Source: Cryobacterium lactosi (GTDB taxonomy: Bacteria > Actinomycetota > Actinomycetes > Actinomycetales > Microbacteriaceae). From it: a stretch of 64,000 nucleotides of DNA. Positions 1-64,000 of the stretch are shown here, piece after piece. The notes beneath the pieces were generated by a model, which searched no databases, was not told the DNA's origin, and was given only the letters and a program-made list of their open reading frames with translations. A program made the position numbers and the translations under genes. How positions within the stretch are numbered: the first letter of the stretch is position 1; the number at the start of each line of letters is the position of its first letter. The stretch is from the NCBI RefSeq assembly GCF_004403945.1, contig NZ_SOHM01000025.1, positions 64,205-128,204 of the forward strand. The letters are read 5' to 3'.

Positions 1-240
1 TGCGTGGCCGCGCTGGCGCTGCCGGACGGTGTGGAGCGGGCGGTCACGGGGGAGTGGCCCGGCCGGATCCTGCGGGAGCCCGCCGGTGCCGGCGGGTTCG
101 GCTACGATCCCATCTTCCAGCCGGACGGCCACGCCGTGTCGGCCGCGGAGCTGCCTGCCGACGTGAAGAACGCCGTGAGCCACCGGGCCATCGCGTTCGC
201 GGCACTTGGGCCAGTCCTGTCCGAGCTTTTGGGCCGTTGA
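1..240 (+). CDS. rdgB: RdgB/HAM1 non-canonical purine NTP pyrophosphatase, C-terminal part
   Basis: The left window edge cuts this gene; only the last 79 codons are present, in frame from base 1. The family hydrolyses XTP, dITP and ITP to the monophosphate and so keeps deaminated purines out of DNA. Recognisable C-terminal elements are the GFGYDPIF segment and, about 30 residues later, [11 protein letters not shown], which matches the substrate-binding S-H-R region of the family. The stop is at 238-240. A full protein is about 200 residues, so roughly 60 percent lies outside the window. The family call is firm; activity cannot be judged from the fragment. Confidence 0.9.
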
Positions 241-351
241 CCAGGACCTATTGTCCTGTCGGTCGGCGTGGCCGATGATGCTGAGAACGGCACTCATTCC
301 CAACTAGCGGCTGGGCTGGCTTTCGCCCCGGCGGACTCGTAACTTTGAAGC

Positions 352-1272
352 ATGGGTCACGATCACGCATCCGCTTCGACGAGCAATCGCTTGCGCCTGT
401 CGATCGTCATCGGCCTGGTCGCGACCATTCTGGTCGTCGAAGTCATCGGGGCCTGGCTCACCGGTTCGCTGGCGCTGCTCGCCGACGCCGGCCACATGTT
501 CTCCGACTTGGCCGGCCTCATCATCGCGCTCACGGCCACGGTCGTCGCCGCCCGCCCGGCCACCGACCGTCAGACGTTCGGGTACCAGCGGGCCGAGGTC
601 TTCGGTGCGCTGCTGAACGGCCTGATCCTGCTGGTGGTGGCTGGCTTCGTGGTTGTCGGTGCCATCGGCCGTCTGACCGCCGGTGCGCCCGCCGAGGTTC
701 TGGCCGCCCCGATGCTCGTGGTGGCCGTGGTCGGACTCCTGGCCAACATCGTCGGGATCCTGCTGCTGCGTCCGGCGGCCGCAGGGTCGATCAACATGCG
801 CGGCGCGTACCTCGAGGTGCTCGGTGACGCGCTGGGTTCGGTGGCCGTGATCGTGGCCGCGGTCGTCATCCTCACGACGGGCTTCGCGCAGGCCGACTCC
901 ATCGCTTCGTTGGTGATCGCCGCGATGATTGTGCCGCGTGCGCTGGGCCTGCTCCGCGACGTCATTCGGGTGTTCAGCGAATCCGCCCCCGCGGATACCG
1001 ATGTGCGAGCGATCCGGGAGCACCTCGAGGGCACCGCAGGGGTGGTGGCCGTGCACGATGTGCACGTCTGGGCGATCACATCGGGGTCGCACGTGTTCAG
1101 CGCTCACATCGTGGTCGAGCCTGAGTTGCTGGCGGCGGGGAAATCAGGCGAACTGCTGCGCGAGCTATCCGAGTGCCTGTCGCACCACTTCGATGTCGAG
1201 CACTCCACGTTCCAGCTCGAGCCGGCCGATCACGCGGCGGATGCCGAACACGAGCACCACTCGCACCGCTGA
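352..1272 (+). CDS. Cation diffusion facilitator (CzcD/ZitB-type metal efflux)
   Basis: This 306-residue inner-membrane protein belongs to the CDF family, which exports Zn2+, Co2+ or related divalent ions in exchange for protons. It starts with a His-containing tip (MGHDHA), has six membrane segments between about residues 15 and 205, and a cytoplasmic ferredoxin-like domain after that. The helix-2 metal motif ADAGHMFSD (H48, D52) is intact. In helix 5 the matching motif is EVLGD (E155, D159), with Glu where many zinc transporters carry His. The C-terminus is His-rich (EHEHHSHR). It stands alone between rdgB and a convergent DedA gene, and no operator was seen in the 110 bases upstream. Confidence 0.93.
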   Translation: MGHDHASASTSNRLRLSIVIGLVATILVVEVIGAWLTGSLALLADAGHMFSDLAGLIIALTATVVAARPATDRQTFGYQRAEVFGALLNGLILLVVAGFVVVGAIGRLTAGAPAEVLAAPMLVVAVVGLLANIVGILLLRPAAAGSINMRGAYLEVLGDALGSVAVIVAAVVILTTGFAQADSIASLVIAAMIVPRALGLLRDVIRVFSESAPADTDVRAIREHLEGTAGVVAVHDVHVWAITSGSHVFSAHIVVEPELLAAGKSGELLRELSECLSHHFDVEHSTFQLEPADHAADAEHEHHSHR

Positions 1273-1296
1273 GCGTTGCAGGTGGGCCGGTCGGGC

Positions 1297-2025
1297 CTAG
1301 TGCTTGCCGTCGTGGTCGGTGTTGAAGGTCTCGGGGTCGAGCACGAGCTTGTCCGGGTCGACGGTCACGCCGGCGCGGGCCTGACGGCGGGCCTTCACGG
1401 TGGACTGGATGTAGTGGTAGATCGTGGGGAGCAAGGTGAGCACAACGGCGCCGAGCAGGATCAGGTCGATGTAGTCGCGCACGAAGTCGGCCAGCGGCGG
1501 GATGTAGCCGAGGAAGTAGCCGAAGAAGGTCAGGCCGGCGCCCCAGATCATGGCGCCGATGAAGTTGTACAGGCTGTACTTGCGGTAGTCCATGTGCCCG
1601 ACGCCGGCGGCGACAGGGGCGAAGGTGCGCACGATGGGCACGAAGCGGGCGGCGATCACGGCGAAACCACCGAAGCGAACGAAGAAGGCGTTCGTGCGTT
1701 GCACGTTCTTCACACTGAACAGCCCGGATTCTTTGCGTTCGAACACCCGTGGCCCGAGCCGGTGGCCGATCAGGTAGCCCACCTCGCCGCCGACGAAGGC
1801 GGCACCGCCGATGGCCAGGGCAACCCACCAGATGTCGATCGTGATGATGTCGAAGAACACGAACAGCCCGGTGATCACCAGCAGAGTGTCGCCGGGAAGC
1901 AGGAAGCCGATCAGCAGACCGGTCTCGGCGAAGACGATTGCGCACACGCCCAGGAGCGCCCAGGGGCCGAACCCGTTGATGAGGATCTCCGGGTCGAGCC
2001 ACGGGATGAGTGCGGTGTTAATCAC
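1297..2025 (-). CDS. DedA family membrane protein
   Basis: A 242-residue polytopic membrane protein of the DedA/VTT family, whose members act in lipid-carrier and phospholipid handling and in envelope homeostasis. Visible signatures are the FAETGLLIGFLLPGD segment near residues 30-46 and the RFVPIVRTFAPVAAG segment near 127-141, both typical of DedA. It is the third gene in a minus-strand series after heme oxygenase and another DedA gene, but a 107-base gap separates it from the second gene, so it may have its own promoter. The 24-base gap to the convergent CDF gene leaves no room for a separate terminator. Confidence 0.92.
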   Translation of the reverse strand: MINTALIPWLDPEILINGFGPWALLGVCAIVFAETGLLIGFLLPGDTLLVITGLFVFFDIITIDIWWVALAIGGAAFVGGEVGYLIGHRLGPRVFERKESGLFSVKNVQRTNAFFVRFGGFAVIAARFVPIVRTFAPVAAGVGHMDYRKYSLYNFIGAMIWGAGLTFFGYFLGYIPPLADFVRDYIDLILLGAVVLTLLPTIYHYIQSTVKARRQARAGVTVDPDKLVLDPETFNTDHDGKH

Positions 2026-2132
2026 GAAGAAAACTCCAGTCGTCGGCGGCTAGATCGGCCAGTCGGCGGTGATCGCTTGCGTCGCTACAGGTTACCGCGT
2101 TATTGAACCGGAAGGCCTGATGAAGGGGTGGG

Positions 2133-2810
2133 CTAACCCCCCAATGTGTTGTGAGATCCGGTGGTCGCGCCGGCGTCGTGGCGGGTCTGGGCGCGGTCGG
2201 CCAACCAGGTGCGCAGGCCGAACACGATCGAGGCGGTGATGAAGAAGCCGGCGATGATGTACGCGGCGCTCTTCACCCCGGGGATCGCCGCCGCGTAGTA
2301 GCCGGTGAGGGTGATGCCCACGCCCCAGGCCAGAGCGCCGACGAGGTTGCTGGAGAGAAACTTGTAGTAGTTCATCCGGCCGACCCCGGCCACGACGGGC
2401 ACGAATACCCGTGCCCAGGGCATGAACCGGGCCACGACCACGGCCCACCAGCCGTATTTGAGGTAGAACGACTCGGTCTTGACGATGGCCAGGCGCGTGC
2501 GCCGGCCGCCGCGTCTGTCGAGGTAGCCGCGACCGTACCGCCGGCCGAGCAGAAAGCCGACCTGGTCGCCGAGGAACGCGGCGATTCCCACGCCGACGGC
2601 GAGCACCACGATGTTCAGGCTCGAGGTGGACGCGGCCACCAGGCCGGCCCCGAACAGGAGCGAGTCGCCCGTGATGAACGGGATGAATACCCCTAGGAAC
2701 AGAGCGGTGCCGGCGAACACGAGCGTCCACACCAACAGGTAGAAAACGACGACGCCCGCGCTCGCGAGAAAGTCGCCGAGCTGGCCGTCCAGTGCCGCAG
2801 TTCGTATCAT
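2133..2810 (-). CDS. DedA family membrane protein, second copy
   Basis: A 225-residue DedA/VTT membrane protein, divergent from its downstream neighbour of the same family. It carries the family blocks LFLGVFIPFITGDSLL near residues 37-52, DQVGFLLGRRYG near 82-93 and ARFMPWARVFVPVVAGVGRMNYYKF near 125-149. Its start (CAT at 2808-2810) lies three bases past the stop of the heme oxygenase gene, so the two are almost certainly co-transcribed and share the iron box upstream of that gene. This links a DedA protein to iron or heme supply, which is inferred from position only. Confidence 0.92.
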   Translation of the reverse strand: MIRTAALDGQLGDFLASAGVVVFYLLVWTLVFAGTALFLGVFIPFITGDSLLFGAGLVAASTSSLNIVVLAVGVGIAAFLGDQVGFLLGRRYGRGYLDRRGGRRTRLAIVKTESFYLKYGWWAVVVARFMPWARVFVPVVAGVGRMNYYKFLSSNLVGALAWGVGITLTGYYAAAIPGVKSAAYIIAGFFITASIVFGLRTWLADRAQTRHDAGATTGSHNTLGG

Positions 2811-2813
2811 CGG

Positions 2814-3476
2814 CTAACGCGCCAGCCCGTCGAAGACCGCGCCGTTATAGGTGAACGCGGCGTCGACCTCGGCCACGAGGGCGTCGATCTCGACCTGCGC
2901 GAGCGAGAGGGCGTTGAGTCGATCACGGTAGGCGCGCTTGTACTGGACGATGTTGTTGATGGCGTCGAAGCGGTAGAAGCCCAGTTGCTCGGGCGCGGCG
3001 CCGTAGTGCCGGGCGACGAGTGCCGCGAAGGCCTGGCCACCGGACAGGTCGCCGAGGTAGCGGGTGTAGTGGTGGGCGAGGCAGCGGACGCGGTCGGCGC
3101 TGGTGAGCGACTGGAGGTGCGCGATGTACTCGGTGGTGGCGGGCAGCGGCGGATGTTCCCGGCGCCAATCCTGCACCCCGAGGGCGGCCAGGTCGCTTTC
3201 GATGGCGGGCAGACGATCCAGTGCCGGATCGAAAATCTCGATGCGGTCGACCTGCGAGACCCGGTCGACGAGTTGTTCGAGGGCTTCGTAGACCCAGGCG
3301 TACTGACCGAGGTAGCGGGTGTAGTCCGCGAGGGAGAGGTCGCCGCTCATCAGCTCGGTGATGAAGGAGCGGGTCGCGATGTCATGGTGCTGGGTGCCGG
3401 AGCTGGCGCGCAGGTATTCGGCCAGGCTCGGCTGCTGATCCAGGGGGTGCTGGGCGGAGCGTGCGGTCGCGGTCAT
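2814..3476 (-). CDS. Heme oxygenase (biliverdin-producing, HmuO-like)
   Basis: A 220-residue soluble heme oxygenase, which opens heme to biliverdin, CO and Fe2+ and so allows heme to be used as an iron source. The candidate proximal heme ligand lies in GTQHHDIATRSF (H30 or H31), and the distal-helix motif YLGDLSGGQAF (residues 140-150) is the family hallmark. The length matches bacterial HmuO (about 215). I chose the ATG at 3476 because the longer reading frame upstream runs through the iron box and has no coding character. The gene leads a minus-strand unit with a DedA gene three bases downstream. Regulation by iron is indicated by a DtxR/IdeR-like site 26-44 bases upstream of the start. Confidence 0.93.
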   Translation of the reverse strand: MTATARSAQHPLDQQPSLAEYLRASSGTQHHDIATRSFITELMSGDLSLADYTRYLGQYAWVYEALEQLVDRVSQVDRIEIFDPALDRLPAIESDLAALGVQDWRREHPPLPATTEYIAHLQSLTSADRVRCLAHHYTRYLGDLSGGQAFAALVARHYGAAPEQLGFYRFDAINNIVQYKRAYRDRLNALSLAQVEIDALVAEVDAAFTYNGAVFDGLAR

Positions 3477-3501
3477 GAGAACCGATCTGCTGAGGAATGG
3501 G

Positions 3502-3520
3502 TAAGGCAATCCTAACCTAA
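3502..3520 (-). promoter_or_regulatory. Probable DtxR/IdeR iron box for heme oxygenase
   Basis: Read on the minus strand the 19 bases are TTAGGTTAGGATTGCCTTA. Against the well-known DtxR/IdeR consensus TTAGGTTAGGCTAACCTAA, 15 of 19 positions match, with the left half site perfect. It lies just upstream of the heme oxygenase start, the expected place for an iron-dependent repressor, and hmuO of Corynebacterium is a known DtxR target. No regulator gene is in this window. Confidence 0.75.
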
Positions 3521-3608
3521 GCAAAATTCCGGTGGCCAGAATTGAAAAAAGTTCTCGGTTGCAGCGGAGCCGGACAGCATCTGTGTGCTGACAGCCGGCG
3601 CCCGTCGG

Positions 3609-3690
3609 TGCGGGAGAAGGGACTTGAACCCTCACGCCTTACGGCACAGGTACCTAAAACCTGCGTGTATACCAATTTCACCACTCCCGC
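3609..3690 (-). tRNA. tRNA-Leu (anticodon UAG)
   Basis: On the minus strand the acceptor GCGGGAG (5') pairs with CTCCCGC (3'). The anticodon arm is CAGGT-TTTAGGT-ACCTG, giving anticodon TAG, which reads CUA codons. The T loop is TTCAAGT between GAGGG and CCCTT. A long variable arm follows the anticodon arm, as expected for class II tRNA-Leu. The discriminator is A. CCA is not encoded (CCG follows). Confidence 0.93.
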
Positions 3691-3808
3691 GAGTGAGGCT
3701 CCAGTCTAGAGCGCGCTCGATCGGCTGCGGAGTGGCCGGGAGCCGGGAGGGCGGGCAGGCTGTGGATAACTTGCACGCGCAGGACTTCCTGTGCAGCAGG
3801 ATTCCTTC

Positions 3809-5041
3809 ATGACCGAGGCCGTGCGCATCATCACCGAGCAGGTTCGGCTGCGTGTGCGCCGCGACGGCGTCGACCTGGCCGCCGACGACGCCCTGGCCGA
3901 TCAGTATGTGCGCGACGAGGTGCGACGGTACAGCGAGCGGGCGCTCGGCGGGTCGCTGCCGTTGCTCACCGACGAGTTCCAGGCGACCAGGGAGGTGGTC
4001 GCCGCGCTCACCGGGTTCGGTGCCCTGCAACCCTTCCTGGATGACCCCGACATCGAGGAGATCTGGATCAACGCGCCCAGCCGGGTGTTCGTCGCCAGGG
4101 ACGGGGTCCCCGAGCTGACCCCGATGGTGCTCACCGAGCGCGACGTGCGTGACCTCGTCGAGCGGATGCTGCAGGCCTCCGGCCGACGGGTCGACCTGTC
4201 GTCACCGTTCGTGGATGCGTCCCTGCCCGACGGGTCAAGGCTGCACGTGGTGATCCCGGACATCACCCAGCGGCATTGGTCGGTCAACATCCGCAAGTTC
4301 ACCCGGCGCATCCGGGACCTCACCCAGCTGGTGGCGCTGGGCGCCCTCACCCAGCCCGCTGCGGACTTTCTACGCGTCTGCGTGCGCGGCGGGCAGAACA
4401 TCCTCGTCTCAGGGGCAACCCAAACCGGCAAGACCACCATGCTCAACGCCCTGTTGTCGGCCACCCGCCGCACGGAACGCATCATCACGGTGGAGGAAAC
4501 CTTCGAGTTGAGCGTGGGTGCGCGTGATGTCGTGGCGATGCAGTGCCGACAGCCCAGCCTGGAGGGGGCCGGGGAGATCACCCTGCGGCGACTGATCAAG
4601 GAATCACTGCGCATGCGACCCGACCGGCTCGTTGTGGGCGAGGTGCGCGAAGCGGAGAGCCTCGACCTGCTCATCGCGCTCAACAGCGGGTTGCCCGGCA
4701 TGTGCTCGATCCACGCCAACAGCGCCAGGGACGCCCTCGCCAAACTGTCGACGCTGCCGCTGCTGGCCGGGCGTAACATCGACTCCGCGTTCGTGCTGCC
4801 CACTGTGGCCGGCTGCATCGACATCGTGCTGCACTGCGAGATGGACCGGCACGGGCGTCGCCGGGTGACCGAGATCATTGCGCCGAGCGGCCAGCTCACC
4901 GGGTCCACCATCGAGGCGAGTCCGCTGTTCCTGATGAAGGACGGGGTCTTGGAGCACACCGGAGGGTTCCCCACCAAGCTGGCCAAGTTCCGCGCCGCCG
5001 GCCTGGACCCGGCCGAGGTGCTGAGGAGGGGAGCGGCATGA
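3809..5041 (+). CDS. tadA: Tad pilus secretion ATPase (CpaF/TadA family)
   Basis: A cytoplasmic hexameric ATPase of the type II/IV secretion superfamily that powers assembly of Flp-type pili. It has an N-terminal domain (roughly residues 1-170) and a RecA-like core with Walker A SGATQTGKTT near residue 200, Asp-box/Walker B region LRMRPDRLVVGEVR near 270 and the SIHANSARDAL histidine box near 307. ATG at 3809 is preceded by AGGA at a spacing of seven bases; an in-frame GTG at 3791 would add six residues. It overlaps the next gene by ATGA, so it heads the tad operon. No CpaE-like MinD ATPase precedes it: the tRNA-Leu gene is directly upstream. Confidence 0.93.
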   Translation: MTEAVRIITEQVRLRVRRDGVDLAADDALADQYVRDEVRRYSERALGGSLPLLTDEFQATREVVAALTGFGALQPFLDDPDIEEIWINAPSRVFVARDGVPELTPMVLTERDVRDLVERMLQASGRRVDLSSPFVDASLPDGSRLHVVIPDITQRHWSVNIRKFTRRIRDLTQLVALGALTQPAADFLRVCVRGGQNILVSGATQTGKTTMLNALLSATRRTERIITVEETFELSVGARDVVAMQCRQPSLEGAGEITLRRLIKESLRMRPDRLVVGEVREAESLDLLIALNSGLPGMCSIHANSARDALAKLSTLPLLAGRNIDSAFVLPTVAGCIDIVLHCEMDRHGRRRVTEIIAPSGQLTGSTIEASPLFLMKDGVLEHTGGFPTKLAKFRAAGLDPAEVLRRGAA

Positions 5042-5898
5042 CCCTGGTGCTGGGCAGCCTCCTCGGTGCCGGTCTGGTTCTGCTGAGCGCACCGGTGTTG
5101 TGGCCGGCCACCGCCACCGCATCCCGCGGCAGCCGGCTGCTGGCCGGTTGGCGGGCCCGGCTCGCGCAGGCCGGGTTCGGTTCGGTCCCGGTCTCGGTGT
5201 TCGCCACCCTGTCTGGGGTGCTCGCCGTTGCGGCTGCCGCGCTCGCCGAGGCCGTGCTGGGCGTGCGTGCCCTCACCCTTGTCGTCGGTATGGTCTGGCT
5301 GATCCTGCCGACCCTGATTGTGCTCTGGCGGGCCAGGGCGCGGCGGCGGCTGAACCGCACGGTCTGGCCCGACGTGGTCGACCACCTGGTCTCGGCGGTG
5401 CGGTCGGGCTTGGCGCTGCCCGACGCGGTGAGCAGCCTGGCGCAGGCAGGACCCGTGGTCACCCGAACGGCGTTCGCCGAATTCGAGCGGGAGTACCGGG
5501 CCACCGGCAACTTCGACTACAGCGTCGACAGGCTCAAGGGCTCCCTCGCCGATCCCTTCGCGGATCGCCTGATCGAGACGCTGCGGATGGCGCGGGAAGT
5601 GGGCGGAAGCGACCTCACCCTGGTGTTGCGCAGCCTGTCGAGCTGGTTGCGCCAGGATGCCGCGGTGCGGGCCGAGGTCGAGGCCAAACAGTCCTGGGTG
5701 GTGAACGCCGCCCGGCTCGGCGTGGCCGCGCCCTGGATCGTGCTGGTGCTGATCAGCAGCCGGCCCGAGGCGGCCCAAGCGTTCAACACCCCGGCCGGCA
5801 CCATCGTCATCCTCGGCGGACTCACTGTTTCTGTGCTGGCCTATCGGGTGATGCTCATCGTTGGGCGGCTGCCCGAGGAACGGCGGTGGTTCCAATGA
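5038..5898 (+). CDS. tadB: Tad pilus inner-membrane platform protein TadB (T2SS F domain)
   Basis: A 286-residue membrane protein with a type II secretion system F domain that forms the platform on which the TadA ATPase acts. Two N-terminal hydrophobic segments (about residues 5-25 and 55-105) are followed by a cytoplasmic helical domain containing WPDVVDHLVSAVRSGLALPDAV (T2SSF core, around 110-132) and two C-terminal membrane helices. The start overlaps the stop of tadA (ATGA at 5038) and the stop overlaps the start of tadC, which indicates translational coupling. Confidence 0.9.
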   Translation: MTLVLGSLLGAGLVLLSAPVLWPATATASRGSRLLAGWRARLAQAGFGSVPVSVFATLSGVLAVAAAALAEAVLGVRALTLVVGMVWLILPTLIVLWRARARRRLNRTVWPDVVDHLVSAVRSGLALPDAVSSLAQAGPVVTRTAFAEFEREYRATGNFDYSVDRLKGSLADPFADRLIETLRMAREVGGSDLTLVLRSLSSWLRQDAAVRAEVEAKQSWVVNAARLGVAAPWIVLVLISSRPEAAQAFNTPAGTIVILGGLTVSVLAYRVMLIVGRLPEERRWFQ

Positions 5899-6830
5899 CC
5901 GCACTCGCCTGGGGTGCCTTCTTCGGGTCGGTGCTCGGCATCGGCCTCTGGTCGTTGGTGAGCCTCACCCCGCGGTTGAGCCGGCCCCGGCTCGCGAACC
6001 GGTTGGCGCCGTACCTGCTCGACGTGTCGGCCGAGGCCCGGATCTTCGTCGGCCGCCGCTCCGTCGACCCGATTCCGGTCCTGGGCACCCTGTTCTCCCC
6101 GGTGTTCGAGTCCCTCGCGCAGGCCCTCGCAAGCGCGCTCGGCGGCGCCGACGTCATCGAGCGACGGCTCCGGCAGTCCGGTTCCTCCCGCACCGTCGAC
6201 GCCTTCCGCTCCGAGCAACTGGCCTGGGCCCTGATCGGCGTCGCCAGCGCGCTGTTGGTTGCGCTGGGCACCCCGCTCGGCCGAGGCTGGCCGCTCGTCG
6301 TGCAGATCGCGGCACCCGTTCTCGCGGCCGGGGCAGGTGTGCTGCTGCGGGATACGCAGCTGAAGCGCCAGGCGACCGCTCGTCTGGCGCGGATCGACAG
6401 TGAACTTCCCACGATCCTGGAATTCCTCACCCTCTCGCTCGCCGCGGGCGAGGGCATCCTCGATGCCTTGCGCCGGGTCTCCCGCAGCACCTCGGGGGAG
6501 CTGTCCCGCGAGTTCGCCGGGTTGATCGGCGACGTGCACGCCGGAGTCTCGCTCAGCTCGGCGTTGACCGAACTGTCCACCAGGATGCGCCTGATTTCGC
6601 TGACCCGGTTCGTGGACCAGGTCGTCGGGGCGATCGACCGCGGCTCCCCGCTCGCCGACGTGCTGCGGGCCCAGGCCCAGGACGGTCGGGAGGAAGCCAA
6701 ACGGCACCTTCTCGAAGCAGCGGGCAAGAAAGAGGTGGCGATGATGGTGCCTTTGGTGTTCCTGATCCTGCCGATGACCATCCTTTTCGCGATCTTCCCG
6801 GGGCTGTTCGTGCTGCAGGCCGGCTTCTAG
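5895..6830 (+). CDS. tadC: Tad pilus inner-membrane platform protein TadC (T2SS F domain)
   Basis: A 311-residue partner of TadB with the same T2SS F fold. A long cytoplasmic part contains ELPTILEFLTLSLAAGEGILDALRRVSRS (about residues 170-198), which is the typical T2SSF helix pair, and the C-terminus ends in a hydrophobic hairpin (MMVPLVFLILPMTILFAIFPGLFVLQ). I placed the start at the ATG overlapping the tadB stop; the reading frame is open much further upstream, but that part lies over tadB and has no coding character. A tandem repeat begins right after the stop codon. Confidence 0.9.
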   Translation: MTALAWGAFFGSVLGIGLWSLVSLTPRLSRPRLANRLAPYLLDVSAEARIFVGRRSVDPIPVLGTLFSPVFESLAQALASALGGADVIERRLRQSGSSRTVDAFRSEQLAWALIGVASALLVALGTPLGRGWPLVVQIAAPVLAAGAGVLLRDTQLKRQATARLARIDSELPTILEFLTLSLAAGEGILDALRRVSRSTSGELSREFAGLIGDVHAGVSLSSALTELSTRMRLISLTRFVDQVVGAIDRGSPLADVLRAQAQDGREEAKRHLLEAAGKKEVAMMVPLVFLILPMTILFAIFPGLFVLQAGF

Positions 6831-6843
6831 ACGTATTTGAGCG

Positions 6844-6906
6844 ACCTCGTTCGACCCGATCTCGTTCGACCCGACACCGTTCGACCCGAACCGTTTCACC
6901 CGAACC
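6844..6906 (+). repeat. 15-bp tandem repeat after the tadC stop
   Basis: The core CGTTCGACCCGA recurs at 6848, 6863 and 6878, and a variant CGTTTCACCCGA at 6892, giving periods of 15, 15 and 14 bases. It fills most of the 118-base gap between tadC and the pilin-like gene. It has no dyad symmetry and no coding potential that I can defend. Similar short arrays occur at other gene ends in this window. Confidence 0.85.
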
Positions 6907-6948
6907 GCACGATCCATCCGTGCACCACCCGAGAGAAAGCAGGACACC

Positions 6949-7134
6949 ATGAGCCTCACCACCCAGCTACTGGACCGTATCCGCAGAGGGCTGCACGACG
7001 AGAGGGGCGATGTGCCGGGCTGGGTTCTGATTACCCTGATGACCGCGGGCTTGGTCATGATCATCTGGGGCCTGGCCGGTCCCGCTCTCAGCGGAATCTT
7101 CGAGCAGGCCATCGACCGGGTCAGCGGCATCTAG
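6949..7134 (+). CDS. Small Flp/Tad pilin-like protein
   Basis: A 61-residue protein with a basic N-terminus, the segment DERGDVPG just before a single hydrophobic helix (WVLITLMTAGLVMIIWGLAG, residues 25-44) and a short tail. Size, topology and position between tadC and the TadE-like genes make it the probable major pilin subunit. It lacks the Glu-Tyr pair that normally follows the prepilin cleavage glycine in Flp pilins, so processing by a TadV-type peptidase is uncertain. A good ribosome site (GAGAAAGCAGGA) lies upstream of the ATG. It could instead be a minor membrane component. Confidence 0.75.
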   Translation: MSLTTQLLDRIRRGLHDERGDVPGWVLITLMTAGLVMIIWGLAGPALSGIFEQAIDRVSGI

Positions 7135-7151
7135 CGAATGCCTGTGCCGAG

Positions 7152-7562
7152 ATGATCCGGAGCCGGCGGTGGGCGCTGGGCGATGCCGAGCGTGGAACGG
7201 CTGTGGCCGAGTTCGTGATGGTGTCGGCGCTGCTCACCGCGTTGACGCTGGCGGTGCTGCAGCTCGCCCTGGCCCTGCACATCCGCAACACCGTGCTCGA
7301 TGCGGCGGCCGAGGGCGCCCGGTTTGCCGCGCTGGCCGATAGCGGTCTCGACCAGGGTGCGGCTCGCAGCCGTGATTTGATCACGACAGCGCTCGGGCCG
7401 GCGTACTCCGCCGATGTCACCGCCAGCTACGCCGACGTCGCCGGGCAGCCCGGCGTGCGGGTGCGGGTGGTGGTGGCGTTGCCGATGTTCGGTCTGCTGG
7501 GTGTGGACCGTGGCCTGGAGGTGACTGGGCATGCGGTCGTGGAGGGGCTGGAAACCGGGTAA
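7152..7562 (+). CDS. tadE: TadE-like pilus assembly protein
   Basis: A 136-residue single-span protein. After a short basic N-terminus it has the RGTAVAEFVMVSALLTALTLAVLQLALAL segment (about residues 14-42), matching the TadE/TadG pseudopilin-like N-terminal helix with the AEF motif, and then an extracytoplasmic domain that begins with IRNTVLDAAAEGARFAAL. TadE-like proteins are processed like prepilins and are needed for pilus assembly. The start is the ATG at 7152; the frame is open further upstream but crosses the pilin gene. Its 3' end overlaps the next gene by 32 bases. Confidence 0.85.
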   Translation: MIRSRRWALGDAERGTAVAEFVMVSALLTALTLAVLQLALALHIRNTVLDAAAEGARFAALADSGLDQGAARSRDLITTALGPAYSADVTASYADVAGQPGVRVRVVVALPMFGLLGVDRGLEVTGHAVVEGLETG

Positions 7563-8007
7563 CCCGAGCTGGCTGCCCACCGGGGAGCGCGGTTCGGCCT
7601 CGCTCGAATTCATCACGGCGGGCCTGATCCTGCTGGTGCCGCTGGTCTACCTGGTCCTTGCCATGTCGGTGCTGCAGGGCGGCGCGTTCGCCGTGGAGGG
7701 CGCAGCGCGACAGGCCGCCCGGGTGTATGTACAGGCGCCCTCCGTCGGTGACGCCGAGGCTCGAGCCGAGCGTGCCGTGCTGGTGGGCCTGGCCGACTAC
7801 GGCATTGACGCGACCGACGCCCAAGTGAACATCACCTGCGCGGGCGATTCCGTGTGCCTGTCCCGCCGCAGTGTGGTGACCGTGACCGTGCGGGTGGTGG
7901 TCGACCTGCCGTTCGTGCCCGCCGTCATCACCCAGTCGAACGGCGGCAGTGTCCCGCTGGAAGCCTCGGCCACCCAGACCGTGTCCAGATTCTGGCACGA
8001 GGGGTGA
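7531..8007 (+). CDS. TadE/TadG-like pilus-associated protein
   Basis: A 158-residue membrane-anchored protein of the same architecture as its neighbour: GERGSASLEFITAGLILLVPLVYLVLAMSVLQ (about residues 18-49) holds the LEF variant of the pseudopilin motif, followed by an extracytoplasmic domain with two cysteines near residues 106 and 111 (CAGDSVC) that could form a disulfide. The start ATG at 7531 lies inside the tadE coding region; a start further downstream is possible. It is co-transcribed with the other tad genes. Confidence 0.8.
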   Translation: MRSWRGWKPGNPSWLPTGERGSASLEFITAGLILLVPLVYLVLAMSVLQGGAFAVEGAARQAARVYVQAPSVGDAEARAERAVLVGLADYGIDATDAQVNITCAGDSVCLSRRSVVTVTVRVVVDLPFVPAVITQSNGGSVPLEASATQTVSRFWHEG

Positions 8008-8012
8008 GGGCG

Positions 8013-8474
8013 ATGAGGTGCAGGAGGGCCGGCCGTGCCGCCCGCGGCGCGGAGGGGGAGGAGGGATCGGTCCTGCTGCTGACCATCTTCTACGGTTTCC
8101 TGGCGCTCCTGGTGGTGCTGATCGTGGTCGCGGCCACGAGCCTCTATCTGGAGCGGAAGAAACTCTTCACGTTGGCGGATGGCGCGGCGCTCGCCGCTGC
8201 CGAATCGTTCACCCTCGACTCCGTCGCGATCGAGGCCGGCGAACTCCACGCCGCCCTGACGAGCCCCGAGATCCGTGCGGCGGCAACGGCCTATCTTGCT
8301 GCCGCACCGCACCCCGGAATTGAAAACCTGGTGCTCGCCGGCGCCGAGACTGCCGACGGGCAGAGCGCCACGGTGACCCTGCGGGCCTGGTGGCGCCCGC
8401 CAGTACTCACCCTGTTCGTGCCGGACGGCCTGCCCATTGAGGTGACGGTGGTGGCCCGTTCGGTGTTCCACTGA
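8013..8474 (+). CDS. TadG-like pilus-associated protein
   Basis: A 153-residue single-span protein. GEEGSVLLLTIFYGFLALLVVLIVVAATSLYLERKKLFTLADGAALAAAES (about residues 14-64) matches the N-terminal domain of putative Flp pilus-assembly TadG proteins, including the LADGAALAAA block. The extracytoplasmic part is short compared with full TadG proteins, which have an additional von Willebrand-type domain. The ATG at 8013 has a strong purine-rich ribosome site (GAGGGG) and follows the previous stop by five bases. It is the last gene of the tad operon. Confidence 0.82.
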   Translation: MRCRRAGRAARGAEGEEGSVLLLTIFYGFLALLVVLIVVAATSLYLERKKLFTLADGAALAAAESFTLDSVAIEAGELHAALTSPEIRAAATAYLAAAPHPGIENLVLAGAETADGQSATVTLRAWWRPPVLTLFVPDGLPIEVTVVARSVFH

Positions 8475-8518
8475 GCTGCTCCTCCCTCTCACCGAGTCCT
8501 CCCGCGCACCGGGGCGAG

Positions 8519-8551
8519 GTTCGTATGTTGTTCACCGCCGGTTCAGGCGGT
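8519..8551 (+). promoter_or_regulatory. PHO-box-like array upstream of alkaline phosphatase
   Basis: Three directly repeated 11-base units, each starting with GTTC, lie end to end: GTTCGTATGTT (8519-8529), GTTCACCGCCG (8530-8540) and GTTCAGGCGGT (8541-8551). The actinobacterial PhoP PHO box, as described in Streptomyces, is built of 11-base direct repeats with GTTCACC cores. A possible -10 element, TGTAAT, lies at 8574-8579, which puts the array over the -35 region. Control by PhoR-PhoP under phosphate limitation is therefore likely. Confidence 0.7.
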
Positions 8552-8633
8552 GTCTCTGCCAGCCGGGTTGCCTTGTAATCGTTGCTTTCGAACCGGAATC
8601 AACACCGAGACACCAAGTCCAGGGGGAAACGCC

Positions 8634-10559
8634 GTGTTCCGTTCGTCCAAGTCATCCATCCGACGGCCCCGGCGCAGCGCGCTCATGGCCGCAGCGACCG
8701 GCCTCATCGCCGGTGTCAGCATCCTGGCGCCGCTCGGCGCTTATGCCGCCACCGATGACCACGGTGGGGCCGCCCGCAACGACGGCGACAAGACCGCCGC
8801 GGTTCGCGAGTCCATCGTGGACGGGCCGGCCAAGAACGTCATCCTGTTGATCGGTGACGGCATGGGCGACAGCGAGATCACGGTCGCCCGCAACTACGCC
8901 GAGGGCGCCGCGGGCGCGTTCGCCGGGATCGACGCGCTGCCGCTGACCGGCCAATACACGACCTACGCGCTCAACAAGGACGGCACCCCGAACTACGCGT
9001 CGGAATCTGCATCGACTGCCAGCGGCTGGTCGACCGGCACCAAGACGAACAACGGGGCACTCTCGGTGGACATCGCAGGCACTCCTCAGTCGACCCTGCT
9101 CGAACTGGCCAAGGCGAACGGGTTGCGCACCGGTAACGTCTCGACCGCGGAAATCCAGGACGCTACCCCGGGCGCCCAGGTTGCCCACATCTCGGCCCGG
9201 GGCTGCTACGGACCGGTGAAGACCACGGCGAACTGCGCCGCCGAGGCTCTCGAGAACGGTGGGCTGGGCTCGATCTCCGAGCAACTGCTCACCCTCCGTC
9301 CAGACGTGGTGCTGGGCGGTGGGTCGGCCACCTTCACTGAGAAGGCCGTCGCCGGCGACTGGGCCGGCCAGACCCTGTTCGAGCAGGCCGCCGACCGCGA
9401 CTACCAGCTGGTGAGCGACGCGGCAGGTCTCGACGCCGTCACCGCGGCCGACCAGAGCGCCCCGGTGCTCGGACTCTTCACTCCGGGCAACTTCCCCACC
9501 CGCTGGATCGGCCCCGAAGCCAGCGTCGGCGGCGGTGACCTCGCTCCGGTCTCCTGCACGGCGAACCCCGAACGGCTGGACACCGGTCTCTCGCTGGCCT
9601 CCCTGACCGATAAGGCCATCGACCTGCTGTCAGCCGACAGCGAGCAGGGCTTCTTCCTGCAGGTTGAGGGTGCCAGCATCGACAAGCGCGACCACGCCGC
9701 GGATGCCTGCGGCCAGATCGGCGAGACCATCGACCTCGATGAGGCCGTGCAGTCTGCCCTCGCATTCGCCAAGGCCGACGGTAACACCCTCGTCGTGGTC
9801 ACTGCCGACCACGCCCACACCAGCCAGATCGTGGGTTCGACCCCGCCCGGCCTCAGCGTCGCGCTGACCACCGAGGAAGGCTCGCCCATGCTCGTGAGTT
9901 ACGGCACGGCAGAAGCCGGCGAATCGCAGCAGCACACCGGCTCCCAGGTACGGATCGCCGGGTACGGCCCCGGCGCCGCGAACGTGCTTGGCCTGACCGA
10001 CCAGACTGATCTGTTCTTCACCTCGTCCAACGCGTTGGCCCTGAACACGAACCTCAGGTCCCTCAGCGCCGCGGCGACCCTCACCCTGGACCAGGCGGCC
10101 GTCGCACCGGGGGCGGCATTCACTGCCACTGGTGCGGGGCTGGCCGCCGACTGGCGCGCCACCAGCGAGGTCAGCAGCTCCGCCTCGACTGACCCGCTCG
10201 GCGTCGTCGACGTCATCGATGGCCGGGCTGTGATCGTCGGAACCGCCCCGACCGCTCCCGGGCAGTACACGGTCACCCTCACCGGCGCCCAGACCGGTGT
10301 CTCGGTGTCGTCAGTGCTGACCGTCGCCGCGGCAGGCACGACACCGGCGCCCACGGTTGCTCCGACGCCTGCGCCGGCCGGAGCGGTACCGGGAACCGGC
10401 CCCACCAACGGTGTGGCAGCGGGAGTTGCCGCGGCCGTAGGCGGCCTCCTCGCCTCCACCGGGGCGCAGGTGGCTCCGCTGGTGGGTATCGCCGCGCTGC
10501 TGCTGGCTGCGGGCGGAGTGCTCGTGGTGGTCCGTCGTCGCCGTCACGGTGTCCTCTAA
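8634..10559 (+). CDS. phoA: Secreted, sortase-anchored alkaline phosphatase
   Basis: A 641-residue phosphomonoesterase of the PhoA family, which frees phosphate outside the cell. The GTG at 8634, preceded by AGGGGGAAA, gives a clean signal peptide (basic SIRRPRRS, hydrophobic core, cleavage after AYA near residue 38). Metal and active-site blocks are [12 protein letters not shown] near 63-74, [16 protein letters not shown] near 120-136 with the nucleophilic Ser, [12 protein letters not shown] near 345, VTADHAH near 387 and QHTG near 425. Glu replaces the Asp that precedes the nucleophile in E. coli. The C-terminus has a Pro/Ala-rich linker, LASTG at 606-610, a hydrophobic helix and RRRRH: a wall-sorting signal. 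A PHO-box-like array lies upstream and a strong terminator downstream. Confidence 0.93.
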
Positions 10560-10590
10560 CCGAGGCGTTCAGGCCGGCGCCTGACGACCA

Positions 10591-10622
10591 GCGAAGGCCG
10601 CTCCGACAGGAGCGGCCTTCGC
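10591..10622 (+). terminator. Strong stem-loop terminator after alkaline phosphatase
   Basis: A perfect 14-base stem (GCGAAGGCCGCTCC with GGAGCGGCCTTCGC) closes a GACA tetraloop, 31 bases after the phosphatase stop. No T-run follows, which is common for terminators in high-GC actinobacteria. Confidence 0.85.
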
Positions 10623-10725
10623 CGGTGGCTACCGGCGCAGCCGACCCGGCGCGGCACGGGGCGAGCGGCGGACAGTCGGCCGGTAATGTCGTCGGAGTAC
10701 CGCATCCGGTCGGCGAGGGAGAACA

Positions 10726-11610
10726 GTGACAGCCAAGCGTGACCGCCTCACCGGAGCTGGAGCCCAACTGGTCACCGAGGTGACCATCAACTACGGCTCG
10801 TCGCTGGCTGGTCTACTCATCCCTATGGTCGGCTCACCCGTGGTCGTGGCCGTGCGCCAACTGGTGATGGCGATCACCGTGCTGCCGTTCTACCGGCCCA
10901 AGTTCGTCACGTTCACCTGGGCCCGGCTGTGGCCCGCGCTGATGCTCGGCGTGGTGCTCGCGGTGATGAACCTCACCTTCTACGAGTCGGTCGACCGGCT
11001 CGGCCTGGGCGTGGCCGCGACCATCGAGTTCCTCGGCCCGTTCGCCGTGGCGCTGGCCGCGTCCCGCCGGTTCCTCGACTTCGTCTGCGCGGCCGCGGCC
11101 GCCGCCGGGGTGTTCCTGCTCACCTGGTCGGATGGCACGCTAGACCCGATCGGCATCGCCCTCGCGCTCACCGCCGCGGCGGCTTGGGCTGGATACATCC
11201 TGCTCACCCGCCGGGTGGCCACGCAGCTGCCGGGCCTGGAAGGCATCACCATCGCCAGCCTGGTCAGCCTGGTGCTGCTCGTTCCCCTGGCCGTGGTCAC
11301 GGTGGACTACTCGAAGCTGAACTGGGGTGTGATCGGGCTGCTCGTGGCGGTGGGCGTGCTGTCGTCGGCGTTCCCGTACACCCTGGACACCTTCATCCTG
11401 CGCCGGATCACCCCGAGGCTCTACGCCATCATCACCAGCTTCGGCCCGGTTGTCGCGGCGGTCTTCGGGGTGCTCGTGCTCGGGGAGAACCTGTTGCTGC
11501 AGCAGCAGATCGCCATCCTGGTGGTCTGCGCCGCCGCCGGCGCGGCGATCGCCACCCAGCGCGAGCAGCCGGTATCCGACCTCGAACGCACGGCTCGCGC
11601 CATCCCATAG
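10726..11610 (+). CDS. EamA/DMT-family transporter (RhtA-like)
   Basis: A 294-residue protein of the drug/metabolite transporter superfamily with about ten membrane segments arranged as two EamA repeats (residues about 15-140 and 150-285). Members export amino acids, threonine/homoserine or other small metabolites; the substrate here is unknown. The sequence VAATIEFLGPFAVALAAS near residue 98 and ITPRLYAIITSFGPVVAAVFGVLVLGE near 226 are the conserved repeat ends. The start is GTG at 10726 after GGGAGAACA. It is a single-gene unit ending convergently with rmuC. Confidence 0.88.
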   Translation: MTAKRDRLTGAGAQLVTEVTINYGSSLAGLLIPMVGSPVVVAVRQLVMAITVLPFYRPKFVTFTWARLWPALMLGVVLAVMNLTFYESVDRLGLGVAATIEFLGPFAVALAASRRFLDFVCAAAAAAGVFLLTWSDGTLDPIGIALALTAAAAWAGYILLTRRVATQLPGLEGITIASLVSLVLLVPLAVVTVDYSKLNWGVIGLLVAVGVLSSAFPYTLDTFILRRITPRLYAIITSFGPVVAAVFGVLVLGENLLLQQQIAILVVCAAAGAAIATQREQPVSDLERTARAIP

Positions 11611-11628
11611 CGGCGGCCCGACGTACGA

Positions 11629-11646
11629 CTCGCGTTCCGGCGCGAG
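11629..11646. terminator. Short hairpin between convergent genes
   Basis: CTCGCG-TTCCGG-CGCGAG forms a six-base stem in the 40-base gap between the EamA gene and rmuC. It could serve both strands. There is no T-run, so it is a weak candidate. Confidence 0.4.
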
Positions 11647-11650
11647 CGGC

Positions 11651-12976
11651 TCAGTCCCGGGTGGGGATCGCTTCCAGGGCGTCGGTCTCCAGCGCGGCCA
11701 CGAACTCGTAGGCCACCAGCTCGCGAGGGGATTCCTCGATGCCCACCAACGGGGCCAGCACCTTCGACTCGTCGAGGGCGTTGAGCTTGCGGGCAGTCGG
11801 CAGTACCTGACGTTCCATCGAGCCGACGAACCCGTTGTAGTCCTTGACCGTGCGTTCGATCGCGCGGCCGAGTTTTTCAATGTGGGTGGCGGTGGTGGCC
11901 AGCCGGGAGTACAACTCGCGGCTGAGGTCGAAGAGCACCTGGGCGTCGTGGGTGAGCACGTCTTGCTGCCAGCTGAACGCCACGGTCTTCAGCACCGACC
12001 ACAGTGTGACGGGGGAGGCCAGCGCCACGCGCTTGCTGAACGCGAACTCCATCAGCGACGGGTCGGCCTCCAGCGCGGAGGACACCAGCGATTCGCTGGG
12101 GATGAACGCGATCACGAGTTCGGGGGAGGCGTCGAGGCCCTGCCAGTACGCCTTGCTGCCCAGCGCCGTGACGTGGTCGCGCACGGCCTTGACGTGCGCC
12201 TTCATGAACACGGCGCGCTGGGCGCCATCCGCACCGGTCGCCGTCGCGGGAATCTGGCTGGCCTCGAGGAACGCGGTGAACGGCACCTTGGCGTCGACGG
12301 CGATGTTCTTGCCGCCGGGCAGGTGCACCACCATGTCGGGCCGGCCGGCTCCGGCATCCGAGTGGATGCTGGACTGCACGTCGAAGTCGACCCGCTCGAT
12401 GAGACCGGCCGCCTCGACGACGCTGCGCAGCTGGGTCTCGCCCCAGACACCGCGGGTGTTGTTGGCGCGGAGCGCCGAGGCGAGGGACTCTGCCGTGCTG
12501 CGCAGACGCTCCTCTGACTCGGTGGCCGAGCGCAGCTGCTCGGTGAGCTCACCGTGCTGAAGGCTGCGCTGCTTCTCGAGCTCGGCGACCTTCTGCTGCA
12601 TGCTGACCAGGCTGTCTTTCACCGGGGCGAGGGCCTGCAGCACCTCGCTCTCCTGCCGTTCGCGCTCGGTGCGGGCGGCCTGGTCGTCGCGCTGCCGGTC
12701 GACGATGTCCCGGTACTGCCGTTTCTGGTCGGCGATCTGGTCGCGCAGTCCGTCTGCGGTGGCCTGCATCGAGGCGAGTTCCTCCCGCAACAGCGACTGC
12801 ACGCCTGCCTCCCTGGCGCGGCTCTCGGCGAGCGCCACCTGGTGCCGGGCCTCGAGCACGGCCGGGTCGGCGCCGGCCGGGCCGGCCGACTGACGGCGTT
12901 GCAGGAGCACAACGCTCACGAGAGCGCCGAGCACAGCACCGAGAAGGAGGCCGAAGAAAAGCGCGAGGAGGTCCAT
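11651..12976 (-). CDS. rmuC: DNA recombination protein RmuC
   Basis: A 441-residue RmuC-family protein, thought to limit recombination at inverted repeats. An N-terminal membrane anchor (LLALFFGLLLGAVLGALVSVVLL, residues 3-25) is followed by a long Gln/Arg/Glu-rich coiled coil to about residue 185 and then the RmuC nuclease-like domain, recognisable by NNTRGVWGETQLRSVVEAAGL, HLPGGKNIAVDAKVPFTAFLEA and SPVTLWSVLKTVAFSWQQ. The ATG at 12976 begins directly before the anchor; a longer frame reaches 13021 but adds only a non-conserved stretch. It is probably monocistronic. Confidence 0.94.
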   Translation of the reverse strand: MDLLALFFGLLLGAVLGALVSVVLLQRRQSAGPAGADPAVLEARHQVALAESRAREAGVQSLLREELASMQATADGLRDQIADQKRQYRDIVDRQRDDQAARTERERQESEVLQALAPVKDSLVSMQQKVAELEKQRSLQHGELTEQLRSATESEERLRSTAESLASALRANNTRGVWGETQLRSVVEAAGLIERVDFDVQSSIHSDAGAGRPDMVVHLPGGKNIAVDAKVPFTAFLEASQIPATATGADGAQRAVFMKAHVKAVRDHVTALGSKAYWQGLDASPELVIAFIPSESLVSSALEADPSLMEFAFSKRVALASPVTLWSVLKTVAFSWQQDVLTHDAQVLFDLSRELYSRLATTATHIEKLGRAIERTVKDYNGFVGSMERQVLPTARKLNALDESKVLAPLVGIEESPRELVAYEFVAALETDALEAIPTRD

Positions 12977-13062
12977 GCGGCCAGTCTGACAGCGACCACC
13001 GACACGGCCGGCAGGCCGCACGCGCGTCGTGCGGGCCGGACCCCGGGAGCTGGCGGTGCCGG

Positions 13063-13680
13063 CTAGTTCAGCGCCATCGGGCCGTGCGCGGCGCGGTGTT
13101 CCTGGGTGGCGACCGGGCCGATGACGCCCATGTTGACGCCGCAGATGCGGGCCAGGTCTTCGATGGTGTCGGCGCCGTGCCGGTCGGCGGCGTGGATCAT
13201 GATCGCCGCGCAGGCCTCGGAGTCGGCGAGGGCATTGTGGTGTGAGAAGTCCTCGAACCCGGCGGCCATCGCCGCGACCGGCAGCCGGTAGGAGTCGAGG
13301 TGGTAGGTCTTGCGGGCCACCTGCAGGCTGCAGACGTAGCGGAAGTCGGGCACCGTCATGCCCGTGATCGTGGATGCGGTCTTGATCACGCCCAGGTCGA
13401 AGCCCGCGTTGTGCGCCACGAGTACGTCACCGTCGGCGAAGGCGACCAGGTTGGGTAGCTGCTGCGACCAGCTGAGGGCGCTTGCCACCTGCTCCGGATA
13501 GATGCCGTGGATCTTGATGTTCCACTCCTGGAACAGGTCGTGGCCGAGCGGCGGCTTGATGAACCAGCCGATCTTGTCGACGACGACGCCGTCGCGCACC
13601 TTCACCAATCCCACCGAGCAGGCCGAGGCAGCTGAGGAGTTGGCGGTTTCGAAATCGATGGCGGTGAAGTTGACGGGCAC
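13063..13680 (-). CDS. DnaQ-like 3'-5' exonuclease domain protein
   Basis: A 205-residue single-domain exonuclease of the DEDDh group, related to DNA polymerase III epsilon. Exo I is FTAIDFETAN (D9, E11), Exo II is VAHNAGFDLGVI near residues 88-99 and the Exo III region is HHNALADSEACA near 148-159, with His and Asp correctly spaced. It would trim single-stranded DNA or RNA ends in repair or turnover. It lies divergent from ychF with a 130-base shared upstream region, so the two may share regulatory DNA. Confidence 0.9.
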   Translation of the reverse strand: MPVNFTAIDFETANSSAASACSVGLVKVRDGVVVDKIGWFIKPPLGHDLFQEWNIKIHGIYPEQVASALSWSQQLPNLVAFADGDVLVAHNAGFDLGVIKTASTITGMTVPDFRYVCSLQVARKTYHLDSYRLPVAAMAAGFEDFSHHNALADSEACAAIMIHAADRHGADTIEDLARICGVNMGVIGPVATQEHRAAHGPMALN

Positions 13681-13810
13681 GCCTCATGGTCTCACGCGCC
13701 GCCGACATCGCCGCGCCGGCTGGCATCCGCACCTCCGCCGACCGGCCCGGGCGTGGCGCGAAACGACGCGGCAGAACGCCGAACGGGCTGAGCCGGTACC
13801 ATGGACTCTC

Positions 13811-14884
13811 GTGGCTCTTACTATTGCAATCGTCGGACTGCCCAATGTTGGCAAGTCCACCCTCTTCAACGCGTTGACCAAGAACAACGTGCTCGCGGCG
13901 AACTACCCGTTCGCCACCATCGAGCCCAACGTTGGCATCGTCAACCTGCCCGACCACCGCCTGGCGAAGCTGGCGAAGGTGTTCGGCAGCGAGCGTCTGC
14001 TGCCGGCCCCGGTGTCGTTCGTCGACATCGCCGGCATCGTGCGCGGCGCCAGCGAGGGTGAGGGCCTGGGCAACAAGTTCCTCGCCAACATCCGTGAGGC
14101 CGACGCCATCGCGCAGGTCATCCGCGGCTTCGCCGACCCCGACGTGGTGCACGTCGACGGTGCGGTCAACCCGGCCGGCGACATGGAGACCATCAACACC
14201 GAGCTCGTGCTCGCCGACCTGCAGACGCTCGAAAAGGCGATCGTGCGGTACGAGAAGGAGACCAAGGGTCGCAAGCTCGACCCGAGCGTTCTCAAGACCG
14301 CGCTCGAGGCGCAGACCTTCCTCGACACCGGCAAGCCGCTGTCGGCATCGAAGATCGACGTCGAGCCCATCCGCGAACTCGGCCTGCTCACCACCAAGCC
14401 GTTCATCTACGTCTTCAACGTCGACGAGGCCGTGCTGCAGGATGCCGAGAAGCTCGCCGTGCTGGCCGCCCTCGTCGCCCCGGCCAACGCCGTGTTCCTC
14501 GACGCGAAGCTCGAATCCGAGCTCGCCGAACTCGACGAAGAAGACGCCGCCGAGATGCTGGCCTCCACCGGCCAAGAGGAGAGCGGGCTGAACCAGCTTG
14601 CCCGCATCGGCTTCGACACTCTCGGGCTGCAGACCTACCTCACCGCCGGCCCCAAGGAAACGCGGGCCTGGACCATTCACAAGGGTTGGACCGCCCCGCA
14701 GGCCGCCGGAGTCATCCACACCGACTTCCAGAAGGGCTTCATCAAGGCCGAGGTCTTCGCGTTCCAGGACCTCATCGACGCCGGTTCCGTTGTCGAAGCC
14801 CGCGCCAAGGGCAAGGCCCGCATCGAGGGCAAGGAATACGTCATGCAGGACGGCGACGTCGTGGAGTTCCGCTTCAACGTTTAG
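13811..14884 (+). CDS. ychF: Ribosome-binding ATPase YchF
   Basis: A 357-residue Obg-family P-loop protein that hydrolyses ATP, binds ribosomes and takes part in stress control. It has G1 GLPNVGKST (residues 8-16), DIAGIVRGASEGEGLGN (switch region near 71-87), an inserted coiled-coil domain and the C-terminal TGS domain (TDFQKGFIKAEVF ... YVMQDGDVVEFRFNV). The start is GTG at 13811; an ATG ten bases earlier is out of frame. The last codons are duplicated 1.6 kb downstream, see the repeat entries, so the present 3' end and its terminator may have come with an inserted segment. Confidence 0.96.
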   Translation: MALTIAIVGLPNVGKSTLFNALTKNNVLAANYPFATIEPNVGIVNLPDHRLAKLAKVFGSERLLPAPVSFVDIAGIVRGASEGEGLGNKFLANIREADAIAQVIRGFADPDVVHVDGAVNPAGDMETINTELVLADLQTLEKAIVRYEKETKGRKLDPSVLKTALEAQTFLDTGKPLSASKIDVEPIRELGLLTTKPFIYVFNVDEAVLQDAEKLAVLAALVAPANAVFLDAKLESELAELDEEDAAEMLASTGQEESGLNQLARIGFDTLGLQTYLTAGPKETRAWTIHKGWTAPQAAGVIHTDFQKGFIKAEVFAFQDLIDAGSVVEARAKGKARIEGKEYVMQDGDVVEFRFNV

Positions 14885-14888
14885 TTCT
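14856..14888 (+). repeat. Direct repeat at the ychF 3' end, left copy
   Basis: These 33 bases, the last nine ychF codons plus the stop and three or four bases, recur at 16469-16501 in the same orientation with two mismatches (positions 5 and 26 of the repeat). A run of 20 bases, GTGGAGTTCCGCTTCAACGT, is identical in both. Such a duplication of a gene end is the usual scar of site-specific integration into a conserved gene. Confidence 0.9.
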
Positions 14889-14899
14889 ACGCATAGAGA

Positions 14900-14932
14900 A
14901 ACGGCGCAACTCGACAGAGTTGGGCCGTTTTT
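14900..14932 (+). terminator. Terminator after ychF, left copy
   Basis: AACGGC-G-CAACTC pairs with GAGTTG-G-GCCGTT around a GACA loop and is followed by TTTT. This intrinsic terminator lies 16 bases after the ychF stop. It does not resemble the terminator after the second repeat copy. Confidence 0.8.
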
Positions 14933-15035
14933 GCATTGCCGGACAGCGGCTGGCAGGTTTCAGAAAGCTGGTGTTGCCGTCGCCGACGCCACGAGTTACG
15001 ACGTGGTGTCGGTAGGTTGCGCAAGGATGACACGC

Positions 15036-16313
15036 ATGGGGTTCCTAATTGCAATGGGTGTCGGGCTGGTCCTTGTCGGCGGAGGGGGGTTTGCTAAGTG
15101 GTATCGGCACGGGGGCCCGGGGAAAGACGTGATCTGGATACTTTGGGTGCGCGAGGTCGCGAGAATGTGTGCCTGGCTCACCGGCGCTGCAATCGTGTTT
15201 GCCTATGTGTTTGGAGCTGACCCATCCTTTCTGCCGATTCTTGGCATGCTAGTTCTGGTCAGCGTGAGCACCGTATGGGTTGCCAACCGAACCACGGCTG
15301 CCGTGCGCAAATCCCGGGTCAACGGCCTACGAAGCCTTATTCTGTGCCACGCCCAGGCAACATCCCGACGAGCCTCATTGGGTTTAAGACAAGGTGCGCG
15401 AGTCATTGCTCCAACTGGATGGTCTGAGTTTCGAATCGGAATTGATGTGATGGATAGGGTCCTCGCTCCCCGTACCATCTTGCTCGCCTATGGATCGGGT
15501 CTCGCGATTCTCCCCGTGCTGATGGCGTGGATTTTCATATCTGCTATTCGTGGAGGGTCAGTCGTGGATCAGCGAGTTCTCTCGCTGATCGTCGGCTACA
15601 ACGCGTTGCTTGTCGTTTCCTGCATCACGACGGCAGTGGCGTTGAGCCTGCTCATTCTGACAATGATGCGATTTGCGCGCGTGCTCCTCGTTGGTCTTGA
15701 TATCGCTGGCGCTTTTCGTGTTGTTGCGACGTGGACTGGCTATGGAACGGCGGCAGGCGTCGTGACCGCCGCTATGCTGCCTGTGCTGAATCAGCTCCTA
15801 CCACTTTCTACCTCCCCAGGGACCGATTCTGACTTAACGGCCACGATCTCACCGCAGTTGCTCATCGATATTCCCGCAGCAGGTGCCATAGTGGGCTACG
15901 GAATCGGCTTGACGGTTTCGGTCGTCGTTCTGTGCCGCAGAGCGGAAAATCTCATAATCCGTTGGTTACTCGCACCGGCGATTTTCGTTATGGTGCTGGT
16001 CGCACTCGGAACGAATGGGATCGATCCCAGGGGGCTATACGCTTCCGTTTCGCGCAGCGTCGCGACTTCGACGTCCGGCAAGCCACCTGGGTGCAATGCA
16101 ACCATTAATCAGTTTGAGGCCCGCCTCGCCGACACTCCGTGGGTGCTACAGCTACTGGAGACGTGTAGTCCGCCGTTCCTAGTCGAAGGCGGGATGTTCA
16201 TCGCCGGCACCAGTGCGGCCGTCATGTTGCTCGCTCTCGTCTTGATGGCAATCGACTTCCGCCGAGGGGTCCAAAAGTTGTCGGAACGGTCGGAATTGTC
16301 TGAAGCGCGATGA
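15036..16313 (+). CDS. Polytopic membrane protein of unknown function
   Basis: I do not recognise this 425-residue protein. It has about nine or ten hydrophobic segments, for example near residues 1-18, 42-60, 66-82, 148-168, 182-205, 230-250, 285-305, 312-332 and 388-410, plus a soluble loop around 110-140 with AQATSRRASLGLRQGARV. A cysteine pair (PPGCN and LETCSPP) lies in the last extracytoplasmic loop, near residues 352 and 376. ATG at 15036 has AAGGA eight bases upstream; ATG at 15027 is less likely. The lower GC and use of codons rare in neighbours suggest recent acquisition. It is the only gene in the segment between the ychF-end repeats. Confidence 0.7.
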   Translation: MGFLIAMGVGLVLVGGGGFAKWYRHGGPGKDVIWILWVREVARMCAWLTGAAIVFAYVFGADPSFLPILGMLVLVSVSTVWVANRTTAAVRKSRVNGLRSLILCHAQATSRRASLGLRQGARVIAPTGWSEFRIGIDVMDRVLAPRTILLAYGSGLAILPVLMAWIFISAIRGGSVVDQRVLSLIVGYNALLVVSCITTAVALSLLILTMMRFARVLLVGLDIAGAFRVVATWTGYGTAAGVVTAAMLPVLNQLLPLSTSPGTDSDLTATISPQLLIDIPAAGAIVGYGIGLTVSVVVLCRRAENLIIRWLLAPAIFVMVLVALGTNGIDPRGLYASVSRSVATSTSGKPPGCNATINQFEARLADTPWVLQLLETCSPPFLVEGGMFIAGTSAAVMLLALVLMAIDFRRGVQKLSERSELSEAR

Positions 16314-16468
16314 GATGCAATCCCGGTGCTGTCGCCCATACCGATGAATGGCCTATCGATTCGAAATCGACAAGCCAAGGGGCGGCCCGAGCAAGGCCAG
16401 ACCAGTCGTTCTTCAATCCAGACTGCGTTCGTCGAACGGGCTAGCCCATCATGCTGTTCGGTCGCGTA

Positions 16469-16501
16469 ACGTGGTGGAGTTCCGCTTCAACGTGTAGTTC
16501 T
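16469..16501 (+). repeat. Direct repeat of the ychF 3' end, right copy
   Basis: Second copy of the 33-base ychF end, differing from 14856-14888 at two positions. It keeps a stop codon in the ychF frame (TAG at 16495-16497 after codons for FRFNV), so it reads as a detached ychF tail. The preceding sequence shows no further ychF similarity. Confidence 0.9.
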
Positions 16502-16513
16502 TGCTGGCCAGAA

Positions 16514-16548
16514 ACGCAGCGCAGCCGGTCAGTTCGGCTGCGCTGCGT
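16514..16548 (+). terminator. Terminator after the detached ychF end
   Basis: A perfect 14-base stem (ACGCAGCGCAGCCG with CGGCTGCGCTGCGT) with a seven-base loop, 16 bases after the stop of the detached ychF tail. The spacing equals that of the terminator after intact ychF, so this one is probably the ancestral ychF terminator. Confidence 0.8.
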
Positions 16549-16647
16549 CTCTCTGTGACCGCACCACTGGCAGGCTGCGTCCGAGTCGCCGCGGCCCGGC
16601 TCGTGCACTTCTGGACCGATGTCTGTGGTTCGTGGCACGGTGTCCGC

Positions 16648-17076
16648 ATGGAACGCACATCGATCACCGAACAGGCCGAGCGGATCCTTCACGATGTCGC
16701 CTCGACGCTCATGACTCCCACAGCCGGCGAATGTCTCGTCTGCTTCGTGGCTCGCCAACTCGACGAGTTCGGGTGCAACGGCACCCACCGATTCGCATCG
16801 CACTATCGAGATTGCGTTGCCCCACGCGCCACCGCGCTGCTCGCGCGGCTCTCGGCGATGGGCGCGTGTTGTTGCGATTGCGAAATGTTCATGAACACCT
16901 ACGAGCCCGCCCCGCGGCTGTGGACGCAGGCGTGTGAAGCCGTCGACTCGGACGGTTATGGCGAGTGGGCTGACGCCAAGCCGCCCGACACGATGCCCCC
17001 GTGCGACACAACGCGACGAGGCTCAACTAAACCGTGTGCGAACTGGGTACGCGTTTCCCGCTCGCGGGACCGGTGA
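16648..17076 (+). CDS. DUF2695-like small cysteine-rich protein
   Basis: A 142-residue soluble protein with ECLVCFVARQLDEFGCNGTHRFASHYRD near residues 28-55 and GACCCDCEMFMN near 71-82, followed by PPCDTTRRGSTKPCANW near 115-131. The C-D-C-E block and the spacing of the cysteines match actinobacterial DUF2695 proteins. The function of the family is unknown; the cysteines suggest a metal site. I chose the ATG at 16648 because conserved sequence begins right after it. No ribosome site stands out. Confidence 0.72.
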   Translation: MERTSITEQAERILHDVASTLMTPTAGECLVCFVARQLDEFGCNGTHRFASHYRDCVAPRATALLARLSAMGACCCDCEMFMNTYEPAPRLWTQACEAVDSDGYGEWADAKPPDTMPPCDTTRRGSTKPCANWVRVSRSRDR

Positions 17077-17297
17077 TTCGACTTCGGAATGCCGTGGAGG
17101 CCAGCGTCCGAAGTGTCGATGTCGCAAGAGGCCATGCGGAGTGACGTCGCGCATCGTTGGCTATCCACTCCGCGCCATACGGAAGGGATATCAATGTGTA
17201 GCGCGTGCCTGAACTACTATCATCTGGCCGCGTTTCAGCCCTGAAGTGGGGATGACTCGGGGGTCTGTGGGGGCCCGGAGGTCACTAGGCTCTGGGC

Positions 17298-17714
17298 ATG
17301 TCCAGCCACGCGGATGATCCGAACGAACTCCACGCCCTCGCGGCGGCCGCCATGGATCACGCCTTCCGGTCCATCCAACCGCGTGGTCCACTGATGCCCT
17401 TCGCCCTCACGGAGGGCTCATCCGGCAGACGGCTGGTTCGAGCCGTAGCTGATCGGATCGAAGAGATGCTGGCGGCCACGCGCTGGCTTGTCCAAGAAAG
17501 TCCGGAATCGGCTCGAGCCGTCGTGGCATGGGACGGTTTCAGTAACCACACCGGGCGACGGATGGACGCCATCTTCGTGGAGGCGTACGAAAGTGGTGCG
17601 ACGGGAGGGATCCTCATCGTGCAACCGTACGAATCCCGGGGGATGCTGAAGAAGCGCAACGAACCCGTGGGCGAGCCTGGCGTCCTTGAGCGAGGCCGGC
17701 CGCCATTGTTCTGA
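17298..17714 (+). CDS. Conserved hypothetical protein
   Basis: A 138-residue soluble protein without signal peptide or membrane segment. It reads as one alpha/beta domain: FALTEGSSGRRLVRAV (residues 35-50), ARAVVAWDGFSNHTGRRMDAIFVEAYESGATGGILIVQPYE (73-113) and a C-terminal PVGEPGVLERGRPPLF. I have seen similar small proteins in actinobacteria annotated only as hypothetical. No catalytic motif is evident. It stands alone with 221 bases before and 180 bases after it. Confidence 0.65.
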   Translation: MSSHADDPNELHALAAAAMDHAFRSIQPRGPLMPFALTEGSSGRRLVRAVADRIEEMLAATRWLVQESPESARAVVAWDGFSNHTGRRMDAIFVEAYESGATGGILIVQPYESRGMLKKRNEPVGEPGVLERGRPPLF

Positions 17715-17894
17715 TTGCGGGGCAGATGGCCCTCGTGTAAGTCAGCTCTGAGTACCTCGTACACGCCGTCGGCGCCGGCTCGCGGCTATCATGGAGAGCT
17801 TCAACAATCACATGCTGACGGCAGTCATACATGTCTCAGGTGCGCTGGATCCGGCTAGGGCACAAGGCGTATAGATACGAGAATCGGATCCAAA

Positions 17895-18389
17895 GTGGAC
17901 TACGCAGCACGGCAACAACGCGCTCAACAGCTGGTGCAGGAGATAGACCTGCCACGCCCCGTGAACTCGGAAATCCTGCACCACCATATGGAGCAGCTCC
18001 GCAAGAAGAAGATCGTCATCGTGCAGGCGCCACAGGGAATGATCGATAGTGGAATCTGCGCGCTCTGGCTTGAGGTGGCCGGTGAAGAATTCGAGCGGAT
18101 CTACTACGCGCCGACAGACTCGGCCGTCCACCGGCAGCAGTTCGTGAATCATGAATTCGGACACATGATCCTCAACCACAAGAAGATGATCATGCCGGCC
18201 GACGGGGTTGCACTTCTCGCACCCCTCGTGCCGATGAACGCCATCGTCTCTGCGCTCTCCAGAAGCAGCTTCACCGATGAGGAGGAAGCAATGGCGGAGG
18301 CTATCGGGGACGAGCTTGCGATGATCCTTCGGAAGGACGCATCCACGAGCAGGCGCGGAGCCGAGACCGGATTCGGGCAGATTCTCTGA
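17895..18389 (+). CDS. ImmA/IrrE-family (M78-like) metallopeptidase
   Basis: A 164-residue protein with the zinc-peptidase motif NHEFGHMIL (H86, E87, H90) and a downstream acidic helix EEEAMAEAIGDELA (about 130-142) that could give the third ligand. ImmA/IrrE peptidases cleave a partner XRE-type repressor and thereby switch on mobile-element or stress genes. An XRE regulator is encoded two genes downstream, in the same operon. The GTG start has no strong ribosome site. A TATAGAT element near 17870 may be the -10 of the operon. The stop overlaps the next start by one base (TGATG). Confidence 0.82.
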   Translation: MDYAARQQRAQQLVQEIDLPRPVNSEILHHHMEQLRKKKIVIVQAPQGMIDSGICALWLEVAGEEFERIYYAPTDSAVHRQQFVNHEFGHMILNHKKMIMPADGVALLAPLVPMNAIVSALSRSSFTDEEEAMAEAIGDELAMILRKDASTSRRGAETGFGQIL

Positions 18390-19420
18390 TGTTCGCGCTT
18401 ATCGAATACGCGGTGCTCGCAGCCCTGTGGGGCACGACCCTTCTGCTTGTACCCAGCGCGCTCCGCGCAAAACGGCGTCTGCTCTTCTGGTTCATGGTGG
18501 CCTTCGCCGTCACAATGTCGCTGATCGCCGACGGTCCGTATGCATTCGTCGACGGCCTCCTGGGCGGAGTCGACGTGACGTATTTCATCTTCCACGCGAC
18601 AGCGATCATCTGTGTGTCGCTGTTCGACTGCCTCATCCAGGCCGCTGTCTCAAAGGCCGGACTAACCTCGAAGCGTAAGCGAATTGCACTTTGGGGAGCG
18701 ACCGGACTCATTCTCGTTCAGGCTGCCCTCTTCTTCGGCAGCGGCTGGGAGATTGACAACATCCAGTTCAGCGGCCCCGGCAACTGGAGCCAGCTGGTCT
18801 ACAGCTTCACGACCTGGATTGCGCTGATCGTTCTTGCGATCTCGACCATGGTCGCGTGCTCGACGGACTACAAACGTCAGTCGGACACCACGCTCAAGGC
18901 AGCACTCGTGATCATCGCTGCCGGGTGCGCAGTCGTATCGCTGTACGTCGTCGTTCAGATGGGTGTAGCGATCAACAGGGCGACAGGTGGCACCCAGGTC
19001 AGCGTGACAGTTGATTTCTTGTCGGTGGCTTGCCCGCTTCTCGCGCCCGTTCTCCTGTCGGTTGGTCTCGGTCTCCGTCTGTTGGTCGGAGTTTCCAGGA
19101 ACCTGAGCGATGCGGGTAGAAGCCGGCGGCTGCTGTGGAAGGTCACCCCGCTGTGGGAGCGTCTGCTGGCCGACCGTCCCGAGCTCAGCATTGAAGCACC
19201 GACATCACGAGTAGCGCTCTGCGTTCGGGGGAGCCACGCCTTACACCTCCACCGCCGCTATGTCGAGGTTCGTGACTGTCTCCTTCTCCATCCCGACGAG
19301 TCACTCTCGGCTCGCGAAGCCAAGCTCATCCAGCGGATCGAGGAGCATATTCGTCAGGCATCAGATGCATCTCACCGGACCACAAACGACTCGAGGACCG
19401 ATGAGCACCAAAACGCCTAA
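18389..19420 (+). CDS. MAB_1171c-family seven-helix membrane protein
   Basis: A 343-residue protein with seven hydrophobic segments (about residues 3-20, 30-50, 62-88, 103-120, 138-160, 172-195 and 208-235) and a cytoplasmic C-terminal region. That region contains VTPLWERLLADRPELSI and HLHRRYVEVRDCLLLH, which recall the MAB_1171c family, called putative transporters without biochemical proof. It overlaps the peptidase gene by one base and the regulator gene by 20 bases, so the three products are translationally coupled. A sensor or membrane effector role is possible. Confidence 0.75.
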   Translation: MFALIEYAVLAALWGTTLLLVPSALRAKRRLLFWFMVAFAVTMSLIADGPYAFVDGLLGGVDVTYFIFHATAIICVSLFDCLIQAAVSKAGLTSKRKRIALWGATGLILVQAALFFGSGWEIDNIQFSGPGNWSQLVYSFTTWIALIVLAISTMVACSTDYKRQSDTTLKAALVIIAAGCAVVSLYVVVQMGVAINRATGGTQVSVTVDFLSVACPLLAPVLLSVGLGLRLLVGVSRNLSDAGRSRRLLWKVTPLWERLLADRPELSIEAPTSRVALCVRGSHALHLHRRYVEVRDCLLLHPDESLSAREAKLIQRIEEHIRQASDASHRTTNDSRTDEHQNA

Positions 19421-19871
19421 TGAAGCGGGTGGGACAGGGGCGCCGCTGCCCACTCCACAACTGGAACTCGCACGCAAGCTGAACCTGCTGCTCGACGTCG
19501 TCGTGGCGGAAGGAAACACTCCGTATACCTACCGCGAGATCGCCGCCGGTCTCAAAGCCAACAAGGTTTCGCTCTCGAGGGCCAGATGGCAGTACATGGT
19601 CAGGGGTGAAGGTCCACTGGTCAGTGATGTGAGGCTGCTCACTGAGATCGCAAACTTTTTCGGGATCGCACCGGAGTACCTGCTCGGGTCCGACGATGAC
19701 CTGCCGGAGCGGATCGACTCTCAGTTGGAGTTGGTCCGCATGATCCGAGTCAAGCGAGTAATCAACTTTGCGGCCCGAACCCTCGGGGATACGTCCCCGG
19801 ATGCACTCAGAGAAATCACGAAGCTGCTTGAGGACAGGTTGCCCGGCGGCTCAGACCGGACGGACGAGTAG
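19401..19871 (+). CDS. XRE/Cro-type transcriptional regulator
   Basis: A 156-residue regulator with a helix-turn-helix domain. YTYREIAAGLKANKVSLSRARWQYMVRGE (about residues 44-72) followed by LLTEIANFFGIAPEYLLGSDDD (81-102) is the usual XRE pattern with the helix-5 YLLG end. The C-terminal 50 residues are helical (LELVRMIRVKRVINFAARTLG). It starts 20 bases inside the preceding gene. By analogy with ImmR/ImmA and DdrO/IrrE pairs it is the likely substrate of the peptidase two genes upstream; that is inference. Confidence 0.82.
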   Translation: MSTKTPNEAGGTGAPLPTPQLELARKLNLLLDVVVAEGNTPYTYREIAAGLKANKVSLSRARWQYMVRGEGPLVSDVRLLTEIANFFGIAPEYLLGSDDDLPERIDSQLELVRMIRVKRVINFAARTLGDTSPDALREITKLLEDRLPGGSDRTDE

Positions 19872-20440
19872 CACCAGCCGCAGCACCTCTCCTAAGAGGG
19901 AGCTGAATCGGCGGTACGCAGGGTGACGATCACCGTGCCGAACGAGGTAGGCTTAGACATGTCCAAGGGGGGATAAGGGCAGAGGTGCGCTGGGATCAGG
20001 GGATAGGACTTTGGGGGGCCGGCGCGCTTCAGCGTCTACGGGTTTGAGATGGATCACTTCCATCCAAAACGTCCCGCCGCGTGGGGGGACGCGGCGGGAC
20101 GCAACGTGGCCATTGGCGTGGGGGGACGCCTCAGGTCACGCACTAATTCTATGGGCGACCGCAGACTCCTCTGGCCAAACTTCCGTCGGAGTTGCCTGGC
20201 GACCGTGTGCCTGGCCTCAGTAGCGCCGGCGTCCGACCCTGGCTCCGAATCCCTAGGGCCATCGACAAGCTCCCATGCCGGTAATACGCTGGCGACCACC
20301 CCAGCCTGGGGTCAGTTCCTGCCGCGCCGCCGCCCCACTCTAGTGAGCAGATTCGTCTGGCGAGCAGCGTGGGGCAACTCCAGCGAAAGGCGGCATACAA
20401 GGTGGAGAAGAGCAGCGGTTCGGCGGAAGCGAGCGGACGC
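19872..20440. other. Gene-poor stretch with hairpins
   Basis: About 570 bases without a gene I can defend. Reading frames across it (for example 20011-20223 and 20049-20564) show no family motif, have poor codon structure, and the second runs over the downstream oxidoreductase in another frame. The stretch holds two G-loop hairpins at 20070-20130. Before them, AGACATGTCCAAGGGGGGATAAGG near 19956 looks like a translation start followed at once by a stop, perhaps a gene remnant. Confidence 0.5.
20070..20130. repeat. Two hairpins sharing a poly-G loop motif
   Basis: Hairpin 1 has a perfect 12-base stem (CGTCCCGCCGCG with CGCGGCGGGACG, 20070-20101) around loop TGGGGGGA. Hairpin 2 (20115-20130) has stem GGCGT/ACGCC around GGGGGG. 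Both contain the identical 14-mer GCGTGGGGGGACGC, 37 bases apart. No T-run follows either one. Confidence 0.75.
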
Positions 20441-20887
20441 ATGCCGCGCCTGCAGCCTCGATGGTTCATTGTGCTGTTCTGGAAGGTGCACCGGGCGCTC
20501 GTTCGGATCACCGGAGGGCGGAGTGGCCTGTGGCGCCCTCGTGATCAGAACTGGGGCACGCTGAGGCTGACCACTATCGGTCGCCGCAGCGGCGAGGATC
20601 GATCGGTGATTGTGGGGTACTACGAGGACGGCCCGAATCTGGTGACAATGGCGATGAACGGATGGGGCACAGCCGAGCCCGCGTGGTGGCTGAACCTCCA
20701 GGCGCATCCGGAGGCGAGGGTGCAGCTTGCCGGCAGGACAGGGCACACCGTCGTCGCCCACGCGGCAGAGGGGGCGGAAAGGGAGCGGCTCTGGGACCGA
20801 TGGCGACTGCTGGATACGGACCTGGATGGGTACGCCAGTCGGCGGCCCATGCAGACGGCCGTGGTGGTCCTCGAGCCGGCGAGCTGA
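20441..20887 (+). CDS. Nitroreductase/deazaflavin (F420)-dependent oxidoreductase family protein
   Basis: A 148-residue split-barrel protein of the DUF385/DDN family, which uses F420H2 or a related flavin to reduce quinones or nitro compounds. Family blocks are LRLTTIGRRSGEDRSVIVGYYEDGPNLVTMAMNGWG (about residues 40-75), AWWLNLQAHPEARVQLAGR (80-98) and ERLWDRWRLLDTDLDGYASR (113-132). I chose the ATG at 20441 with a purine-rich leader; the frame is open up to 20369. It is a short gap away from the photolyase gene and may be co-transcribed with it. Confidence 0.85.
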   Translation: MPRLQPRWFIVLFWKVHRALVRITGGRSGLWRPRDQNWGTLRLTTIGRRSGEDRSVIVGYYEDGPNLVTMAMNGWGTAEPAWWLNLQAHPEARVQLAGRTGHTVVAHAAEGAERERLWDRWRLLDTDLDGYASRRPMQTAVVVLEPAS

Positions 20888-20969
20888 GCGATTTCGGCGG
20901 CCGAGCTTGTGGAGCGGCGCGACGAAGATGAGTGCCAGGGCTCTCTGCGACCCGTCTATGGTTGGCACC

Positions 20970-22562
20970 ATGAGTCCCGGCCTGAATGTGCGTCTCGTTC
21001 TGCCGCATCAGTTGTTCGAACAACACCTCGAGGCCTCCGGAGACACCGTGTTCGTGCTCTTAGAGCACGACCTACTCTTTCGCCAGTACCGGTTCCATTC
21101 GCACAAGCTGGTTCTGCATCGCGCGTCGATGGCCCGGTTCGCCGGCCGGCTGCGCGAGCAGGGTCACGAGGTCGTCGAGCTGCAGAGCAACGCCACCCGA
21201 AGCTCCCACGACCAGCTCGCCGAATTCACGCGCACCCGAAAGCCGGCACGAGTGACCTGGTTCGACGTGGTCGACGACTGGCTCGAGCGGGACCTGCTCG
21301 CCGGGCTCGCTGACGGCGGATACCGGATGCGCCCGGACGACGTGCTGGAGACCCCGAACTTTCTCACCGACCGGGCCCAGATCGATGACTGGTTCGCCCA
21401 CAACGGCTCTCGCATGCAGGACTTTTATGTGTGGCAACGCCGCCGGCTGGGGATCCTTGTCGATCACGGCAAGCCCGTCGGCGGCAAATGGTCGTTCGAT
21501 GCCGAGAACCGCAAGAAGCTGCCGCGCGGGTACACGGCCCCTGTTGTGGGCCGGTTCGCGGGCCATCCCGTCGTGCAGCAGGAGGGGGCCTTCGACCTCG
21601 ACGCACTGATGGGGGATACCGACCACACCCAGGTGCCGCCCGAGGTCGACAGGGCCATCGCCTGGGTCAGCGCCGAGTTCCCGGATGCCCCAGGCAACCC
21701 GCACCTGTTCGCCTGGCCGACCAGCGCTGAGGAAGCGCGCGCGCACCTGCAGGAGTTCGTGCGCGAGCGCCTGCACGACTTCGGACCCTATGAGGACGCG
21801 ATCTCCGGCACGCATCCGTTCATCAATCACGGTCTGCTGACCGCCGCGCTGAACATCGGGCTGCTGGACCCGCGCGAGGTCGTCGGCGCCGTGCTCGACG
21901 GTGCCGACCACACCACACCGCTCGCCTCGCTGGAGGGGTTCGTGCGGCAGGTGATCGGCTGGCGGGAGTACATGCGCGCCACGTACCGAACCAGCGGCCG
22001 CTCGATGCGTACCGCCAACCGTCTCGATCACCAGCGCACACTCGGCGACGGCTGGTGGGACGCGAGCACCGGGCTGGCGCCGGTGGACCTGGTCATCTCC
22101 CGCGTGCTGGACACCGGGTATGCGCATCACATCGAACGGCTGATGGTGCTCGGCAACGCCATGGCGCTGCTGCGGATCCACCCGGATGCGGTCTACGAGT
22201 GGTTCATGGAGATGTTCATCGACGCGTACGACTGGGTGATGGTGCCCAACGTGTACGCGATGAGCCAGTTCGCCGCGGGCGATGTGATTACCACCAAGCC
22301 CTATGTGTCGGGCAGCAACTACTTGCGAAAAATGTCCGACCTGCCCACCGGAGAGTGGACGGCCGACTGGGACGGGCTGTACTGGACGTTCATCGACGAC
22401 CACCGCGCGGTTTTCGCGGCCAACCCCCGCACCCGGATGGTCGTCTCGCTGCTGGACAAAATGGACCCGAGCACCCTCGATGCCCATCGGCGCCGCGCCG
22501 CGGCGTTGCTCGAGGCCGAGCACGGCACTGCGCTGCCGCGGCATCCGGGGGCCAGCCAATAA
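20970..22562 (+). CDS. Cryptochrome/photolyase of the FeS-BCP (PhrB) type lacking the cluster cysteines
   Basis: A 530-residue flavoprotein. RLVLPHQLFEQHL near the N-terminus and LLEHDLLFRQYRFHSHKLVLHRASM are the N-terminal domain of the prokaryotic (6-4) photolyase group. GPYEDAISGTHPFINHGLLTAALNIGLLDP, GFVRQVIGWREYMR, HHIERLMVLGNAMALL and WFMEMFIDAYDWVMVPNVYAMSQFAAG form the FAD domain. Homologues hold a 4Fe-4S cluster through four cysteines, three of them in the segment after KMSDY. Here that segment is KMSDLPTGEWTADWDGLYW (near residues 455-473), and the whole protein contains no cysteine. The ATG at 20970 begins directly before the conserved start. It probably repairs UV damage or senses light without the cluster. 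Confidence 0.9.
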   Translation: MSPGLNVRLVLPHQLFEQHLEASGDTVFVLLEHDLLFRQYRFHSHKLVLHRASMARFAGRLREQGHEVVELQSNATRSSHDQLAEFTRTRKPARVTWFDVVDDWLERDLLAGLADGGYRMRPDDVLETPNFLTDRAQIDDWFAHNGSRMQDFYVWQRRRLGILVDHGKPVGGKWSFDAENRKKLPRGYTAPVVGRFAGHPVVQQEGAFDLDALMGDTDHTQVPPEVDRAIAWVSAEFPDAPGNPHLFAWPTSAEEARAHLQEFVRERLHDFGPYEDAISGTHPFINHGLLTAALNIGLLDPREVVGAVLDGADHTTPLASLEGFVRQVIGWREYMRATYRTSGRSMRTANRLDHQRTLGDGWWDASTGLAPVDLVISRVLDTGYAHHIERLMVLGNAMALLRIHPDAVYEWFMEMFIDAYDWVMVPNVYAMSQFAAGDVITTKPYVSGSNYLRKMSDLPTGEWTADWDGLYWTFIDDHRAVFAANPRTRMVVSLLDKMDPSTLDAHRRRAAALLEAEHGTALPRHPGASQ

Positions 22563-22633
22563 TCGTTCATTTATCTGGTGATTAACCGGTCCCCAAGAGT
22601 AAGGTCTGAGGCATCGACATCCGGGGGATAGAC

Positions 22634-23287
22634 ATGACCAACAGAACATCGGCGTTCCACAGACACGGCACCATTGCTGCACTCGCGGTTGGTGTGATGC
22701 TCATTGCGGGATGTGCGGGCGAGCCGGCCGGCGACGAACCGGCAGCTGCATCGCCAACCACCGCTCCCGCCGAGACCGCGGTGCCGACACCGGCCACACC
22801 CGCACCGGCCGAGCTGAACCTGGACGATCCGCACTCGTGGGTGATCGACTACACCGGGATCGGACCGCTGACGCTGCAGGGGAATGTGGCGGACGAGGCC
22901 GCCTCGGCGACCGCGTTCACCACCACCCTCCAGGACGGCTGCCCCTGGGTAACTTCCCTCGACAAGACCGACTTCCCCAGCATCTGGCTCCCCGACCCGG
23001 CGGCCACCGGGGTCATCGACCAGATCGTGCTGCAGGCCTGGGGCTCCGCTCCCACGGTCGCCGCCAACTCGCCCGCAACCAGTGCCGGTATCGGAATCGG
23101 TGCGACCCTGGACCAGATCACGGCCGCCTACCCCGACATCGAGCAGAACGACGGCCGGTATGCCCCGTTCTATTCCCTCCCCGACGGCAGCGGACACTGG
23201 ATCAACTTCGCGCTGAGCACCGACGGCGTTGTGGACACCATCGTCGTTCGCGACAGCGCGCTCATGGACAGTGAGTACTGCGGCTAG
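22634..23287 (+). CDS. Putative lipoprotein of unknown function
   Basis: A 217-residue exported protein with a type II signal (RHGTIAALAVGVMLIAGC, lipobox LIAGC, Cys near residue 27). A Pro/Thr/Ala-rich spacer (about 30-60) precedes one globular domain containing WVIDYTGIGPLTL, GCPWVTSLD and GIGIGATLDQITAAYPDIEQND, in which the last block resembles ligand-binding lipoproteins of the Microbacteriaceae. Its C-terminal DSEYCG may pair with the Cys in GCPW. No function can be assigned. It is convergent with a GNAT gene 21 bases away. Confidence 0.75.
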   Translation: MTNRTSAFHRHGTIAALAVGVMLIAGCAGEPAGDEPAAASPTTAPAETAVPTPATPAPAELNLDDPHSWVIDYTGIGPLTLQGNVADEAASATAFTTTLQDGCPWVTSLDKTDFPSIWLPDPAATGVIDQIVLQAWGSAPTVAANSPATSAGIGIGATLDQITAAYPDIEQNDGRYAPFYSLPDGSGHWINFALSTDGVVDTIVVRDSALMDSEYCG

Positions 23288-23308
23288 CCGGAGCAGGTCG
23301 CCGGGGCG

Positions 23309-23884
23309 TCAGTCGAGCATCAGCCGCATGAGGATGCGGGGGAACCCGCCGGCCACGGAGTCGGTGTCGGCGGCCTTCGTGAATCCGGCGCGCTCGAACA
23401 TGGTCCGGGTGCCGACGTAGGCCATGGTGAGGTCCACCCGCTGGCCGTCGTTGTCGACGGGATAGCTCTCGACGCAGGGTGCGCCGGATGCCCGCGCGTA
23501 GTCGACGGCGCCGGCGATCAGCGCCGGCGTGACGCCCTGTTTGCGGTAGCCAGGGCGCACCCGGAGGCACCACAGCGACCACACCGGCAGGTCGTCCAGG
23601 TGTGGGATCTTGCGGGAGGTGGCGAACGGGTGCAGCTCGGATCGTGGGGCGATGCCGGCCCAACCGGCCACCTCGCCGTCGAGGTGGGCGAGCACGCCGG
23701 GGGCGAGCTCTCGGGTGCAGAGCTCACGCACCTTGTCGGCTCTGGCCACGCCGGTGAGTGCCCGGTTCTGCTTCGAGTCCAGGCGCCAGGAGAGGCACCA
23801 GCACACCGACGATTCGGGTTTCTTGGGCGCGAACATCGTCGCCATATCGTCGAAATCATGGGCCGGGCGCACGTCGATCGTCAT
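23309..23884 (-). CDS. GNAT-family N-acetyltransferase
   Basis: A 191-residue acyl-CoA-dependent acyltransferase. The core is WSLWCLRVRPGYRKQGVTPALIAGAVDYARASGA (about residues 101-134), with the R-x-x-G-x acetyl-CoA loop RKQGV, followed by AYVGTRTMFERAGFTKAA. The N-terminal CWCLSWRL segment near residue 28 is a recognisable variant of this subfamily. The substrate is unknown. It is a single gene between two lipoprotein genes. Confidence 0.87.
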   Translation of the reverse strand: MTIDVRPAHDFDDMATMFAPKKPESSVCWCLSWRLDSKQNRALTGVARADKVRELCTRELAPGVLAHLDGEVAGWAGIAPRSELHPFATSRKIPHLDDLPVWSLWCLRVRPGYRKQGVTPALIAGAVDYARASGAPCVESYPVDNDGQRVDLTMAYVGTRTMFERAGFTKAADTDSVAGGFPRILMRLMLD

Positions 23885-23994
23885 GGTCCCCTCACTACTC
23901 AGTGTGGACCCATCGTGTCACGCGGCAATGCGACCAGGAAGAGCGGCGAGTGCGCCGCGACTGTTGCCGTGACGGCGTCTTGGCGAACTCAGCG

Positions 23995-25005
23995 CTAGCG
24001 CAGGCTTGGGTCCAGCTCGGGCTCGATGGCGTCGATCTGCAGTGCTCCGTCGCCGGTGGCCAGGGTCCATGCGGCGCTGATGTACTCTATGGCCGTCAGG
24101 TCGCCGGAGGCGAAGCCCACGTTGAAGCCGCCGGCCAGCACGAGTCCTTCGTCGTCTGAACCGTCGAACAGGGTGGGTGTGCTCGCCCGCAGGCTGTCCT
24201 CGCTCAGGCTCGTGGTCCCGCGCTCGTCACGGATGGCCGCTTCCACGATGGCCGCATCGGTGGCGGCGTAGTCGACGGTGACGGTCGTACGCACCAGAAG
24301 CAGAGGGGTCTGTTGGTCCACGCTCAGGGTGCCGAAGATCTTGTCGACGCCGACGACCGTGTTGATGGCCCGCGGACCGCCGTCCCGGGTGAGCGGCGAC
24401 GGCAGGCTCTGGGACACGATGACACCGGCATCCCTGAGCCCGAAGCTTGCCACCTGGGGCGCCAGGGCGGTGTGGGCCGCAGGCGTGAACCACGGCGACG
24501 CGCTCTCGAACCAGGTGGCGTCGGCGGTCGCGGAGTCGTCCAGGAGCGCTGAATCCAGTCCCGCTTCCGTCACGTAGACGAGCGCCGCACGCTGTGCGGC
24601 CTCGGCCTCCTCGATGGTGAAGCCGTACGTGGCCAAGGAATCGAGATCAACGACCGCGGGGTCGAACCGGGCGCCGGCTGACGCCGTGTCGAGTGTTGTA
24701 CGGCAATAGCTGCCCGCGCCATCCGTGACCTGTTCCTTGGCGATGACATCGCCCCAGGGCCCCTGTCCGTCGGACTCCGGGCAGGCGCCGACGGCGGTGG
24801 GCACCGGTGTGGCCGGGGACGGCGCGGCGCTGGACGGGGCCTCCGCGGCGGGCGCCGCACCGGCGCAGCCGCTGAGGAGCAGGACCGCCGAGACGACGAG
24901 CGCACCCGCGGGCCGTCGAAGGTGCGAGCGAGGGGCGAGCACGCCCACAGCGGCTTTCTGCTGGTGCGCGTTGTCCCCGGTCAGGTGGCGAAAAGTCTTC
25001 ATCAT
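23995..25005 (-). CDS. Putative lipoprotein of unknown function
   Basis: A 336-residue exported protein. The N-terminus is unusually long before the signal core (RRPAGALVVSAVLLLSGC, lipobox LLSGC near residue 48), so a later start is possible, although no better one has a clear ribosome site. A Pro/Ser/Ala-rich spacer follows, then a domain that I do not recognise, with SLATYGFTIEEAEAAQRAALVYVTEAGLDSALL near 140-172 and FGTLSVDQQTPLLLVRTTVTVDYAATDAAI near 227-256. No catalytic motif is visible. Confidence 0.72.
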   Translation of the reverse strand: MMKTFRHLTGDNAHQQKAAVGVLAPRSHLRRPAGALVVSAVLLLSGCAGAAPAAEAPSSAAPSPATPVPTAVGACPESDGQGPWGDVIAKEQVTDGAGSYCRTTLDTASAGARFDPAVVDLDSLATYGFTIEEAEAAQRAALVYVTEAGLDSALLDDSATADATWFESASPWFTPAAHTALAPQVASFGLRDAGVIVSQSLPSPLTRDGGPRAINTVVGVDKIFGTLSVDQQTPLLLVRTTVTVDYAATDAAIVEAAIRDERGTTSLSEDSLRASTPTLFDGSDDEGLVLAGGFNVGFASGDLTAIEYISAAWTLATGDGALQIDAIEPELDPSLR

Positions 25006-25129
25006 TGTTCCCCCTTACCCCAAGCTTAACGCGGGGTGCGCGGCAGGGGCGGTCGGTCGGCCAGCCGGTCGTCCCCATCCGGGGGCACAACGCATCACGC
25101 AGGTCACATCGGGCGGGCGAGCGGGCAGG

Positions 25130-26008
25130 CTACTCGCCGGAGAGGGCCAGGTTGACGAAGGCGCGCACGGCGGCGGAGGCCCGGCGTTTGCGGGCTGCGG
25201 CCAGGTACACGGTGAAGTCAGGCACATGGGCCACCGGGATGCGGCGCACATTGAGGGCGTCGTGCGCGGCGAACTCGGGCAGCAGGGCGACGCCGAGGCC
25301 GTTGGTGACGTACTCGGCGGCGGTGCCGATGTCGGAGACCTCGATCATCACCCGGCGCTCCACTCCGGCGGCGGCGAACGCATCATCCACGATCTGCCGG
25401 CTCGCATAGCCGGGCGGCAGGTCGATGAACTCCTGCCCGCCCAGGTCGCCCAGCTGAACGCCACGGGCCGCGGCGAGCGGATGCCCGGCAGGCACCACGA
25501 GCACCATCGGGGAGGAGGCGATCGGAACGGCCGAGAGCGTCGCGGGCACCGGCCCGCTGAGCGCCAGGAACGCCAGGTCGAGCTCGCCGCTGGCCAGCTC
25601 GTCGACGAGATCGGCCGAACCGCGTCGGGCCGCCCGCAGCCGCACGCCCACGCCCGGATGGGCACTGCGGTAGAGGCCGAGCAGCCGCGGCACATTCACG
25701 AGCGTGACCGAGGTCATCAGCCCGATCACGATGGAACCGGTGATGGCGTGCCTGGACTGCTGCGCCACATCCCGCACCTCGTTCACGGCATCGAGGGCCT
25801 CACGCACCTTCGGTAGAAGCAGCTCTCCGGTGGACGTGAGCCGGATCTGCCGGCGGCTGCGGTCGAACAGCTCGACGCCGAGCTCACTCTCGAGCGACCG
25901 CACTCCGGCCGACACTGCCGACTGCGCGATCGTGAGCCGCTCGGCCGCCCTGGTGAAGTTGAGCTCGCCGGCGACGGTGCTGAAGAATTCGAGCTGCCTG
26001 AGGTCCAT
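25130..26008 (-). CDS. LysR-family regulator, divergent from acetoin genes (AlsR-like)
   Basis: A 292-residue LysR regulator with the N-terminal winged helix (MDLRQLEFFSTVAGELNFTRAAERLTIAQSAVSAGVRSLE, residues 1-40) and a periplasmic-binding-protein-like effector domain from about residue 90. It is transcribed away from alsS-alsD with 142 bases between the starts, the arrangement of AlsR with alsSD in Bacillus. Control by acetate or a related signal is inferred from that analogy. The palindrome ATCTGCAGAT at 26036-26045 lies in the shared region and could be part of its operator. Confidence 0.9.
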   Translation of the reverse strand: MDLRQLEFFSTVAGELNFTRAAERLTIAQSAVSAGVRSLESELGVELFDRSRRQIRLTSTGELLLPKVREALDAVNEVRDVAQQSRHAITGSIVIGLMTSVTLVNVPRLLGLYRSAHPGVGVRLRAARRGSADLVDELASGELDLAFLALSGPVPATLSAVPIASSPMVLVVPAGHPLAAARGVQLGDLGGQEFIDLPPGYASRQIVDDAFAAAGVERRVMIEVSDIGTAAEYVTNGLGVALLPEFAAHDALNVRRIPVAHVPDFTVYLAAARKRRASAAVRAFVNLALSGE

Positions 26009-26035
26009 GCCTCCATCATTCCACCGACTGATCTG

Positions 26036-26045
26036 ATCTGCAGAT
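26036..26045. promoter_or_regulatory. Palindrome in the alsR-like/alsS intergenic region
   Basis: ATCTGCAGAT is a perfect ten-base palindrome 27 bases from the regulator start and 105 bases from the alsS start. The TTGGCA at 26048-26053 just after it could be a -35 element for alsS, but no good -10 follows at 17 bases. LysR operators are often imperfect dyads in this position. Confidence 0.35.
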
Positions 26046-26150
26046 GATTGGCATCCGGTATCTGTGTTGTTCGTTATCGATCGAGCGGGCAGGCTGGTGG
26101 AAGACGCCGGTTCATCACACGGCGCTCACCCGCACTACAGGAGGCACGGC

Positions 26151-27875
26151 ATGGCTCAGGATTCATCGGTTTTGGATGAGAAGGTCGGAGCCTTCGGCTC
26201 CGGTGCGCTGGGCTCGCCCCGTCGCTCGGCCGACCGGGTGGTCGAATGCCTTGAGGCCTACGGTGTCAAGTGGGTCTTCGGCGTTCCCGGCGCCAAGATC
26301 GACCCCGTCTACGACGCCCTCCTCGATGGTGGCCCGCAGATGATCGTGGTGCGCCACGAACAGAACGCCGCGTTCATGGCCGCCGCCGTCGGCCGCCTCA
26401 CCGGGGAACCCGGCGTGGTGCTCGTCACCAGCGGCCCCGGCACCGCCAACCTCGCCACCGGGCTGCTCACAGCTACCACCGAGGGCGACCCTATGGTCGC
26501 CATCTGCGGCGCCGTCTCGCGCGGTGACCGGCTCAAGCGCACCCACCAGTCGATGGACGCCGTCGGCATGCTCTCCGCCGTAGCCAAGTCCGCCGGCGAG
26601 GTCAGCGTCGCCAACAATGTGCCGGAGGCCATCGCCAACGCCTTCCGCCAGGCGGTGCAGGAGCCCAAGGGCGCCGCCGCCGTGGTGCTGCCCTACGACG
26701 TGCTCACCGACTCGACCACGGTGTCGATGACCACCCCGCACTGGGTGCCGCAGCTCGGCGCCGCCCCGGCCGCGAGCATCCGCGAGGCCGCCGACCTGCT
26801 CCGCACGGCGCAGTTCCCGGTGATCCTCGCCGGCGCCCGGTCCGGCTCCGACCGGGCCGTCGCGGCCCTGCACCGGCTGCTCGGCGCCGCCAAGCTCCCC
26901 GTCGTCGAGACCTTCCAGGCCGCGGGTGTCATCTCCCACGACCTCGAAGAGCACTACCTGGGCCGGGTCGGCCTGTTCCGCAATCAGCCCGGCGACGTGC
27001 TGCTGCACAAGGCCGACCTGATCCTGGCGATCGGCTACGACTTCGTCGAATACGAACCGTCCAAGTGGAACAAGGACCACCTGCGCCGCATCATCCACCT
27101 CGACGAGCTCTCGGCCGACCTGGACGACTACTACCGTCCCACGGTCGAGCTGCGTGGCGACGTGGCCGAGACCATGGATGCCCTCGCCCGCGAGATCGAC
27201 GGCCTCACCCTGTCGGCATCCGCCTCGGCGGTCGTCGCCACCGAGCGGGTCCGCCTGGCCGAAGCGGACTTGCCCGTCCACCGTGACGACGAGTCCGAGG
27301 GGGTGCATCCCGCCGAGTTGACCCTGGCGATGCGCGCCCTGCTGCCCGACGACACCACGGTGCTCTGCGATGTGGGCTCGCACTACATCTACATGGCCAG
27401 GCACTTCCGTACCTATCACCCGCGCACCCTGCTGTTCTCCAACGGCCAGCAGACCCTCGGCGTTGCTCTGCCCTGGGCGATCGCGGCGACCCTGGTGCGC
27501 CCAGGCACCCCGGTGGTCTCGGTGTCCGGTGACGGCGGCTTCCTCTACTCCGCCATGGAGCTGGAGACCGCCGTGCGGCTCGGCTCCAAGTTCACCCACA
27601 TCATCTTCAACGACGGCACCTACGACATGGTCGCGTTCCAGCAGCAGGGCAAGTACGGCCGTACCTCCGGCGTGCAGCTGGGCGACTACGACGCCGTGCA
27701 GTACGCCGAATCGTTCGGCGCCCACGGCTACCGCGTCACGCACCTGGATGACTTCGCCGCGGTGCTCGAGCAGGCCATGAGCGATGACGGCCCGAGCATC
27801 ATCGACGTGCGGGTGGACTACCGCAACAACCGGGACGAACTTATGGCCGACCTGGAAAGCGATGTGCTGCTGTGA
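26151..27875 (+). CDS. alsS: Acetolactate synthase, catabolic AlsS type
   Basis: A 574-residue thiamine-diphosphate enzyme that condenses two pyruvates to 2-acetolactate and CO2. The PYR domain carries [20 protein letters not shown] and the catalytic Glu in [12 protein letters not shown] (near residue 68); the PP domain carries [31 protein letters not shown] (near 456-486), the TPP/Mg motif. ATG at 26151 is preceded by AGGAGG. It is coupled to a decarboxylase gene, which marks it as the fermentative enzyme and not the biosynthetic IlvB, and it has no regulatory-subunit gene nearby. Confidence 0.95.
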
Positions 27876-28603
27876 ACGACATCACCGTTTCCAGGCACGA
27901 GATCTTCCAGACCAGCCTGATGAGCGCCCTGCTCGACGGCGTCTACGAGGGCGAGATGACTGTGCGCGACCTGCTCGGACACGGCAGTTTCGGCATCGGC
28001 ACCTTCAATGGGCTCGACGGCGAAATGCTCATCGTCGACGGCAAGTGCTACCAGCTCCGCGCAGACGGCGGCGTGACCAAGGCCGACCTCAGCGCCTACA
28101 CGCCGTACGCCGTCGTGACGAACTTCGTGCCGCACATCGAAAGCCAGCTGCCCGACAACGTGGTGCGCTCCGAGGCATCCGCCTTCATCGACCACATGAC
28201 GGCATCCGAGAACTACATGTATGCGCTGCGCATCGATGGCGACTTCGAGTGGATCCGGATGCGCACCGTTGTGAAGCAGGAGAAGCCGTACCGACCAATG
28301 GTGGAGGCCACCGACGAGGACGCCATCGTAGAGTTGCACGACGTGTCCGGCTCCCTCGTGGGCTTCCGCACCCCGCTCTACGAGCAGGGCATCGGCGTGC
28401 CCGGCTGCCACACCCACTTCATCACCGACGACCGCACCGGCGGCGGTCACGTGCTCGACTTCAAACTTAAAAGCGGCAGCGCGGCGCTCTGCCTGGGCAC
28501 CGACCTTCGCCTGCAGCTGCCGCTGACGGATGCGTTCCGCGACGCCAACCTGTCGCCGGAAGACCTCGCTCGGCAGCTGGCCAAGACCGAGCAGCACGCC
28601 TGA
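27872..28603 (+). CDS. alsD: Alpha-acetolactate decarboxylase
   Basis: A 243-residue zinc enzyme that converts 2-acetolactate to acetoin. The metal-binding block is [23 protein letters not shown] (about residues 176-198), with three His in the H-x-H ... H arrangement, and [29 protein letters not shown] near 35-63 is the conserved N-terminal part. GTG at 27872 overlaps the alsS stop, so translation is coupled. Together with alsS it provides the acetoin route, which consumes pyruvate without making acid. Confidence 0.95.
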
Positions 28604-28610
28604 TTCTGAG

Positions 28611-28647
28611 CGACTGATCCTGTGCGTCTGATCTTGCACGACTGACC
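28611..28647 (+). repeat. 14-bp tandem repeat after alsD
   Basis: CGACTGATCCTGTG (28611), CGTCTGATCTTGCA (28625) and CGACTGACC (28639) form two full units and a partial third with a 14-base period, beginning eight bases after the alsD stop. Confidence 0.7.
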
Positions 28648-28663
28648 GAAAGTTCGGCGCGCT

Positions 28664-28687
28664 CCGGGGCCGCTCCAGAGGCCCCGG
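28664..28687 (+). terminator. Stem-loop after alsD
   Basis: CCGGGGCC pairs perfectly with GGCCCCGG around an eight-base loop, between alsD and the oppositely oriented tRNA-Cys. It is a probable terminator without T-run, usable in either direction. Confidence 0.6.
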
Positions 28688-28697
28688 CGGGCGAGCG

Positions 28698-28768
28698 ACG
28701 CGATGGCGGGAATCGAACCCGCGTACACAGCTTTGCAGGCTGCTCCCTGGCCTCTCGGGCACACCGCG
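28698..28768 (-). tRNA. tRNA-Cys (anticodon GCA)
   Basis: On the minus strand the acceptor is CGCGGTG/CATCGCG with one G-U pair, the anticodon arm GCAGC-CTGCAAA-GCTGT gives anticodon GCA, and the T arm is GCGGG-TTCGATT-CCCGC. The discriminator is U, as expected for tRNA-Cys. CCA is not encoded. Confidence 0.93.
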
Positions 28769-28819
28769 ATGGGGTGGTTCACACGAGGCGACCGGCTCGT
28801 GTTGAGAGCCAGTCTGACA

Positions 28820-28841
28820 ACCCGTCGACCGGTCGACGGGT
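28820..28841. promoter_or_regulatory. Perfect 22-base palindrome upstream of the ABC/monooxygenase operon
   Basis: The sequence is A, then CCCGTCGACCGGTCGACGGG, then T, and it equals its own reverse complement over all 22 bases without a spacer. It lies about 200 bases before the binding-protein gene and 50 bases past tRNA-Cys. Such uninterrupted palindromes are typical operators for dimeric regulators, but the position is rather far upstream. Confidence 0.5.
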
Positions 28842-28891
28842 ATGTGACGAAGGAAGACGAGATCGCGCCCGGCGGCCCGCGCCGAGGGCGA

Positions 28892-28911
28892 AAAGCCGGC
28901 CCGGCGGCTTT
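28892..28911. terminator. Small hairpin before the ABC operon
   Basis: AAAGCCG pairs with CGGCTTT around GCCCGG. It could end minus-strand or plus-strand transcripts; read on the plus strand it is followed by TGTTG and not by a T-run. Confidence 0.4.
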
Positions 28912-29038
28912 GTTGCGCTTCCTAACACTTCGCGACGCCGCGTGACCTGAGTGATGTTCGGCACCGGCCGAGGGTGCCTATATTCGGACCCACCCCGTGT
29001 CGAACAGGCACAGCCGTCACCGAGGAGTCCCGTCTTTC

Positions 29039-30673
29039 ATGTCTCGTACTCGCAGCACAACAACAGCCCTGATCACGCTGGGCGTGGTGTCCGCCCTCAG
29101 CCTGTCGGCCTGCGCATCCGCCGCGCCCGCCAGCACGGCCACCCGCGTCGACGGCGGCACCATCGTCTACGGCCACCAGCAGGAACCGGCCTGCGTCTTC
29201 GGCGGCTGGATCGAGCAGGCTTACCTCTCGTCCCAGGTGCTCGACGGCTTGGTCTCGCTCGACGAGAACCACCAGGTCGTGCCGTGGCTGGCCGACTCCT
29301 GGAGCGTCTCGGACGACCAGCTCACCTGGACCTTCACGCTCAAGGACGGCGTCACCTTCACCGACGGCACGCCGCTCACGGCCGCGGTAGTGGCGTACAA
29401 CTTCGACTACTGGCTCGCCGGCGGCAACAGCACCGCCAGCGTCTGGCTGGCCGGCTACTACGCCTCCGCCCAAGCCGTTGACGACCGCACTCTCACCGTG
29501 AACCTCTCCGCGCCCTACCCGCGCCTGGCCGACAACCTCACCCAGGGCTACTTCGGCATCCAGTCGCAGCAGGCCCTGGAGACCCGCACCGACGAGGAGA
29601 ACTGCGAGGCGCCGATCGGCTCGGGCGCGTTCGTCGTGGACCACTGGAACCGGGGCGAGGAAATCGTGCTGGTGCGAAACGAGGACTACACCTCGCCGCC
29701 CGCCAACGCCAAGCACACGGGCGTCGCCTACGTCGATCAGATCGACTGGAAGTTCGTGGCCGACCCCACCACCCGCGCCGCCTCGCTCAGCGCGGGCGAG
29801 ACCGACGTCATCTACGACGTTCCCGCCGTGGCCTGGAAGACCCTGGAGAGCGCGGGCTTCCAGCTGGAGAAATACATCACCCCCGGCCGGCCACAGCAGC
29901 TCACCTTCAACACCTCGACCGGACCGTTCGTCGACGAGAAGGTGCGGCAGGCGTTCGCCTACAGCCTGGATCGCAAGTCCCTCGTCGAGACGATCGGGCA
30001 GGGCGTCATCCCCTACGAGGGCAACGGCGGCGTCAGCCAGGCCACCCCCGGCTACAGCGAGACGGCCGCGGACCTCTACAGCCCCGATACCGACACGGCC
30101 GACAGCCTGCTGGATGCCGCCGGCTGGACCGGCCGAGACGCCGACGGCTACCGCACGAAGGGCGGGGAGACGCTCGACGTGGTGCTGCCCTACGGCGCCG
30201 GCTCGATCGTGAACGCCGACGGCGCCTCCATCCTGCAGGGCCTGCAGGAGCAGGCCAAGGCCACCGGCTTCAAGGTCGAGCTGATTCCGGTGCCGCAAAG
30301 CGCCCTGTTCGCGGGCGAGTACTCCCAGCCCGACGAGAAGGACATCACGGTGGGCTACTGGACCGCGGTGACCAGCGGCATCCTCGCCATCAACTGGAAG
30401 CAGGGCACCCCGGAGGCGCCGAACTACAACAACGCCTCGTTCACCAACTACCCCGAGCTCGAGAGCATCATCCTCGAGGCCAACTCCACCGTCGACCCGG
30501 ATGCGCAGAACGCCCTGTACGAGAAGGCGCAGGAGTACATCGCCGAGCACGCCCTGGCGATCGGGGTCTACGACCGGCTGAGCACGCTGGCCGTATCTCC
30601 GACGCTCAAGGACGTCTGGCAGGAAAACGCACAGGGAGGACCGATCTTCTATGACGCGTACTTCGTCGAATAG
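29039..30673 (+). CDS. ABC transporter substrate-binding lipoprotein (peptide/opine/nickel family)
   Basis: A 544-residue solute-binding lipoprotein of family 5 (DppA/OppA fold). The signal peptide ends in the lipobox SLSAC (Cys near residue 25). Family blocks include YGHQQEPACVFGGWIEQAYLSSQVLDGL, VPWLADSWSVSDDQLTWTFTLKDGVTFTDGTPLTA (about 80-115) and QQLTFNTSTGPFVDEKVRQAFAYSLDRKSLV (near 285-315). I chose the ATG at 29039, which gives a normal signal peptide; a longer frame begins at 28997. It is the first gene of a five- or six-gene operon. Its 3' end overlaps the first permease gene by 23 bases. Confidence 0.93.
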   Translation: MSRTRSTTTALITLGVVSALSLSACASAAPASTATRVDGGTIVYGHQQEPACVFGGWIEQAYLSSQVLDGLVSLDENHQVVPWLADSWSVSDDQLTWTFTLKDGVTFTDGTPLTAAVVAYNFDYWLAGGNSTASVWLAGYYASAQAVDDRTLTVNLSAPYPRLADNLTQGYFGIQSQQALETRTDEENCEAPIGSGAFVVDHWNRGEEIVLVRNEDYTSPPANAKHTGVAYVDQIDWKFVADPTTRAASLSAGETDVIYDVPAVAWKTLESAGFQLEKYITPGRPQQLTFNTSTGPFVDEKVRQAFAYSLDRKSLVETIGQGVIPYEGNGGVSQATPGYSETAADLYSPDTDTADSLLDAAGWTGRDADGYRTKGGETLDVVLPYGAGSIVNADGASILQGLQEQAKATGFKVELIPVPQSALFAGEYSQPDEKDITVGYWTAVTSGILAINWKQGTPEAPNYNNASFTNYPELESIILEANSTVDPDAQNALYEKAQEYIAEHALAIGVYDRLSTLAVSPTLKDVWQENAQGGPIFYDAYFVE

Positions 30674-31682
30674 CCCGCCCCGCCCGGCTCCGGGCACTCG
30701 ACCGGTCGTTCCCACCCTGCGGCGGTCGCCCACGCTCACCTGGCCCCGGCTGCGCCGGATCGTCGAGAAGATCGGCGGCGCAGTGGTGGTGCTGTTCGGG
30801 GCGGCCACGGCCGCGTTCGCCGCCCAGGCCGCCCTGCCGGGGGATCGGGCCACGGTGATCCTCAACATCCGCGCCGGTCAGGCCATCGAGCGCACCCCGG
30901 CGGAACTGGCGCAGATCAATGAGCAGTACGGCCTGCAGAACCCCCTGGTCGTGCAGTACCTCGACTACATCGGGGGGCTCCTCGTCGGTGACCTCGGTAC
31001 TTCGTATCAGCAGTTCAAGCCGGTCAGCGAGGTGATCCTGCAGCAGATCGGCCCGACCGTGGCCCTCACGCTCACCGCGGTCGCGTTGTCCTGGCTGATC
31101 ATGATCGCCTGGGTCACCCTCACGGCCGGCCGCACCGGGCGGTTGGCCGGGGCGGGGGCCGTGGTCGACACCACCGCGGCCGGGCTGCCGCACTACTGGC
31201 TGGGCATCATCCTGCTGCTCGTCTTCTCGCTCGGTCTGGGTTGGTTCCCCGTGATCAGCGGACCCTCGGCTATCGGGATCGTGCTGCCGGCCCTCACCCT
31301 GGCGATCCCGCTGGCCGGGTTCATGGGCCAGGCCACCCGCACCGAGTTCGAGCGGTCGCTGGAGCAGCCGTTCGTGATCTCGGCACGGATGCGAGGCATG
31401 GGCGACACCGGGGTACGGCTGCGGCACGTGCTGCGGCACTCCGTGCTCCCGGCGATCACCCTGTCGGGCTGGGCGCTGGGAGCCACCATCTCCGGCGCCG
31501 TGGTCGTGGAGACCGTGTTCTCCCGGCCCGGCATCGGCAAGGTGCTCGTCGGCGCCGTCAACTCCCAGGACCTGCCCGTCGTCACCGGCATCGTCATCCT
31601 CATCGCGGCACTGTACGTCGTGGCCAACCTGCTGGTCGACCTGGCGTACACCCTCGTCGACCCGAGATTGAAGAGCGCATGA
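30651..31682 (+). CDS. ABC transporter permease, DppB-type
   Basis: A 343-residue permease with six membrane helices. After an unusually long Pro-rich basic N-terminus (about 35 residues) comes the first helix (VVVLFGAATAAFAAQAALPGDRA). The EAA-like coupling loop is FVISARMRGMGDTGVRLRHVLRHSVLPAITL (about residues 242-272). It pairs with the next permease and the double ATPase. Coding overlap on both sides (23 bases before, ATGA after) indicates co-translation. Confidence 0.92.
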   Translation: MTRTSSNSPPRPAPGTRPVVPTLRRSPTLTWPRLRRIVEKIGGAVVVLFGAATAAFAAQAALPGDRATVILNIRAGQAIERTPAELAQINEQYGLQNPLVVQYLDYIGGLLVGDLGTSYQQFKPVSEVILQQIGPTVALTLTAVALSWLIMIAWVTLTAGRTGRLAGAGAVVDTTAAGLPHYWLGIILLLVFSLGLGWFPVISGPSAIGIVLPALTLAIPLAGFMGQATRTEFERSLEQPFVISARMRGMGDTGVRLRHVLRHSVLPAITLSGWALGATISGAVVVETVFSRPGIGKVLVGAVNSQDLPVVTGIVILIAALYVVANLLVDLAYTLVDPRLKSA

Positions 31683-32551
31683 GCACCATCGAACGCCAGA
31701 CTCCGCCCACCGCAGCCGTTCAGACCCCGCGGGCCCGGAGACGCGCCGCCCCGCCGGCGGGCCTAGTCGTCGCCAGCGGCGCCCTCCTGCTCTTCGCCAC
31801 CGCCCTGGTCGCGCCGGGTCTGCTCGCCACCCACGACCCGTATGCGCTGAATCTGGCGGATGCGTTGCACGCGCCGTCTCCGGAGTACTGGTTCGGCACC
31901 GACGAGGCCGGCCGCGACCTCTACAGCCGCGTGGTCTACGGCACCCGGGAATCCCTGGTGATCGGGCTCGGGGCCACGGCAGTGAGCCTGACCCTCGCGC
32001 TGGTCCTCGGAGCGCTGGCCGCGCTCGGCGGCCGGTTCGTTGCCGGAACCGTGAACCGGGTGATCGAGGTGCTCCTGGCCTTCCCGACCCTGCTGTTCGC
32101 GCTGCTGCTGGTGGCCATCACGGGCCCGTCGGCGCTGTCGCAGGTGTTCGCGGTGGGAGTGGGCAGCGCGCCCGGCTACGCCCGCATCATCCGGGGCCAG
32201 ATCCTCTCGGCCAAGAACAGCGGCTACGTCGAGGCGGCCGTGGCCCTCGGCCACAGCGACGGCCGGATCCTGCGGCAGCACATCGTGCCCAACGCGGTGC
32301 GGCCGCTCGTGGCGATCATCGCCCTGTCGGTCGGCCAGTCGATCGTCTGGGCCTCCAGCCTGTCGTTCCTCGGCCTCGGCGTGGCCCCGCCCTCGCCGGA
32401 GTGGGGCGCGCTGCTCGACGCCGGCCGGGTCTACATCACCCAGGCCTGGTGGCTTACCGTCATCCCCGGCCTCGTGATCGTGGCCCTGGCCCTCGCGGCC
32501 ACCACCCTCGGCAAGCACATCCAGAACACCTTGGAGAAGGGCGAGAAATGA
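31679..32551 (+). CDS. ABC transporter permease, DppC-type
   Basis: A 290-residue permease. GLLATHDPYALNLADALHAPSPEYWFGTDEAGRDLYSRVVYGTRESL (about residues 46-92) is the typical DppC N-terminal motif, and YVEAAVALGHSDGRILRQHIVPNAVRPL (near 182-209) is the coupling loop. The start is the ATG overlapping the preceding stop; the reading frame open upstream lies over the first permease. The stop overlaps the ATPase start by four bases. Confidence 0.93.
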   Translation: MSTIERQTPPTAAVQTPRARRRAAPPAGLVVASGALLLFATALVAPGLLATHDPYALNLADALHAPSPEYWFGTDEAGRDLYSRVVYGTRESLVIGLGATAVSLTLALVLGALAALGGRFVAGTVNRVIEVLLAFPTLLFALLLVAITGPSALSQVFAVGVGSAPGYARIIRGQILSAKNSGYVEAAVALGHSDGRILRQHIVPNAVRPLVAIIALSVGQSIVWASSLSFLGLGVAPPSPEWGALLDAGRVYITQAWWLTVIPGLVIVALALAATTLGKHIQNTLEKGEK

Positions 32552-34293
32552 CCTCCACGATCGACAGTGTCCACGCCCCGGCCGCGCGCACCCCGACGCC
32601 TCGGGCGGATACCCCGGCGCCGAAACGCGGACGGCTGAGCGTCGCCAACCTCTCCGTTGCTTTCCGTCGGAACGGCATCCTGCACCAGGTGGTGCACGAC
32701 GTGAGCTTCTGCCTCGAACCGGGGCAGTGCGTGGCCATTGTGGGCGAGTCCGGCTCCGGCAAAAGCGTTACCGCGCGCAGCATCGTGGGGCTGACCGGCA
32801 AGAACTCGGTCGTCGATGCGCAGTCGATCCTGCTCGACGGCGACGACCTGCGCGCCGCGACCAAGCGGCAGTGGCGGCGGATCCGCGGGCGGCGCATCGG
32901 CTTCATCCTGCAGGACGCCCTCGTCTCGCTTGACCCGCTGCGCCCGGTGGGCAAGGAGATCGCCGAAGCCCTCGCGCTCCACCACTGGGGCAACAGGCGC
33001 CAGCGGGCCGCGAAAGTCATCGACCTGCTGCGCGCCGTGGGGGTTCCCGCCCCGGAGAACCGGGCCCGGCAACGCCCGGACGAACTCTCCGGGGGCCTGC
33101 GGCAGCGGGCGCTGATCGCCTCTGCCCTGGCCCTTGACCCCGAGATCATCATCGCCGACGAGCCCACCACGGCCCTCGATGTGACGGTGCAGGCCCAGGT
33201 GCTCGCGTTGCTGGCCGAGACCAAGGAACGTGGGGTATCGGTGATCCTGATCAGCCACGACCTCTCGGTGGTGGCGCACCTGGCCGACCACATCCTGGTG
33301 ATGAAGGGCGGCCGGGTGGTGGAGAGCGGCAGCGCCGACCAGGTGCTCAACGACCCGCGGCACGAGTACACCCGCAGCCTCATCAACGCGGTGCCCAGCG
33401 AGTTGACCCGCGGCAAGCGCCTCGGTGCGGCTCCCTCGGACACGGCCACGACGCCGGCCGCGGACGCGGTCGCGGTGTCCATCGCCCCGCGACCCACGGA
33501 CCATGACTGCTCCGGCCCGGTGCTGCAGGCGGTGGACCTGGTCAAGCGGTTCACCACTCCGGACGGCACCGTGACCACGGCCGTCGACCACGTCTCGTTC
33601 GCCCTGGAGCGGGGCACCACCCTCGGCATCGTGGGGGAGTCCGGCTCGGGCAAGAGCACCACCGCCCGGCTCGCGCTGGCGCTGTCGTCGCTGGACTCCG
33701 GCACCGTCACCCTGCTCGGCCAGGACTGGTCGAGCCTGTCCGAGCCCCGCCGCCGGGCGCTGCGCCGGGAGATCGCGGTGGTCTACCAGGATCCGCTGAG
33801 CTCGTTCGACCCGCGCTGGAACGCGGAGCGGATCCTGCTCGACAGCCTCACCGACGCCGCCGGCCTGTCCACGGCCGCGAAGAAGGCCCGGGTGGTCGAG
33901 CTCGCGCGCCAGGTGGGCCTGCCGCAGGAGATCCTGCAGCGTTTTCCGCTGAACCTCTCCGGCGGGCAACGCCAGCGCATCGCCATCGCCAGGGCGCTCG
34001 CCCCGAACCCGTCGGTGATCGTGCTCGACGAGGCCGTGTCGGCGCTCGACGTGTCGATCCAGGCGCAGATCCTCGACCTGCTGGTGGACCTGCAGAGGCA
34101 ACGCGGGCTGAGCTACCTCTTCATCTCGCACGACCTCGGCGTCATCAACCACCTCAGCGACCAGGTGCTCGTCATGAAGGACGGCGTCGTCGTCGAACGC
34201 GGCACCCCGGACGACATCTTCAACCGGCCGGCGCATCCGTACACTCGTGAACTCATCAGCTCGCTGCCCGATCACCCCAGGAGAAACCCATGA
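32548..34293 (+). CDS. Double ABC ATPase (DppD-DppF fusion)
   Basis: A 581-residue cytoplasmic protein holding two nucleotide-binding domains that are separate proteins in many dipeptide importers. Domain 1 has Walker A GESGSGKSVTA near residue 67, signature LSGGLRQR near 182 and Walker B IIIADEPTTALD. Domain 2 has GESGSGKSTTA near residue 365, LSGGQRQR near 470 and VIVLDEAVSALD, where Ala replaces the usual Pro-Thr of the D-E-P-T block. Both have oligopeptide-type C-terminal extensions (HEYTRSLI, HPYTRELI). A Thr/Ala-rich linker (about 290-325) joins them. Overlaps of four bases on both sides keep it inside the operon. Confidence 0.94.
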   Translation: MTSTIDSVHAPAARTPTPRADTPAPKRGRLSVANLSVAFRRNGILHQVVHDVSFCLEPGQCVAIVGESGSGKSVTARSIVGLTGKNSVVDAQSILLDGDDLRAATKRQWRRIRGRRIGFILQDALVSLDPLRPVGKEIAEALALHHWGNRRQRAAKVIDLLRAVGVPAPENRARQRPDELSGGLRQRALIASALALDPEIIIADEPTTALDVTVQAQVLALLAETKERGVSVILISHDLSVVAHLADHILVMKGGRVVESGSADQVLNDPRHEYTRSLINAVPSELTRGKRLGAAPSDTATTPAADAVAVSIAPRPTDHDCSGPVLQAVDLVKRFTTPDGTVTTAVDHVSFALERGTTLGIVGESGSGKSTTARLALALSSLDSGTVTLLGQDWSSLSEPRRRALRREIAVVYQDPLSSFDPRWNAERILLDSLTDAAGLSTAAKKARVVELARQVGLPQEILQRFPLNLSGGQRQRIAIARALAPNPSVIVLDEAVSALDVSIQAQILDLLVDLQRQRGLSYLFISHDLGVINHLSDQVLVMKDGVVVERGTPDDIFNRPAHPYTRELISSLPDHPRRNP

Positions 34294-35714
34294 GCCAGAA
34301 CCCCGCTCAGCCGCCCAAACGGCTCATCCTCAACCTCTTCGAGATGAACTGCGTCAGCCACATCACCCACGGACTGTGGCGGCTGCCCGGCAACAACCGG
34401 CAACGGTTCAACGACATCGACTACTGGATCGAGCTGGCGCAGCTGCTCGAGGCCGGCGGCTTCGACGCTGTGTTCCTCGCGGACGTCATCGGCGCCTACG
34501 ACGTGTTCCGGGACGGCCCGGAGACGGCGCTGCGGGAGGGACTGCAGATCCCGAGCAACGACCCGCTGCTGGTGATCCCCGCGATGGCGGCGGTCACCAA
34601 GCACCTCGGCTTCGGGGTCACCTTCTCGACCAGTTACGAACCGCCCTTCGCGTTCGCCCGCCGGATGAGCACCCTCGACCATCTCACCAAGGGGCGGGTG
34701 GGCTGGAACATCGTCACGTCGTATCTGCCCAACGCCGCGCGCAACTTCGGCCACGCCGACCAGATCGCGCACGACCACCGCTACGAGATCGCCGACGAGT
34801 ACCTCGACGTGCTCTACAAGCTGTGGGAGGGGTCCTGGGACGACGACGCCGTGGTGGCGGATGCCGAGAACCTCGTCTACACGGACCCGGCGAAGGTGCG
34901 CTACATCAACCATGTCGGCGAGCACTTCTCGGTGGCCGGGCCGCACCTCTCCGAACCGTCGCTGCAGCGCACCCCGGTGCTCTTCCAGGCCACGGCGTCG
35001 AAGGCCGGAACCGCCTTCGCCGGCAAGCACGCCGAGGTGGTGTTCACGGGCGGGCCCACACCGGCCGGAGTCCTGGCGGGTATCCAGGCGATGCGGGACT
35101 CGGCCGTCGAGCAGGGCCGCGCGGCCGCCGACATCAAGTTCATCGTGCAGGCCGGTGTGGTGGTGGGCCGCACCGAGGAGGAGGCGGCCGAGAAGCTGCG
35201 GGCCTACCGGGAGCTGGCCAGCGTGGAGGGCCGGCTCGCGCACGCATCGCTGCCCTTCGACCCCACGGCCCACCCGCGCGACATCACGGTGCGTGAGGCC
35301 CTGGCCCGCGAGGGCAAATCGGATGCCCCCGGAGCGGCCTACCTGCCCCAGGACCAGAGCGTGGGGGAGTTCCTCGACGCCATCGCGACCTCGTGGGACG
35401 AGCAGTTCTTCGTGGTGGGCACGCCCACAGTCGTGGCCGACGCCATCGAGAGCTGGCTGGACGACATCGGCATCGACGGGATCAACCTGCGCCAGTACCA
35501 CTCCTTCGGCACGGCGCAGGACTTCATCGAACTGGTCGTGCCGGAGCTCCGCCGCCGCGGCCGGCTGCGAGAGGCGTATGTCGACGGGGAGACCCTGCGA
35601 GAGCGCATCTTCGGCGGGCCGGCCCGGCTGCAGCCCCCGCACGTGGCGACCCGCTACCGCAATGGGCAGAACCTCGAAGAGTCCGCCCTGCTCGAGACCG
35701 CTTCCAGGGTGTGA
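34290..35714 (+). CDS. Flavin-dependent monooxygenase, NtaA/SnaA/DszA (LLM) family
   Basis: A 474-residue FMN-dependent oxygenase of the bacterial luciferase superfamily. RLILNLFEMNCVSHITHGLWRLPGN (about residues 11-35), DYWIELAQLLEAGGFDAVFLADVIG (46-70) and MSTLDHLTKGRVGWNIVTSYLPNAARNFG (130-158) are diagnostic of the NtaA/DszA branch, which acts on chelators, sulfonates, sulfides or acyl compounds with a separate flavin reductase. No reductase gene is in the window. Its place directly behind an importer suggests that it oxidises the imported compound, perhaps to release sulfur or nitrogen; this is inference. Confidence 0.93.
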   Translation: MSQNPAQPPKRLILNLFEMNCVSHITHGLWRLPGNNRQRFNDIDYWIELAQLLEAGGFDAVFLADVIGAYDVFRDGPETALREGLQIPSNDPLLVIPAMAAVTKHLGFGVTFSTSYEPPFAFARRMSTLDHLTKGRVGWNIVTSYLPNAARNFGHADQIAHDHRYEIADEYLDVLYKLWEGSWDDDAVVADAENLVYTDPAKVRYINHVGEHFSVAGPHLSEPSLQRTPVLFQATASKAGTAFAGKHAEVVFTGGPTPAGVLAGIQAMRDSAVEQGRAAADIKFIVQAGVVVGRTEEEAAEKLRAYRELASVEGRLAHASLPFDPTAHPRDITVREALAREGKSDAPGAAYLPQDQSVGEFLDAIATSWDEQFFVVGTPTVVADAIESWLDDIGIDGINLRQYHSFGTAQDFIELVVPELRRRGRLREAYVDGETLRERIFGGPARLQPPHVATRYRNGQNLEESALLETASRV

Positions 35715-35715
35715 C

Positions 35716-36219
35716 ATGGACTGGGCAGGGGGCGCGGCGGGTGTAGGTCACGACGGTGACGAGGTGCGCGGGTTCGGTTTCTTCGTGCGCCTCGACGGCG
35801 ATGCCGCGCCCCGGGAGGCGCTCGCCGCGGCGCTGACCGACGTCGTGGCACGTCTGGCCCCGGATGCCCAGGTGCACGTCGAGCCGGAGCCCGGCCCCGG
35901 CGGCGGCGCGGCTGCAGGTGAAGGCGTCCTCATCGACGTGGGCCGCCAACTGCTGCTCGTCGACGGGCTGCCCGTGCAACTCAGCTACCGCGAGTTCCGG
36001 TTCCTCTGCTATCTGGTCCTGCATCCGGGCCTCACCGTGGGCCGGGCCGAGCTGATCGAAGCGCAGCGCACCTGGTCGCCGGTGACCAGCCCGCGCACCA
36101 TCGATGTGCACATCCAGCGCCTGCGCGTGAAGCTCGGCGCCTACGGTGACATCCTGCGCACCGAGCGAGGCACGGGCTACCGATACGACGCCCACGCTGA
36201 CGTGTGCATTCGGCGCTGA
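35716..36219 (+). CDS. Orphan winged-helix regulator (OmpR/PhoB-type DNA-binding domain)
   Basis: A 167-residue protein whose C-terminal 95 residues form an OmpR/PhoB-type winged helix: VDGLPVQLSYREFRFLCYLVLHPGLTVGRAELIEAQRTW ... SPRTIDVHIQRLRVKLGAYGDILRTERGTGYRYD. There is no receiver domain; the first 65 residues are Gly/Ala/Asp-rich and unlike a phosphoacceptor. ATG at 35716 follows the monooxygenase stop by one base, so it is the last gene of the ABC/monooxygenase operon and may regulate it. The frame open far upstream lies over the monooxygenase gene. Confidence 0.87.
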   Translation: MDWAGGAAGVGHDGDEVRGFGFFVRLDGDAAPREALAAALTDVVARLAPDAQVHVEPEPGPGGGAAAGEGVLIDVGRQLLLVDGLPVQLSYREFRFLCYLVLHPGLTVGRAELIEAQRTWSPVTSPRTIDVHIQRLRVKLGAYGDILRTERGTGYRYDAHADVCIRR

Positions 36220-36237
36220 GCGGGATACCGTGGGGGC

Positions 36238-36729
36238 ATGGCAACAGGGACCCCCGCCGACCGGACCGACCACGAGGCCGCCGACGACGAGGTGCGCGCC
36301 TTCGTCGACGCCGTCCCCGGCGCCACCCGGCGTCGGGATGCGGAGACGCTCCTGGCCTTGTTCGGGCGGATCACCGGCGAGCCGGCGCGGCTCTGGTACT
36401 CGTCGATCATCGGCTTCGGTCAGTACCACTACAAGTACGAGAGCGGGCGGGAGGGCGACGCGGGCGCGGCGGGCTTCTCACCGCGCAAGGCGTCGATGTC
36501 GATCTACTTTCCCGACGGACTCGGCGCCTACACCGATGAGCTCGCTCGGCTCGGACCGCACAAGGCCGCACTGAGCTGCCTGTACATCACCAACCTCGAC
36601 AAGGTCAACCTGGATGTGCTCGAGCGGATGGTCGAGACGTCATATCGCGCGGTGACCACGGGCGAGTACTTCGGGCACCGCGCCCGGGAATCCGACGGAG
36701 GCCGCCCGGAACCGCGCGAGCCGGAGTAG
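36238..36729 (+). CDS. DUF1801 domain protein
   Basis: A 163-residue soluble protein. RRRDAETLLALFGRITGEPARLWYSSIIGFGQYHYKYESGREGD (about residues 31-74) and SPRKASMSIYFPDG near 81-94 are the DUF1801/YdhG-like pattern. The function is unknown. It follows the winged-helix gene by 18 bases, so it may be read from the same message, but DUF1801 genes are usually independent. A large palindrome separates it from the convergent hydrolase gene. Confidence 0.88.
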   Translation: MATGTPADRTDHEAADDEVRAFVDAVPGATRRRDAETLLALFGRITGEPARLWYSSIIGFGQYHYKYESGREGDAGAAGFSPRKASMSIYFPDGLGAYTDELARLGPHKAALSCLYITNLDKVNLDVLERMVETSYRAVTTGEYFGHRARESDGGRPEPREPE

Positions 36730-36745
36730 CCCGTTCCTTCGCGAG

Positions 36746-36805
36746 TTGCCCCTGTGCGGACGAGTTGCCCCACCGTAGTGGGGCAAATCGTCCGCACGTG
36801 GGCAA
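36746..36805. terminator. 60-base palindrome between convergent genes
   Basis: Nested perfect stems: TTGCCC/GGGCAA outermost, then GTGCGGACGA/TCGTCCGCAC, then TGCCCCAC/GTGGGGCA around a CGTA loop, separated by two-base bulges on each side. It sits 16 bases after the DUF1801 stop and 28 bases after the convergent hydrolase stop. It is a likely bidirectional terminator. Its size also fits a dispersed palindromic element. Confidence 0.75.
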
Positions 36806-36833
36806 GTCGGTGCGTGTTCTATCTGTGCGTGGG

Positions 36834-37463
36834 TTAGTGCCCGCGAGCGAGCCAAGCCGGCAGGTCGGGAGCCTCGGCGCCGATCGTGGTGGACTCGCCG
36901 TGCCCGGTGTTCACCACGGTGTCGGCCGGCAGGGTGAGCAGCTTGCCCGTGATCGACTCGATGATGGTGGGGAAGTCGCTGTACGAGCGCCCGGTGGCGC
37001 CCGGCCCGCCGTGGAACAGCGTGTCGCCGCTGAACAGCGTGCCGAAGGCGGGCGCGTACAGGCAGACCGAGCCGGGAGAGTGCCCCGGGGTGTGGATCAC
37101 CTGCAGCTCGATCCCGGCCACAGCGATGGTGTCGCCGTCGGCGAGCTCGCGGTGCGGCGCGGCATCCGGGTAGACGACGTCCCAGAGCAACCGGTCGTCC
37201 GGGTGCAGGTAGACCGGCGCATCCGTGGCGGCCGAGACCGCCCCGGCGGCACCGATGTGGTCGTTGTGCGCATGCGTGCTCAGGATGCCCAGCAGCCGGC
37301 GGTCGCCGACCGCCTGAAGGATCGCCTCGGCGTTGTGGGCGGCATCGATGACGACGCACTCGGTGTCGTCACCGACGATCCAGACGTTGTTCTCCAACGC
37401 CCAGCTGCCGCCGTCGAGGTCGAAGGTGCCCTCGGTGACGAGGTGTTCGATGCGTGCGGTCAT
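36834..37463 (-). CDS. MBL-fold hydrolase paired with mycothiol-dependent formaldehyde dehydrogenase
   Basis: A 209-residue metallo-beta-lactamase-fold hydrolase with the zinc motif STHAHNDHIGAAG (about residues 67-79), HTPGHSPGSVCLY near 127-139 and a distal FSGDTLF near 148. In actinobacteria this gene type follows mscR, and the product is thought to hydrolyse the formyl-mycothiol ester made by MscR, the role S-formylglutathione hydrolase plays elsewhere. Its start overlaps the mscR stop by one base, so the pair is one operon. Confidence 0.9.
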   Translation of the reverse strand: MTARIEHLVTEGTFDLDGGSWALENNVWIVGDDTECVVIDAAHNAEAILQAVGDRRLLGILSTHAHNDHIGAAGAVSAATDAPVYLHPDDRLLWDVVYPDAAPHRELADGDTIAVAGIELQVIHTPGHSPGSVCLYAPAFGTLFSGDTLFHGGPGATGRSYSDFPTIIESITGKLLTLPADTVVNTGHGESTTIGAEAPDLPAWLARGH

Positions 37464-38557
37464 CAGAGCACCACCACCGAACGCAGCACATCGCCGGACG
37501 CCATCTTGGCGAAGGCCGCCTCGATCTCGTCGATGCGGATGCGTTCACTCACGAAGTCGCCCAGCGGCAGCCGGCCCTGCAGGTAGAGCTCGGTGAGCAT
37601 CGGGAAGTCCCGCTCGGGGAGGCAGTCGCCGTACCAGGAGCTCTTGAGCGAGCCGCCGCGGCCGAAGACATCCAGCAGCGGGATCTCGAGCGTCATCTCG
37701 GGCGTCGGTACGCCGACGAGCACCACCGTGCCGGCCAGGTCGCGGGCGTAGAACGCCTGCCGCCAGGTCTCCGGGCGGCCGACCGCATCGATCACGACGT
37801 CGGCGCCGAAGCCGCCGGTGAGCGCTTGCACGGCCGCGACGACCCCGTCTTCGTCGAGGCTCGACGAGTCGACCGTGTGCGTGGCGCCGAATTCGGCGGC
37901 CTTGGCCAGCTTTTTGGCGTCCCGGTCGATCGCGATGATGGTGCCGGCGCCGGCCAGCTTCGCGCCGACCACGGCGGCGTCGCCCACGCCGCCGCAGCCA
38001 ATGACGGCCACGGAGTCGCCCGCGCTGACGTTGCCGGTGTTCATGGCGGCGCCGATGCCGGCCATGATGCCGCAGCCGAGCAGTCCGACCGCGGCGGGGT
38101 CGGCATCAGGGTTCACCTTGGTGCACTGGCGCTCGTGCACCAGGGTCTTCTCGGCGAACGCGCCGATACCCAGCGCCGGGCTGAGCTCGGTGCCGTCGAC
38201 CAGGGTCATCTTCTGGCTGGCGTTGAAGGTATTGAAGCAGTACCAGGGTTCGGCGCGTTTGCAGGCCCGGCAGTCGCCGCAGACGGCGCGCCAGTTGAGC
38301 ACCACGAAGTCACCGACGGCCACGTGCGTGACGCCGGCGCCGATGATGCTCACCCGGCCGGCAGCCTCGTGGCCGAGCAGGAACGGGAAGTCGTCGTTGA
38401 TGCCGCCTTCCTTGTAGTGGAAGTCGGTGTGGCAGACGCCGCAGGTCTCGATGTCGACGACGACCTCGCCGGGTCCGGGATCGGGGATGACGATGTCGGT
38501 GAGCTCAACGGGAGCCCCCTTCGAGCGGGCGATCGCGCCTTGAACGGTGATGGGCAT
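37463..38557 (-). CDS. mscR: S-(hydroxymethyl)mycothiol dehydrogenase
   Basis: A 364-residue class III zinc alcohol dehydrogenase that oxidises the formaldehyde-mycothiol adduct with NAD+. Catalytic zinc residues lie in [10 protein letters not shown] near 39-48 and GHEAAG near 63. The structural zinc site is [15 protein letters not shown] near 92-106. The Rossmann loop is [20 protein letters not shown] near 185-204, and [18 protein letters not shown] near 278 fits the MscR group. Adjacent MBL hydrolase supports the assignment. It clears formaldehyde, and S-nitrosomycothiol reductase activity is known for this family. Confidence 0.93.
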
Positions 38558-38664
38558 GGAGCTCCTCGTGAGTTGCCGGGGCAGCCGGTGTGGCAGGCAT
38601 CCAACTTATCGAAGCATCCTGACCGGGTGTTGGCGCGGCTCGGTCCGGGCGTGCCGCGGGATGC

Positions 38665-39687
38665 TCAGCGGCCGGCTCGTGACCAGGCCAGCAGCTTCTC
38701 GACCGGCCAGGTTGTCACGATGCGTTCGTGCGGTACCCCGGCGTCGGCGGCACGTTCGGCGCCGTAGGCCAGGAAGTCGAGGTGGCCTGGCGCGTGCGCG
38801 TCGGTGTCGATACTGAACAGGCAGCCGGCCTCGAGCGCGAGCGTGATCAGGTCGGCCGGCGGGTCCTGCCGCTCCGGCCTGGAGTTGATCTCGACAGCAA
38901 CGTCGTTCTCGGCGCAGGCGGCGAACACCCGCTCGGCGTCGAAGTCCGACGGCGGGCGGGTGCCGCGCGACCCGGACACGAGCCGCCCGGTGCAGTGGCC
39001 GAGCACGTTGGTGTGCGGGTCACGGATGCCCGCCAGCATCCGCCTGGTCATGGTGATCGAGTCCTCGCGGAGCTTGGAGTGCACGCTGGCGACGACCACG
39101 TCGAGCCGGTCCAGTAGCTCGGGGGACTGGTCGAGCCGGCCGTTCTCGAGGATGTCGACCTCGATACCGGAGAGCAGCCGCACCCCATCGGGGCGAGCGT
39201 CCGTGTTGAGGTCGGCGACGACGCCGAGCTGCTCCTCCAACCGGTCGGCGGTTAGACCGTGCGCGACGGTGAGAGCGGGGGAATGGTCGGTCAGCGCCAG
39301 GTACTCCCGGCCGAGCAGCCGGGCCGCGGAGCGCATCAACTCGATCGACGTGGTGCCGTCCGACCAGTCGCTGTGGCTGTGCAGGTCCCCGCGGAGCGCG
39401 TCGCGCAGCTCGGCGCCGCGGGCGGCGAGGGGTTCGGCGCCGCGCCGGCGCAGGTTGTCGAGGTAGTCGGGCAGGCCGTACAGCGACTGCCCGATCACCT
39501 CGGCCGTGCGGTCCCCGATTCCCTTCATCGCCCGGAGCCGGCCGTCATGCACCCGATCGGCCAGCTCCGCGGGGTCGAGGTCGCCTATCAGGCTGGCAGC
39601 CCGGCGGAACGCCTGCACCTTGAAGGTCGGGGCGAGGTCGCGCTCCAGCCAGAAGGCGATCTCGGAGAGGTCATCGACGGAATCCAT
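38665..39687 (-). CDS. PHP-domain phosphoesterase with N-terminal helix-hairpin-helix
   Basis: A 340-residue protein with an N-terminal helical/HhH region (LRAMKGIGDRTAEVIGQSLYG, about residues 50-70) like that of polymerase X, and a PHP domain with RGDLHSHSDWSDG near 98-110, LALTDHSPAL near 130-139, GIEVDIL near 172, VVASVHSKL near 195 and IDTDAHAPGHLD near 303. The polymerase domain of PolX is absent. It could act as a histidinol-phosphatase-like or DNA-end-processing phosphoesterase. It stands alone. Confidence 0.9.
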   Translation of the reverse strand: MDSVDDLSEIAFWLERDLAPTFKVQAFRRAASLIGDLDPAELADRVHDGRLRAMKGIGDRTAEVIGQSLYGLPDYLDNLRRRGAEPLAARGAELRDALRGDLHSHSDWSDGTTSIELMRSAARLLGREYLALTDHSPALTVAHGLTADRLEEQLGVVADLNTDARPDGVRLLSGIEVDILENGRLDQSPELLDRLDVVVASVHSKLREDSITMTRRMLAGIRDPHTNVLGHCTGRLVSGSRGTRPPSDFDAERVFAACAENDVAVEINSRPERQDPPADLITLALEAGCLFSIDTDAHAPGHLDFLAYGAERAADAGVPHERIVTTWPVEKLLAWSRAGR

Positions 39688-39730
39688 GCAGCCATGATCG
39701 GCCCGAACCTGTAGAAACGGGAGCCCGGGC

Positions 39731-39775
39731 GTCGAAAAAACGGGCGCCGAAGAAACGGGCGCCGAAGAACCGGGG
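39731..39775 (-). repeat. 15-bp tandem repeat abutting a stop codon
   Basis: Three 15-base units, GTCGAAAAAACGGGC, GCCGAAGAAACGGGC and GCCGAAGAACCGGGG (plus-strand reading), fill the space between the PHP gene start and the stop codon of the minus-strand gene ending at 39778. The repeat starts two bases after that stop. Confidence 0.85.
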
Positions 39776-39777
39776 TA

Positions 39778-40098
39778 TCAGGCCACGTCGAAGTGAGCCA
39801 CCGTGAATTCACGATCGATGAGGAACCCGTCGTCTTGCGGATAGAAGACCGCCATCTCGATGTCATCGCCGGCGAAGGCGACGATATCGGCGTAGTCGCG
39901 CCAGAACGAGACCGTGCGCACCTCGCACCGGCCGTCCGGCAGGTCGCGGAACACCGTGGCGGCGCCCAGATTGCCCCGGGTCGACCTGTAGTCAGCCAGC
40001 CCGGTGCGCTCCATATAGCCTGCGTAGGCCGCACGATCCTCCGGCCTGATCCAACCGGTCCAGCTGCGCATCACGCTGCCCGCAGGGATGTCGAACAT
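39778..40098 (-). CDS. Small dimeric alpha/beta-barrel-like protein (monooxygenase-like fold)
   Basis: A 106-residue soluble protein starting MFDIPAGSVMRSWTGWIRPEDRAAYAGYMERTGLADY. The pattern of R-x-W-x-G-x-I near the start, then YxGYMERTGL and RTVSFWRDYADIVAFAGDD, is that of small antibiotic-biosynthesis-monooxygenase-like dimeric barrels. The true function is unknown. The ATG at 40098 has a perfect AGGAGG eight bases upstream, better than the longer frame to 40131. The gene is divergent from the HhH-GPD gene, with 143 bases between starts. Confidence 0.75.
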   Translation of the reverse strand: MFDIPAGSVMRSWTGWIRPEDRAAYAGYMERTGLADYRSTRGNLGAATVFRDLPDGRCEVRTVSFWRDYADIVAFAGDDIEMAVFYPQDDGFLIDREFTVAHFDVA

Positions 40099-40241
40099 GT
40101 CAGCCTCCTCTGGCCGGGGCCCTCGCTGCACGGTGCTTTCGGATGGGGCGCTCCGGTTGTCGCCATGGTGGACCCCCGATGCCGTGCTGCCAACCCGCAG
40201 CGCACCCTGCGGATCTGTCCAGGCGGTGCGAGACTGGGCTG

Positions 40242-40829
40242 ATGACGCTGCACCTCACCGGCGATACCGCCGCAGACACCCTCCTCAGCGACGACCCATT
40301 CGCGCTCCTGCTCGGCATGCTCCTGGACCAGCAGATCGCCATGGAGACCGCGTTCGCTGGTCCGGCGAAGATCCGGGACCGGATCGGCGGCCTCGACCCG
40401 TCGGTGATCGCCGCGTACGACCCCGAAAAGTTCGCCGCGATCTTCAAGCAGACCCCGGCAGTACACCGTTTCCCCGGCTCGATGGCCGCGCGGGTGCAGA
40501 CCCTGGCCGGCGTGGTCGCCCAGGACTGGAACGGTGACGCGGCAGCCATCTGGACCGAGGCCGGTCCGGACGGTGCCGCTCCAGACGGCGCCGAGGTGTT
40601 GCGCCGGCTGAAGGGACTTCCGGGGTTCGGTGAGCAGAAGGCCAAGATCTTCCTCGCCCTGCTCGGCAAAAGGCTCGGCGTCACCGCACCAGGCTGGCGC
40701 GAGGCATCCGCCCCCTATGGCGAGGAGGGCTCGTTGCGGTCGGTGGCCGACATCGTCGACCCGGAGTCGCTGGGCAAGGTTCGGGAGAGCAAACGAGCGG
40801 CCAAGGCCGCGGCTAAGGAAGCCAAGTAA
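40242..40829 (+). CDS. HhH-GPD-type base excision DNA repair protein
   Basis: A 195-residue DNA-glycosylase-like protein. FALLLGMLLDQQIAMETAFAGPAKIRDRIG (about residues 20-49) and LRRLKGLPGFGEQKAKIFLALLGKRLGV (near 118-145) give the helix-hairpin-helix and GPD arrangement of the actinobacterial HhH-GPD family, sometimes misannotated as HesB. The tail is Lys/Ala-rich (SKRAAKAAAKEAK), likely for DNA contact. No iron-sulfur cysteines are present. The start is ATG at 40242; the upstream frame is not conserved. Confidence 0.88.
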   Translation: MTLHLTGDTAADTLLSDDPFALLLGMLLDQQIAMETAFAGPAKIRDRIGGLDPSVIAAYDPEKFAAIFKQTPAVHRFPGSMAARVQTLAGVVAQDWNGDAAAIWTEAGPDGAAPDGAEVLRRLKGLPGFGEQKAKIFLALLGKRLGVTAPGWREASAPYGEEGSLRSVADIVDPESLGKVRESKRAAKAAAKEAK

Positions 40830-40915
40830 CCGTCGGGCCGTATTAGGCACGGGCCAGCGACGCGCTCGGTGCCGGCCGCGAGAGAATGGACGGACGTGAC
40901 CGAAGGAGCGTGCAG

Positions 40916-41632
40916 GTGGGCCCCCATTTCAGCGAGCAGACGTTCGACTTTCTCGAGGAGCTCGAGCACCGCAACAACCGCGAGTGGTTCGAGGAGCACC
41001 GGAGCGTCTACGAGACCGAGCTGAAGGCCCGGATGCTGGAGGTGATCGACGCGATCAACCTCCGTCTGGACGCTTTCGCGCCCGACTATCTGCGGCCGGC
41101 GCCGAAGGCGATGTTACGGATCTACCGCGACGTGCGGTTCTCGAACGACAAGACCCCGTACAAGACCCACCTTGCGGCGAACTGGCCCCGGCAGGGCCTG
41201 GAGAAGACCGGCGGGGCCGGGTTCTTCCTGCAGGCGGGGGTGCACGGGGTGATGGTCGCCGCCGGCGCCTATTCGCCGGGTTCGCCGCAATTGCACGCGA
41301 TCCGCGAGTACCTGCTCGACCACCACGACGAGATGCGCAGCCTTCTCGCCGCGCCGCCCGTGGTGCGGTTGGCGGAGCCGCTGGAGGGACGGCCGCTCCT
41401 CCGCGCGCCCAAGGGGTTTCCCGCCGAACATCCCGCCGCAGACCTGCTGCGGGTGCGCAGCTGGGCACTGTTCGCCCGCTTGCCTGGCGACGCCGCGCTC
41501 ACCGACGGTTTCGTCGACGCCGTCGTCGCACGATTCGAGGCACTGGCCCCGCTGGTCGACTTCCTCAACATTCCGCTGGCGACCGTCACCCCGCTGGAGC
41601 GGGAGGCAGCTGCCGGTCGCCGCCGCGCCTGA
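40916..41632 (+). CDS. DUF2461 domain protein
   Basis: A 238-residue protein of the DUF2461/TIGR02453 family. The diagnostic blocks are FDFLEELEHRNNREWFEEHRSVYE (about residues 9-32), APKAMLRIYRDVRFSNDKTPYKTHLAANW (60-88) and GAGFFLQAGVHGVMVAAGAYSP (97-118). The function is unknown. GTG at 40916 has GGAG seven bases upstream; an in-frame ATG at 40886 would add ten residues and lacks a ribosome site. Confidence 0.9.
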   Translation: MGPHFSEQTFDFLEELEHRNNREWFEEHRSVYETELKARMLEVIDAINLRLDAFAPDYLRPAPKAMLRIYRDVRFSNDKTPYKTHLAANWPRQGLEKTGGAGFFLQAGVHGVMVAAGAYSPGSPQLHAIREYLLDHHDEMRSLLAAPPVVRLAEPLEGRPLLRAPKGFPAEHPAADLLRVRSWALFARLPGDAALTDGFVDAVVARFEALAPLVDFLNIPLATVTPLEREAAAGRRRA

Positions 41633-41725
41633 TCGGTTGACCGCTGGCCCGGCGGATGCGGGACAATGGCAGGGAAGAGTGGTCGCGGCCGAACCGGTCC
41701 AACGGGCCATCGAAGGAGCTCACAA

Positions 41726-42034
41726 GTGAATGACCCTCGTGCGAAGATGGACGGTAATCGCCTGCTCTCGTTGGGTGCCCCGCAGTCGGACTGGACGAAA
41801 ACGCCTGGCCGGCTGCCCGGTTTCTGGGTGGCGGCTCTCGGGCTCATCGTCGCCGTGGTGTATCCGGTTCCCGCGCTGATCGTCGGCGCCGTCGGGCTCA
41901 TGTTCACCCTGCAGGCATACAGAGTCATCCCCGCGGGAGCGCGGGGCCGTGGCCTCGTCGTGGCAGCGTTGGCGCTGGCCGGGGCAACGGCCGGTGTGGT
42001 GGTGCTGCAGTTCGTGCTCGCCCTGCTGATGTGA
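41726..42034 (+). CDS. Small two-helix membrane protein
   Basis: A 102-residue protein. A hydrophilic N-terminus of about 30 residues precedes two hydrophobic helices (FWVAALGLIVAVVYPVPALIVGAVGLMFTLQ, about 32-62, possibly a hairpin, and GLVVAALALAGATAGVVVLQFVLALLM, 76-102). The GTG at 41726 follows GAAGGAG at a good distance; the longer frame has no ribosome site. I do not recognise a family. It may be a DUF4190-like protein. Confidence 0.7.
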   Translation: MNDPRAKMDGNRLLSLGAPQSDWTKTPGRLPGFWVAALGLIVAVVYPVPALIVGAVGLMFTLQAYRVIPAGARGRGLVVAALALAGATAGVVVLQFVLALLM

Positions 42035-42082
42035 TGGCAGCCCGATAGACCCCCAGCCCGACCAACCTAAGGTGACGATGCC

Positions 42083-42511
42083 ATGTTTCTTGCCGAGCTC
42101 AACTGGTGGGCCGTTCTTGTGGCCACACTGGCCGCCTTCGTCGCCGGGGCGATCTGGTTCGGGCCGAAGACCTTCTTTCCGCTCTGGTGGAAGCTCATGG
42201 GTAAGGGGCCGACCGAGCAGCCGGGTGCGACCGGCAACATGGCGGTGGTCTTCGGAGCGACATTCGTTGCCGCGCTCGTGGAGGCGATCGCGGTGGCCTC
42301 CGTCATCCACTTCGTCGCCGCCACGGATCCCGGCTTCGGCACTGTGCAGGGTGGACTCACGGGGTTGCTGCTCGGCGTCGGTCTGGCGGCGGCGGCCTCA
42401 CTCTCGCACCGGCTCTTCGCCGGCCACGGCTTCAGGGTCTGGCTGATCGAAGTGGGAAGCGATGTCCTGAACCTCACCATCATGGGCTTGATCCTGGGCA
42501 GCTGGCGGTAG
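42083..42511 (+). CDS. DUF1761 domain membrane protein
   Basis: A 142-residue protein with four membrane helices. The sequence LNWWAVLVATLAAFVAGAIWFGPKTFFPLWWKLMGK (about residues 6-41) and the C-terminal RVWLIEVGSDVLNLTIMGLILGSWR are the DUF1761 pattern. The function is unknown. It is preceded by CTAAGGTGACG and stands 48 bases behind the small membrane protein gene, possibly in one transcript. Confidence 0.9.
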   Translation: MFLAELNWWAVLVATLAAFVAGAIWFGPKTFFPLWWKLMGKGPTEQPGATGNMAVVFGATFVAALVEAIAVASVIHFVAATDPGFGTVQGGLTGLLLGVGLAAAASLSHRLFAGHGFRVWLIEVGSDVLNLTIMGLILGSWR

Positions 42512-42562
42512 GCTCCTGATCCGGCCCTATGCCCGGCCGGGTAGTAGGGGTTTCATGGGGGC

Positions 42563-44158
42563 ATGACGGCAGGAATCAACGCCTCACCCTCCGCCTCGGC
42601 ATCGCGCTGGCCGCCGATCCAGAAGGACCCGACGACCTTCGCAGTGCGGCCCAACCTTCTCGACTATGAACGGACCAGGGCAGAGTTCAGCTGGGACACG
42701 GCTCGCCAGGCGCTGTCCGGGCTGCCGGGCGGCCGCGGGGTCAACATCGCCTACGAGGCCGTGGACCGGCACGCCGCCGGGCCTCTGGCCACGCATGAAG
42801 CGTTGAGGTTCGTACGCTCCGACGGCCCGACCAGGTCGCTCAGCTACGCCGAGCTGGCCGAACAGAGCGGCCGGTTCGCCAGTGTGCTGGACAGACTGGG
42901 TATCGAGCGAGGTGACAGGGTCTTCTCCCTGTGCGGGCGCATCCCGGAGCTCTATCTCGCCATCCTCGGCACCCTCAAGAACGGCAGTATCTTCTGCCCG
43001 CTTTTCTCCGCGTTCGGGCCCGAGCCCGTGCGGCAACGCTTGAAGCTCGGCTCCGGCCGGGCGCTGGTCACCACCCGGGCGTTGTACCGAAAGAAGGTCG
43101 CACCGATCCGAGCCGAGCTGCCCGAGCTCGTGCAGGTTCTGCTCGTTGATGCCGACGGTGATCCGGAGCCCGGCACCCTCGATCTGGCGGCGCTGATGGC
43201 CGAGGCGCCTCCGTACGGCGACCTGGTGGCCATGCAGCCTGAGGACATGGCTCTGCTGCACTTCACCAGCGACACCACCGGCACGCCCCAGGGAGCGGTG
43301 CACGTCCACGACGCCGTCACCTCGCATTACGCCACCGGCCTCTACGCGCTCGATCTGCACCCGGACGACATCTACTGGTGCACGGCCGATCCCGGCTGGG
43401 TGACCGGCACCTCATACGGCGTGATCGCGCCGCTCGTGCACGGGGTGACCACTGTCGTCGACGAGGACGAGCTCGACGTCGACCGGTTGTACCGAATCCT
43501 CGCCGAGCAGCGGGTGAGCGTCTGGTGCACCGCGCCGACGGCGTTACGGATGCTTATGAAGGCCGGCGCCGCACGCGCCGCAGGCCACGACCTGTCTGCG
43601 CTGCGTTTCGTGGCGAGTGTGGGTGAGCCGCTGAATCCCGAGGTGGTGTTGTGGGGCCAGGAGGCGTTCGGGCATCCGGTGCACGACACCTGGTGGCAGA
43701 CCGAAACCGGCGGGATCATGATCGCGAACTTCGCCGCCACCCCGATCCGGCCAGGATCGATGGGCCGGCCGCTGCCGGGTGTCGAGGCGGCTCTGGTGGC
43801 ACGGAACGCTGCGGGAAGCCCGGTACTGGCCGATAACGGGCAGGTTCAGCTGGTGACCGAACCGGATGCCCTGGGCGAACTGGCGCTCCGCCCGGGCTGG
43901 CCCTCGATGTTCCGGGGCTACCTGCACGACGAAGAGAGTTACCGGCGCTGCTTCGTGGGCGGCTGGTACCTCACCGGCGACCTGGCCAGGCGAGATGCCG
44001 ACGGGTACTACTGGTTCGTGGGCCGGGAGACGATGTGATCACCTCCTCCGGCCATCTGATCGGTCCGTTCGAGGTGGAGAGCACTGTAATGAACACGAGG
44101 CCGTGGCCGAAGCCGGTGTGATCGGCATCCCGGACCCGTGGCCGGCTGGGTCGGCTAG
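42563..44158 (+). pseudogene. acsA: Decayed acetyl-CoA synthetase (acsA)
   Basis: The intact frame runs 491 codons to a stop at 44038. It covers the AMP-binding N-domain: PGWVTGTSYGVIAPLVHG, ASVGEPLNPEVVLWGQEAFG and DTWWQTETGGIMIANF. At 44024-44032 a one-base deletion breaks the hinge: the other frame continues as DDVITSSGHLIGPFEVES. A second deletion near 44092 leads to HEAVAEAGVIGIPDP, and a third follows near 44140, after which similarity is lost at the convergent gene. The C-terminal domain with the catalytic Lys is missing. The P-loop is also degenerate: TSDTTGTPQG instead of a TSGTTGxPKG type, with the conserved Lys lost. The product cannot be a working acetyl-CoA synthetase. Confidence 0.85.
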
Positions 44159-45927
44159 GGGGCCGGCGGGAACGGCCGGGCGCCGAGCGCCAGGAGATAG
44201 GCGGCGACCCCGTCGAGGTCGGTGCCGCCCGACCGGTACCCCACATAACCGTCCCAACGCAGCAGGTAATGGGCGGTGCCGGGCCGCCTTCGGGAGGTGG
44301 CGGCCGCACGTGGAGCGGCGGACCAGCGCGACCGTGGGGCGGACGGGGTCAGTTCCACGGTGAGCACGTGCGCCCAGCGCGCCTGGAAATCCCGCATCCT
44401 GCGCTCTGACGGGCCGTCCGACCAGTCGGTGGCCGGTCCGCAGAGCAGCAGCCTGAAGACCGGCGGGTGCGAAGCCCTGCCGACGTCTGTCGCGTCGAAG
44501 GGTACGACCGGCGCCGCCCCCATCCCGGGTTGAGGGAATCGTTCGCCCGGCCGCGGCCCCCGGGTCAAGCGGGGGAGTCCCTCGACGGACAGTCCCGCGC
44601 GCGCACCTTTGTCGGCCGAGCGTGGGCTGCGCGGGTAACGGATGCTTAGTTCGGAGATCAGCCGGAAGCTGGCCCGGCGCACCCGAGCGCTGCGCAGCAG
44701 CAGCGCGGCAGCTGGAATGACGGGCCCGGCGCGCAGGCCCCGCAACAGCGGGTGCTGGCTGGTCGCCACCCTGAAGGCACGGTCGGTGAAGGCCAGCACC
44801 GAGCGTGCCACCGGCATCCGCTCCCGCTCGTAGCTGGCCAGCAGGTCCGCGCCGGCGTCACCACGGCAGACCAGCGCGAGTTTCCAGCCGAGGTTCACGG
44901 CATCTTGAATGCCGGTGTTCATGCCCTGGGCGCCGGCCGGGCTGTGGATATGGGCGGCATCACCGGCCAGGAACACCCGGCCGCGCGCGAAGCGGTCGGC
45001 GAGTCGGCTGCTGATGCTGAATTCGGTCAGCCAGACCGGGTGGTGCACCAGGATGTCCTGCCCGGTGTACCGAGTGACGGCGGCTTGCGCCAGCGAGAGG
45101 GTGACGGGGCCGGTGCGGCTGCCCGGCGGCAGCATCACCAGGAGCCGCCAGCCGGCCGGTGAGCCCAGCGGGAACAGGAACAGCCCTCCGGCTCCGGACA
45201 GGTACACGTGCACCCCTCCGGTCTCCAGGCCGTCGGCCTCGAGGTCGGCGAGGAGGAAACGCTGCGGGAACGCGTGGCCGCTGAAACCGATGCCGGCCAG
45301 GTGCCGGGTGGCGCTGTGGGCGCCGTCGCAGCCCACAACGTAGCGGGTGCGCACGGTCCGGGCCGGCACACCAGGGGATTCGAGGGTGCAGGTGACGCCG
45401 TCGTCGTCCTGGCTGAGTCCGGTCAGCGTGAGTCCTCGACGGATGCCGACACCCGCGCTGGCCAGGCGGTCGACGAGCACCCGTTCCGTGCCGGCCTGCG
45501 AGAGGAACAGCAGGAACGGGAAGCGGGTGTCGCCGATGGCCTCGTCGAACAGTGGCACGGCATGGCTGGGTGCTCGACGGCTGGGTGCTGGATGGTCGGG
45601 CGCAGCGCGGCTGCGCGCGTGGGCGCTGCCGCGGCGCCGGCCGCGACCGTGCAGCAGCAGGGTCCCGGTCGGATTGCCCGCCGTCACCAGGTCGTCCGCG
45701 AGGGAGTTGCGATCGAGGACCTCCAGGGTGCGCGCCTGAATGGCCAGCGCACGGGACTCGTGCACGGCATCCGGTGCGCTGTCGACGATCATCGCGGCGA
45801 CACCGAGGCTGTGCAGTTCACGGGCGAGGGCGAGCCCGGTGGGTCCGGCGCCCACGATCAGGACGTCGGCATCGAAGGCGGTACCGGTACCGACCCTCCC
45901 GTTCGCAGCGTTCCCGGCACCCGCCAT
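44155..45927 (-). CDS. FAD-dependent aromatic monooxygenase-like protein
   Basis: A 590-residue group A flavoprotein hydroxylase (PheA/TfdB/PgaE type). FAD binding is shown by VLIVGAGPTGLALARELHSLG (about residues 22-42), VVGCDGAHSATRHLAG near 208 and GRVFLAGDAAHIHSPAGAQGMNTGIQDAVNLGWKLALV near 338-375. A C-terminal thioredoxin-like region is degenerate. Between residues about 92 and 120 lies a basic low-complexity stretch (RGRRRGSAHARSRAAP) absent from typical members, with a 15-base DNA repeat next to it. Start and substrate are uncertain. The 3' end overlaps the acsA remnant on the other strand. Confidence 0.85.
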   Translation of the reverse strand: MAGAGNAANGRVGTGTAFDADVLIVGAGPTGLALARELHSLGVAAMIVDSAPDAVHESRALAIQARTLEVLDRNSLADDLVTAGNPTGTLLLHGRGRRRGSAHARSRAAPDHPAPSRRAPSHAVPLFDEAIGDTRFPFLLFLSQAGTERVLVDRLASAGVGIRRGLTLTGLSQDDDGVTCTLESPGVPARTVRTRYVVGCDGAHSATRHLAGIGFSGHAFPQRFLLADLEADGLETGGVHVYLSGAGGLFLFPLGSPAGWRLLVMLPPGSRTGPVTLSLAQAAVTRYTGQDILVHHPVWLTEFSISSRLADRFARGRVFLAGDAAHIHSPAGAQGMNTGIQDAVNLGWKLALVCRGDAGADLLASYERERMPVARSVLAFTDRAFRVATSQHPLLRGLRAGPVIPAAALLLRSARVRRASFRLISELSIRYPRSPRSADKGARAGLSVEGLPRLTRGPRPGERFPQPGMGAAPVVPFDATDVGRASHPPVFRLLLCGPATDWSDGPSERRMRDFQARWAHVLTVELTPSAPRSRWSAAPRAAATSRRRPGTAHYLLRWDGYVGYRSGGTDLDGVAAYLLALGARPFPPAP

Positions 45928-45931
45928 CCTG

Positions 45932-46282
45932 TCACCGTGAAGCGAAACCCGTGGTGCCGGATCCGACCGGTCCTGCCTGGTCCTGCGGTTGCTGCCCGTC
46001 CGGAGTCGGGGCCCACGGGCCGAACGAGGTTTCCTTCACCAGCCGTCCGGCGCGGTCCCAGGTGCGCCACATTCCTACCTGATGCCCCAGGTCGAATTCC
46101 CCGGAGCGCATCAGCGAACCGTCCGGGCGGAACCACTCCCAGTGCCCGTGGAGTTTGCCGTCGAGCTCGAAACCGTTGGCCTTCACCGACCCGTCCAAGA
46201 AGTGGTCGAGACGCGGAACCGGCACGCCGACGCGCGGCGAGGGCACGGGGGACGCCGCGGGGGAGGAGGGTGGCGAGGTCAT
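45932..46282 (-). CDS. MORN/YwqK-type repeat protein
   Basis: A 116-residue protein with a Ser/Pro-rich N-terminus and MORN-like repeats: GFELDGKLHGHWEWFRPDGSLMRSGEFDLGHQVGMWRTWDRAGRLVKET (about residues 37-86). The family is often named YwqK antitoxin, but similar stand-alone proteins are common in actinobacteria and no toxin partner is next to it. The ATG at 46282 has GAGG-rich sequence before it; the longer frame to 46519 is not conserved. It ends four bases before the monooxygenase start and may be in the same transcript. Confidence 0.78.
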   Translation of the reverse strand: MTSPPSSPAASPVPSPRVGVPVPRLDHFLDGSVKANGFELDGKLHGHWEWFRPDGSLMRSGEFDLGHQVGMWRTWDRAGRLVKETSFGPWAPTPDGQQPQDQAGPVGSGTTGFASR

Positions 46283-46537
46283 GCCCCCATGCTGCCCCCG
46301 AATGTCCCATCGCTCAACGGCGGTCACCCGCCGTCTCCGACGGGCGTAGGGTTGTAACCCAGACGGGGGTATTGCCGGTGGGGACAGCGTGAGGTCGCCC
46401 GCCGGGCCCTGTGGGCGCAGTACCGGCTGACAATCCGTTCCCGGCCTGATGACGCGCCGGTGAACGCGCGGCCGCGCATCCGGGCACACCGACGGATGCA
46501 CTCGCCTGAGCGTCAACATTCACGCGGGGGAGTGACA

Positions 46538-47344
46538 ATGACCGAAACTCACAGCACAGGTGACACCGCGGTGGCGGCTCGGGCGCTTCGCAAGACCTAC
46601 GGCCGAGGTGAATCGGCGGTCGCCGCGCTCGCCGACGTCTCGGTGGACTTTCCCCGCGGTCAGTTCGCCGCCGTGATGGGACCGTCGGGGTCGGGCAAAT
46701 CCACTCTGATGCACTGCCTGGCCGGGCTCGACACCGTCAGCAGCGGCACCGTCTGGATCGACGGCACCCCGATCACCGGGTTGCGTGATCGTGGGCTCAC
46801 CAGGCTCCGCCGGGAGAAGATCGGGTTCGTCTTCCAGGCCTACAACCTCGTGCCCACCCTCACGGCCAGGCAGAACATCGTTCTTCCCCTGGCGTTGGCA
46901 CGGCGCCGGGTAGACCGGGCCTGGTTCGACGAGGTCGTGCAGACCCTCGGGCTCACCGGCCGGCTGAAGCACCGCCCGCACGAGTTGTCCGGCGGGCAGC
47001 AGCAGCGGGTGGCGGTGGCGCGGGCGCTGCTCGGCCGGCCGGCCGTGATCTTCGCCGACGAGCCCACCGGAAATCTCGACTCCGTGGCTGGGGCCGAGGT
47101 GCTCGCGCTGTTGCGCACAAGCGTGGCCCAGTGGGGCCAAACGGTGATCATGGTCACCCACGACGCCGTCGCGGCCGCGTACTCCGACCGCGTCGTACTC
47201 CTCGGCGACGGGCGTCTCGCGGGCGAGTTGCACGCCCCGACAGTCGACTCCGTGCTCTCGGCGCTGCACGGTGTGGCGCTGCCCGGTTCGGTGCTGCCCG
47301 GTTCGGCGCTGCCTGGTTCGGTGCTGCCCGGTTCGACCCTGTGA
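46538..47344 (+). CDS. ABC exporter ATPase, MacB/LolD type
   Basis: A 268-residue ATPase: Walker A GPSGSGKSTLMH near residue 48, Q-loop FVFQAYNLVPTLTARQNI near 100, signature LSGGQQQRVAVARALL near 152-167 and Walker B VIFADEPTGNLDS near 172. This combination is typical of MacB/LolD/FtsE-type exporters. The C-terminus carries the repeated peptide LPGSV, LPGSA, LPGSV, LPGST encoded by a 15-base tandem repeat; this tail is not part of the fold. GGGGGAG precedes the ATG at 46538. The stop overlaps the permease start (GTGA). Confidence 0.93.
   Translation: MTETHSTGDTAVAARALRKTYGRGESAVAALADVSVDFPRGQFAAVMGPSGSGKSTLMHCLAGLDTVSSGTVWIDGTPITGLRDRGLTRLRREKIGFVFQAYNLVPTLTARQNIVLPLALARRRVDRAWFDEVVQTLGLTGRLKHRPHELSGGQQQRVAVARALLGRPAVIFADEPTGNLDSVAGAEVLALLRTSVAQWGQTVIMVTHDAVAAAYSDRVVLLGDGRLAGELHAPTVDSVLSALHGVALPGSVLPGSALPGSVLPGSTL
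47276..47335 (+). repeat. 15-bp tandem repeat at the 3' end of the ABC ATPase gene
   Basis: Four 15-base units, GCGCTGCCCGGTTCG or GTGCTGCCCGGTTCG with one T substitution, run from 47276 to 47335 and encode the LPGS(V/A) repeats just before the stop. Confidence 0.92.
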
Positions 47345-49842
47345 TCAGGGTCCTCTTCGCCGGCCTGCGCGCCACGCTGGCCCGGCTGCTGGCGACGGGA
47401 CTGGCGGTGGCACTCTCGGTGGGTTTCGTCGTCGCCACACTGACACTCTCGGCCACCTTCACACGCACTACCGAGGACTCCCTCGCGGCGAGCATGGCCA
47501 AGGCTGACGTGCTGGTCACCCAGACGGTGGCCGAGATGGCCAGCTCCGACCCGCGCACCTCCACGGACGTGCTGCTGACCCTGCTGCCGGAGGTGCGGGC
47601 TGCCCCAGGGGTGACCGGCGCCGACGTGGAACGGCTCGCCTACGTGGACCTCCGGTTCGGCGAGACCCGCAGTGTGGCGCAGATCGGCGCGGTGCTGGAC
47701 GAGTCGGTGCGCTGGCAGACCCTCACCTCCGGCCGATGGCCCCAGACAAACACCGAGGCCACGCTCGACCAGGCGTCCGCCGAGTCGCTTCGGGTTGCCG
47801 AGGGGGACAGCCTGACGGTCGCCGCCGTCGGGTCCGGGGTGAGCCCCAGCGCCGTGACCGTCGTGGGCATCACCGCCCAGCAGGCCGCCGGCGTAGGCAC
47901 CGGCGGTCCCGCCCTCCTGATGCAGCCGAAGGCCCTGAACGACCCGGCCCTGTTCAGCCTGTCGACGTCGATCCTGGTCGCCGGCGGTGATGCGGATGCC
48001 GTCGCGGCGTCGGTGTCCGACGCCGTCGCCGGAGCGTCAGGCATCGTGGTGCAGACCCGGACAGAGGCCGTCGATCACCAGACCGCCCAGCTCTCAGGCA
48101 GTGCCACCGTGCTCACGAGCATCCTGATGGCCTTCGCCGCGATCGCCTTGTTCGTGGCGTCCATCGTGATCGCCAACACCTTCCAGGTGTTGGTCAGCCA
48201 GCGAACCAGGGAGCTGGCGCTGCTGCGCTGTGTCGGCGCCGGTGCCGGCCAGGTGCGCCGGCTGATCCTGGGCGAGGCGCTGTTGCTGGGCTTGGTGGCC
48301 TCGGCGCTCGGAGTGGGCATCGGCGTGGCCGGGGCCGGCGTGCTGGCTGAACTCAGCCGGGACGGCGCATCCGGTGTGCACCTCGGCCGGCTCCTGATCG
48401 ATCCGGCGCTGCTGGCCGTCGGGTTCGGGATCGGGGTGCTGCTCACCGTCGGGTCTGCGCTCTCCCCGGCGCACCGGGCGACCCGGGTACGCCCGGTCGC
48501 GGCCCTGCGGGCCGTCGCGGCGCCGGCCAGTGTGCGCCAGGGGGTTGTCGGTGCGGTCGTGGCCCTGGCCCTCGTCGGGCTCGGTGGAACCGGCCTGTAC
48601 CTCGGGGCGACCCGGTCCGGCCTGACGCTGGCGGTTGTGTCCGGCGTGGTCAGCTTCCTCGGCATCCTTCTCGCCTCCGCCCTGTTCATCCCGTGGATTG
48701 TGCGACTGGTCGGGTCAACGATCGGCTGGACCTCGGTGCCGGCCAGGCTGGCCGCCCGCAACGCCACCCGCAATCCCGCGCGCACGGCATCGACGGCCGC
48801 CGCCCTGCTGGTGGGAGTGACGCTGGTGACGATGATGGTGGTGGGCGTCACGTCGGTGCGCACCTCGATCGGCGACAAGATCGACGAGAAACGTCCAGTC
48901 GACCTCACCGTGCAGTCGGTGGACCCGGCGGGGATGACGGTGGAGCAGATCGACGGCATCAGTGCGATGCCCGATGTGCAGTACTCCACCTCGGTGGCCT
49001 CGGCCCGGCTCACCATCACCCTGGCCGACGGAGCGTCCGTGGTGTTGCCGGCTCGCGGCGTCGACTCGGCCCAAGCGCAGCACGTGGCCCGGTCGACGGT
49101 TCTGCTGCCTGACGACGGACAACTCCTGCTCAATCCCGCGGACGCCGGCGCCATGCAGGACGGCGAGAACGTGACGGTGACCGGAGACGCCGGCAGCGCC
49201 GAGCTGACGGTGGCTTTCGCGGCGACCGCGCCGCGCAAGCAAGCGACGCTGACCAAGACCGACCTGCTCGGGTTGGTGGTGACGCCGGTCACCGGGCAGG
49301 TGCAGCTGCGGTTGGGTGACGGGATCACCAGCAGCCAGGTGCAGCAGCTGAGCAGCGACATCCTGTCGGTGAGCGAGGCGTTCACCGTGGGCGGTGGGGC
49401 GCCGGAGCGCACGTACTACGAGCAGATCCTCGACGTGATGCTGCTCATCGTGCTGGCCCTGCTCACGATGGCGGTGGTGATCGCCTGTGTGGGGGTGGCC
49501 AACACAATGGCGTTGTCTGTGCACGAGCGGCGCCGCGAGTCCGCGCTGTTACGAGCCCTCGGCCTGACCAGGGGGCAACTTCGGACCACCCTGGGAATCG
49601 AGGCGACGCTGATCACGGTGGTGGCCGCGGCCTGCGGTATCGGGCTGGGCGTGCTGTACGCCTGGGCCGGTCTGTCGGCGGTGGCGCTGCAGGCGCAGAA
49701 ACTCGCGTTGACGGTGCACCTGCCGTGGACCCAATTGGGAATCGTCTTGCTGGGAGCACTGGTGGCCGGTTTGGTGGCCACCGTCGTGCCGGCCAGTGCG
49801 GCGGCGCGGCGCTCGCCGGTGGAGAGCCTCACCCACGAGTAA
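47341..49842 (+). CDS. ABC exporter permease, FtsX/MacB type
   Basis: An 833-residue membrane protein with two FtsX-like domains. The first helix is LLATGLAVALSVGFVVATLTLSATF (about residues 15-39). Two groups of three or four helices lie near 260-370 (ending with QVRRLILGEALLLGLVASALGVG) and near 690-825 (HERRRESALLRALGLTRGQLRTTLGIEATLITVVAAACGIGLG). A large extracytoplasmic domain precedes each group, and two further helices lie near 400-460. Together with the preceding ATPase it probably exports a lipid, peptide or lipoprotein. GTG at 47341 overlaps the ATPase stop. Confidence 0.92.
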   Translation: MIRVLFAGLRATLARLLATGLAVALSVGFVVATLTLSATFTRTTEDSLAASMAKADVLVTQTVAEMASSDPRTSTDVLLTLLPEVRAAPGVTGADVERLAYVDLRFGETRSVAQIGAVLDESVRWQTLTSGRWPQTNTEATLDQASAESLRVAEGDSLTVAAVGSGVSPSAVTVVGITAQQAAGVGTGGPALLMQPKALNDPALFSLSTSILVAGGDADAVAASVSDAVAGASGIVVQTRTEAVDHQTAQLSGSATVLTSILMAFAAIALFVASIVIANTFQVLVSQRTRELALLRCVGAGAGQVRRLILGEALLLGLVASALGVGIGVAGAGVLAELSRDGASGVHLGRLLIDPALLAVGFGIGVLLTVGSALSPAHRATRVRPVAALRAVAAPASVRQGVVGAVVALALVGLGGTGLYLGATRSGLTLAVVSGVVSFLGILLASALFIPWIVRLVGSTIGWTSVPARLAARNATRNPARTASTAAALLVGVTLVTMMVVGVTSVRTSIGDKIDEKRPVDLTVQSVDPAGMTVEQIDGISAMPDVQYSTSVASARLTITLADGASVVLPARGVDSAQAQHVARSTVLLPDDGQLLLNPADAGAMQDGENVTVTGDAGSAELTVAFAATAPRKQATLTKTDLLGLVVTPVTGQVQLRLGDGITSSQVQQLSSDILSVSEAFTVGGGAPERTYYEQILDVMLLIVLALLTMAVVIACVGVANTMALSVHERRRESALLRALGLTRGQLRTTLGIEATLITVVAAACGIGLGVLYAWAGLSAVALQAQKLALTVHLPWTQLGIVLLGALVAGLVATVVPASAAARRSPVESLTHE

Positions 49843-49881
49843 CTGCGTCGACGGCGGGGCGGGCGCGGGGTGCCCCGACGC

Positions 49882-50625
49882 TCAGGCGTCCGGGTCGTCC
49901 GGGTTCAGGTCGTCGGCGTCCAGGTCGTCCGCGTCCAGGTCGCCGGGGCCGGGCACCCTGAACGCGTCGGCGGCCGCTTCGGTGCAGTCGAAGATGGACC
50001 GCAGCAGGCCGGCCATGGTGGTGGACCGCAGCATCTCGACCTGGTCCAGTGGACCGACCGGGGCAATGCCGGCCAGCTGCCAGGCGGCCTCGACGGGGTC
50101 CTCCGAGAGGGCGACGTTGGCCGACCAGGCGTCGTCGGTGAATTCGCTGGCCAGGGACAGGGTGCGGCGCACGGTCTGCTCGGCGAGCACTCGCAGCGGG
50201 GTGAGGGCGTCGTCCCAGACCAGGGCGGGCAGCTCACGCACCACGGCCTGCGGAAACGGGGTGTCCTGACTCCACTCGACAACCTCGATGCGCCGGTCCC
50301 CCTGCGCAACCAGGCCGACGAACCCCTCCGGCGCCACCAGCTCGAGCACCTGCGCGACGGTGCCGGTGCTGAACCGGTGTTCGCCGCCGCCCACCTCCTG
50401 GCCGCGTTCGATGAGGACAACGCCGAACTCGGCCGGCTCCGATTCCAGGATGCTCGCCAGCATGATGAGGTAACGCTCCTCGAAGACCCTCAGCTGCAAC
50501 GGCATGTACGGAAAGAGCACGGAGCCGAGCGGGAACATCGGCAGGCCCGACGTGCCCGCGGGCACACCGGCGGCCGGGGTCTCCGGGATCTCAGGCTCGT
50601 CGGGTGGTTTCCCCTGTATCGACAT
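49882..50625 (-). CDS. Lon N-terminal (substrate-binding) domain protein
   Basis: A 247-residue stand-alone LON substrate-binding domain protein without ATPase or protease domains. LPMFPLGSVLFPYMPLQLRVFEERYLIMLASIL (about residues 28-60) and FGVVLIERGQEVGG near 68-81 are the domain start. Such proteins are widespread in actinobacteria with unknown role. The C-terminus ends in acidic repeats (DLDADDLDADDLNPDDPDA) encoded by a 15-base tandem repeat. It is convergent with the exporter permease. Confidence 0.9.
   Translation of the reverse strand: MSIQGKPPDEPEIPETPAAGVPAGTSGLPMFPLGSVLFPYMPLQLRVFEERYLIMLASILESEPAEFGVVLIERGQEVGGGEHRFSTGTVAQVLELVAPEGFVGLVAQGDRRIEVVEWSQDTPFPQAVVRELPALVWDDALTPLRVLAEQTVRRTLSLASEFTDDAWSANVALSEDPVEAAWQLAGIAPVGPLDQVEMLRSTTMAGLLRSIFDCTEAAADAFRVPGPGDLDADDLDADDLNPDDPDA
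49886..49945 (-). repeat. 15-bp tandem repeat at the 3' end of the Lon-domain gene
   Basis: Plus-strand units GCGTCCGGGTCGTCC, GGGTTCAGGTCGTCG, GCGTCCAGGTCGTCC and GCGTCCAGGTCGCCG follow each other exactly and code on the minus strand for the acidic LDADD repeats just before the stop at 49882. Confidence 0.88.
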
Positions 50626-50726
50626 GACCCCAGCGAATCACGCTCCCGGAGGAAAACCAAGCACCTTGGCGGCTGGGAATGGCCGGGGACTCGGCATCCG
50701 GCTGACAAGTCCGCCCTGCGGGCAGA

Positions 50727-51137
50727 TCAGTCGAGCCGTTTGGAGAGCACGCGCACGTCGGCATCCATGAACCCCAGCCGGTCGTAGAAGCCGGTGACGG
50801 CGGTATTCGTCTCGCGCACCATGAGCTGCAGCTTGACGGCGCCGCGCTCGACCAGCCAGGCTTCGGCCGCCTGCATCAGCCGGCGGCCGAGGCCCGTGCC
50901 CCGCTCGGCCATGGCCACAGCGAGGTAATAGACCCAGCCGCGGTGGCCATCGTGGCCGACCATCACGGTGCCGACCAGTCGACCGTCGAGGAATGCGCCG
51001 AGCACCGTCGACGTCGTGCCGTCCAGCGCGCGACGGAGGTCGGTGGCTGGGGGATTCCACGGGCGGGTGAGGCCGGCTTCCTCCCACAGCGCGGTCACGG
51101 CCTCGAGATCGGCGGGGGAGACATCCTTGATCTGCAT
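50727..51137 (-). CDS. GNAT-family acetyltransferase (YpeA-like)
   Basis: A 136-residue single-domain acetyltransferase. LGAFLDGRLVGTVMVGHDGHRGWVYYLAVAMAERGTGLGRRLMQAAEAWL (about residues 46-95) contains the acetyl-CoA loop R-G-T-G-L-G, and VRETNTAVTGFYDRLGFM near 106-123 is the C-terminal part. The arrangement fits the YpeA group. The substrate is unknown. It is divergent from the large membrane protein gene and has a 137-base region between the starts. Confidence 0.9.
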   Translation of the reverse strand: MQIKDVSPADLEAVTALWEEAGLTRPWNPPATDLRRALDGTTSTVLGAFLDGRLVGTVMVGHDGHRGWVYYLAVAMAERGTGLGRRLMQAAEAWLVERGAVKLQLMVRETNTAVTGFYDRLGFMDADVRVLSKRLD

Positions 51138-51274
51138 CGCTCCATTCTGCCGGGCGTTCTGCTGGCCCTGCCGCAGGCACCTGCCGAGCGGTTCCTCACC
51201 GGGTTGCCGCGGGGCCGGACTTGGGGGCTGGCCAGCTTTTTTCCGCTACGCTTCAAGCGAAAGCTGGGGGAAGC

Positions 51275-53899
51275 ATGGACAATTCACCATTGGGTGGGAA
51301 TCTCAATTCCGGAGACGATTCCGGAGCGAGCGCGGCCGGCGCAGACGGTACCGACAGCGCCGACAGCGAGGATCGTGGAGACGGCACTCCGGGCGCCGCG
51401 CTGCCGACAGCGCCGACCGGACCGACCGTGGGCACCCGCCTCGCATCCCTGGTGCGGGGAGTGCCCGGCGAGCGATTCCTCGCCGCCGCGGTCGCCTCGG
51501 CAGTGGTCTATGCAGCAGCCTGGCTGTTGACGCTGGTTTTCACCCTGCTCGTGTTCGTGGCCGCCGCGGACGCCGACCTTGACTGGGGTCTGGCCTTCCA
51601 GGCTCCCGCCCAGATCGTGGGTCTGGCGGTTGCCGGCACGCTCACCGTCGGCGCCACCGTCATGGGAATCTCGGCGTCGGTCTCGGTGCTCTGGCTTCCG
51701 TTGCTGGTCACCGCCTTCCTCATCATCGCGACCGCGTTCGTCGCCCGCAGGGACGAACGGATCGCGCAGAGCCCGACTCGCGGCATCCGGTGGATGCTTT
51801 CGGGACTCAGCGGTGTCGTGCTGGCGCTCCTGGTCGTCGTCATCGCGGCCGTCACGCCGCTGGCCTACTCGCTCGGTGACGGTTCCGACACCGGGTTCGG
51901 TGTCCTGACCGGAAGCGGCGGGGCCTCCTCGGCGTCGATCACCGCGTTCCTCGGCGCTCTCGTTCTGGGCACCCTCGCTTCGTATCTGGCCCGGGCCCGG
52001 GTGGCCCGACGGGCCGCCGGCATCACGCCCGCGGTCGTGGCGCCGGCCGCCACATCCGCCTTCGCGGCGGTGCGCTCGACCCTGCCGGTGGTCGGCCTGC
52101 ACTTCGGCGTGCTCGCCACGTTGATCACAGTGGTGCTGCTGATCTGGTCGGTGGTGAACGGTGGCGTCAACGCGCTTCTCACCGCATTCTTCTGGTTGCC
52201 GACCGCGGTGGTCGACAGCCTGGGCCTGGTGAACCTGGTACCGGTCACGCTCGGCGGTTCTCTGGCAGCGTTGAGCGGGCTGACCGGGTCACCGGCCAAT
52301 CTCTGGATGCCCACCGAACTGCCCGCATGGGCGACGGTGCTCATCCTGGTGGTGAACGTGCTGCTCATCCTGGTGACGGGGACCGTGCTGCGCTTGCGAC
52401 GCGCACAGCTGCGGTTGTCTGCGGCCATGTCGTGGGCCACCACGGTGGTGTCGTTCGCCATTGCCGGCATCGGGATCTCCATCCTGGGCACCGTCGCGGG
52501 CTGGACGAGTGTCGACATGGCCGGTGCTGAGGGCCTGGACGGCCTTCTCGGGGGTGCCGGTTCGCTGATCGAAGGCGCGGGTGCCGCCTCGGGCACCGTC
52601 GGGTTGGCGGGGTGGACGTTCATGGTCTTCGCGGCACTCGGCGCCCTCGTCGAGGTCGTTGCGCTGTTCGCGGCTCCGGCCCTCCTGCAGCTGCTGCCCG
52701 CACCCGTTCTGGCGAGGTGGGCCAAGCTCACCGGATTGGTCGGCGTGCCGTTCGCCGTGCCTGGCACTTACGTGGTGCCGGAAGCGATCGAGGTTCCGGT
52801 CACCAGTGACTCTCCAGCGGACGGCGCCGTTCCTCTCGCACGGGATGTGCCCGTCGTCAGCGATGCTCCCGTCGTCACAGGGGCGCCCGTTGTTGTGCCG
52901 ATGACTCCCGAGAAGAAGCGTCAGGTGCGAATTATGCTCGCCGCCGTTGCCGGGGCCGTGGTTGTCGTCCTCGGCGCATCCATTGCCGTGTCGATCGTCA
53001 ATCAGATGGTGTACAACCCGGAGAACCAGGTCGAAAGCTATCTGGACGCGATCGTTGACGGTGACGCATCGGCGGCGCTGGCACTCGGCGATGTCGACGC
53101 CTCGGCTCAGGAGCGCGTTCTGCTCACCGACAAGGTCCTGACGGCCACCAAGGGCAGGATCACCGGTTACACGATCACCGATGTCACCATCACCGGCGAC
53201 ACCGCTGTGGTGACGGCCAATGTCGACCAGGACGGTGTGAAGGACGAAGCGGCCTACCAGCTGCAGAAGTCCGGAACGACGGCCCTGTTCTTCAACAACT
53301 GGACCATGGAACCGGTCTGGCTGCCAACGGTGTCGATCGTGGTTTCGCCCGGCATCGAAACGATCGATGTCAACGGCACCGCACTCGAACTGAGCGCCGA
53401 GGTCCAGGAGAGCGGCTACCTGGAGGTCCCGGCCTTCGCCGGAGACTACGTTATCGGCAGTGCCGGGGACGACGAGTGGCTGGCCGCCGAGCCGCAGACG
53501 GTTCAGGTGGGAGTTGACACCGCGTCGAGCAGCGCACAACTGAGCCTCGAGCCGACCGCCAAGTTCGCGGCGAGCATCGATGAGCAGGTGGCCGAATACC
53601 TGGCCGGTTGTGTGGCGCAGAAGTCGCTGTACGCCGACAACTGCCCGATCTACGTCTTCGACTACGGCACAATCACCGATGTCGTGTGGAGCATCGACGA
53701 ACCCGCCGTGACGTCCATGGGCAGCACGTACGGCGGCGAATGGTACGTCTCCACCGACGACCGTGGCTCGGCCACCGTGACCTACACGAACACGGACTAT
53801 CGCGGCCAGGTGGTCCCGGAGACGGCCACCGTGGACTTCTCCATCAACGGCATCGTCGAAATGGTCGACGGCGCCCCGGTGTTCTCGAGCGGATACTGA
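51275..53899 (+). CDS. Large polytopic membrane protein with C-terminal extracellular domain
   Basis: I do not know a function for this 874-residue protein. The N-terminus (residues 1-60) is Asp/Ser/Gly-rich. About ten or eleven hydrophobic helices follow between 70 and 500. Near residue 545 the sequence EKKRQVRIMLAAVAGAVVVVLGASIAVSIVNQMVY gives one more helix preceded by a basic stop-transfer signal. The last 290 residues are extracytoplasmic and begin with VESYLDAIVDGDASAALALGD, the pattern of TcaA-like or Mce-associated domains, followed by beta-rich repeats. ATG at 51275 has GGGGGAAG upstream. It is a single gene, perhaps involved in the cell envelope. Confidence 0.8.
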   Translation: MDNSPLGGNLNSGDDSGASAAGADGTDSADSEDRGDGTPGAALPTAPTGPTVGTRLASLVRGVPGERFLAAAVASAVVYAAAWLLTLVFTLLVFVAAADADLDWGLAFQAPAQIVGLAVAGTLTVGATVMGISASVSVLWLPLLVTAFLIIATAFVARRDERIAQSPTRGIRWMLSGLSGVVLALLVVVIAAVTPLAYSLGDGSDTGFGVLTGSGGASSASITAFLGALVLGTLASYLARARVARRAAGITPAVVAPAATSAFAAVRSTLPVVGLHFGVLATLITVVLLIWSVVNGGVNALLTAFFWLPTAVVDSLGLVNLVPVTLGGSLAALSGLTGSPANLWMPTELPAWATVLILVVNVLLILVTGTVLRLRRAQLRLSAAMSWATTVVSFAIAGIGISILGTVAGWTSVDMAGAEGLDGLLGGAGSLIEGAGAASGTVGLAGWTFMVFAALGALVEVVALFAAPALLQLLPAPVLARWAKLTGLVGVPFAVPGTYVVPEAIEVPVTSDSPADGAVPLARDVPVVSDAPVVTGAPVVVPMTPEKKRQVRIMLAAVAGAVVVVLGASIAVSIVNQMVYNPENQVESYLDAIVDGDASAALALGDVDASAQERVLLTDKVLTATKGRITGYTITDVTITGDTAVVTANVDQDGVKDEAAYQLQKSGTTALFFNNWTMEPVWLPTVSIVVSPGIETIDVNGTALELSAEVQESGYLEVPAFAGDYVIGSAGDDEWLAAEPQTVQVGVDTASSSAQLSLEPTAKFAASIDEQVAEYLAGCVAQKSLYADNCPIYVFDYGTITDVVWSIDEPAVTSMGSTYGGEWYVSTDDRGSATVTYTNTDYRGQVVPETATVDFSINGIVEMVDGAPVFSSGY

Positions 53900-53926
53900 C
53901 CGGCCGGGCACTGGCATGCTGGACGG

Positions 53927-54415
53927 ATGACTGAAGCTGTTTTCGACCTACCCGGCGGACCATTCACCCTGCGCCGGGCGGTCGCCGGGGACGAGGCCGC
54001 GATCGTCGGCCTGCTCGCCGACGACCGGCTGCGCTCCAGCGAGGAATCCACCGCGCCGGAGGACCTCGCGCCGTACCTTGCGGCCTTCGAGGCGATCAGC
54101 CAATTGGCCGATCAGTTCCTCGTGGTCGTCGACGATCCCGCCGGGAACGTGGTGGCCACTCAGCAGCTCACCGTGTTGCCCGGGCTCGCTCGTTCCGGCG
54201 CCACCCGGCTGCAGATCGAGGCCGTGCGGGTGAGCGCGACTTTGCGCGGCAACGGCCTGGGCAGCGCGATGCTGTCCTGGGCCGTCGAGTACGGTCGCGG
54301 CCGAGGTTGCCGGCTGGTGCAACTCACCTCCGACGCCTCGCGCCTGGATGCTCATCGCTTCTACGAACGCCTCGGCTTCGCCCCGTCCCACCTGGGTTTC
54401 AAACTGCTCCTCTAG
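53927..54415 (+). CDS. GNAT-family N-acetyltransferase
   Basis: A 162-residue acetyltransferase. GATRLQIEAVRVSATLRGNGLGSAMLSWAVEYGRGRGCRLVQLTSDASRLDAHRFYERLGF (about residues 90-150) contains the acetyl-CoA loop R-G-N-G-L-G and the C-terminal HRFYERLGF element, an arrangement common in small-molecule or antibiotic acetyltransferases. The substrate is unknown. The stop codon is the first base triplet of a 17-base tandem repeat. Confidence 0.9.
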   Translation: MTEAVFDLPGGPFTLRRAVAGDEAAIVGLLADDRLRSSEESTAPEDLAPYLAAFEAISQLADQFLVVVDDPAGNVVATQQLTVLPGLARSGATRLQIEAVRVSATLRGNGLGSAMLSWAVEYGRGRGCRLVQLTSDASRLDAHRFYERLGFAPSHLGFKLLL

Positions 54416-54463
54416 TTTCTGAAACGGCCTAGTTTCTAGCACCGCGTAGTTGCTAGAACGGCG
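54413..54463 (+). repeat. 17-bp tandem repeat beginning at a stop codon
   Basis: Three 17-base units start with TAG: TAGTTTCTGAAACGGCC (54413), TAGTTTCTAGCACCGCG (54430) and TAGTTGCTAGAACGGCG (54447). The first TAG is the stop codon of the acetyltransferase, and the last unit runs into the 3' end of the broken HNH gene on the other strand. Confidence 0.82.
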
Positions 54464-56073
54464 GGTCCTCGGGGACTGGTGCTGTCGGTGTCCGGGTTGG
54501 CCGGTGCCGGGGCGGCATCAGGTAGCTTTCCTCCGCGGGCCGTTTCCGGCTTTTCGGACCCACGACCGGTGCTTGTGGTCGGGGTGGTCCCATCGGGTTG
54601 GCCGGGTCGGTGCGGTAGCTGCGTTTCCCGGGGGAGGTCCAGAGCAGGATTCCGCCTGGTTCCTGGGTGACCTGCCAGTGGGAGAGGTGTTTGAGTCTGT
54701 GGTGGGGTTCGCAGAGGTGGGCGAGGTTGTCGCAGTCGGTCTTCCCGCCGCCGGCCCAGTCTTCGGTGTGGTGACGTCGGACTTCACCGCGGGCCTTGAG
54801 CAGCCGGGGAATCGGCAGGTTTCGTCGCGCACCCGCAGCCATGTCTTCATGGCTTTGGTGTTCTTGTGCTGGGTTTTGCCCAGCGAGAGTACGACCCCGG
54901 TTTCGGGGTGGGTTAGCAGCCGGGTGAAGCTGGGGGCGTGTCCGGCGATCTGCCGGGCGTTCTCGGGGGAGATCGGCCCGTAGCCTTCGAGGGTGGCGGG
55001 TTCCTCGTCCAGGCCGAGGAGGGTGAGCACGGGCACGGTGATCATCACGGTGCCGCGGATCCCGGCGCCCATTCCGTCCGGGGTGATGCCGTCCAGCAGC
55101 AGGGCGCGGGTGATGTCGGCGCGGAGCTGGTCGAGGGTGCGTTTCTTCTCCTCCGCATCCACATTCACCTCCGCATCCAGGTCCATAGGGGCGGGGTCGC
55201 CGGCTTTCTTCAGGTTCCCCGCCATGGAGTTGATCCGGTCGTAGGCGGCTTTGGTGTCGTGGGCGGTGCCGTACCAGTGCAACCAGCCCATCCCGTCCGG
55301 CGCCGCCTCCCACCGGCTGTGCCTTTCGGCGAGGGCATTGGTGGTGCGGGTCACGATGGATTCCGGGTGCAGCCTTTCCCGGAGCCGGCGGGCCCTGTCC
55401 GTGAACCGGCCACCGGGAGTCGCTTCGCGTCCGGCAGGACTTTCTCTTCGAAGGCCTCCTGGTCTTCGGTGGGCAGGGTGCGCATCTGGTCGATGAGCAC
55501 GGTGGCGTGCCGGTAGCTGATCTCCCCGCTGGAGAGCGCGTTAAAGGTCGCCGGGGCTGACAGCAGCCAGAGGGACTGCTCCATCAGGTGTTCCACGGTG
55601 CGTTCGTGCATCCGGAGCAGGCACGCGGTTTCGCTCACGATGGTGCGGCGGGCCACCTCCCGGTCCTCCCACCGGCCATAGAAGGCTGCGCGGGCCTGGT
55701 CCTCGGTCAGGGTGGCCGCGTTCACGTCGGCCAGCCGGATGCTTTCCGGGTTGCCGTGCAGCCGGGAGGACACTTGCGGGTCCTCGCTCCAGCACTGCAG
55801 CTCCACGAGGAACTCGGCCTGCCGGGCCTGCGCGTGGGCGATGGCCCGGGCCTCGGCCGCGATCAGTGCGGTGCGGCGGGCCAGCTCCGTGCAGACCAAC
55901 TCGTCCAAGGTCGGATTGGGAACGTATGGCTCGGCCGGTTCGGCCGCGGTGGACTCCGCCGACCCAGCTTGCACCGGGTCGACAGGAGCGGGGGTGTTGC
56001 CAGGTGGAGCGGACTCCGGAGAGTAATGGTCATCATCCGGAGTGGGCGGTGTTGCCTGGTCGGGGTTACTCAT
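54453..56073 (-). pseudogene. HNH endonuclease with DUF222 domain, two frameshifts
   Basis: Three successive frames on the minus strand make up one actinobacterial DUF222/HNH protein of about 540 residues. Frame 1 (56073 to about 55408) holds the N-terminal DUF222 region. A missing C near 55405-55412 shifts it; the next frame begins with RFTDRARRLRERLHPESIVTRTTNALAERHS and continues through MGWLHWYGTAHDTKAAYDRI to CRFPGCSRPAVKSDV. A missing G near 54770-54774 shifts it again; the last frame gives HTEDWAGGGKTDCDNLAHLCEPHHRLKHLSHW, the HNH core. Both lesions are single-base deletions (relative to the expected reading). These genes are repeated in Microbacteriaceae genomes, so this is probably a dead copy unless the assembly has errors. 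Confidence 0.88.
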
Positions 56074-56259
56074 AGTGAGATCGTCTCACCTACCACCGAC
56101 ACTGCCGCCCCCCGCGGGCACACCCCAGCCGACTCATCCGCGAACCGTGAGAAAGGCACCGAAAATCGCGAAAACATGGGGCTCAACTCACAGTTCGCGA
56201 GGGGGAGCAGGTCAGATAGACTGCACTCTCAGAAGCAGCAAACTGAATATCGGGCCACA
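56074..56259. other. Upstream region of the gcv operon before the riboswitch
   Basis: This part of the 500-base gap between the HNH remnant and gcvT contains a 61-base palindromic element (56139-56199). No reading frame is convincing. The promoter for gcvT must lie here or in the element, but I could not assign -35 and -10 boxes with confidence. Confidence 0.5.
56139..56199. repeat. 61-bp palindromic element, copy 1 (degenerate)
   Basis: The element starts with CGCGAACCGTGAGAAAGGCA and ends with CTCAACTCACAGTTCGCG. Outer arms CGCGAAC/GTTCGCG match the copy at 61204-61264, the length is identical and internal blocks such as TGAGAAA, CCGAAAA and GGGGCT are shared at the same places. The central stem is no longer perfect. 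Confidence 0.75.
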
Positions 56260-56505
56260 CGGTCGATGCGGGAGAGTTCGACGTCGTCAAGACGAGCGAA
56301 CACCGAAGGAGCAATCCTCCCCGACAATCTCTCAGGTACTCGTACCGCATCGAACGGGCCACTCTGAAAAGCGGATGAGCACAGCGCGTCCGGGCCTCGC
56401 CTCGCGGGATCCGGTCAGAACTGCCAAGTCCCGCCCATGGTGAAAGCCGGCGTCGTGCAAGCGACCCGGCGAAGCTCTCAGGCCAGACGACAGAGGGGGA
56501 GTTCC
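56260..56505 (+). promoter_or_regulatory. Tandem glycine riboswitch
   Basis: Two glycine aptamers in series lie upstream of gcvT. Aptamer 1 is marked by GCGGGAGAGTTC (56268), CACCGAAGGAGCAATCCTCC (56301) and ATCTCTCAGG (56327), then ACTCTGAAAAGCGG (56361). Aptamer 2 is marked by GGTGAAAGCCGG (56439), CGAAGCTCTCAGG (56470) and GACAGAGGGGGAG (56488). The CTCTCAGG and GACAGAGG blocks are the conserved core of the family. Binding of glycine is expected to turn on the cleavage operon. Between it and gcvT two stems can form (56509-56526 region GGGGTTCG/CGAGCCCC and 56537-56557 CGTCGGGC/GCCCGGCG), which are candidates for the expression platform. Confidence 0.88.
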
Positions 56506-56573
56506 CAACGGGGTTCGAACGAGCCCCGGAGCAACTCGTCGGGCAGGTAGCCCGGCGACGAACCGGAGAACTC

Positions 56574-57749
56574 ATGACCTCGGCCAGCCCTGACCTCACC
56601 CCCTCCTCGAACGAGCCTGCCCCGACCAGCGCCGCGACCGAACGGTTCTCGCCCCTGCACGCCGCGCACGTGGCCGCCGGCGCCAGTTTCACCGACTTCG
56701 CCGGCTGGCAGATGCCCGTGCGCTATTCCAGCGACCTCGCCGAGCACCACGCCGTGCGCAAGGCCGCTGGTCTGTTCGACCTGTCCCACATGGCCGAGAT
56801 CCGGGTCAGCGGCCCGCAGGCCGGCGAGTTCCTCGACCACGCCCTGGCCGGCCAGCTCTCGGTGATTGACCTTATGCAGGCCAAGTACAGCCTGCTGCTC
56901 AATTCCCGCGGCGGCATCATCGACGACCTCGTCGTCTATCGCACCGGAGAGACCGAGTTCCTCGTGGTCGCCAACGCCGGCAACCACGACCAGGCCCTCG
57001 ACGCCCTCACCGCCCGAGCCGCCCGGTTCGACGTGACCGTCACCGACGAGAGCGATGACACCGCCCTCATCGCCGTGCAGGGCCCCAACGCCCTCGCCAT
57101 CGTGCAGGCCACCGCTGGTCTCAGCGTTGACGGCGATCTGGCCGGCCTCCGCTACTACCGCTCGATGACCGGCGGATTTGCCGGCTCCCCGGTACTCATC
57201 GCCCGCACCGGCTACACCGGCGAGGACGGCTTCGAGCTCTACCTGCCGAACGCCGCCGCCCTCGCCCTCTGGGACGCGATCGTCGTCGCCGGCGCCCCGC
57301 ATGACCTGGTTCCGGCCGGTCTCGCCAGCCGCGACACGCTGCGCCTCGAAGCGGGCATGCCGCTTTACGGTCACGAGCTGACCACATCCACCTACCCCGC
57401 CCAGGCCGGCCTCGGCCGGGTTGTCAACCTCGCCAAGCCAACCGACTTCGTCGGTCGCACCGCCAGCGAGGAAGGACCCGCCGGCGACGCCCCCGTGCTC
57501 GTCGGCCTGGTCTCCGCCGGCAAGCGCGCCGGTCGCGCCGGCTACCAGATCTTCCGCAGCCCCGACGCCACCGAAGCAGAGGGTGTCATCACGAGTGGCG
57601 CACTCTCGCCCACCCTCGGTTACCCGATCGCCATGGCATACCTGCCGCCGGCGCTGGCCCGACTCGACACCGAGGTGTTCATCGACGTGCGCGGTACGCG
57701 TGCGCCGGCCACGGTGATCGCCCTGCCGTTCTACAAGCGCCGCAAATAG
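56574..57749 (+). CDS. gcvT: Glycine cleavage system T protein (aminomethyltransferase)
   Basis: A 391-residue tetrahydrofolate-dependent aminomethyltransferase: it takes the aminomethyl group from lipoyl-GcvH, releases ammonia and forms methylene-THF. It carries SFTDFAGWQMPVRYSSDLAEHHAVRKAAGLFDLSHMAEI (about residues 41-79), LIARTGYTGEDGFELYLPN near 203-221 and GLASRDTLRLEAGMPLYGHEL near 246-266. The first 25 residues are a variable Ser/Pro extension. It is the first gene of gcvT-gcvH-gcvP behind the riboswitch. Confidence 0.96.
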   Translation: MTSASPDLTPSSNEPAPTSAATERFSPLHAAHVAAGASFTDFAGWQMPVRYSSDLAEHHAVRKAAGLFDLSHMAEIRVSGPQAGEFLDHALAGQLSVIDLMQAKYSLLLNSRGGIIDDLVVYRTGETEFLVVANAGNHDQALDALTARAARFDVTVTDESDDTALIAVQGPNALAIVQATAGLSVDGDLAGLRYYRSMTGGFAGSPVLIARTGYTGEDGFELYLPNAAALALWDAIVVAGAPHDLVPAGLASRDTLRLEAGMPLYGHELTTSTYPAQAGLGRVVNLAKPTDFVGRTASEEGPAGDAPVLVGLVSAGKRAGRAGYQIFRSPDATEAEGVITSGALSPTLGYPIAMAYLPPALARLDTEVFIDVRGTRAPATVIALPFYKRRK

Positions 57750-57760
57750 CGCAACTGCGC

Positions 57761-57786
57761 GCGGATGCCCGGCCCCGGGCATCCGC
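57761..57786 (+). other. Hairpin between gcvT and gcvH
   Basis: GCGGATGCCCGG pairs perfectly with CCGGGCATCCGC around a two-base CC spacer, 11 bases after the gcvT stop. It may attenuate or process the message between gcvT and gcvH. It has no T-run. Confidence 0.65.
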
Positions 57787-57863
57787 ACACCCGATGTCGC
57801 GCCGCCGCGCATCGCCCCTGAACTGATCCACCCCCTGTGATCGCCCCTTTGAGAGGAAACCCC

Positions 57864-58235
57864 ATGGCAGACAAGACCGAACTCCAGTACACAGCAGAGC
57901 ACGAATGGGTGCTCGTTGACGGCGACACCGCCACCGTCGGTATCACCGCCTACGCCGCCGACAAGCTCGGCGACGTGGTCTTCGTTGAGCTGCCCGAGGT
58001 GGGCAGCGCCGTCGCCGCCGGCACCGTCGTCGGCGAGATCGAGTCGACCAAGTCGGTCGGCGAACTCTTCGCCCCCATCAACGGCACCGTCGCCGAGATC
58101 AACGACGCCGTCGTCGACAGCCCCGAACTCGTCAACAGCGACCCGCTCGGCGCGGGCTGGCTCATCAAGGTGACCTTCGAGACCCTCCCCACCCTGCTCA
58201 GCTACGCCGAGTACTCCGCCATCATCGGCGAATAA
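57864..58235 (+). CDS. gcvH: Glycine cleavage system H protein
   Basis: A 123-residue lipoyl carrier protein that shuttles the aminomethyl group between P, T and L proteins. The lipoylated lysine lies in [14 protein letters not shown] (Lys near residue 63), and [36 protein letters not shown] is the family N-terminal part. ATG at 57864 with GAGAGGAAAC upstream is the start; the longer frame to 57837 has no ribosome site. Confidence 0.97.
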
Positions 58236-58297
58236 CCTCACCCGATTCCTCCAGACCCGACCTGACCTGACCGACCCCGGAAAGAGCCTCTCCACAC

Positions 58298-61195
<2,898 letters not shown>

Positions 61196-61203
61196 ATCCC
61201 CGT

Positions 61204-61264
61204 CGCGAACTGAGAGAAAAGCCCCGAAAACGTCACGTTTTCGGGGCTTTTCTCACGGTTCGCG
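61204..61264 (+). terminator. Terminator after gcvP = 61-bp palindromic element, copy 2
   Basis: A perfect 19-base stem (61214-61232 with 61236-61254, core GCCCCGAAAACG / CGTTTTCGGGGC) closes on TCA and is flanked by outer arms CGCGAAC (61204-61210) and GTTCGCG (61258-61264) with three unpaired bases on each side. It begins eight bases after the gcvP stop and stands before the convergent CPBP gene, so it can stop transcription from both sides. Confidence 0.88.
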
Positions 61265-61267
61265 GTA

Positions 61268-62083
61268 CTAGGAGGCGGGGGTCAGGAGGGCGGGCCACCA
61301 GAGGACCGCCAGGGGGTAACCGACGAACGAGAGGATGTCGAGCACCCAGTGTGCGATCACCAGCGGCATCACCCGGCCCCAACGCAGGTAGCACCAGCCG
61401 AAGACGACACCCATCAGTGCGTTGCCCACGAAGGGGCCGATGCCCTGGTAGAGGTGGTAGCTGCCGCGCAGCAGTGCCGCCGAGACGATGATGGTCCAGG
61501 CGTTCCAGCCCAGCTCCTTCAGCCGGGTGAACAGGTAGCCCACCACGATGACTTCCTCCACCAGCGCACTGCGGAGCGCGGAGAACACCAGGATCGGGAT
61601 GGTCCACCAGAAGGTGTCCAGCGGTGACGGCACCACGGCCACGGTGAAGCCGAGCGCCCGGCCGGCCAGATAGAGACCGAGACCCGGGATGCCGATGATG
61701 AGCAGCAGCGCCCCGCCGCGCAGCAGGTCCCGGCGCGGCTGGGTGAAATCCACGCCGAGTCGCCGGAAAGAGCTGCGGCCCGGCTGCCAGAGCAGGTAGA
61801 GCACCAGGGCCACCGGGAACAACGCGAAGGCGATGCCGAGGAACTGGTAGGTGAGGTCGAGCCACTCCCGCGTCGACTGGGAACCGTTGATCGTGGCCGA
61901 CTGGTCGCCAAGGGCGACCTCCGCGGTCAGCCTGGAGATGATCGACACGACCGAGTACACCGCGGATGCGCCGAGCGAGAGCCCGAGCACGATAGCGATC
62001 TCCCAGCGCAGCCTGACCCGCACCGCAGCCGGGAAGACTGCGGAAGTCGGGCCGGCCGGCCCAACGGGCCTGGCGTCGCTCAT
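61268..62083 (-). CDS. CPBP-family intramembrane glutamic endopeptidase
   Basis: A 271-residue membrane protein of the CPBP/ABI family. Hydrophobic helices alternate with the motif SALRSALVEEVIVVGYLFTRLKELG (near 162-186), which holds the paired catalytic Glu and the Arg, then SAALLRGSYHLYQGIGPFVGNALMGVVFGWCYLRWG (near 194-229) with the second-motif His, and VIAHWVLDILSF with the third-motif His. Such proteins are CAAX-protease relatives and some give bacteriocin self-immunity. ATG at 62083 overlaps the stop of the upstream gene. Confidence 0.9.
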   Translation of the reverse strand: MSDARPVGPAGPTSAVFPAAVRVRLRWEIAIVLGLSLGASAVYSVVSIISRLTAEVALGDQSATINGSQSTREWLDLTYQFLGIAFALFPVALVLYLLWQPGRSSFRRLGVDFTQPRRDLLRGGALLLIIGIPGLGLYLAGRALGFTVAVVPSPLDTFWWTIPILVFSALRSALVEEVIVVGYLFTRLKELGWNAWTIIVSAALLRGSYHLYQGIGPFVGNALMGVVFGWCYLRWGRVMPLVIAHWVLDILSFVGYPLAVLWWPALLTPAS

Positions 62084-62472
62084 GCGGCGCCCGGCATCCG
62101 GCACGCGGGGGTGCCGCCGGGCAGCCGGTACCGGTACCGGGCTACCAGGCGATATCCGCCGTCCGCCATCCACGACCACGGCGGTACCGTGGCCAACCAG
62201 CCGAGCATGCGCAAAGCCGCATGCGGTTGGCCGCGCAACAAAGCCGCGACCGCTTCGGCACCGCCGTAGCGCCGCCCAGCGGTCACGAACCACACTCTGG
62301 ACCTGGCCTCCTCCTCTGTGAGCCCGAAGGCCCCGAGGTCGGCCCACTGGAATGGCACGGTCGCGGGCACCCTGGGCATGGTGCGCTCCAGCCACCGCAC
62401 GGCGGTCGTGCAGAAGCCGCAATCCCCATCGAAAATCAAGGTGGCGGGCCGTTCGGACAGGGGGTTCGACAT
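62080..62472 (-). CDS. DCC-family (DUF393) thiol-disulfide oxidoreductase-like protein
   Basis: A 130-residue thioredoxin-like protein. The motif TLIFDGDCGFCTTAVRWLERTM (about residues 11-32) has the D-x-D-C-G-F-C signature of the DCC family, whose members are thought to work in thiol redox chemistry. The last part, GGYRLVARYRYRLPG, is the usual end. The ATG at 62472 starts directly before the domain; the longer frame adds non-conserved residues. The stop overlaps the CPBP start by four bases, so the two are one operon. Confidence 0.9.
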   Translation of the reverse strand: MSNPLSERPATLIFDGDCGFCTTAVRWLERTMPRVPATVPFQWADLGAFGLTEEEARSRVWFVTAGRRYGGAEAVAALLRGQPHAALRMLGWLATVPPWSWMADGGYRLVARYRYRLPGGTPACRMPGAA

Positions 62473-62658
62473 CCCTCTATCTTGCGCCCTGACGGTTGCC
62501 CGGCGCACGCGCAAAGCTGAAACCGCTCTCATGAAATCGCTTGCACATGCTGCGGGGACCAAAGTCCCAAGCATCGTGAGAGATCCTCGCAAGATTCGCA
62601 GATAAAGCTGGAAATTTCCATCTCCGCGCAAGAATCGTGCGTCTTATGTTTCTGCTCG

Positions 62659-62675
62659 GTAACGTTTGCCGTTAC
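62659..62675. promoter_or_regulatory. Inverted repeat before the second binding-protein gene
   Basis: GTAACG-TTTGC-CGTTAC is a perfect six-base dyad with a five-base centre, located just before the likely -35 box. A repressor or activator could bind it. No regulator gene is next to it. Confidence 0.5.
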
Positions 62676-62678
62676 GTT

Positions 62679-62707
62679 TTGCACCGGGCGCGAGACCTAC
62701 CTAGGGT
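62679..62707 (+). promoter_or_regulatory. Probable sigma-A-type promoter of the oligopeptide-binding gene
   Basis: TTGCAC (62679-62684) and TAGGGT (62702-62707) are spaced by 17 bases, close to the vegetative consensus. The distance to the start codon is about 67 bases. Confidence 0.55.
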
Positions 62708-62774
62708 TTTGATAACTAGAGCACCGCTATGGTCACGAACCACTGCGGCGCCAACCCTTTGCACAGGAGGAATT

Positions 62775-64000
62775 TTGAAGAGATCCCGCATGGGCCTCAG
62801 CGCCCTCGCGCTCATTTCGGTCAGCGCCCTGGCGCTGTCGGGCTGCGCGACATCGAACGACGACGAGGCCACTGCGGCCGGCGACGCGTCCGCTATCGTC
62901 AGCACCAACGGCAGCGAGCCGCAGAACCCGCTGATCCCGACCAACACCACCGAGACCGGCGGCGGCAAGATCGCCACGTCGATCTTCGCGGGCCTGGTCT
63001 CCTACAACGCCGCCGGCGAGATCGAGAACGAGGTCGCCAAGTCGATCGAGTCCGACGACGCCACCAACTGGACCGTCACGCTCAACGACGGCTGGACCTT
63101 CACCAACGACGAGCCCGTCACGGCTTCGTCCTTCGTGGATGCCTGGAACTACGGCGCACTCTTCAGCAACGCCCAGAGCGCTTCCTACTTCTTTGACGAC
63201 ATCGTCGGCTTCGACTACGAGGTTGACTCCGAACTGACCGGCCTCAAGGTCGTCGACGACACGACCTTCACGGTCGAGCTCGCTTCGCCCGAGGCCGACT
63301 GGCCGCTGCGCCTCGGCTACACGGCCTTCATGCCGCTGCCGAGCGCCGCGTACGACGACATGGCTGCCTTCGGTGAGAACCCGATCGGCAACGGCCCGTA
63401 CATGCTCGATGGCGAAGGCGCCTGGGTTCACGAGGAAAAGATCAACCTCGTGACCAACCCGGCATACGACGGCGTGCGCAAGCCCGTCAACGGTGGCCTC
63501 GAGATCAAGTTCTACTCCACCCAGGATGCCGCATACGCGGATGTCCAGGGTGGCAACCTCGATGTGCTCGACGCTGTTCCGGACTCCGCGTTCGAAACCT
63601 ACGAAGCCGAATTCGGCGAGCGTTCGGTCAACCAGGCAGCAGCCATCTTCCAGGGCTTCAACATGCCTTACTACCTCGAGCACTGGAGCGGCGAAGAGGG
63701 CAAGCTGCGTCGTGCAGCCATCTCGATGTCGATCAACCGCGAGGAAATCACCGACGTCATCTTCCAGGGCACCCGTACCCCGGCAACCGACTTCACCTCC
63801 CCGGTCATCGACGGCTACTCCGACCAGCTCGACGGCGCCGAAGTTCTCGAATACAACCCGGACGAGGCCGTCAAGCTGTGGGCCGAGGCTGACGCCATCG
63901 CACCGTACGGCGACACCACGTTCGACATCGCCTACAACTCCGACGGTGGCCACCAGGCCTGGGTCGATGCAGTGATCAACAGTGTCGTCAACACGCTGGG
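62775..64000 (+). CDS. ABC transporter oligopeptide-binding lipoprotein (OppA family), 5' part
   Basis: The gene is cut by the right window edge after 408 codons. It begins with TTG, five bases past a near-perfect AGGAGGA; the next ATG, five codons later, would shorten the signal peptide. The lipobox is ALSGC (Cys at residue 24). Mature sequence includes NGSEPQNPLIPTNTTETGGGKIATSIFAGL, NWTVTLNDGWTFTNDEPVTASSFVDAWNYG (about 94-123) and NPIGNGPYMLDGEG near 206, which is typical of OppA-type family 5 binding proteins. Permease genes would be expected downstream, outside the window. It is distinct in sequence from the binding protein at 29 kb. Confidence 0.92.
   Translation, partial: MKRSRMGLSALALISVSALALSGCATSNDDEATAAGDASAIVSTNGSEPQNPLIPTNTTETGGGKIATSIFAGLVSYNAAGEIENEVAKSIESDDATNWTVTLNDGWTFTNDEPVTASSFVDAWNYGALFSNAQSASYFFDDIVGFDYEVDSELTGLKVVDDTTFTVELASPEADWPLRLGYTAFMPLPSAAYDDMAAFGENPIGNGPYMLDGEGAWVHEEKINLVTNPAYDGVRKPVNGGLEIKFYSTQDAAYADVQGGNLDVLDAVPDSAFETYEAEFGERSVNQAAAIFQGFNMPYYLEHWSGEEGKLRRAAISMSINREEITDVIFQGTRTPATDFTSPVIDGYSDQLDGAEVLEYNPDEAVKLWAEADAIAPYGDTTFDIAYNSDGGHQAWVDAVINSVVNTL

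Follow-up and report, generated by a model that had tools for sequence, protein, structure and literature searches.

A probable (6-4) photolyase without iron-sulfur cluster ligands in Cryobacterium lactosi, and the broad cluster-free branch to which it belongs

Can a photolyase of the prokaryotic (6-4)/FeS-BCP group work without the four cysteines that bind the 4Fe-4S cluster, and what would then take the place of the cluster? This question is raised by one gene in a 64,000-nucleotide stretch of the Cryobacterium lactosi genome (termed the window, to which all positions refer). The role of the cluster in (6-4) photolyases is unsettled; PhrB variants with mutated cysteines either fail to express or come out insoluble, according to the available part of PMC4619345. 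The job of the cluster could be read from enzymes that manage without it. We propose that the protein described here is a working prokaryotic (6-4) photolyase of a cluster-free subgroup, the roof subdomain of which would be held by a shorter loop carrying Trp463 and Trp467, and we give this reading a probability of about 0.85.

20970..22562, + strand: gene for a probable prokaryotic (6-4) photolyase of the cluster-free kind (530 aa without Cys; PF04244 and PF03441)

The open reading frame begins with an ATG at 20970, closes with a stop codon ending at 22562 and encodes 530 aa without a single Cys, and the sequence-only reading of this DNA had its coordinates, frame and length right. It had also assigned the protein to the prokaryotic (6-4)/FeS-BCP group, which Pfam, the PDB sequence matches and the predicted fold all bear out. 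Pfam placed two domains above the cut-off, a PhrB-like N-terminal one (PF04244) with E = 1.7e-46 and an FAD-binding one (PF03441) with E = 1.1e-6; the NCBIfam models gave no match to the protein at E 0.001, nor did an Rfam scan of positions 15000 to 28000 of the window. The closest sequences in the PDB are the Caulobacter (6-4) photolyase 9hnk, Rhodobacter CryB (3zxs), the Vibrio protein 7ykn and Agrobacterium PhrB (4dja). Eight distinct members of the group were found there by sequence, and the five inspected in our alignment all have the cluster cysteines. The nearest named records come from Cryobacterium (83 to 84% identity), followed outside the genus by Glaciihabitans and Arthrobacter (up to 79%). 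When the protein was searched against its own genome, the sole match was the gene itself. A second gene elsewhere in this genome matches the FAD_binding_7 model far more strongly (222.6 bits) and probably encodes an ordinary photolyase, judging from this score.

We then aligned the protein with PhrB at the four ligand positions, a check called for by the sequence-only reading. C350, C438, C441 and C454 of PhrB (PDB 4dja) are matched in our protein by P371, P459, a gap and A465, respectively, so the canonical cluster-binding residues are absent and the protein lacks the four-Cys signature that defines FeS-BCPs; by implication, it would hold no iron. The same holds for many relatives. Among 226 distinct homologues, 100 carry all four ligand Cys, 125 carry none and 1 carries a single Cys (L176, in the C454 column); these numbers become 125, 130 and 1 in an extended alignment of 256 rows. 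One row (L063), truncated by a contig end before the loop, was scored as cluster-free from a single column. The ligand columns are thus nearly all-or-none, with no graded series. The absence of Cys from the entire protein is less telling than the ligand columns, because it is partly a matter of composition: 14 of the 80 homologues with called start codons (our protein included) have no Cys at all. The corresponding count for the cluster-free rows is 16/126, in rows that reach as far as 15 residues ahead of the start, owing to which even our own protein scores one Cys.

What occupies the ligand positions instead is specific.

22080..22082, + strand: Pro371 at the first ligand position (PhrB Cys350); Pro in 125/126 cluster-free rows, Cys in 100/100 of the others
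22329..22385, + strand: shortened cluster loop, residues 454 to 472, KMSDLPTGEWTADWDGLYW, with Trp463 and Trp467 replacing three Cys; recognised by loop length and Trp-pair pattern

The only cluster-free row without Pro at the first ligand position has Leu, and this Pro is written with all four Pro codons. Between the equivalents of PhrB Tyr430 and Trp461, we counted 20 residues in 118/126 cluster-free rows and 30 in 89/100 four-Cys rows. The Trp-pair loop pattern was found in 122/126 cluster-free rows, and none of the 100 four-Cys rows has two Trp before LYW; Trp463 and Trp467 are both invariant in a 39-row alignment, and a planctomycete cluster-free row has Met instead of the second Trp. Tyr460 of PhrB is kept in our protein (Y471) and in 95/126 cluster-free rows. 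We also observed a further divergent loop in a row obtained by the Bacteroidota search (L221), which lacks both this Pro and the loop Trp pair and has Phe at the Trp390 position.

In PhrB, every tested condition that might remove the cluster led to poorly expressed or insoluble protein, as reported in the accessible text of PMC4619345, and the replacement found in the cluster-free enzymes should therefore be structural. The AlphaFold2 model of our protein (mean pLDDT of 88.9, pTM of 0.91) is consistent with this idea, as residues 461 to 480, covering the loop and its helix, have block means of 95 and 94. Confidence in the model drops immediately ahead of the loop, with a mean pLDDT of 59 for residues 431 to 440 and of 77 for residues 441 to 450 (with Tyr445), and also in block 171 to 180 (61), which contains Asp177. 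The shortened loop would run directly into the helix bearing Trp463 and Trp467, with Pro371 at the first ligand position. In PhrB, the 4Fe-4S cluster pins the C-terminal roof subdomain; a loop ten residues shorter would hold it here.

We next located the residues equivalent to those of PhrB involved in repair and electron transfer, together with Asp177 and Asp276, which presumably form the Mg2+ site.

21498..21500, + strand: Asp177, equivalent to PhrB Asp179; Asp in 126/126 cluster-free and 100/100 four-Cys rows
21795..21797, + strand: Asp276, equivalent to PhrB Asp254; Asp in 126/126 cluster-free and 100/100 four-Cys rows
22056..22058, + strand: Trp363, equivalent to PhrB Trp342, outer electron carrier (role from the available part of PMC4619345); Trp in 102, Tyr in 23 and Arg in 1 of 126 cluster-free rows
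22125..22130, + strand: His386-His387, equivalent to PhrB His365/His366; H387 in 126/126 and H386 in 124/126 cluster-free rows
22200..22205, + strand: Trp411-Phe412, equivalent to PhrB Trp390-Tyr391, FAD photoreduction; Trp in 125/126 and Phe in 126/126 cluster-free rows
22302..22304, + strand: Tyr445, equivalent to PhrB Tyr424, lesion binding (same source, PMC4619345); Tyr in 125/126 cluster-free rows, with one gap in the truncated row
22320..22322, + strand: Tyr451, equivalent to PhrB Tyr430 (PMC4619345); Tyr in 125/126 cluster-free rows, with one gap

The three residues that mark prokaryotic (6-4) photolyases, His366, Tyr424 and Tyr430, are thus found as H387, Y445 and Y451, and their equivalents, like that of Trp390, are present in 100/100 four-Cys rows. 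The equivalents of PhrB Arg369 and Leu370 are conserved in 126/126 cluster-free and 100/100 four-Cys rows. His366 is required for repair in PhrB, the H366A variant being inactive (PMC4619345, available part), and Phe is functional at PhrB position 391 (PMC5887102). By analogy, we suggest that reduced FAD, excited by blue or near-UV light, would donate an electron to a (6-4) photoproduct held by Tyr445, that His387 would act as proton donor and acceptor during repair and that FAD would be kept reduced via Trp363-Trp411-Phe412.

The lesion itself deserves scrutiny, as the protein might act on cyclobutane pyrimidine dimers (CPDs), either instead of (6-4) photoproducts or in addition to them. The related Phr2 of Synechococcus is predicted to be a CPD photolyase, with lower UV-B survival in its absence (PMC9426592, accessible text), and few mutations are enough to switch a (6-4) enzyme to CPD repair (PMC9649867, accessible text). 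We nevertheless find CPD repair improbable: the equivalents of His366 and Tyr424, needed for (6-4) repair and lesion binding, are kept, CPD repair is probably covered by the second FAD_binding_7 gene, and PromaPL is listed as a prokaryotic 6-4 photolyase in the available part of PMC9178010. The fold is also far nearer to the prokaryotic (6-4) enzymes than to class I or class II CPD enzymes. The model superposes on 8ijy, 9hnk, 3zxs and 4dja with Z scores of 40.9 to 41.8 and rmsd values of 2.1 to 2.2 over 480 to 486 residues, differences in Z of less than 1 between solved structures counting as ties. All of the top ten solved entries belong to the prokaryotic (6-4) group (Z = 39.3 to 41.8), whereas the next photolyase class reaches at most 25.7 among the matches listed. 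Chains of class II CPD photolyases score 23 to 25, compared to ∼41 for the prokaryotic (6-4) enzymes, so that the class II fold is not the nearest one. We also considered the bifunctional CPD/(6-4) photolyase PhrSph98, the group of which is reported as sister of the class II CPD photolyases, and set it aside as a model, since it is class II-like and was modelled on the class II structure 2XRY, while our protein has a Z score of ∼41 to the (6-4) enzymes.

The (6-4) photolyase proposed here also differs from PhrB in its antenna domain.

21003..21014, + strand: PHQL motif, residues 12 to 15, at the start of the antenna domain (GDQL in PhrB-type enzymes); P[HN]QL in 122/126 cluster-free rows
21093..21119, + strand: antenna-pocket loop, residues 42 to 50, with F42, K46 and H50 at the positions of PhrB His43, Lys47 and Ile51; Phe in 122, Lys in 125 and His in 119 of 126 cluster-free rows
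21279..21281, + strand: Trp104, antenna pocket, at the position of PhrB Arg108; Trp in 110/126 cluster-free rows

P12, Q14 and L15 are invariant in the 39-row alignment. A GDQL-like start occurs in 36/100 four-Cys rows, and the other 64 have neither form, some of them (e.g., L095) lacking that N terminus. Judged by its residues, the pocket does not fit the DMRL pattern and fits the 8-HDF pattern incompletely, as both are given in the accessible text of PMC9178010, and the cluster-free enzyme may carry a different antenna pigment or none. Leu36 and a Gln-Tyr-Arg-Phe loop look 8-HDF-like by eye when compared with the same text (PMC9178010), but 8-HDF is not the favoured antenna, because the FO synthase (cofH) profile TIGR03551 has no match in the genome. 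A near-uniform altered pocket amounts to a concrete prediction of a possibly different light-harvesting cofactor.

The adjacent gene (20369 to 20887) encodes a protein of the F420H2-dependent quinone reductase family (PF04075). We rejected a link to deazaflavin through this neighbor, as just 2 of the other 10 cluster-free loci in Cryobacterium have it upstream. Since the genome gave no match to cofH (TIGR03551), this PF04075 protein may use a different cofactor.

To see how the cluster-free members relate to each other, the sequence-only reading had called for a tree. With the ligand regions masked, one branch of a FastTree phylogeny of the 226 rows separated the cluster-free from the four-Cys sequences exactly, with a support of 0.996 (0.998 unmasked). 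The same split received 100/99 in an IQ-TREE analysis of 55 rows, where it was present in 200/200 bootstrap trees, and 0.997 in the masked tree of 256 rows. Among the rows sampled, the cluster-free members therefore occupy one well-supported side, which spans Actinomycetota, Bacteroidota and Planctomycetota (131 rows in the 256-row set). The earlier idea of a stable cluster-free subclass proved right.

Searches for homologues started from our protein, PF04244 or L193, and the set takes in only the best loci from each; four-Cys members outside Actinomycetota are under-sampled as a result. Pseudomonadota, Cyanobacteriota and archaea are represented by ten named plasmid records (nine of them four-Cys) and by PhrB; cyanobacterial cluster-free sequences are absent from the set. 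The 226 rows leave out six pieces shorter than 430 aa (L071, L094, L094b, L182, L182b and L245), 14 identical duplicates and loci L081 to L084, which are repeats of others or belong to another family; the 256-row set adds 30 loci retrieved with L193. All trees are unrooted, and the cluster-free state may stem either from loss of the cluster or from its primary absence.

The tree bears on the idea that the cluster was lost more than once, independently and recently, to give the cluster-free members, with iron or oxidative stress as one conceivable cause. Iron scarcity has reportedly been proposed to explain the absence of the cluster in PromaPL. Several loop forms also exist among the cluster-free rows (the main form, that of the L193 type, L229 and L221), as several losses might leave. 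Since a single branch splits the two sets even with the loop masked, we regard multiple losses as quite improbable. The sequence-only reading had named oxidative or light exposure as a possible selective force. The cluster-free state is common to the whole deep branch, and both types occur in one genus, which speaks mildly against a recent loss driven by habitat.

Two lineages adjoin the dividing branch of the cluster-free subgroup. One is a small Microbacteriaceae type (L193 and L303 to L305; support of 1.0) with the loop MGxWW..AFTxAYW, and the other (L229, from a planctomycete genome) is cluster-free yet has a 30-residue loop. L193 and L229 have a GTQL or GDQL start, and neither the L193 type nor L229 has the Phe/His/Trp pocket, their pocket resembling that of the four-Cys half. 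This hints that the cysteines were lost before the antenna pocket changed. A wider scheme would rank the cluster-free enzymes not as degenerate FeS-BCPs but as one of two main halves of the family, equal in depth to the cluster-bearing one: the Trp pair would stabilize the roof, the pocket (PHQL, Phe42, His50 and Trp104) would receive a chromophore other than DMRL or 8-HDF, and the enzymes would have given up the cluster while the antenna was still unchanged, because the L193 type and L229 are cysteine-free but keep a four-Cys-like pocket. We put this scheme forward tentatively and consider it doubtful as a whole.

We then evaluated the distribution of both types in Cryobacterium. PF04244 matched in 47 of 57 genomes, and all 49 places were read: 11 genomes (ours included) have a cluster-free gene, 36 have a four-Cys gene (38 genes), 10 have neither and none has both. 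Mutual exclusion of the two types seemed to follow (Fisher P = 1.9e-6), but we rejected it, because an rpoB phylogeny that includes 54 of the 57 genomes reveals clade structure instead. The cluster-free gene is confined to one 12-species clade, where it is present in 11; the four-Cys gene is in the other main branch, and the five species nearest to the cluster-free clade have neither. The pattern therefore reflects ∼1 to 2 events and provides no evidence against coexistence of both types. Replacement in place was also discarded: none of the ten flanking genes tested from our locus was found in the 38 four-Cys Cryobacterium loci (∼5 kb on each side where the contig allowed). Among the other cluster-free Cryobacterium loci, 9/10 share at least one of the ten neighbor genes and 7/10 share the upstream trio. 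The simplest reading is that the cluster-free gene was gained once in Cryobacterium, probably by transfer.

The upstream trio (17895 to 19868) encodes a small ImmA/IrrE-like protein (HEFGH, by eye), a DUF6545 membrane protein (PF20182) and a helix-turn-helix-like protein (by eye). On the other side, positions 25133 to 28600 contain a LysR regulator divergent from a TPP enzyme gene, followed by a gene that looks by eye like an acetolactate decarboxylase gene, possibly forming an acetoin (alsR-alsS-alsD-like) unit.

A search for relatives in phages gave no match at E 1e-5, and a single pattern-based scan of viral contigs found 5 stretches matching the pattern, with no relative confirmed. The plasmid records gave 87 matches, all below 60% identity. 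A contig titled Vibrio cholerae strain 35D (L046) encodes an actinobacterial-type cluster-free photolyase with 55% identity and the loop SDFGDGPWRFSWDALYW, as in an Arthrobacter locus (L060), and this record is probably misassigned or contaminated.

The cluster-free Cryobacterium genes are under purifying selection. We obtained a median dN/dS of 0.193 (range, 0.149 to 0.286) for the 45 pairs formed by 10 intact genes, ours included, and 0.130 for ten four-Cys genes of Cryobacterium. This result bears on the possibility that the protein is a light-sensing cryptochrome with little repair activity, like CryB of Rhodobacter in part; CryB, one of the nearest solved relatives, also regulates genes (PMC9178010, available part). 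We judge this very unlikely, as the full set of repair residues is under purifying selection and none of the ten flanking genes tested lies beside the gene in the 19 non-Cryobacterium loci listed. That we are dealing with a cluster-bearing photolyase gene in decay, or with sequencing errors in such a gene, as the need of PhrB for its cluster to stay soluble (PMC4619345, available part) and the split of the gene into two frames in one related genome (G042, L094) might suggest, is refuted for the clade by the dN/dS of 0.19 and by the identical specific replacement in the Cryobacterium orthologues and in more than 100 other rows (Pro in 125/126, Trp-pair loop in 122/126), and a sequencing error is likewise dismissed because these orthologues carry the same loop at a dN/dS of ∼0.19. 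The split frames of the Cryobacterium genome G042 reflect disruption of the gene or a faulty assembly.

The sequence-only reading had implied that a cluster-free subclass would be new and had accepted placement in a class already on record as a refutation. By this yardstick the novelty is refuted: such prokaryotic (6-4) photolyases are already known, both as a phenomenon and as a class, from the available parts of PMC4619345, PMC9178010 (subgroup M) and PMC9426592. Already in 2015, 7% of 464 PhrB homologues were reported to lack Tyr460 and also the cluster Cys (PMC4619345). Subgroup M, described in 2022, has 20 members from multiple lineages, including PromaPL, and is the sole subgroup without the four Cys in the accessible text of PMC9178010, which also reports a complex antenna pattern for it and advises the name prokaryotic 6-4 photolyases for the whole group. 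The portion of PMC12082625 at hand mentions several orthologues without the cysteines, and that of PMC9426592 discusses the cluster-free Phr2 of marine Synechococcus as a predicted CPD photolyase. We found nothing pertinent in the open-licence literature on cluster-free (6-4) photolyases of Cryobacterium and Arthrobacter. New here are the breadth and scale of the branch, the clean split, the changed and shared antenna pocket, a second loop type and a gain in Cryobacterium that was probably a single one. The cluster-free enzymes make up a broad natural set, in which many members come from cultured bacteria; as the loop swap is well defined and one genus has both types, they allow a clean comparison.

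Compared by description only, our protein is, like PromaPL and the rest of subgroup M, a prokaryotic (6-4) homologue without the four Cys (PMC9178010, available part), but its host is a Cryobacterium and that of PromaPL a marine cyanobacterium. Its branch counts 131 rows with a nearly uniform pocket in the main part, compared to 20 members with a complex antenna in subgroup M as described there. The fold is that of the Caulobacter protein 9hnk and Rhodobacter CryB (3zxs), which are among the best solved sequence matches and, unlike our protein, carry four cysteines in the alignment. SePhrB of Synechococcus elongatus (8ijy) has a similar fold (Z = 41.8, tied with others) and an antenna pocket that also departs from the DMRL type (PMC9178010, available part), but it has the cluster and uses 8-HDF, whereas our genome lacks a TIGR03551 match. 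With PhrB of Agrobacterium fabrum (4dja), our protein shares the fold (Z = 40.9, rmsd of 2.2 over 486 residues) and the equivalents of His366, Tyr424/Tyr430, Trp342/Trp390 and Asp179/Asp254; it differs by the absence of 4Fe-4S ligands, a loop ten residues shorter, an identity of 29% and an antenna pocket in which Phe, His and Trp take the places of His43, Ile51 and Arg108.
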